DNA of 29,580 bases, from positions 1-29,580 of the IMG/VR virus record IMGVR_UViG_3300008111_000154; one strand, 5' to 3'. Under the pieces are notes generated by a model. It made no database searches, was not told the DNA's origin, and worked only from the letters and a program-made list of their open reading frames with translations. Below are positions 1-29,580 of the stretch, one piece after another; the first letter of the stretch is position 1, and each line of letters starts with the position of its first letter. Source of the DNA: a virus. Made by a program: the position numbers and the translations under genes.

Positions 1-2
1 AG

Positions 3-551
3 GAGGTCTACCGGTGGGTGCGGAGCCAGGCCGGCAATCGGGTTATCGCCGTCAAGGGTGGGCCGGCGAGCCAGACCTCGATCATCGGCACCCCGGGCCG
101 GGTGGAGGTGCTGCGCAACGGCAAGGCGCTGCGCGGCGGCGTCAAGGTGTGGCCGGTGGGCAGCAGCACCGGGAAGTCTGAGCTCTATGGCTGGCTGCGG
201 CGTGGCCTGCCGGATGAGGGTGAGCCGCTGCCGCATGGCTGGTGCCACTTCCCGCAGCACGACGAGGAGTTCTTCCGGCAGCTATGCGCAGAGCGGCTGA
301 CCAACACGATCGACCGGCGAGGGTACAACCGGGTCGGGTGGGTGAAGACCCGGCCTCGCAACGAGGTGCTCGATTGCCGGATCTATGCCAGGGCCGGGGC
401 GGCGCTGGTGGGTGCGGACCGGTGGAGCGATGAGCGGTGGAAAGAAGAGCACGGGATGCCGTTGCAGGCGCAGGAAGTGTCGACAGCGGTGAAAGAGCAG
501 GAGGACGATCAGGAGGAGGAGAAGAGCGGCGGATCCTCATTCTGGGACTGA
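3..551 (+). CDS. Phage terminase large subunit, C-terminal part (lambda GpA-like)
   Basis: This is the C-terminal 182 residues of a GpA-family terminase large subunit, the motor and nuclease that cuts concatemeric DNA and pumps it into the prohead. The frame is already open at the left edge (EVYRW at bases 3-17), so the true start lies outside the window. Recognisable GpA-family blocks are EVYRW, VIAVKG, the SELYGWLRRGLP segment, PHGWCHFP and NEVLDCRIYA near the end. They belong to the nuclease half and the C-terminal region; the ATPase half is missing here. The tail is strongly acidic (EQEDDQEEEK); in lambda the GpA C-terminus contacts the portal/prohead. It is followed by gpW and the portal gene, the usual lambda-type order. 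Family assignment is firm; the catalytic residues cannot be fully checked on a fragment. Confidence 0.9.
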   Translation, partial: EVYRWVRSQAGNRVIAVKGGPASQTSIIGTPGRVEVLRNGKALRGGVKVWPVGSSTGKSELYGWLRRGLPDEGEPLPHGWCHFPQHDEEFFRQLCAERLTNTIDRRGYNRVGWVKTRPRNEVLDCRIYARAGAALVGADRWSDERWKEEHGMPLQAQEVSTAVKEQEDDQEEEKSGGSSFWD

Positions 552-579
552 GTAACATGCAGCGACGGAGGTGGCCCGG

Positions 580-789
580 ATGAACACGTTCACGCAGGCG
601 CACCTGGCAGCGATCGAGGAAGCGATTGCTGGCGGCTACCTGGAGGTGCGCTACGACGACAAGGTGGTTCGTTACCAGTCGAGCGAGCAGCTGATGAAGG
701 CCCGGGCGATGATCATCGCCAATCTGTCGGCGGTGAGCGCCCCGGTGGTGCGGATCGACTACCCGGCGTTCGTGCGCGACTACGAATGA
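580..789 (+). CDS. gpW-like head completion protein
   Basis: A small 69-residue protein matching lambda gpW in size (68 aa), position (between terminase and portal) and composition: an alpha/beta fold suggested by AHLAAIEEAIAGG, then VRYDDKVVRYQSSEQL, then a helix. In lambda gpW attaches under the portal after packaging and allows tail joining. ATG at 580 is chosen because GGAGGT at 567-572 sits 7 bases before it; a GTG at 571 in the same frame lies inside that ribosome site. The stop overlaps the portal start (ATGA at 786-789), suggesting translational coupling. The last residues (DYPAFVRDYE) are less typical and could be a lineage-specific tail. Confidence 0.82.
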   Translation: MNTFTQAHLAAIEEAIAGGYLEVRYDDKVVRYQSSEQLMKARAMIIANLSAVSAPVVRIDYPAFVRDYE

Positions 790-2342
790 ACCCCTTCGAG
801 CAGCTGCTGGCCGCCATTGCCCCTCGCGCGGCGTTGCGCCGTGAGGCGGCACGCCTCCAGCTGGACGAGATGCGGAAGTATTCGGCGGCTGGTCGTGGCC
901 GTCGGACCGACAACTGGATGACGCAGCGCGGCTCTGCAGATGCCGCAAGCGCTCAAGGGTTTGCGGACATGCGCGACCGCGCGCGTGATCAGATTCGCAA
1001 CAACCCCTGGGCCAGAAAGATTGTGCAGGTGTGGAGCGACAACCTAATTGGTGAGGGGTGGAGCTTCAAGGCGAAGGATGGCCGGAAGAATGGCAGCCGC
1101 GGCAAGACTGTGACCCGGCTGATGCAGGATTGGATGAAGGATCCGATTCAGTGCGACTACTACGGCAAGGCCAACTTCGACGGCCTGGTGAAGCAAGTGG
1201 TGCAGGCGTGGAAGGGCAGCGGCGAGGTGCTGATCCGTTGGCGCACACCGAGCAGCGCGACGATGCGCCGGCTGGGTCTGCGGGTGCCGCTTCAACTACA
1301 GGTGATGGAAGCCGACTGGATCGATGAGTCACACGACACACCTGGCGGCGAGAGCGGCGGTTATACAAAGCGTGGCATTGTTTATGACGCAGAAGACAAG
1401 CCTGTTGACTATTGGTTGTACAACTACCATCCGGGTGAGAGAGCAAATCGTGTGACGAGCATGGTGAGCAACACGGTGCCGGCAGAGCAGATCATCCATT
1501 TGTTCACTCCGGAACGCCCTGGGATGACACGGGGCGTGACCTGTCTTGCGCCGGTCCTGGTGCGGTTGCGTGACGTGCAGGATCTGATGGATGCTCGACT
1601 GATGAAAGAAAAGATCGCGGCGTGCCTGGCAGCGGCTGTTGTTGATATAGATGGGCAGGGCACCCAGAAAAGCACCATCGGTTCACGAATCGAGCCTGGC
1701 GGGATTGTGACGTTGGGGCCAGGTCAGGACATTCGAACGATCAACCCACCGGCAGCGAACGAGCTGCCGGAGACGATCAGGGCCTACTTGTTGGAGATCG
1801 CGGCCGGCGCTGGCATCACCTATGAGGAGCTGACGGGCGACTACAGCGGCGGCAGTTTTACTCAGGGCCGTATGGGCTGGATTGGCTTCCAGCGGCGGCT
1901 GAAGAGCGACACGTGGCAGGAGCTGGAGCCGACGGTGTTCCGGCAGGTGGCGCGGTGGTTCTTCACGGCATCCAGTGCGGTGGGCATCAACACCGATGGC
2001 CTGATCGGAGATTGGACGCCACCGAAGCGCGAGCTGTTCGACCCGCAGTCGGAGACAAGCAGCACGCGCGATCGAATCCGCAGCGGCCTGCTGCCGCCGC
2101 AGGAGGCGATCCGCGCTGAGGGCTATGAGCCGGAGGATGTGATCGAGTTGTGGATCGAGTGGATGAAGATGTTGGATGAGGCCGGCATCACCCTGGACAT
2201 CGACCCACGCAAAGTCAGCAGCGCGGGCCTGACGCAGGGGCGGCCGGCGGGAACGGCGCTGCCGCCGACCGGTGCGCCGCCAGTGGAAGCCACGCCACTG
2301 CCGGCGGCCGGGGCCGCAACAGGAACGCCACCTTCAAAGTGA
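786..2342 (+). CDS. Portal protein (lambda gpB family)
   Basis: The 518-residue product has the length of lambda-type portals (gpB is 533 aa). The portal is the dodecameric ring at one head vertex through which DNA enters and leaves and to which the tail attaches. Visible family blocks are NNPWARKIVQVWSDNLIGEGW near the N-terminus, VMEADWIDE mid-protein, AEQIIHLF and the clip/wing region YEELTGDYSGGSFTQGRMGW (about residues 345-364), all characteristic of the lambda portal family. The last 40 residues are Pro/Ala/Gly-rich and probably disordered. It overlaps gpW by four bases. The stop (2340-2342) is followed after three bases by a TAGAATC box that may drive the next gene. Assignment is secure. 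Confidence 0.95.
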   Translation: MNPFEQLLAAIAPRAALRREAARLQLDEMRKYSAAGRGRRTDNWMTQRGSADAASAQGFADMRDRARDQIRNNPWARKIVQVWSDNLIGEGWSFKAKDGRKNGSRGKTVTRLMQDWMKDPIQCDYYGKANFDGLVKQVVQAWKGSGEVLIRWRTPSSATMRRLGLRVPLQLQVMEADWIDESHDTPGGESGGYTKRGIVYDAEDKPVDYWLYNYHPGERANRVTSMVSNTVPAEQIIHLFTPERPGMTRGVTCLAPVLVRLRDVQDLMDARLMKEKIAACLAAAVVDIDGQGTQKSTIGSRIEPGGIVTLGPGQDIRTINPPAANELPETIRAYLLEIAAGAGITYEELTGDYSGGSFTQGRMGWIGFQRRLKSDTWQELEPTVFRQVARWFFTASSAVGINTDGLIGDWTPPKRELFDPQSETSSTRDRIRSGLLPPQEAIRAEGYEPEDVIELWIEWMKMLDEAGITLDIDPRKVSSAGLTQGRPAGTALPPTGAPPVEATPLPAAGAATGTPPSK

Positions 2343-2345
2343 CCG

Positions 2346-2352
2346 TAGAATC
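2346..2352 (+). promoter_or_regulatory. TAGAATC box, candidate -10 element before protease/capsid gene
   Basis: TAGAATC lies in the 30-base gap between portal and protease/capsid genes, with TAGAAT starting 27 bases before the ATG at 2373. TAGAAT differs from the sigma-70 -10 consensus at one position. No convincing -35 hexamer is seen 16-18 bases upstream. The same seven bases occur in three other gaps (12135, 19732, 20213). Promoter function is inferred. Confidence 0.5.
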
Positions 2353-2372
2353 GAGGAGCGAGGAAGCACGCA

Positions 2373-4289
2373 ATGGCAGATCAGTTGCTACACACCAGGG
2401 CAATGTTCGAGCCCTCGACGATCAACGTCGAGGAGCGAACGGTCGAGCTGGTGTGGACGACTGGCGCTCAGGTGAAGCGCGCGAGCTGGTCTCGTGGCGA
2501 CTACATCGAGGAACTCAGCCTGCAGCCTGGTGCAGTTCGTCTGGACCGGCTGAACGCTGGGGCGCCGTTGCTGAACTCCCACAGCAGCTACGACCTCCGA
2601 GACCAGATCGGGGTGGTGCTGCGTGCGTGGCTGACCGGAACAGAGGGCCGTGCCCTAGTGAAGTTCAGCTCACGGGTGGAAGTCGAGCCGATCTTTCAGG
2701 ACGTGCGCGACGGCATCTACCGCAACGTCAGCGTGGGCTACAAAGTCCACAAGACGGAGCGTGACGAGACCGGTGTGACACCGGTTGAGCGCGCTGTGGA
2801 CTGGGAGCCTTACGAGCTTTCTCTTGTCCCGATCCCGGCTGACGCCGGTTCCCAGGTGCGCTCAGAGGAGCCCACCCCCACCAAACCCCAGGAGAGATCC
2901 ATGGCTGACCACCAGGGGGCGCCGGCCGCTGAGGCTGCGCCTGACACTGCTATTGAGACCCGAGCCGAGGCCCGTGGTGCTGAACCCACCGTGACGGTGG
3001 GCGTCGACATTCAGAGCGCCGAGCAGATCCGCGCCGAGGAGCGCCGCCGCACTGCGGGGATCCTCGATACCACCCGCAAGCTGGGCGTTGATGAGAAGCT
3101 GGCCCACCAGCTCATTGCTGATGGCGTGGCCCTCGATGAGGCTCGCATGCAGCTGATCGACGCCCGCTCCACCAGTGAACAACGTGCCCCATCGGGCACC
3201 AGCCGGGTGGAGGTGACGCTTGACCATGGCGAGAAGCGTTTCGCGGCGAAGCTTGACCACCTGAAGGCCCGTGCTGGATTCGGCGGCGAGGACGAGGGCG
3301 GCGCGCGCGAGTACCGAGGCAGCACCTTGCTCGACATGTGCCGCGACAGCCTGGAGCTGGCGGGCATCAACCACCGCGGGATGGACAAGTCGGAGATCGC
3401 CGTTCGGGCGATGCACGCCACCGCTGACTTCCCGCTGCTGATGGCCTCCATCCAGCGGGTGAGCCTAAAGGCGGCCTATGCGCCGGAGCAGCAAACGTGG
3501 CGGCCGTTTGCCAGCCAGCGGAACCTGCCCGACTTCCGCGAAATGAAGGAACTGGAAGTCGGCGGTCAGATCTTGCCGGAAGAGATCAAGGAAAACGGTG
3601 AGTACAAGGCTGGCACCATTCAAGAGCAACAGGGTTCTTGGAAGCTAAGCGAGTACGGGAAGAAGCTGGTGATCGGCCGCCGGCTGATTATCAACGACAA
3701 CCTGGGCTATATCACTCGAGCCGTGGAAATCCTGGGTCGCGGCACATCGGTGCTGGAATCGAACTTGGTGTGGAGTCTGATTACCGGCAACGCCAAATGC
3801 ACCGCCGACGGCAAGGTTCTGTTTGACGCCAGCCACAACAACACGGGCACCGGCGTCATTGGCGTAGCAGGGATTAGCGCCGCTCGTCAGAAGATGCGGA
3901 ATCAGAAGGATTTTACCGGAAAGAATCCGCTCTATGTGGTTCCCCGCTACATTCTACTGCCGACCACGTTGGAGACCACTTTCGAGGTATTCAACGCTCC
4001 TATTACCCCAACCCAAACAAGCAACACCAACCCCTTCACTGGAAAACTTACCCCGATCGTCGAGCCTCGGCTGGATGTCAACGGTGCCAATGGCACCACG
4101 GAGTATTACATCGTGGGCGAATACCCTGGTGTGGATCGTGTGGTGTTTGGCGGCCTGGAAGGCGAAGGCGGGCCCACGATCGAGTCGGAGATCAAGCGCG
4201 ATCCTGATGGCATCGTGACCTACCTGCGTCACGACTTTGGCTGCATGGTGGGCCAGCACCAAGCGTTCTACAAATCTTCCGGCGTCTGA
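2373..4289 (+). CDS. Prohead protease / major capsid protein fusion
   Basis: A 638-residue fusion. Residues 1-165 are an HK97-type prohead serine protease: His70 in LLNSHSS and Ser120 in RNVSVGY fit the catalytic His/Ser, followed by WEPYELSLVPIPAD. Residues about 166-310 are polar, Ala/Glu-rich and partly coiled, as expected of a scaffolding (delta-domain-like) linker. Residues about 320-638 resemble the Mu gpT-type major head protein (ASQRNLPDFREMKELEVGG, YGKKLVIGRRLIINDNLG, PRYILLPTTLE, VEPRLDVNG, DFGCMVGQHQ). The protease would cleave the scaffold region during maturation. AGGAAG lies just upstream of the ATG. A strong internal ribosome site and ATG at 2901 could release scaffold plus capsid without the protease. 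Protease-capsid fusions of this kind are known in other phages. Confidence 0.9.
   Translation: MADQLLHTRAMFEPSTINVEERTVELVWTTGAQVKRASWSRGDYIEELSLQPGAVRLDRLNAGAPLLNSHSSYDLRDQIGVVLRAWLTGTEGRALVKFSSRVEVEPIFQDVRDGIYRNVSVGYKVHKTERDETGVTPVERAVDWEPYELSLVPIPADAGSQVRSEEPTPTKPQERSMADHQGAPAAEAAPDTAIETRAEARGAEPTVTVGVDIQSAEQIRAEERRRTAGILDTTRKLGVDEKLAHQLIADGVALDEARMQLIDARSTSEQRAPSGTSRVEVTLDHGEKRFAAKLDHLKARAGFGGEDEGGAREYRGSTLLDMCRDSLELAGINHRGMDKSEIAVRAMHATADFPLLMASIQRVSLKAAYAPEQQTWRPFASQRNLPDFREMKELEVGGQILPEEIKENGEYKAGTIQEQQGSWKLSEYGKKLVIGRRLIINDNLGYITRAVEILGRGTSVLESNLVWSLITGNAKCTADGKVLFDASHNNTGTGVIGVAGISAARQKMRNQKDFTGKNPLYVVPRYILLPTTLETTFEVFNAPITPTQTSNTNPFTGKLTPIVEPRLDVNGANGTTEYYIVGEYPGVDRVVFGGLEGEGGPTIESEIKRDPDGIVTYLRHDFGCMVGQHQAFYKSSGV
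2890..2903 (+). promoter_or_regulatory. Internal ribosome binding site and ATG inside the protease-capsid fusion
   Basis: AGGAGAG at 2890-2896 followed by ATG at 2901 is a near-perfect Shine-Dalgarno with good spacing, in frame with the fusion gene (Met177). It falls exactly at the junction between the protease domain and the scaffold-like linker. Initiation here would give a 462-residue scaffold-capsid protein, comparable in logic to the nested lambda C/Nu3 genes. Use in vivo is inferred. Confidence 0.55.
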
Positions 4290-4325
4290 TCGCTGGCTTC
4301 CTGATCACCCTACTGAGAGGACTCC

Positions 4326-4688
4326 ATGAAAGGCTTTGATCCTGCAACTGGCCTGGGCTACGTCCAGGACGGCTGCTATGTCGAGGTGACCCTGCCCTAC
4401 GCCCGCAACCCGGGCGAGGGTGTGCTGGTTGGCAGCTTGTTCGGCGTTTGCAGCGTCGGCGGTGCCCAGGGGGATGCTGACAACATTCACACCGAGGGCA
4501 TCTACGGGCTGACCGCTGCGACCGGTGCCAGCACCGACGCCGTGTTTGGCGCCAAGGCCTACTGGGACAACACCAACAAGCGCATCACGCCGGTGGCCAC
4601 CAGCAACTCCTATGTGGGTGTGTTCGCTGCGGCCAAGGCCACCACTGACGCCGCCGCACGGGTGCGCCTCAACGAGTTTGTGGTCTGA
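4326..4688 (+). CDS. DUF2190-type capsid decoration (cement) protein
   Basis: This 120-residue protein has the Gly/Ala/Thr-rich beta pattern of the DUF2190 family: an N-terminal strand region (GYVQDGCYVEVTLPYARNP), then GEGVLVGSLFGVC, then AKAYWDNTNKRITPVA, then VGVFAAAKATTDAAARVRLN at the end. Members lie next to the capsid gene and act as trimeric decoration or cement proteins on the head surface. The position directly after the major capsid gene agrees. GAGAGG lies 7 bases before the ATG. The stop overlaps the next start (TGATG at 4686-4690). Family call is good; the decoration role is by homology. Confidence 0.85.
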   Translation: MKGFDPATGLGYVQDGCYVEVTLPYARNPGEGVLVGSLFGVCSVGGAQGDADNIHTEGIYGLTAATGASTDAVFGAKAYWDNTNKRITPVATSNSYVGVFAAAKATTDAAARVRLNEFVV

Positions 4689-5005
4689 TGCTGCCTGATC
4701 TGGCCAACCTTGCTCTCTCGGCGGTGATCCGGACCATGGGCGAGCCCGTGGTCTACCGCCGCCGGGGAAAGCAGTGGCCAGCCAGAGGCGTGTTCCAGGC
4801 CAGCCATGTGGCCCTCGATCAGGACACCGGAGTTCAGGTCCGCTCCACCCAACCAGTTCTCCTGGTGAAGAAAACGGACTTGCCGGTGAGCCCCCAACAG
4901 GGCGATGAAGTGGAGGTGCGTGGCAAGGCCTGGCAGGTGATCGACCCGCAGCCTGACGGGCACGATGGGTGGCTGCTGATGCTCCATCGCAAGGATCAGC
5001 GATGA
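4688..5005 (+). CDS. Head-tail joining protein (lambda FII-like / phage attachment family)
   Basis: The 105-residue product resembles the family of small head-tail joining proteins often mis-titled 'ATP-binding sugar transporter-like' (lambda FII-like). The N-terminal half gives a modified residue pattern around MGEPVVYRRRGK, the centre has VLLVKKTDLPVSPQQGDEVEV and the end VIDPQPDGHDGWLLMLHR, a beta barrel of about 100 residues. In lambda FII binds the gpW/portal end of the filled head and forms the tail docking site. It is translationally coupled on both sides (TGATG upstream, ATGA at 5002-5005 downstream). Confidence is moderate because these proteins are short and divergent. Confidence 0.7.
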   Translation: MLPDLANLALSAVIRTMGEPVVYRRRGKQWPARGVFQASHVALDQDTGVQVRSTQPVLLVKKTDLPVSPQQGDEVEVRGKAWQVIDPQPDGHDGWLLMLHRKDQR

Positions 5006-5346
5006 TCCAGCCCGCGCGCTACGACATCACGATCCCGCAGCGTGGGACGTTCCGAAAGCGGATGCGTCTCAAAGCCGACGGCGTGCCGCTGATTGCCACC
5101 GGCTACCAGCTGGTCGCGCAGGTGTGGAACCGCCAGCGAACGACAAAGTTTGCCGATGGTGTGATCACCTGGATTGACCAGGCGACGGGCCTGTTCGAGC
5201 TGGTGATCCAGTACCCGGTGACGCGGCTGATCACGCAGAACGGGCAGTGGGACCTGATGGTGATCGAACCAGGTGGTGATCGGTACTTCTGGCTGGAGGG
5301 CACCGCCTTCCTGGATCGGAATTACAGCGAGCCGGTGACGCCATGA
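5002..5346 (+). CDS. Small beta-rich virion protein, BppU N-terminal-like
   Basis: A 114-residue protein. ATG at 5002 is chosen over an upstream in-frame ATG at 4969 because it overlaps the preceding stop (ATGA) like its neighbours. The pattern YDITIPQRGTFRKRMRLKADGVPL, then YQLVAQVWNRQRTTKFADGV, then LFELVIQYPVTRLI, then GQWDLMVIEPGGDRYFWLEG is that of a small Ig-like beta sandwich. It resembles the N-terminal domain of siphophage upper-baseplate (BppU-like) and phage fibre-anchoring proteins. It begins a run of fibre-like genes, so a base or adaptor for a side fibre is a reasonable inference. No catalytic motif is seen. Confidence 0.6.
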   Translation: MIQPARYDITIPQRGTFRKRMRLKADGVPLIATGYQLVAQVWNRQRTTKFADGVITWIDQATGLFELVIQYPVTRLITQNGQWDLMVIEPGGDRYFWLEGTAFLDRNYSEPVTP

Positions 5347-5633
5347 CGCAGGTTCAGATCGAGATCGTGCAGGAAGCCGGCGTGGAGGTGGTGGAGGTGA
5401 TCCACCCTGGCCCGCAGGGGCCTGCAGGCACGGGCGGATCGGCCGCCTATGTGCATCAGCAGCCTACGCCGGCGACAGTGTGGACCATCAATCACAACCT
5501 AGGATTTCGTCCTAGCGTGGAGCTGTTTGATTCCGGCAGCAGCAAGATCATTGCTGAAGTCATTCATCCCACGGTCAACCAAGCCGTGGTTATCGTCAAC
5601 CCGGCTACTGCCGGATTCGCTAGGCTGATCTAA
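5343..5633 (+). CDS. Short fibre-like protein with collagen-like linker
   Basis: A 96-residue protein in three parts: an N-terminal strand segment (MTQVQIEIVQEAGVEVVEVI), a very short collagen-like Gly-X-Y stretch (GPQGPAGTGG, about residues 22-31), and a C-terminal beta module with TINHNLGFRPSVELFDS and VNQAVVIVNP. The HNLG-type module also forms the end of the next gene product, so it recurs in this cassette. Short Gly-X-Y linkers are common in trimeric phage fibres. It overlaps the upstream gene by four bases and is followed two bases later by the next ATG. The role as a fibre or fibre adaptor is inferred from composition and context. Confidence 0.65.
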   Translation: MTQVQIEIVQEAGVEVVEVIHPGPQGPAGTGGSAAYVHQQPTPATVWTINHNLGFRPSVELFDSGSSKIIAEVIHPTVNQAVVIVNPATAGFARLI

Positions 5634-5635
5634 CC

Positions 5636-6430
5636 ATGGCCCAAAAGTTTCACACCGATCTAGACGCGCTGAGCGCCAATAAGATCATCAACCTACCCAG
5701 CCCGACGAACAGCGGCGATGCTGCGACGAAAGGTTATGTGGATTCGGCTGTAGAAGGCCTGGCGTGGAAAGACTCCTGCCGGGTGAGCACGGTTGGCAGC
5801 AACATCAACGTGTCGAGCCCGGGCGCCACGATCGACGGCGTGACGCTGGCTTCGCAGGATCGTGTGCTGGTGCGGTCGCAGACCACCGCGTCCCAGAACG
5901 GCATCTACATCTGGAACGGCGCATCGACGCCGATGACCAGGGCGCTGGATGCCAACACCTTCGCCGAGTTGGAGCAGGCGGTGGTGAGCGTGGAGGAGGG
6001 CACCGACTCTGGAACCACGTTCCGGCAGACGGCGTTGAACGGCACGATCGACAGTTCCACGGTGACGTGGGCGAGCTTTGGCACTTCTGCACCCAGCGCA
6101 ACGGAAACGAACTCCGGCATTGCCGAGATCGCCACGCAAGCAGAAACGGATGCAGGCACGGATGATGCGCGAATTGTCTCGCCTTTGAAGCTGAAGAACT
6201 GGAGCGGTGCGCCAAAGCGCTTCGCTGCGACCTTTGGTGATGGCAGCGCGACCAGTTACACGATCACTCATAACCTAAACACCAGGGATGTGGTGGTGAA
6301 CGTGTTCCCGACATCGGGGCAGTACGACAACATCATTTGTGATGTGCAACGACCGACCGTGAACACGGTGGTTCTTGTTGTGACTCCCGCACCAGCCAGT
6401 AATTCATTACGTGCTGTGGTTGTGGGCTGA
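5636..6430 (+). CDS. Tail-fibre-like protein
   Basis: The 264-residue product has a widespread phage fibre layout. The N-terminal segment (KIINLPSPTNSGDAATKGYVDSAVEGLAWKDS in discontinuous form: NLP, DAATKGYVD, GLAWKDSCR) is the attachment motif seen in many fibre proteins. It is followed by a module with IDGVTLASQDRVLVRSQT, QNGIYIWNG and TFRQTALNG (about residues 60-150), a linker (ATETNSGIAEIATQAE) and a C-terminal domain with YTITHNLNTRDVVVNVF and VNTVVLVV that parallels the preceding gene's end. Such proteins form trimeric fibres or receptor-binding shafts. No enzymatic motif is visible. The location between head-joining and neck genes is unusual for fibres. Confidence 0.75.
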   Translation: MAQKFHTDLDALSANKIINLPSPTNSGDAATKGYVDSAVEGLAWKDSCRVSTVGSNINVSSPGATIDGVTLASQDRVLVRSQTTASQNGIYIWNGASTPMTRALDANTFAELEQAVVSVEEGTDSGTTFRQTALNGTIDSSTVTWASFGTSAPSATETNSGIAEIATQAETDAGTDDARIVSPLKLKNWSGAPKRFAATFGDGSATSYTITHNLNTRDVVVNVFPTSGQYDNIICDVQRPTVNTVVLVVTPAPASNSLRAVVVG

Positions 6431-6435
6431 CGCTA

Positions 6436-6933
6436 ATGACGCAGGAAGTACGGACTCCGCTTGATTTCAAAGCGCCGTTCTTAATCGGTGGCGAAGCTGG
6501 CGCGATTGGTCAAATCCCAATTAGGCTTGTCGATGGGTTAATTGCTTGGAGAAGCTTAGGCGATGGCCTAATCCAGATGATTAGCAACAAGGGTGAGACG
6601 GTTACGGCAGCCACCAATTATGCGGAGGTGCCAGTGCCGGTGCCCTCGGGCAGCTTCACGTTGGTTGCTGTCCGGTTTGGCTGCCACATCGACAACACCG
6701 GCAGCAGCAGCACGACGTTCAACGCCTACCGCCGCACGGCAGCTGGCGTGAAGACGTCGGTGCTGACCGGCAATGCCACGCTGGCTGCCAGCGCCAGCCT
6801 GGTAGATGCGTCGGCCTCGATCACCGGCGGCACGTTCGCTGCCGGCGATCGGATCGGCGTCGATCTGATCGGCGTCGGCACTGGCGCTCAGGGCCTGTTT
6901 GCCCAGTTCCTCTTTACCCGCTCCGCGATCTGA
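6436..6933 (+). CDS. Putative fibre/receptor-binding virion protein
   Basis: A 165-residue protein of no firmly recognised family. The N-terminal third (PLDFKAPFLIGGEAGAIGQIP, then IRLVDGLIAWRSLGDGLIQ) is encoded by DNA visibly lower in GC than the rest. Residues about 60-165 alternate Ser/Thr/Gly-rich strands (VPSGSFTLVAVRFGCHI, SSTTFNAYRRT, GDRIGVDLIGVGTG, GLFAQFLF), the look of a jelly-roll sandwich such as those at fibre tips. It sits between two other fibre-like genes with 5 and 2 base gaps, so a fibre-tip role is the best guess, from context only. Confidence 0.55.
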   Translation: MTQEVRTPLDFKAPFLIGGEAGAIGQIPIRLVDGLIAWRSLGDGLIQMISNKGETVTAATNYAEVPVPVPSGSFTLVAVRFGCHIDNTGSSSTTFNAYRRTAAGVKTSVLTGNATLAASASLVDASASITGGTFAAGDRIGVDLIGVGTGAQGLFAQFLFTRSAI

Positions 6934-6935
6934 CC

Positions 6936-7553
6936 ATGACCACTCCCACCATCCAGACCAACTCCGACACCGGCGTGCGCTTTTACGCCGACCCCGGCCC
7001 GCAGGAGGGGCAGAGCGTGGATCTGTTTGTGCCGCTGCGAGGCGAAACGGCGACCAACCCCGGCGGCACCCGCTGGCCCAACCTGTTTGGTTTGCCCTAC
7101 GACGGCACCGAGCTGCAGTTCTACCTGAAGGGCGAGTCGAAGGTGCGCGAGTACGACCCGGCGATCTTCTACGAGGTCGCGACATGGGGTGCGATCGACT
7201 ATGCCAGCCCCAAGGCGGGCGGCCCGGCCGGCACCTGGGAGGAGACCCTGGAGGTACTGCGCCGGCCGGTGGAGGAGCTGTTGAATCAGGTGGAGGCGGC
7301 GCGGCTGCAGGCGAACGCCAGGCTCTACCCGAGCAATGAGGACCCGATGCTAGGAGTTCTGCTGGCGGAAGCGATCCGGCGCGACGCTGAGGGAACGGCA
7401 ACATCGTTTATGGCCGAGCTGCTGACCCGCCACCAGGCGCTGGTGCACGCGGGCTTCCAGAACATGGAGCGCGCCGCCGAATTGCGCCAGCAGATTGAGG
7501 CTGGCCAACCCTTCAATCTTTCCACCGGCTGGATCAATGAGCCTTCGGCATGA
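6936..7553 (+). CDS. Hypothetical virion-cassette protein
   Basis: A 205-residue protein I do not recognise. The first 70 residues look beta-rich (TGVRFYADPGPQEGQSVDLFVPLRG, LFGLPYDGTELQFYLKG), possibly an Ig-like or fibre-attachment domain. Residues about 95-205 are helical (EETLEVLRRPVEELLNQVEAARLQAN, then ALVHAGFQNMERAAELRQQIEAG). A helical C-terminal half could be a coiled coil, or a chaperone-like segment assisting the neighbouring fibre; neither is shown by sequence. It is encoded within the fibre cassette and its end overlaps the next gene by 17 bases. No signal peptide, membrane segment or catalytic motif is seen. Confidence 0.6.
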   Translation: MTTPTIQTNSDTGVRFYADPGPQEGQSVDLFVPLRGETATNPGGTRWPNLFGLPYDGTELQFYLKGESKVREYDPAIFYEVATWGAIDYASPKAGGPAGTWEETLEVLRRPVEELLNQVEAARLQANARLYPSNEDPMLGVLLAEAIRRDAEGTATSFMAELLTRHQALVHAGFQNMERAAELRQQIEAGQPFNLSTGWINEPSA

Positions 7554-8343
7554 GTGGCGCAAAGGACCCTATGCGGGAGGCAACAAGTTGCTGATTGTTC
7601 CAAGGCCAAAAGTAAGCACATCAAACCTATGGACGCCAGCGTCAGGCGCACTGTGGCTTGATATGTTTAACACCGCGAACTATACGGATGTTGGCGGGTT
7701 TGCAAGCCAAGTAAATGACCTCACCGGAAACGGACGGAACGCAATAGAAGCGACTAATAGGCCAACAATCACTACGGCATCCGGCTATACGGTTCTCCGT
7801 TTTGATGGCGTCAACGATCAGATGACTATCGGCAGCCAGTTCTTCCCCTCTGGCGCTGCCGCAAGCGCCTCTTACATTATTGCGATGGTAGCTAAAATAA
7901 ACAATAACGCTCTATTCGGTGGGATCACAACGCACCCAGCTGGCACGGTGACGGGATGTGCGCTGGCCACAAACGGCGGCGGACGGTGGAGTCATGTCTG
8001 TGCCGGCAGCACTTTCACGCCAACCGTAACATATACAACAAGAACAATCCTGGCCGCAGTTTTAGACGCTGGGGTGCTGAGGCTATTCGTTAATGGCACG
8101 CAAGCCGGGACCTCCCTCACCGCGACCGGAAATATAGTTAATGCCTCTACCGTCAAGCTCGGTACCTACAGAGTTGACAACGCAACTTTCGGCGCTTTTG
8201 ATCTTGAAGAATTAAGCGTGTTCACAGGCACGGCAACAACAACAATCAGGCAAAACCTAGAGGGCTACTTTGCCAACAAGCGCGGGCTAACCGGAGGCTT
8301 ACCGGCGGGCCATCCCTGGAAGTCAACACCGCCCACGAACTAA
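7537..8343 (+). CDS. LamG-like (concanavalin-type) adhesin/fibre-tip protein
   Basis: A 268-residue protein with the pattern of LamG-like jelly-roll domains: ALWLDMFNTANYTDVGG, VNDLTGNGRNAIEATNRPTI, VLRFDGVNDQMTIGS at about residues 40-110, then FVNGTQAG and LEELSVFTGTAT. These domains bind glycans or other surface polymers and are frequent at fibre tips. ATG at 7537 is preferred because it begins the conserved protein and overlaps the upstream gene by 17 bases; an in-frame ATG at 7495 lies deep inside that gene. Codon use shifts clearly toward AT-rich codons (ATA, AAA, TTA, AGA) from about 7555 to 8300, unlike both neighbours, indicating recent acquisition from a lower-GC source. Receptor binding is inferred. 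Confidence 0.75.
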   Translation: MSLRHEWRKGPYAGGNKLLIVPRPKVSTSNLWTPASGALWLDMFNTANYTDVGGFASQVNDLTGNGRNAIEATNRPTITTASGYTVLRFDGVNDQMTIGSQFFPSGAAASASYIIAMVAKINNNALFGGITTHPAGTVTGCALATNGGGRWSHVCAGSTFTPTVTYTTRTILAAVLDAGVLRLFVNGTQAGTSLTATGNIVNASTVKLGTYRVDNATFGAFDLEELSVFTGTATTTIRQNLEGYFANKRGLTGGLPAGHPWKSTPPTN

Positions 8344-8348
8344 CCCAC

Positions 8349-8948
8349 ATGCCTCATCCCCGCACCCTTCTCCGCCAAGCGTTTGTCGCGCGGCTCCGCG
8401 ATGCAACAGTTGCCGAAGAGCGCGTCTACTCCGGCCGGCTCATGCCGATCAATGACGAGGAGGATGAGCCGACACTTCCCGCCATCGTGGTTCACACCCG
8501 CGAGCCGGAGCAGGTCATCGATCGCTCCACGTCCGGCTTCGATGGCTTCGAGCGTCGTCGCTGCATCGTCTCCGTCATCTGCGTCGCCCAGTCCTACGAC
8601 GACCTGGACGAGGATCTCGACACCATGGCCCAGCAGGTGGAGGCAGCCCTCCAGGCCTGGATCATCCCAGGCTTCGAGTCTGCCGACGCCATGCTGATGG
8701 ACACCAGCTCCGAGCCGCCAGACTTCGACGGCAGCCTCACCACCAACGCCACCACCCTCCGATACGCGGTCGAGTACAACACCCCTTACCGCACCTGCAG
8801 CAACCCTTACGTCATCAGCGCCGGCTCCCTGGAGCAGTCCGGTGCCTACCCTGGTGGGCAGGTCACCCCCGGCTGTCCAGCCGACAGCATCGGCACCGTC
8901 TGCCCCACCGGCGGCGCGACAATCATCGTCAACGGCACCCCAACCTGA
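8349..8948 (+). CDS. Tail terminator-like protein (lambda gpU-like)
   Basis: The 199-residue product resembles the lambda gpU tail-terminator fold: an N-terminal helix (PRTLLRQAFVARLRDATVAEERVYSGR), then a strand LPAIVVHTREPEQVIDRS, then FERRRCIVSVICVAQSYDDLDEDLDTMAQQVEAAL, giving the LPA.VVxT and LD.MxxQVE pattern of the family (residues about 1-105). The terminator caps the tail tube and joins it to the head. It is longer than gpU (131 aa); the extra C-terminal 60 residues are Gly/Pro/Thr-rich with three cysteines (TCSNP, GCPAD, VCPTG). It is followed by a connector gene with overlapping stop and start (8946-8950), consistent with a neck function. Fairly confident about role class, less about exact family. 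Confidence 0.65.
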   Translation: MPHPRTLLRQAFVARLRDATVAEERVYSGRLMPINDEEDEPTLPAIVVHTREPEQVIDRSTSGFDGFERRRCIVSVICVAQSYDDLDEDLDTMAQQVEAALQAWIIPGFESADAMLMDTSSEPPDFDGSLTTNATTLRYAVEYNTPYRTCSNPYVISAGSLEQSGAYPGGQVTPGCPADSIGTVCPTGGATIIVNGTPT

Positions 8949-9259
8949 TGGCCACCACCCGCCGCCGCAAGGCACCCCCCCCACCGCCGCCCCTCGACCT
9001 TTCCCTTGAGGCGCTGGCAGGCTTCATCGGCACCACCATCGACGCCGACCGGGCCCGCCCCGCCCTGGAGCGTGCGACCGCCGCGGCCGAGGCCTTCATC
9101 GGTCGGACCATCCCCAACCCTTGCTCCCACCCCATCAGGCAGGGCATCTTCCTGTACGCATCCCAGCTGCTGATGCTGCCCGACAACAGCCCCGCTGCTG
9201 AGCCATCCCTCGTCATTCGCGCCATGTGGCAGGCCCATGTTTCAACTCCAGCGGGATGA
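8948..9259 (+). CDS. gp6-like head-tail connector (head completion) protein
   Basis: A 103-residue helical protein. After a basic, proline-rich N-terminus (residues 1-16, with a run of six prolines) come LEALAGFIGTTIDADRARPALERATAAAEAFIGR, then HPIRQGIFLYASQLLMLPD and LVIRAMWQA. This helix order, with xALxxATAAAExFIGR and the later IRQxIxLYASQLL helix, is that of the gp6/gp15-type connector family that forms a ring below the portal. The start overlaps the preceding stop, and the last 23 bases overlap the next gene. An eight-C homopolymer at 8975-8982 encodes part of the proline run and is a likely indel hot spot. Placing this gene after the terminator rather than before is slightly unusual. 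Confidence 0.65.
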   Translation: MATTRRRKAPPPPPPLDLSLEALAGFIGTTIDADRARPALERATAAAEAFIGRTIPNPCSHPIRQGIFLYASQLLMLPDNSPAAEPSLVIRAMWQAHVSTPAG

Positions 9260-9851
9260 CCAGATCACCAGCGGTGTTGGCGGCCGCGAGGCGACTGATC
9301 ACGCGCGCCGGCTGAGCAACGTCGCTCGCTACGGCACCGTGGCGGAAGCGGACTACAACGGCGAGACGGCCGGCTTCCCCGCGATCCGCGTCTCCCTACA
9401 GGATGGGGCGATCCTCACCGACTGGCTGCCCTGGTTCAGCCCCCGCGCTGGCAAAGATTGCGTGTGGGATCCGCCGGAGGTGGGCGAGGTGGTCATGCTC
9501 CTGGCCCCGTCGGGTGAGCTAACCAATGGCGTCGCCATCCCCGGCCTGTTCAGCGATGGCAACGCGAACGGCGATCGTGCGGGCCTTCACCGCCGCACCT
9601 ACGACGACGGCACCGTGGTCGAGTACGACCGCGAGAACCACACCTTCACGGTCGACGCCAGCGCCAGCAACTCCCAGGTGGTCTTCAAGGCAAAGCGCAT
9701 CAGGCTCCGCACCGCCGAGATCAGCGTGGATGCGGAGGCCGGCGGCGACGACCTGCCAGAAGCAACGATCCACGTGAAGCGGCTGCTGGTCGAGGCCGAG
9801 GAGGTCATCAAGCTCAGCGCCCCGCAGCTGCAGCTCAACCCGGGGGCTTGA
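9237..9851 (+). CDS. Baseplate spike protein V (P2 gpV-like)
   Basis: A 204-residue protein matching phage baseplate assembly protein V. Residues about 20-110 form the OB-fold region (LSNVARYGTVAEADY, AIRVSLQDGAILTDWLPWFSPRAGKDCVWDPPEVGEVVML and SGELTNGVAIPGLFSD in parts), with the GE.V.LL..SGE pattern typical of gpV. The remaining C-terminal 90 residues are strand-rich (VEYDRENHTFTVDAS, FKAKRIRLRTAEISVDAEAG, IHVKRLLVEAEEVIKLSAPQ) and should form the trimeric beta-helix of the membrane-piercing spike. The next gene is a PAAR protein that would cap this spike. It overlaps the upstream gene by 23 bases. Confidence 0.9.
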   Translation: MFQLQRDDQITSGVGGREATDHARRLSNVARYGTVAEADYNGETAGFPAIRVSLQDGAILTDWLPWFSPRAGKDCVWDPPEVGEVVMLLAPSGELTNGVAIPGLFSDGNANGDRAGLHRRTYDDGTVVEYDRENHTFTVDASASNSQVVFKAKRIRLRTAEISVDAEAGGDDLPEATIHVKRLLVEAEEVIKLSAPQLQLNPGA

Positions 9852-10108
9852 TGCCAGCCGTCATTCGCATCGGTGATCCAGGCAGCCACGGTGGCGCGGT
9901 CACCACCGGCAGTTCAGACACGACCGCGAACGGCATTGCGGTCGCCCGTGTGGGGGACACCTACAACTGCCCGATCCACGGGCCCAACGCCATCGTCACC
10001 GGCAGTCCCGACACCACCGCCAACGGCCAGGCCGTCGCCCGCGTGGGGGATCAGACTGCATGTGGTGCCACCCTCCAGGGCGGCAGTCCTGATGTGGAGG
10101 TGAACTGA
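9851..10108 (+). CDS. PAAR-motif spike tip protein
   Basis: An 85-residue PAAR-repeat protein. It opens with PAVIRIGDPGSHGGAVTTGSSDT and shows paired VARVGD motifs (residues about 34-39 and 67-72) with GSPDT repeats and conserved histidines and cysteines (H14, C42, H45, C75) suited to bind a metal at the sharp cone tip. PAAR proteins sit on the gpV/VgrG beta-helix and sharpen it for membrane puncture. ATG at 9851 is the A of the preceding TGA, so V and PAAR are coupled, and the gene ends by overlapping gpW in the same way. Highly confident. Confidence 0.93.
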   Translation: MPAVIRIGDPGSHGGAVTTGSSDTTANGIAVARVGDTYNCPIHGPNAIVTGSPDTTANGQAVARVGDQTACGATLQGGSPDVEVN

Positions 10109-10446
10109 TGGCCGGCATGAGCCGCACCACTGGCGCTGCGTTGGAAGGTTTTGACCACCTGAAGCAGTCGATCGGCGACATCCTTTCCACCCCGCTGGGG
10201 ACGCGGGTGCATCGACGCGACTACGGCTCACGCCTCATGGGCCTGGTTGATCGACCCATTAACCAGTTCCTCGTCGCTGACATGGTGGCAGCAGCGGCCG
10301 AGGCCCTCGACCGTTGGGAGCCGCGGCTGAAGGTGGAGCGGATCACGATCGACAGGGTGACGGCCGATGGGCGGATCGAGCTCAGCCTGTCTGGCTACTA
10401 TCTGATCAACGGCCAGCAGGTCACGTTCGAGGGGTTGGTGCTCTGA
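10108..10446 (+). CDS. Baseplate wedge protein W (P2 gpW / T4 gp25-like)
   Basis: The 112-residue product is a gp25-like sheath-initiator/baseplate wedge protein. Diagnostic segments are LKQSIGDILSTPLGTRVHRRDYGSRL (the IxxILxTxxGxRxxRxxYGS signature), LVDRPIN, and a C-terminal LSGYYLINGQQVTFEGL strand region. In contractile tails this protein joins the inner baseplate ring to the first sheath ring through a strand-exchange 'handshake'. It lies between PAAR and J in the canonical P2 order (V, W, J, I), with overlapping start and stop codons on both sides. No oddity. Confidence 0.93.
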   Translation: MAGMSRTTGAALEGFDHLKQSIGDILSTPLGTRVHRRDYGSRLMGLVDRPINQFLVADMVAAAAEALDRWEPRLKVERITIDRVTADGRIELSLSGYYLINGQQVTFEGLVL

Positions 10447-11285
10447 TGGCCACGATCGACTTCTCGACCATCCCTGATCCGCAGATCATCGAGCCGCTCG
10501 ACTTCGAGACGATCCTGCAGGAGATGCTGGCGGACCTGAAGGCCCGCGACCCCAGCTACACCGAGATCCTGGAAAGCGATCCGGCGGTGAAGATCCTGGA
10601 GGTGGCGGCAGCCCGCGAGCTGATCCTGAGGCAGCGGGTGAACGATGCGCTGCGCGCCACCCTGCTGCGCTACGCGGCCGGCCCCGATCTCGATAACCTC
10701 GCCGCGTTTTATGGCGTCACTCGCCTGGCTGGCGAAACCGATGCAGCGCTGCAAAGCAGGACGATCGACCGGATCATGGGCAGCAGTTCTGCCGGCGGCG
10801 CGTTCTGGTACCGCTATCACGCGCTGTCCGCTCACCCGGATGTGCGCGATGTGTCGGTGAGCTCCCCCGCCCCGGGCGAAGTGTTGGTGGCGGTGCTGAG
10901 CAAGACCGGCACGGGGCTGGCAAGCGCCGCGCTGCTTGAGGCAGTGGACTCCATGCTGCAGAGCGACAGCGTGCGGGTGGTGACGGACACCGTGCTGGTG
11001 ACCAGCGCGGCAATCACCACGGTGCCGGTGACGGCGTCAATCTATTTGCTGCCCAGCACGCCGACGACGGTGTTCGATGGGCTGGCATCGACGCTTGCCA
11101 CTGCCTTCACCGCACAGTCAGGCCTTGGCTGGAACGTAACCCTCTCCTGGCTCATCGCCACCCTCCATGCCGCCGGTGTGCAGCGTGTGCAGCTCACCGC
11201 CCCGGCGGCGGATGTGATCTGCGACCCGATCACCGCCCCGACCCTTGGCGAGGTGTCGCTCATCTTTGCGGGCGTTGATCGATGA
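10446..11285 (+). CDS. Baseplate wedge protein J (P2 gpJ-like)
   Basis: A 279-residue baseplate J family protein. ATG at 10446 is chosen because it overlaps the W stop (TGATG); an in-frame upstream ATG at 10314 lies inside W. Family features include DFETILQEMLADLKARDPSYTEILESDPAVKILE near the N-terminus in pieces, YAAGPDLDNLAAFYGVTRLAGETDAAL at about residues 76-102, and the later strands DVRDVSVSSPAPGEVLVAVLS. J forms the wedge arms of the baseplate with W and I and rearranges during contraction. It ends overlapping gene I by four bases. Confidence 0.93.
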   Translation: MATIDFSTIPDPQIIEPLDFETILQEMLADLKARDPSYTEILESDPAVKILEVAAARELILRQRVNDALRATLLRYAAGPDLDNLAAFYGVTRLAGETDAALQSRTIDRIMGSSSAGGAFWYRYHALSAHPDVRDVSVSSPAPGEVLVAVLSKTGTGLASAALLEAVDSMLQSDSVRVVTDTVLVTSAAITTVPVTASIYLLPSTPTTVFDGLASTLATAFTAQSGLGWNVTLSWLIATLHAAGVQRVQLTAPAADVICDPITAPTLGEVSLIFAGVDR

Positions 11286-12133
11286 CGGCAAGCCGCTACG
11301 ACCTGCTGCCGCCCAATGCCACCACGCTGGAGCGCGACCTATCGCGGGTCACTTCCAGCCTGGTGCGCGCCGGGGCCCCGGTGCCAACGATCCGCACCGC
11401 CAAGCGGGTGGACATCCCCGACAGCGTGGTGCCGTGGCTGGTGTTCGAGTACGGCCTGGCCGAGATCCTGCCGTATCTGACCGACCAGCGTGCAGCGATC
11501 GAGGGTGGTGTGCAGTGGCAGCGGATCCGTGGTACCCCCGCCGCGATCCTCCAGGCGCTCGGCTGGCTGAACCTCAATGGCGAGATCGACGAATCCGAGA
11601 ACGGTTCGTATCGCTGGGCGGAGTTCCAGATCGGCCTCGATGCACCGACGAGCGGCGAGGCGATCATCAGCCAGATCACGGCGGTGGCACGGCTCAGCGC
11701 ACCGGTGCGGTCACGGCTGCAGCGGATCTATTCGGTCTACGACTTCCGCCGCTTCGTGCTGGACGACAGCCTGCTGTCCGATGGCGCGATCCTCAGCGAT
11801 CACAGTGGCGTGCGGCCGCGGCCGGACTGGCCGCAGATCAGTTACGGCGACTACCGCAGCAGCAGCGTCAACGCAGATTTCACGGTCGTCAGCGGTGGCC
11901 TGTCGGTGATTGGCATTGAGGTGAGCGACTCCAACCGCTTCATCTTGGATCACAGCCTGATGGATGAGGAATGGCACGTGTTGAATGGCGATGGCGCACG
12001 CACCGAGTATTTGCCGACAACCGCCAGCCGGTTCGATGCCGGCACTAACTGGTCCGATCAGCTTGCCTGGGGTGACTTCCCGTGGGAGGGAAGCGCCTAC
12101 CTGGTGAGCAGCAAGATCACCACGATGACCTGA
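11282..12133 (+). CDS. Tail protein I (P2 gpI-like) with C-terminal extension
   Basis: The 283-residue product is a P2 tail protein I homologue over residues about 1-160: LLPPNATTLERDLSRVTSSL, then VPWLVFEYGLAEILPYLTDQRAAIEG, RIRGTPAAILQALGWL and AEFQIGLDAPTSGE. P2 gpI is 176 aa and lies in the wedge, linking J to the fibre. The additional 110 residues contain a duplicated motif, RRFVLDDSLLSDG (about 158-170) and NRFILDHSLMDEE (about 219-231), that may form a small beta module for fibre attachment. The usual next gene, fibre H, is replaced here by several other proteins. The stop is followed after one base by a TAGAATC box. Confidence 0.88.
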   Translation: MTASRYDLLPPNATTLERDLSRVTSSLVRAGAPVPTIRTAKRVDIPDSVVPWLVFEYGLAEILPYLTDQRAAIEGGVQWQRIRGTPAAILQALGWLNLNGEIDESENGSYRWAEFQIGLDAPTSGEAIISQITAVARLSAPVRSRLQRIYSVYDFRRFVLDDSLLSDGAILSDHSGVRPRPDWPQISYGDYRSSSVNADFTVVSGGLSVIGIEVSDSNRFILDHSLMDEEWHVLNGDGARTEYLPTTASRFDAGTNWSDQLAWGDFPWEGSAYLVSSKITTMT

Positions 12134-12134
12134 G

Positions 12135-12141
12135 TAGAATC
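12135..12141 (+). promoter_or_regulatory. TAGAATC box, candidate -10 element before 12162 gene
   Basis: This copy lies one base after the gpI stop, 27 bases before ATG 12162, the same distance as the copy at 2346. It is followed by a purine-rich ribosome-site region (GAGGGAGGGG at 12143-12152). No -35 hexamer is apparent. Promoter function is inferred. Confidence 0.5.
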
Positions 12142-12161
12142 CGAGGGAGGGGCACGAGGCG

Positions 12162-12647
12162 ATGGCTGCTGTTCTGACACTGAGCGGGCGAACCGCCATC
12201 GCTACGGCGATCAAGGCCCGGACCGCCCACATGGCCTGGGGCAGCGGCAACACCGGTTGGGGCTTGACTCCGCCGCAGCCTGCTGTGAACGACTCCGCCC
12301 TGGTGGCAGAGGTGGGCCGCCGCAAAGCCAGCCAGGTCGAATACGTGGTGCCAGATGCCGACGGTGCGATCCAATTACCGCAGGGCAACTACAGCATCAG
12401 CGCCACCCCTACGGTAAGCCTGTACTTCAAGTTCTTCACCGACTTCGAAGATGGCGTGGGCAGCACGATCCGCGAGCGCGCCATCTTCATAGACACGGTG
12501 GCTGCCACCGGTGTACCTGTAGGTCAGATGTACCTCCAGCCGAATGAAGTGCAGAGCCCTGGCACGCTGCTGGTGATCGAGCGCAATGCGCCGATCGTCC
12601 GCGAGGTCACCACCCGCCAGCTTCTTGAGTTCGTCGTGACATTCTGA
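12162..12647 (+). CDS. Tail-collar-fibre N-terminal-like baseplate protein
   Basis: A 161-residue protein. The N-terminus (VLTLSGRTAIATAIKARTAHMAWGSGNTGWG, in parts) and the regular strands (YSISATPTVSLYFKFFTDFED, IRERAIFIDTVAATGVPVGQMYLQPNEV, GTLLVIERN) resemble the N-terminal domain of phage tail-collar fibre proteins, which fixes fibres to the baseplate. It stands alone here rather than fused to a shaft. The final residues (REVTTRQLLEFVVTF) repeat a pattern common to this domain. It directly follows gpI, where P2 has its fibre gene, and precedes a DUF4815 gene. A role as fibre adaptor is inferred; assignment moderate. Confidence 0.6.
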   Translation: MAAVLTLSGRTAIATAIKARTAHMAWGSGNTGWGLTPPQPAVNDSALVAEVGRRKASQVEYVVPDADGAIQLPQGNYSISATPTVSLYFKFFTDFEDGVGSTIRERAIFIDTVAATGVPVGQMYLQPNEVQSPGTLLVIERNAPIVREVTTRQLLEFVVTF

Positions 12648-12651
12648 GGCC

Positions 12652-14610
12652 ATGACTCTTACCGGCTACTACAACCGCTTCGACGCCGCAGACCGTTACG
12701 ACGAGCTGCTGTTCCGCGCTGGCAAGGGACTCCAGTCTGCCGAGCTAAACGAGGCCCAGAGCACTATCATCGACCGGCTGAAGCGCATCGCCGATGCGGT
12801 CTTCACCGATGGCGCGGTGATCGAGGGCACGCCCCCGGTCATCAACCCCACCACCGGATCCACCACCTGTCCCGCGAGCAAGGTCTACCTGCGGGCTGCG
12901 GTGCGATCGGTGCCGACCCGGACCTTCACCATCTCCCTCACCGGGCTGGTGCGCATCGGCATCTTCCTCCTAGAAGAGGAGATCACCGAGCTGCAGGATG
13001 CTGATCTGCGCGATCCCGCCGCCGGCACCCGGAACTACACCGAGCCTGGCGCTGGCCGCCTCCGCATCACCCCCACCTGGGGCCACAGCGGCGAATCCCT
13101 CGCGGGCGAGTTCTACCCCGTCTACGTGGTGATCGACGGCTCGATGCTGAACCAGCAGGGGGCAGCAGGCGACGGCGCGTTCATGGAAGCCCTGGCCCGG
13201 TACGACCGGGAGAGCAACGGCAACTACATCGTCGATGGGCTGAGCGTCCGCCCCGCTGGCTATTCCCTCGGCGTCAACACCCTGAGCATCCGGGAGGGCG
13301 TTGGCAACATCTTTGGCTACAAGGTCGACAAGCCCACCGCAAGCCGCCTCACCTACAACGAGGATCCGGACCTGGAGGTGGTGACCTCCGAGCCTGACGT
13401 GTTCACCGGCACCACTGGCGGCACCGCAACGGTGCAGCTGAATCGCGCCCCGCTCGATGCCGTGCTGGGCGTGGTGATCACCCGGCAGAAGACCGTGACG
13501 CTCACCCGTGGCGGTTTCTCAGGTGGCCAGGACACGCTGCCTGATGTGTCGGTGCTGTCGATCATCAGCCTCACCCAGGGAGGCACCACTTACCAGAGCC
13601 CACGGGACTTCTTCCTGAACGGCGACAAGGTGGACTGGAGCCCCACCGGCGGCGGCGCGATCGAGCCATCCCCTGGTTCCAGCTACTCGATCACCTACCA
13701 GTACCTGGGCGCGGTAACGCCGGATGCGATCAACCTGCAGACCGGCGTGGTGACAATCACCGGTGCGGTGAACGGCAGCCTGGTGCTGACCGATTACCGG
13801 TGGAAGCTGCCGCGCTACGACCGCCTCTGCATCGACCGCGACGGGGCGTTTAGCCGAGTGAAGGGCATCAGCTCCCGGTTCAACCCGCTGCCGCCGGCAG
13901 TGCCCAGCAACTTGCTCAGCCTGGCCACCCTCTACTGGAACTGGGGCGCAGCGCCGACCATCGACAACAACGGGATCCGAGCGATCCCCTTCGACCAGCT
14001 GGAGCGGATGCGGTCGTTGATCGTCGACCTGTTCGACCTGGTGGCACAGGAGCGGCTGCGAAACGACATCAGCAGCCGCGAGCCCAGCAGCAAGCGCGGT
14101 GTGTTCGTCGATCCGTTCCTCGATGACGACCTACGGGACCAAGGCATCACGCAGACCGCTGCGGTGGTGAACGGCACGCTGCAACTGCCGATCGCGCTCA
14201 CCGCCTACCAGGCCCCGACGAACAACACGCAGGACTGGATGCTCCCCTACACCGAGGAGATCATCCTGCAGCAGACGCAGCAGACGGGCAGCAGCGCGAT
14301 CAACCCGTATCAGGCGTTCGATCCGATCCCGGCTGCCATCACCCTCACTCCAGCGGTGGATCGGTTCACGCTGATCGACACCATCTGGACATCACCGATC
14401 ACCGAGCAGATCGGCACCTGGCTGGGTGCGACCGGAACGTTCTCAATCCAGAGCGTCACCAGCACCACCAGAACGGAGCTGCTGAGTGAAAGCCAGCGGC
14501 CAGCGCAGTTCCTCCGACCCATCACCATCAACTTCACCCTGGAGGGCTTCGACCCCGGTGAGACGCTCACCGAGGTGAAGTTCGACGGGATCACCGTCAC
14601 GCCTCCCTGA
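12652..14610 (+). CDS. DUF4815-type tail/baseplate protein
   Basis: A 652-residue structural protein. The N-terminus (YYNRFDAADRYDELLFRAGK, then LQSAELNEAQSTIIDRLKRIAD) is the signature of the DUF4815 family, found in myovirus baseplate and fibre regions. Later parts are long strand-rich stretches including TYQSPRDFFLNGDKVDWSPTGG and DYRWKLPRYDRLCIDRDG (about residues 380-400). Residues about 550-650 resemble the beginning of a module (DTIWTSPITEQIGTWLG, then FTLEGFDPGETLTEVKFDGI) that seems to continue in the next gene in a different frame. Function is unknown beyond probable virion location. The gene starts four bases after the previous stop. Confidence 0.78.
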   Translation: MTLTGYYNRFDAADRYDELLFRAGKGLQSAELNEAQSTIIDRLKRIADAVFTDGAVIEGTPPVINPTTGSTTCPASKVYLRAAVRSVPTRTFTISLTGLVRIGIFLLEEEITELQDADLRDPAAGTRNYTEPGAGRLRITPTWGHSGESLAGEFYPVYVVIDGSMLNQQGAAGDGAFMEALARYDRESNGNYIVDGLSVRPAGYSLGVNTLSIREGVGNIFGYKVDKPTASRLTYNEDPDLEVVTSEPDVFTGTTGGTATVQLNRAPLDAVLGVVITRQKTVTLTRGGFSGGQDTLPDVSVLSIISLTQGGTTYQSPRDFFLNGDKVDWSPTGGGAIEPSPGSSYSITYQYLGAVTPDAINLQTGVVTITGAVNGSLVLTDYRWKLPRYDRLCIDRDGAFSRVKGISSRFNPLPPAVPSNLLSLATLYWNWGAAPTIDNNGIRAIPFDQLERMRSLIVDLFDLVAQERLRNDISSREPSSKRGVFVDPFLDDDLRDQGITQTAAVVNGTLQLPIALTAYQAPTNNTQDWMLPYTEEIILQQTQQTGSSAINPYQAFDPIPAAITLTPAVDRFTLIDTIWTSPITEQIGTWLGATGTFSIQSVTSTTRTELLSESQRPAQFLRPITINFTLEGFDPGETLTEVKFDGITVTPP

Positions 14611-14615
14611 TTGCC

Positions 14616-16043
14616 ATGCCCCTCACAGCTAACGGATCTGGACAGATCACGGGGTCGTTCACGATCCCGGCCAACGTGCCAGTCGGCACCAAGCGCGTCA
14701 CGTTCCTGGGCAACCAGGGCAGCTTCGGCGCAGCGCGGTTCATCGGCGCTGGCACGATCGTCACCCGCACCCAGCGGCAGCTCACCACGATCGAGACGCG
14801 ATTCTGGGATCCGCTGGCGCAGACCTTCCGCCTCGATCAATCCCGGCACGTCACCGGCGTCGACTTCAAGTTCACCGCGAAGGGCAGCAGCAGCAACAAG
14901 GTCTACCTGGAGATCCGGGAGACGGAGCTGGGCCTGCCGAACGCGACCACCCTGGCGGAGGGTGTGCTGCAGGGCAGCGCCATCACGGTAGGGGCCTGGA
15001 ACAAGGTCAGCCTCACCCGGCCGGTTTACCTCCAGGCGGGCGTGGAGTACGCCATGGTGCTGCTCACCGATGATCCCACCCATGCAGTGGGCCTGGCAGA
15101 GCTGGGTAAGTTCGACTCGGTGGCCAATGCGTTCGTCACCAGCCAGCCGTACACAATCGGCACGATGCTGAAGTCGAGCAACGCCAGCACCTGGACGCCG
15201 GTGCAGGAGTCGGACCTCACGTTCCGCATGTACGGGGCCAACTTCACCAGCAACAGCCGCACCGTCCCCCTGGGCCCGCTTCGCAGCGGTACGGTCACGA
15301 TCACAAGGAGCGGTACGACCGCGACAGCCACATGGGTCGGGGGTGCTCACCCCTTCATCACCGGACAGAAGGTGGTTCACAGCGGCGCTACCCAGATCGA
15401 GTACAACGGCGCGGTCACGATCACCTCGACTGGAGCCAGCACCTACACGTTCACCGTGAGCGGCAGCCCGGCGACGCCCGCCACCGGCACCATCCTGGCG
15501 GCGGTGGGCGACACCACTGACCTGGTGGCGCTTGCCGGTGTGGAGCGGGTGAGCAGCGCCACCGATGTGCAGTTCGTTTTTACCAAGCCCGACGGCGGCA
15601 CGATCCGAGGTGCCGACAATGCCCGCATCCAGCTGGCGGAGGACATCAACGTGCCGCTCACCCTCTCGGCGGTGCTGAGCGGCACCACGACCGAGAGCCC
15701 GCTGTTGTTTGCCGGCACCCAGGCGGTGCTGGGCAACCTGGGCGAGACCGGCACTTACGTGTCCCGGGCGATTCCCTGCGCGGCCAACGCAAAGGTGTCC
15801 TGCACCTTCGAGTCGCTGCTGCCCGCGGCATCGAGCGTGACGGTGGAGTTCCAGAAGTCGGACGGCACCTGGCAGTCCGTCAGCCAGACCAGCAGCACGG
15901 CAGTGGGCGACGGTTGGACCGAGCAGGTCTTCACGGTGGCGAGCTTCACCACCGGCGGCAGCACCACCAGGGTGCGGCTCACCCTCACCGGCACCGCTGC
16001 GGCCCGGCCGCAGATCCGGCAGCTCCGTCTTGTGGTGATCTGA
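14616..16043 (+). CDS. Tail/baseplate beta-rich protein, probable continuation of the DUF4815 protein
   Basis: A 475-residue strand-rich protein. The first 35 residues (ANGSGQITGSFTIPANVPVG, then TKRVTFLGNQG) look like the second half of an Ig-like domain whose first half ends the preceding protein. Next comes TRFWDPLAQTFRLDQSRHVTGVDFKF and YLEIRETELGLPN (about residues 60-115), a module found in large DUF4815-type proteins. Residues about 225-300 (VTITRSGTTATATWVGGAH, YNGAVTITSTGASTYTFTVSG) form a further Ig-like sandwich. No ribosome site is obvious before the ATG, five bases past the upstream stop, so translation is probably coupled. Likely a baseplate or side-fibre component. Confidence 0.65.
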   Translation: MPLTANGSGQITGSFTIPANVPVGTKRVTFLGNQGSFGAARFIGAGTIVTRTQRQLTTIETRFWDPLAQTFRLDQSRHVTGVDFKFTAKGSSSNKVYLEIRETELGLPNATTLAEGVLQGSAITVGAWNKVSLTRPVYLQAGVEYAMVLLTDDPTHAVGLAELGKFDSVANAFVTSQPYTIGTMLKSSNASTWTPVQESDLTFRMYGANFTSNSRTVPLGPLRSGTVTITRSGTTATATWVGGAHPFITGQKVVHSGATQIEYNGAVTITSTGASTYTFTVSGSPATPATGTILAAVGDTTDLVALAGVERVSSATDVQFVFTKPDGGTIRGADNARIQLAEDINVPLTLSAVLSGTTTESPLLFAGTQAVLGNLGETGTYVSRAIPCAANAKVSCTFESLLPAASSVTVEFQKSDGTWQSVSQTSSTAVGDGWTEQVFTVASFTTGGSTTRVRLTLTGTAAARPQIRQLRLVVI

Positions 16044-16047
16044 CACC

Positions 16048-16911
16048 ATGCCCATCAATGACGTCACAGCCACGCAGGGCTTCCAGAAGCCCAACGCAGC
16101 GAACCTGCTGAGCGAGGACGTGGTACGGCTGCGCGGGGCGCTCGATGCACTCGACACCGAGATCAACGCCTTGGAGCAGAGCCGGGCCGCGCTGGCATCG
16201 CCGACATTCACCGGCACCCCGGCAGCACCGACGGCTGCGGTCGACACCAACACCACGCAGATCGCCACCACCGCGTTCGTGGTGGGCCAAGCGGGCACCG
16301 CCACCCCGCAGGCAGACGGGACGGCAGCGGTGGGCACCTCGCTGCGGTTCGCGCGGCAGGATCACGTCCACCCGACGGACACCACCAGGGCCGCGCTGGC
16401 ATCGCCGACATTCACCGGCACCCCGAGAGCGCCGACGGCTGGGGTCGACACCAACACCACGCAGCTGGCGACGACCGCCTTCGTGGTGGGCCAGGGCTAT
16501 CTGAAGGCCACTGACGCGGCTAACACCTATGCGCCGCTGGCATCGCCGACATTCACCGGCAACGTCACCCTGCAAGGGGCGTCCTACAGCAACAGCATCA
16601 GCAGCACCGCGACCGGATGGTTTGGCTTGCCGTCAGGCAGCACCGCTCAGCGTGGCTCGCCCACTGGCCCAAGCCTCAGGTTCAACACCTCCTTCAGCCA
16701 GTTCGAGTCCTTCAACGGCACCGACTGGCTTGCGCTGGGGCAGGGGGCCACGGGCGGCGGCGGTGACCAGATCTTTCAGGAGAACGGCCAGGTCGTCACG
16801 CAGAATTACACCATCGCCAACGGCAAGAACGCCGTAAGTGCTGGCCCGATTACAGTGAACGCGGGGGTGACTGTGACTCTCTCTGCCGGCAGCACCTGGG
16901 TGATCGTTTGA
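16048..16911 (+). CDS. Tail fibre protein with repeated ASPTFTGTP modules
   Basis: A 287-residue fibre protein. After a short coiled stretch (DVVRLRGALDALDTEINALE, residues 24-43) come two copies of the well-known fibre repeat ALASPTFTGTPxAPTAxVDT followed by NTTQ(I/L)ATTAFVVGQ (residues about 48-81 and 116-149) and a third partial copy (PLASPTFTGNVTLQG, 163-177). Between copies is TSLRFARQDHVHPTD. The C-terminal part has SGSTAQRGSPTGPSLRFNTSFSQFESFNGTDW in pieces, a common fibre-tip module, and ends in strands TVNAGVTVTLSAGSTWVIV. Such proteins make trimeric shafts that carry the receptor-binding tip. The stop overlaps the next start. Confidence 0.85.
   Translation: MPINDVTATQGFQKPNAANLLSEDVVRLRGALDALDTEINALEQSRAALASPTFTGTPAAPTAAVDTNTTQIATTAFVVGQAGTATPQADGTAAVGTSLRFARQDHVHPTDTTRAALASPTFTGTPRAPTAGVDTNTTQLATTAFVVGQGYLKATDAANTYAPLASPTFTGNVTLQGASYSNSISSTATGWFGLPSGSTAQRGSPTGPSLRFNTSFSQFESFNGTDWLALGQGATGGGGDQIFQENGQVVTQNYTIANGKNAVSAGPITVNAGVTVTLSAGSTWVIV
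16184..16561 (+). repeat. Direct repeats in the fibre gene
   Basis: A 38-base sequence is identical at 16184-16221 and 16388-16425, 204 bases apart, and 25 bases of it recur at 16537-16561. A second block, starting GTCGACACCAACACCACGCAG without its final base at 16240-16259, recurs at 16444-16463. They encode the ASPTFTGTP and VDTNTTQ motifs. Unequal crossing-over between them could lengthen or shorten the fibre in steps of 68 residues. Confidence 0.85.
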
Positions 16912-17111
16912 TGGCACTTCGACTGCAAGGCAACGGTGAAATCGCTGGCCTCGATCTGAGGTTTCAAACACCGGATGGCGTGGAGCAATCGCGGCTGCGA
17001 GGTGAGATCCTGGAGCGCGAAGTGGTTACGGAGCTGACGGTAGAAGAGAGGTTGGCGAGAATCGGCCTTACCTTGGCGGAACTGCGCGAGGCACTGGAGG
17101 TAACACCATGA
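16911..17111 (+). CDS. Small hypothetical protein in the fibre region
   Basis: A 66-residue protein between two fibre genes. It starts at the A of the previous stop (TGATG) and ends overlapping the next ATG (17108), so the three genes are coupled. Residues 1-20 (MALRLQGNGEIAGLDLRF) resemble the LRLNGSTSGFVELD start of the following collar protein, hinting at a shared virion-attachment segment. Residues 30-66 are helical and charged (LEREVVTELTVEERLARIG, LAELREALEVTP). It could be an adaptor or a small fibre-assembly protein; I do not recognise a family. Confidence 0.6.
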   Translation: MALRLQGNGEIAGLDLRFQTPDGVEQSRLRGEILEREVVTELTVEERLARIGLTLAELREALEVTP

Positions 17112-17671
17112 CCCTGCGGCTCAACGGCTCGACCAGCGGGTTCGTGGAGCTCGATGCTCCAGCCGTCGCTGATGGGCAGCGGTACCAGGTGCCGGATGAT
17201 CTGGGCGTTCCTGCAGGTGCTGTTCTGCCCTTCGCCGGCAACGTGGCCCCGGCTGGCTGGCTGAAAGCAAATGGCGCAGTCATCAGCAGGGCGACCTATC
17301 CGAAGCTCTGGGCCTATGCGCAGGTTTCAGGCAACCTCGCCGCCAGCGAGGGCGCGAAGCAGGCGGGCCAGTTCGGCCCCGGCAATGGATCTTCCACGTT
17401 CAGTATCCCTGATTTACGTGCAGAGTTTGTGCGGGGCTGGGATGATGGCCGTGGAGTTGACACTGGGCGAACGATTGGCAGCACTCAAGCCGACGAATTA
17501 AAAAGCCATTCTCACCTTAATCCGACAACATCTGGATCGGCAGGGTCTTATGAAGTGGGAACAGGCGCGACCGGCTACGACTACGGCGATCAGTCAGCCC
17601 CGACCTCATCAACAGGAGGCAGCGAAACCCGGCCCCGCAACGTGGCGCTGCTGTACTGCATCAAACACTGA
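17108..17671 (+). CDS. Phage tail collar domain protein
   Basis: A 187-residue protein with a clear phage tail collar domain. Residues 1-20 are an attachment segment (LRLNGSTSGFVELDAPAVAD). The collar core is VPAGAVLPFAGNVAPAGWLKANGAVISRATYPKLW (about residues 37-71, in parts) followed by FSIPDLRAEFVRGWDDGRGVDTGR (about 98-121). The end, SHSHLNPTTSG, then SETRPRNVALLYCIKH, is the typical C-terminal His-rich and PRNxALLYCIK pattern of collar/short-fibre tips, where histidines can bind iron in the T4 short fibre. It is a good candidate receptor-binding protein. Confidence 0.9.
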   Translation: MTLRLNGSTSGFVELDAPAVADGQRYQVPDDLGVPAGAVLPFAGNVAPAGWLKANGAVISRATYPKLWAYAQVSGNLAASEGAKQAGQFGPGNGSSTFSIPDLRAEFVRGWDDGRGVDTGRTIGSTQADELKSHSHLNPTTSGSAGSYEVGTGATGYDYGDQSAPTSSTGGSETRPRNVALLYCIKH

Positions 17672-17674
17672 ACC

Positions 17675-18787
17675 ATGAGCAACCTCCGCGTCCAGCAGCT
17701 GCAGCACCCCAGCGCATCTACCCCGGCACTGACCCTGGCAAACGACGGGACTGCTGCTGCGCAACTCAGCGCCATCAACGGTGGCCCGCTGGCCGGCTTC
17801 CGCAACGCCATCATCAACGGCAACTTCGACTTCTGGCAGCGCGGCACCAGCTTCAATGCATCGGCCTTCGGCGCCGACCGCTGGCTCAATGGCTACGTCG
17901 GCAGCAGCGCGGTGCTGAGCCGCCAAGCCTTCACCCTGGGCCAGGGTAACGTCCCCGGTGAGCCGCGATTCTTCAACCGCACCGTCGTCACATCCGTGGC
18001 AGGGGCCAGCAACTACTCGCTCCTGCTGCAGCGAATTGAAGGCGTGCGCACCTTCGCCGGCCAGACGGTCACCATCAGCTTCTGGGCCAAGGCTGATGCC
18101 AGCCGATCGATCGCAGTAGAGCTGATGCAGTGGTTCGGCACTGGCGGTTCACCCAGTGCCGTGGTGTCGGGGATCGGCGCAACGAAGGTCAGCCTCACCA
18201 CAGCTTGGCAGCAGATCAGCCTCACGGTCACCGTGCCCTCCATCAGCGGCAAGATGCTCGGCACCGCCGGCGATGACTACCTGGCGCTCAACATTTGGTT
18301 TGACGGCGGCAGCAGCTTCAACGCCCGCAACGGCACCCTGGGCCAGCAGTCGGGCACGTTTGACATTGCCCGGGTGCAGGTGGAGCCCGGGGCGTTCCGC
18401 ACACCATTCGAGCTGCGGCCATCTGGCACGGAGCTGGCGCTGTGCCAGCGCTACTACGAAAAGTCCTACGACCTCGACACCATCCCAGGCACCGCCACGG
18501 ATACCGGCCTGGTGGGCGGGCAGTGCATCTATTACTTCTCAACCACTGGTTACGCGCCCCCTGCGCCGGCGGTGGCTTATCGCGTCACGAAGCGCGGCAC
18601 CCCGCAGCTCAATTTTTGGAACCGCTCGGGCACCGCCAATCAGTACAGCCAGTATTACAACGGGGTGTGGGCGAACCAGGCCACCGCGCCAGTCGCGCTC
18701 TCCAACAGCACGAACGGGTTCTTGGTCTACCCCAACGCCTACGTCGCCAGCATGCTCTTCCACTTTGCTGCTGACTGCGAGCTCTGA
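17675..18787 (+). CDS. Fibre protein with carbohydrate-binding-like module
   Basis: A 370-residue protein. The N-terminus (LRVQQLQHPSASTPALTLANDG) is a fibre attachment segment. Residues about 40-250 carry the widespread phage module beginning RNAIINGNFDFWQRGTSF and ADRWLNGY, then SYSLLLQRIEG-like strands, TVTISFWAKADASRSIAVEL, and ARVQVEPGAFRTPFELRPSGTEL, a jelly-roll resembling CBM/CenC carbohydrate-binding domains. After ALCQRYYEKSYD (about 255-266) a second beta domain (about 270-370) forms the C-terminus, probably the exposed tip. It starts three bases after the collar gene and overlaps the following start. Likely binds a cell-surface glycan; this is inferred. Confidence 0.78.
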   Translation: MSNLRVQQLQHPSASTPALTLANDGTAAAQLSAINGGPLAGFRNAIINGNFDFWQRGTSFNASAFGADRWLNGYVGSSAVLSRQAFTLGQGNVPGEPRFFNRTVVTSVAGASNYSLLLQRIEGVRTFAGQTVTISFWAKADASRSIAVELMQWFGTGGSPSAVVSGIGATKVSLTTAWQQISLTVTVPSISGKMLGTAGDDYLALNIWFDGGSSFNARNGTLGQQSGTFDIARVQVEPGAFRTPFELRPSGTELALCQRYYEKSYDLDTIPGTATDTGLVGGQCIYYFSTTGYAPPAPAVAYRVTKRGTPQLNFWNRSGTANQYSQYYNGVWANQATAPVALSNSTNGFLVYPNAYVASMLFHFAADCEL

Positions 18788-19722
18788 TGTTTGCTTTTTT
18801 GCACGGCATAGAGGTGCTTGATGGTGATAACGGCCGGCTAATTCGAGCATCGCGCCCCCGCGTGAATGGCGTGATTGGGAGTGACACCAACTGGGTAACG
18901 CTTGCGACCACGTTTGCTGCTGATGCAGCGGTGGGTGGCGTCAGCGGTGCGTTCAGCGCGACGACCTGGGCTTCGGGATCGACAACGTTCGCTGCCGATG
19001 CAGCTGTGGGTGGCTCTGACGGGGCCTTCAATGAAACGGTCTGGGTGACACTCGCGACGACGTTCGCTGCTGATGCAGCAGTGGCTGTCGCGCCGCCCGA
19101 GCCATCAGTGCTGACATTTGCAACATCTTCTATTGTTTATGTACCGAATCCCAACATAGACAGCAATACCAGACCCTTACAGCTTAACCCGTCTGGCGGA
19201 GCGATGAATACAGGGGCAACGCCAAACCAAAGAAATTTTATATACAAGGACTTAACGTGTGACGATGCTTCTGTTATTTGGGTGCCTTCAGGGCAGTCCT
19301 TGTCTGCGGCTGTGAACTTTGCCAACAATAGCGCAGAGCTTTCTAACGCTAGCCAAAGGGCACAGCGGTTTGATTACTATTTTAATACTTCAACGTTATC
19401 CCAAGCCGGCCCGCCAGTCGGCTACACATGGACGAACAGGTTTGATTTGTACTTTGGTGCTTTTTATCTTGACGGTCCTTACAGCTTTTGCGGGGCCGCA
19501 AACGTCGTCAACTTGGTCAGCGCTACTTCAACCGGAGTCGCACAGTTCACCGGAGGCGACGGAGCCTGGCTTAATAGAAACTCATTAAGCAGCAGCGCCT
19601 ATAACATCGCCTTTGGTGCGTCTGGCAAGACTGGCACACTGCAATTCACTGCGGCTACTGATGTGCAGGGCACGGGCAACCAGATAAGCGGTGGGATTAT
19701 CACAATCACCATAAACAACTAA
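18787..19722 (+). CDS. Chimeric fibre-like protein with tail-sheath-like N-terminal arm
   Basis: A 311-residue protein with three distinct parts. Residues 4-32 (FLHGIEVLDGDNGRLIRASR, then PRVNGVIGS) match the N-terminal arm of the sheath protein encoded at 20244 (FLHGVEVLQIDTGARPIQTV, then RSSVIGVIGT). Residues 32-106 are three tandem 25-residue repeats containing TTFAADAAV. Residues about 107-311 are an unrecognised beta-rich domain (LDGPYSFCGAANVVNLVSAT, AYNIAFGASGKTGTLQFTAA) encoded by clearly AT-richer DNA from about 19110. No ribosome site stands out; the start overlaps the preceding stop. In contractile sheaths the N-terminal arm exchanges strands with neighbouring subunits, so this protein might dock on the sheath. 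It could instead be a recombination product. Confidence 0.7.
   Translation: MFAFLHGIEVLDGDNGRLIRASRPRVNGVIGSDTNWVTLATTFAADAAVGGVSGAFSATTWASGSTTFAADAAVGGSDGAFNETVWVTLATTFAADAAVAVAPPEPSVLTFATSSIVYVPNPNIDSNTRPLQLNPSGGAMNTGATPNQRNFIYKDLTCDDASVIWVPSGQSLSAAVNFANNSAELSNASQRAQRFDYYFNTSTLSQAGPPVGYTWTNRFDLYFGAFYLDGPYSFCGAANVVNLVSATSTGVAQFTGGDGAWLNRNSLSSSAYNIAFGASGKTGTLQFTAATDVQGTGNQISGGIITITINN
18880..19104 (+). repeat. Three tandem 75-base repeats (25 residues each)
   Basis: Copies at 18880-18954, 18955-19029 and 19030-19104 encode the shared core TTFAADAAV, with a Trp four to six residues before it (NWVTLA, TWASGS, VWVTLA). The DNA copies have diverged at synonymous and some other positions, so they are not a fresh duplication. 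They separate the sheath-like arm from the C-terminal domain and may act as a spacer. Confidence 0.85.
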
Positions 19723-19763
19723 CGCAAAATGTAGAATCAACTGCGCTTAATCTACCCTTGCGT
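19722..19763 (+). promoter_or_regulatory. Stem-loop overlapping a TAGAATC box
   Basis: ACGCAA (19722-19727) can pair with TTGCGT (19758-19763), and GTAGA (19731-19735) with TCTAC (19751-19755), giving an 11-base-pair interrupted stem with a 15-base loop. It lies just after the stop of the previous gene and before ATG 19769, and it includes part of the TAGAATC box at 19732-19738. It has no T-run typical of a terminator. It may be an operator, attenuator or processing site. Confidence 0.4.
19732..19738 (+). promoter_or_regulatory. TAGAATC box, candidate -10 element before 19769 gene
   Basis: TAGAATC in the 46-base gap, 37 bases before ATG 19769. Ten bases (TAGAATCAAC) are identical to the copy at 20213. 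It overlaps the left arm of a possible stem-loop. No -35 hexamer is apparent. Function inferred. Confidence 0.5.
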
Positions 19764-19768
19764 GACCC

Positions 19769-20194
19769 ATGGCCAAGATCATCTACGACAGCTTCCTGCC
19801 GGACATGGCTGCCGGCAACTGCAACACCATCCACGCCTTCAAGGGCATCCTTACGAGCGCCGGCTACTCGGCAAATCGGGCGACGCATGCGAAACGGTCC
19901 GATGTGACCAACGAAATCTCCGGGCCCGGGTACTCCGCTGGTGGCGCCCCGGTGACTCTCAGCGTCTCCGTCAACACCACCACCCACGTCGTCACGATCA
20001 CGGTCGGTCCAACCACCTGGGCCAATTCCTCCCTCACCGCCAAGCAGCTGGTCGTTGCACGCGCTCGCGGGGGCGCTGCCAACCTCGATGAGCTGGTGTG
20101 CTGCATCGACAACGGCACTGACGTGACGAGCTCCAACGGCACGCTTACCTTCCCAGGCGCCACCTGGACCATTCCGCTCCCAGCGCCGGTCTGA
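19769..20194 (+). CDS. Conserved phage virion-associated protein, function unknown
   Basis: A 141-residue protein of a family common in tailed phages, recognised by its start (KIIYDSFLPDMAAGN), the middle block FKGILTSAGYSANRATHAKRSDVTNEISGPGYSAGGAPV (read in pieces) and the end block ARGGAANLDELVCCIDNG. Members are usually beta-rich and found among structural genes; their exact role is not established. Here it stands between a sheath-armed fibre-like gene and the sheath gene and has its own TAGAATC box 37 bases upstream, which suggests it may be expressed strongly, like the sheath. No membrane or signal segment is seen. Confidence 0.7.
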   Translation: MAKIIYDSFLPDMAAGNCNTIHAFKGILTSAGYSANRATHAKRSDVTNEISGPGYSAGGAPVTLSVSVNTTTHVVTITVGPTTWANSSLTAKQLVVARARGGAANLDELVCCIDNGTDVTSSNGTLTFPGATWTIPLPAPV

Positions 20195-20212
20195 TGGCCT
20201 GACGCTTCGGCC

Positions 20213-20219
20213 TAGAATC
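20213..20219 (+). promoter_or_regulatory. TAGAATC box, candidate -10 element before the sheath gene
   Basis: TAGAATC in the 49-base gap before the sheath gene, 31 bases before ATG 20244. It is followed by a strong ribosome site, AGGAGG at 20228-20233, ten bases before the ATG. AGGAG/CTCCT at 20228-20238 is self-complementary. Sheath and tube are the most abundant tail proteins, so a local promoter makes sense; function inferred. Confidence 0.55.
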
Positions 20220-20243
20220 AACCCGACAGGAGGCTCCTCCACT

Positions 20244-27632: not shown

Positions 27633-28336
27633 TCGACGACATCATCCCTTTTTTCGAGCACTGGAAGGACCTCCCCCACCAGCGGGCGGCGGTGCAGCAA
27701 CTCTGGGAGGCCGTGCCCGCCAGCCTTAAAAAGGACGACGCGGCCTGGTACGAGGCCTGGAAGGCAGCGGGGCTGCAGCAGACCACTCGCGAGTTCACCA
27801 ACCCTCTACGCGTCCCTTACTACAGCCAGCGCGACAGCCAGACGGCGCACGCGTTGCGCATGTGCTTCTCTAGCTCTTGCGCGATGCTCCTTGAGGCGAT
27901 CCGCCCCGGCACCCTCCAGGGCCCCAACGGCGACGATGCCTACCTCGGCCGGGTGCTGCGCTACGGCGACACCACCGACAGCGTGAGCCAGCTCAAGGCG
28001 CTCCAGTCATTCGGCGTCAACGCCAGCCTCACCCATGGCGCGGGCTGGTTGACCATCCAACGGCAGATCGATGCCGGCTTCCCGGTGCCGATCGGCATCC
28101 TTCACAAGGGGCCAGTCAGCGCACCCCAGGGCGGGGGCCACTGGATCTGCGCGATCGGCTATGCCGACGATGCGCTGATCGTCCACGATCCCTTTGGCAA
28201 CCTGGACCTGATGAACGGCACCTACACCAACAACTGGGGCGCACGGCTGCGGTACTCGAAGCGCAATCTTGGGCCACGGTGGATGGTGGAGGGGCCCGGC
28301 ACCGGCTGGGCGATCATCGCGAAGGCGGCAGCCTGA
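27629..28336 (+). CDS. C39-like cysteine peptidase, probable wall hydrolase
   Basis: A 235-residue protein. Residues about 1-52 are a small N-terminal domain (LPHQRAAVQQLWEAVPASL, then AWYEAWKAAG) seen at the start of some phage hydrolases, perhaps a wall-binding module. Residues about 60-232 match the C39-like peptidase family: VPYYSQRDSQ, RMCFSSSCAMLLE with candidate nucleophile Cys79 (Cys84 nearby), DDAYLGRVLRYGDTT, GGGHWICAIGY with His171, and VHDPFGN with Asp187. The likely substrate is the peptide part of peptidoglycan. It is coupled to the upstream membrane protein and the downstream oxygenase by stop/start overlaps, so it is probably part of the lysis operon. Confidence 0.78.
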   Translation: MIDDIIPFFEHWKDLPHQRAAVQQLWEAVPASLKKDDAAWYEAWKAAGLQQTTREFTNPLRVPYYSQRDSQTAHALRMCFSSSCAMLLEAIRPGTLQGPNGDDAYLGRVLRYGDTTDSVSQLKALQSFGVNASLTHGAGWLTIQRQIDAGFPVPIGILHKGPVSAPQGGGHWICAIGYADDALIVHDPFGNLDLMNGTYTNNWGARLRYSKRNLGPRWMVEGPGTGWAIIAKAAA

Positions 28337-28884
28337 TGGATCTGATCCGCGTCTACCCCGGAGCGCTGCCGGCCGCGCTGTGCCGCCAGCTCATCACCGG
28401 CTTTGAAGCCCTGGAGGCGGAGCACATCGTCCGGGCGGGGGATGACCCGGCCGCGCCGCGCTTCACCGAGCTCAACCTCACCCAGTCCTGGCAAAAGGGT
28501 CACGAGCAGGCGTTTGAGGCGATCTTGCCCCTGTTCGAGCGCTACAGCCGCGACCTGGCCATCAGCCCCGCACAGTGGCCCGCCGATCTGGCGTTCGAAG
28601 AGCTGCGGATCAAGCGCTACCACACCGGCGGTGACGACCAGTTTCCGGAGCACGTGGACGTTGGCGACCACGCCAGTGCTCGGCGCTTCCTGGCGGCCTT
28701 GGTCTACCTCAACGATGTGGAGGAAGGCGGTCACACGGAGTTCCCCGGCTGGGGGCCGTTGGCGATCAGCCCGCGCGTCGGCACTGCCGTCCTGTTCCCC
28801 CCCTTCTGGCCCTGGCTCCATGCCGGCCGCCCGCCTGTCTCAGAGTCGAAGTACATTCTGAGTACTTACCTGCACTACACCTGA
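28336..28884 (+). CDS. 2OG-Fe(II) oxygenase (prolyl-4-hydroxylase family)
   Basis: The 182-residue protein has the active-site layout of 2-oxoglutarate/Fe(II)-dependent dioxygenases: iron ligands His106-x-Asp108 (FPEHVDVGD) and distal His162 (WLHAGRPP), with Lys172 (SESKYILS) ten residues later to bind 2-oxoglutarate. The core reads ELRIKRYHTGGDD, LAALVYLNDVEEGGHTEFP and GTAVLFPPF, typical of the P4H-like group. ATG 28336 overlaps the previous stop. Substrate is unknown; phage members have been proposed to hydroxylate proline or other residues, or to modify host factors. It sits unexpectedly between lysis genes, though such enzymes are common in cyanophages. Confidence 0.88.
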   Translation: MDLIRVYPGALPAALCRQLITGFEALEAEHIVRAGDDPAAPRFTELNLTQSWQKGHEQAFEAILPLFERYSRDLAISPAQWPADLAFEELRIKRYHTGGDDQFPEHVDVGDHASARRFLAALVYLNDVEEGGHTEFPGWGPLAISPRVGTAVLFPPFWPWLHAGRPPVSESKYILSTYLHYT

Positions 28885-28892
28885 GGGACAAA

Positions 28893-29090
28893 ATGTCTTT
28901 TTCTCTTGAACGCATCCCTGATTACATCGCCCTCGCTGTTGCGCTGCATGGTGTGGCGCTTCTCATCTGCAACCTCACTCCGAGCCCGAAGGACAACGAG
29001 GCGCTCGGAACGCTCAGCGTCCTGGCGGTGAAGCTCTACCGCGCGATGGAGATCATCGCTGGCATCGTCACCCCCCTGGCGAAGCGCTGA
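28893..29090 (+). CDS. Small membrane protein of the lysis region, holin-like
   Basis: A 65-residue protein with a hydrophobic segment at about residues 10-29 (DYIALAVALHGVALLICNLT), a conserved-looking turn TPSPKDNEA, and an amphipathic helix ending in KLYRAMEIIAGIVTPLAKR. Similar short proteins occur beside endolysin genes in many phages. GAGGGA lies a suitable distance before the ATG. The stop overlaps the lysozyme start (TGATG at 29088-29092). This could be the holin or antiholin, or a small associated protein; its membrane nature is seen, its function is inferred. Confidence 0.6.
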   Translation: MSFSLERIPDYIALAVALHGVALLICNLTPSPKDNEALGTLSVLAVKLYRAMEIIAGIVTPLAKR

Positions 29091-29533
29091 TGGTCGACCG
29101 CCAGGCGATGGTGAGGCAGCTCCGCCTCCACGAGGGGGAACGCCTCAGGCCCTACCGCTGCACCGCCGGGAAGCTGACGATCGGCGTCGGCCGGAACTTG
29201 GAGGACCGTGGCATCACCCGCGACGAGTCCGCCATGCTGCTGTCGAACGACATCGGCGCGATGGAGACGGAGGTGCTGCGTGCGCTGCCGTGGGTGACGC
29301 AGCTGAACGAGGTGCGCCAACGGGTGCTGGTCGACATGGCGTTCAACATGGGCGTCCTGGGCTTGCTGAACTTCAAACGAACCCTGGCAACGATCCAGGC
29401 GGGGGACTACCAGCAGGCGGCGACCATGATGCTCGACTCGAAGTGGGCCAAGCAAGTGGGCCAACGTGCGGAGCGACTGGCCCGAATGATGGCGACCGGC
29501 ATGGATCCCCGCGAGCTGTGGCCGGCCGCCTAA
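29090..29533 (+). CDS. Endolysin, T4-type lysozyme (glycoside hydrolase 24)
   Basis: A 147-residue muramidase that cleaves the glycan chains of peptidoglycan at lysis. The N-terminal catalytic block is RLHEGERLRPYRCTAGKLTI, then GVGRNL, with Glu15 as acid and Thr30 matching T4 residues Glu11 and Thr26. The position of T4 Asp20 is Cys24, giving the E-C-T version of the triad known in many phage lysozymes. Later family blocks are LVDMAFNMGVLGLLNFKRTL and a C-terminal helical region with ERLARMMATG. No signal peptide or SAR segment is visible, so it should depend on a holin. Stop 29531-29533 overlaps the opposing gene's stop. Confidence 0.93.
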   Translation: MVDRQAMVRQLRLHEGERLRPYRCTAGKLTIGVGRNLEDRGITRDESAMLLSNDIGAMETEVLRALPWVTQLNEVRQRVLVDMAFNMGVLGLLNFKRTLATIQAGDYQQAATMMLDSKWAKQVGQRAERLARMMATGMDPRELWPAA

Positions 29534-29539
29534 GCGGCC
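29524..29539. terminator. Hairpin between convergent genes, possible bidirectional terminator
   Basis: GGCCGC (29524-29529) and GCGGCC (29534-29539) form a perfect six-base-pair stem with loop CTAA. The loop holds both stop codons: TAA of the lysozyme (29531-29533, running one base into the stem) and TAG of the minus-strand gene (29530-29532). No U-run follows on either strand, so efficient intrinsic termination is not certain. Confidence 0.45.
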
Positions 29540-29580
29540 AGCAGGCGTCGGACGGTGGTGCGGCTGCAGCCGAGGCGATC
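29530..29580 (-). CDS. C-terminal end of a helix-turn-helix protein, partial
   Basis: On the minus strand the last 51 bases encode DRLGCSRTTVRRLLAA and a stop (TAG at 29532-29530). The RLGCSRTTVRRLL pattern fits the recognition helix of a helix-turn-helix, as at the end of serine recombinases/invertases and in many regulators; the protein ends two residues after the helix. Only 16 codons are in the window, so the family cannot be set. It is the only minus-strand gene supported here, converging on the lysozyme gene. It could mark the end of the lysis operon or a prophage regulatory or recombinase gene. Confidence 0.45.
   Translation of the reverse strand, partial: DRLGCSRTTVRRLLAA

Follow-up and report, generated by a model that had tools for sequence, protein, structure and literature searches.

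The DNA analysed here, called the window throughout, is the whole of the 29,580-base IMG/VR virus contig IMGVR_UViG_3300008111_000154, which belongs to a virus of picocyanobacteria. Its tail genes, all coordinates of which are on the plus strand, lie in P2-like order: a tail terminator (8349-8948; phrog_4204, E 2e-14), a spike, a gp25/W-like baseplate wedge or sheath initiator (10108-10446; phrog_43, E 4e-39), tail fibre genes, a 311-aa protein referred to below as the arm protein (18787-19722), a 141-aa protein of family phrog_644 (19769-20194; E 3e-17), the 477-aa tail sheath (20244-21677; phrog_23, E 4e-117; PF04984/PF17482; R2 pyocin sheath 3J9Q), the tube, and a long gene of tape-measure type, a name that rests on position and length. 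The reading frames of the arm protein and the sheath were borne out as given in an earlier sequence-only reading of this DNA. The arm gene has an ATG start and directly follows a tail fibre gene (17675-18787; phrog_4492, E 4e-78), whose stop it overlaps (TGATG), the start lying within the stop codon (CTCTGATG). Elsewhere in the window, the product of 7540-8343, ahead of the tail terminator, matched the concanavalin A-like lectins of PF13385 weakly (E 1e-4, below the cut-off) and is another candidate surface-binding protein. The middle of the sheath itself (20676-20940, residues about 144-222) matches repeats of the cyanophage fibre/wedge families phrog_5342 and phrog_17885, which suggests an extra domain inserted in the sheath.

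The arm protein begins with a sheath-type N-terminal arm (residues 1-32, 18787-18882), assigned from a shuffle test, a sheath-arm profile, phage-wide tblastn, invariant columns and dN/dS. Residues 4-32 share homology with the arm at the N-terminus of tail sheaths, the parental arm type lying at residues 5-34 of the neighbouring sheath. The alignment of FLHGIEVLDGDNG-RLIRASRPRVNGVIGS with the sheath's FLHGVEVLQIDTGARPIQTVRSSVIGVIGT scored 67 by Smith-Waterman, a value reached by none of 20,000 shuffles (maximum 45), and the shared pattern that the sequence-only reading had pointed out is real; its claim of equal spacing is not, as the alignment spans 29-30 residues with one gap, of one residue, after D-x-G. 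Apart from the sheath, the arm protein is the only window ORF above background against the sheath arm (the next best scores 39), and it carries the sheath-arm motif F-x-H-G ... D-x-G-x-R ... V-x-G. When the arm was compared by tblastn with 50,697 phage records, 39 GenBank phages matched, each once, and the annotated matches were tail/sheath genes, bar one 'hypothetical protein' and one ORF number. The profile search that the earlier reading had proposed, run as a sheath-arm profile against all six-frame ORFs of 99 sequences, found just two non-sheath proteins, the window protein (E 6e-4; its copies in overlapping records were also matched) and that of a second contig, L029 (E 7e-5). We regard the arm as almost certainly of sheath descent.

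The remainder of the protein is indeed not sheath, as had been claimed: the sheath body (subtilisin-like and C-terminal sheath domains, PF04984 and PF17482), strongly matched in the neighbouring sheath, found no match in the arm protein, nor did any PHROG sheath family. Searches of Pfam, PHROG and NCBIfam gave no family for the window arm protein, and the description 'fibre-like' was not sustained by homology, as no family of fibres, collars or chaperones was matched. After the arm comes a spacer (18892-19095) of three copies of a 25-residue repeat, and the repeats noticed earlier are real, with a 75-nt period at 18904-19084 (tandem repeat finder). The C-terminal domain (C-domain; residues 106-311, 19102-19719), delimited by homologues, base composition and AlphaFold2, has a GC content of 0.49 against 0.64 for the genome. 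Modelled alone it is all-beta (pLDDT 72, pTM 0.75), in agreement with the 'beta-rich domain' proposed before; the full-length arm protein, modelled with 11 sequences, gave a pLDDT of 29. Because no match of the C-domain model to PDB or BFVD reached E 0.001, we give its fold no name.

Three carriers of the arm protein were found, all P2-like phages: the window, the 4.7-kb contig L029 and a contig from a Cyanobium metagenome-assembled genome, L100. They share the gene order fibre, arm protein, phrog_644 protein, sheath. On L029, a 352-aa arm protein (MSFLHGIEILDSDSGRLVRASRPSVNGVIGSNTNWVT...) is followed by a 140-aa phrog_644 homologue and then the sheath, while the 261-aa arm protein of L100 has the same neighbours as that of the window. 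The 59.5-kb contig of L100 also encodes a tyrosine integrase (PF00589) near tRNA-Met, and because of this integrase beside a tRNA we read it as probably a prophage. The repeat of about 25 residues occurs once in the L100 protein, three times in the window and four times in L029. The C-domains of the window and L100 showed no convincing similarity to that of L029, which instead matches the phage 'virion structural protein' family phrog_10356 (E 1e-17). A conserved arm, variable repeats and two unrelated C-domains make up the module layout of a display protein, with binding putative.

Other relatives lack the gene. Five contigs whose sheaths are 92-96% identical (L020-L024) have neither the arm gene nor the phrog_644 gene, which accompanies the arm gene in all three carriers; the pair is therefore either an accessory insertion or was lost there, and the arm protein, present in some close relatives and absent from others, is dispensable by that measure. 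In three of these contigs a 26-aa ORF, MPGNFLHDQQGGVGASSQQWVLMASA (MPGNFLHDQQGG...), begins at the same overlapping start after the fibre gene (L020 5934-6014; also L021 and L022) and is possibly a remnant of the arm gene, the similarity being weak (about 0.01). Searches of IMG/VR gave no further arm-protein carriers except a contig nearly identical to the window (L002/L073), and a DNA pattern search matched only the L029 contig and this same one, as L073. It comes from the same kind of sample, and about 60-80 bases differ at the end of its arm gene (about 7000-7060), changing the last residues; the difference may be an assembly artefact.

In 400 Cyanobiaceae genomes, L100 was the only clear arm protein. 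None of 332 sheath-bearing GenBank phages has the arm on a non-sheath protein, each having one arm place, and across 369 genomes from the class to which Marinagarivorans belongs, every match at E <= 1e-4 fell in ORFs of 382-540 aa, that is, of sheath size. Another family, phrog_20240, was considered as the arm on another protein and rejected, since it matched only sheath-size ORFs in 143 genomes. The earlier suggestion to look in other phages for the arm on non-sheath proteins beside sheath genes was met by L029 and L100. The similarity is accordingly not a single chance case: there are three, all of one phage lineage and two of them (window and L100) with the same C-domain, and they combine a conserved arm, a variable spacer, exchangeable C-domains and purifying selection.

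That selection is seen in comparisons among the arm genes, which are small samples of 35 codons: by the Nei-Gojobori method, dN is 0.088 and dS 0.99 between the window and L029, and dN is 0 and dS 0.16 between the window and L100. By these estimates the arm is under purifying selection. Seven of 30 columns are invariant in 40 distinct sheath arms (F1, H3, G4, D11, G13, R15 and G26 of the aligned arm), and the window and L029 arm proteins both retain all seven. At 16 of the first 18 arm positions the residue is one seen in sheaths (window protein counted, gap left out); in the linker that follows (columns 19-25), divergence has left mostly residues not seen in sheaths. Nucleotide identity between the arm and the window sheath gene is 21/29 at codon position 1, 21/29 at position 2 and 11/29 at position 3, which points to protein-level conservation after an old split and upholds the earlier statement that this was not a recent copying event.

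The C-domain of the window has a wider distribution than the arm protein. Siphophage-like contigs (L003-L013) encode it at 80-84% identity on an unrelated 20-residue N-terminus, in a gene directly after a fibre-type gene, itself after a large tail gene named J-like by look. This N-terminus, MRGFGFRDQALLGS..., is conserved and its gene overlaps the end of the fibre-type gene (e.g. L003 5947-6630); it had no match to any other protein among the compared loci and may be another docking peptide. In L014 the C-domain is joined to the N-terminus of a minor tail protein (phrog_15525), and in T4-like cyanophages (L015-L017, L136-L138; family tested on L015) it lies inside a long baseplate wedge protein, as an insertion in a very long chain (L015 5977-6561, L136 4001-4606). 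The C-domain is found on the sheath arm only in contractile-tail phages and on other N-termini elsewhere; which N-terminus is used thus follows the type of virion, as it should for an anchor, and this is the best comparative argument for the arm serving as one.

Cellular proteins also carry the domain. Besides L100, homologues occur in Cyanobiaceae proteins of four of the 400 genomes (L142, L143, L144 and L145), one of them weak; sampling across the phylum yielded none in its other 291 genomes. Identity is 43-48% to the L142 protein and to two proteins of L143, which lie in tandem. The host relatives have a signal-peptide-like start, as judged by eye, and a PEP-CTERM-like tail of the VPGPLPxLGAGAAFG-SRRLRRR type (TIGR04155 at E 0.006, below the cut-off, for one of the two tested); the phage arm protein has, by eye, neither signal peptide nor C-terminal sorting motif. 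From its occurrence in phage virion proteins and in these exported-looking proteins, the C-domain is probably common to phage and host surface proteins. The non-sheath part, found on other virion N-termini and in the host proteins alike, behaves like a surface module, which fits an accessory protein hooked to the sheath.

In contractile sheaths the subunits exchange arms and form a cooperative lattice. In XM1, the N-terminus of each sheath subunit pairs with the C-terminus of its same-ring neighbour and the pair joins the sheet of the next ring (PMC10457771), and the handshakes of Mu and P1 agree with this (PMC11915804, PMC10304247). In the top ring, strands come from the terminator: two in P1, a hairpin in Mu (PMC11915804, PMC10304247), and one in diffocin, which makes a three-stranded handshake (PMC11329794). 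The C-terminus of the window's terminator is the expected natural partner of its topmost sheath ring (role from PMC10491603, PMC11329794).

We propose that the arm protein is an accessory virion protein that would combine a sheath-derived docking peptide (residues 1-32), an expandable spacer of 25-residue repeats and an exchangeable surface domain. The arm would most likely contribute its beta-strand to a sheath subunit's 'handshake' sheet, the C-terminal domain would be displayed on the outside of the tail, and the displayed domain would probably aid the particle in binding or lingering at the host surface. For this reading as a whole, an accessory adhesin docked by beta-strand exchange in the sheath handshake, in which we infer virion presence, docking, location and adhesion, we estimate a probability of about 0.5. 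Docking of the arm in the sheath, taken by itself and judged from sequence, stands at even odds: the position of the gene between fibre and sheath genes is a point for accessory docking, and the points against it are the need for an isolated arm to compete with covalently tethered sheath arms, the divergence of the linker, and the small number of cases, three in a single lineage. One possible site is the topmost ring. Because the diffocin terminator gives one strand, a free arm could fill an unused top-ring position; a terminator of this kind would leave a three- rather than four-stranded handshake and up to six vacant arm positions. The P1 and Mu terminators fill both strand positions, so such a vacancy is not universal, and we consider docking at the top ring rather unlikely. 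The alternative would be substitution along the sheath, in competition with sheath arms. The adhesin may be located in the sheath lattice, at the top ring or at the baseplate.

Other explanations of the same locus were weighed. The sheath-derived stretch could be a recombination leader and nothing else, an old fusion of the sheath start to another gene that supplies a translation start and no docking; the arm gene does adjoin the sheath gene, phage tail loci often contain fusions, and the base composition of the C-domain is foreign. Such a leader would leave unexplained why constraint extends over about 30 codons, beyond the start alone, why the peptide is kept with synonymous sites near saturation and its invariant arm residues retained, and why the same peptide stands on unrelated C-domains, and we hold it to be unlikely. 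Slightly less probable again is an assembly factor that regulates sheath polymerisation by capping handshake sites left free on subunits or at the growing end, the C-domain being incidental or solubilising. Lacking a sheath body, the arm would block a handshake site and not propagate the lattice, and here too the adjoining sheath gene is in favour; yet close relatives with sheaths 92-96% identical do without the protein, which is then not required, and the use of the swapped C-domains on other virion proteins points to display. The protein might instead act in an infected or lysogenic cell, or at its surface, with the arm binding incoming or new sheath; one example would be superinfection exclusion by way of the host-like C-domain. 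Such a role would suit the kinship with exported-looking Cyanobiaceae proteins and the probable prophage L100; the phage protein, however, has no signal-peptide-like start by eye, and its gene, which begins within the end of the fibre gene, is surrounded by structural genes. We think this role improbable. Chance similarity or convergence, conceivable for a stretch of about 30 residues, is rejected statistically and deserves next to no weight, given the shuffles, the independent profile match in L029 and the return of tail/sheath-type genes, bar the two exceptions, wherever the matches among 50,697 phages were annotated.

The accessory adhesin proposed here resembles several known systems in part. 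Sheaths of the R2 pyocin (PA0622, 3J9Q) and P2 FI type (phrog_23) have the same N-terminal arm of about 30 residues, together with the subtilisin-like and C-terminal sheath domains, both of which the arm protein lacks. Sheaths with built-in domains (Ig-like in many phages, PMC9230969; the insertion domain of XM1, PMC10457771) likewise place putative adhesive domains on the sheath outside, but in every subunit, whereas the arm protein is separate and carries only the arm. The terminators and collars XM1 gp5, Mu gp37, P1 gp24 and diffocin CD1362 are non-sheath proteins that add one or more beta-strands to the handshake sheet (PMC10457771, PMC11915804, PMC10304247, PMC11329794); the strands come from their own termini and not from a homologue of the sheath arm, and the rings that terminators form are essential to the structure. 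The jumbo phages CBB and phAPEC6, and Erwinia phage Y3, bear whiskers along the contractile sheath for which host interaction has been suggested (PMC5259590, PMC7247149, PMC13282480), but these are unrelated large phages with no sheath-arm link reported, and in CBB the whisker gene was left unassigned (PMC5259590). T4 Hoc-type decoration proteins (PMC10385173), likened here by function only, also join a virion-binding module to a variable string of display domains; they bind the capsid, unlike the tail docking proposed for the arm protein. PVC and AFP particles contain several proteins of sheath descent (Pvc2-4, Afp2-4), all of them sheath-family proteins, which the arm protein is not.

The open-access literature, searched non-exhaustively, yielded whiskered sheaths whose gene had not been assigned, sheaths with built-in domains and handshake-using terminators, and no separate protein bearing a sheath arm; with the 332 sheath-bearing GenBank phages likewise without one, the sequence-only reading's remark that no such system had been described holds for both sources. 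Judged from the genes, the arm protein would be an accessory display protein of the virion whose anchor is of a new type. Tentatively, and at somewhat less than even odds, we extend this to the handshake as a general docking port, the phage having copied its own sheath arm as a modular anchor for interchangeable domains, one of them common to host surface proteins. If true, this would add a new route to appendages carried on the sheath or the neck. Through the C-domain, a part of the cyanophage virion is linked to a protein family found in its likely host, which makes the binding target directly testable. If the arm docks, it would provide a concrete mechanism for sheath-attached appendages (compare whiskered CBB, PMC5259590) and a natural example of foreign domains added to a contractile tail while the sheath gene stays unchanged.
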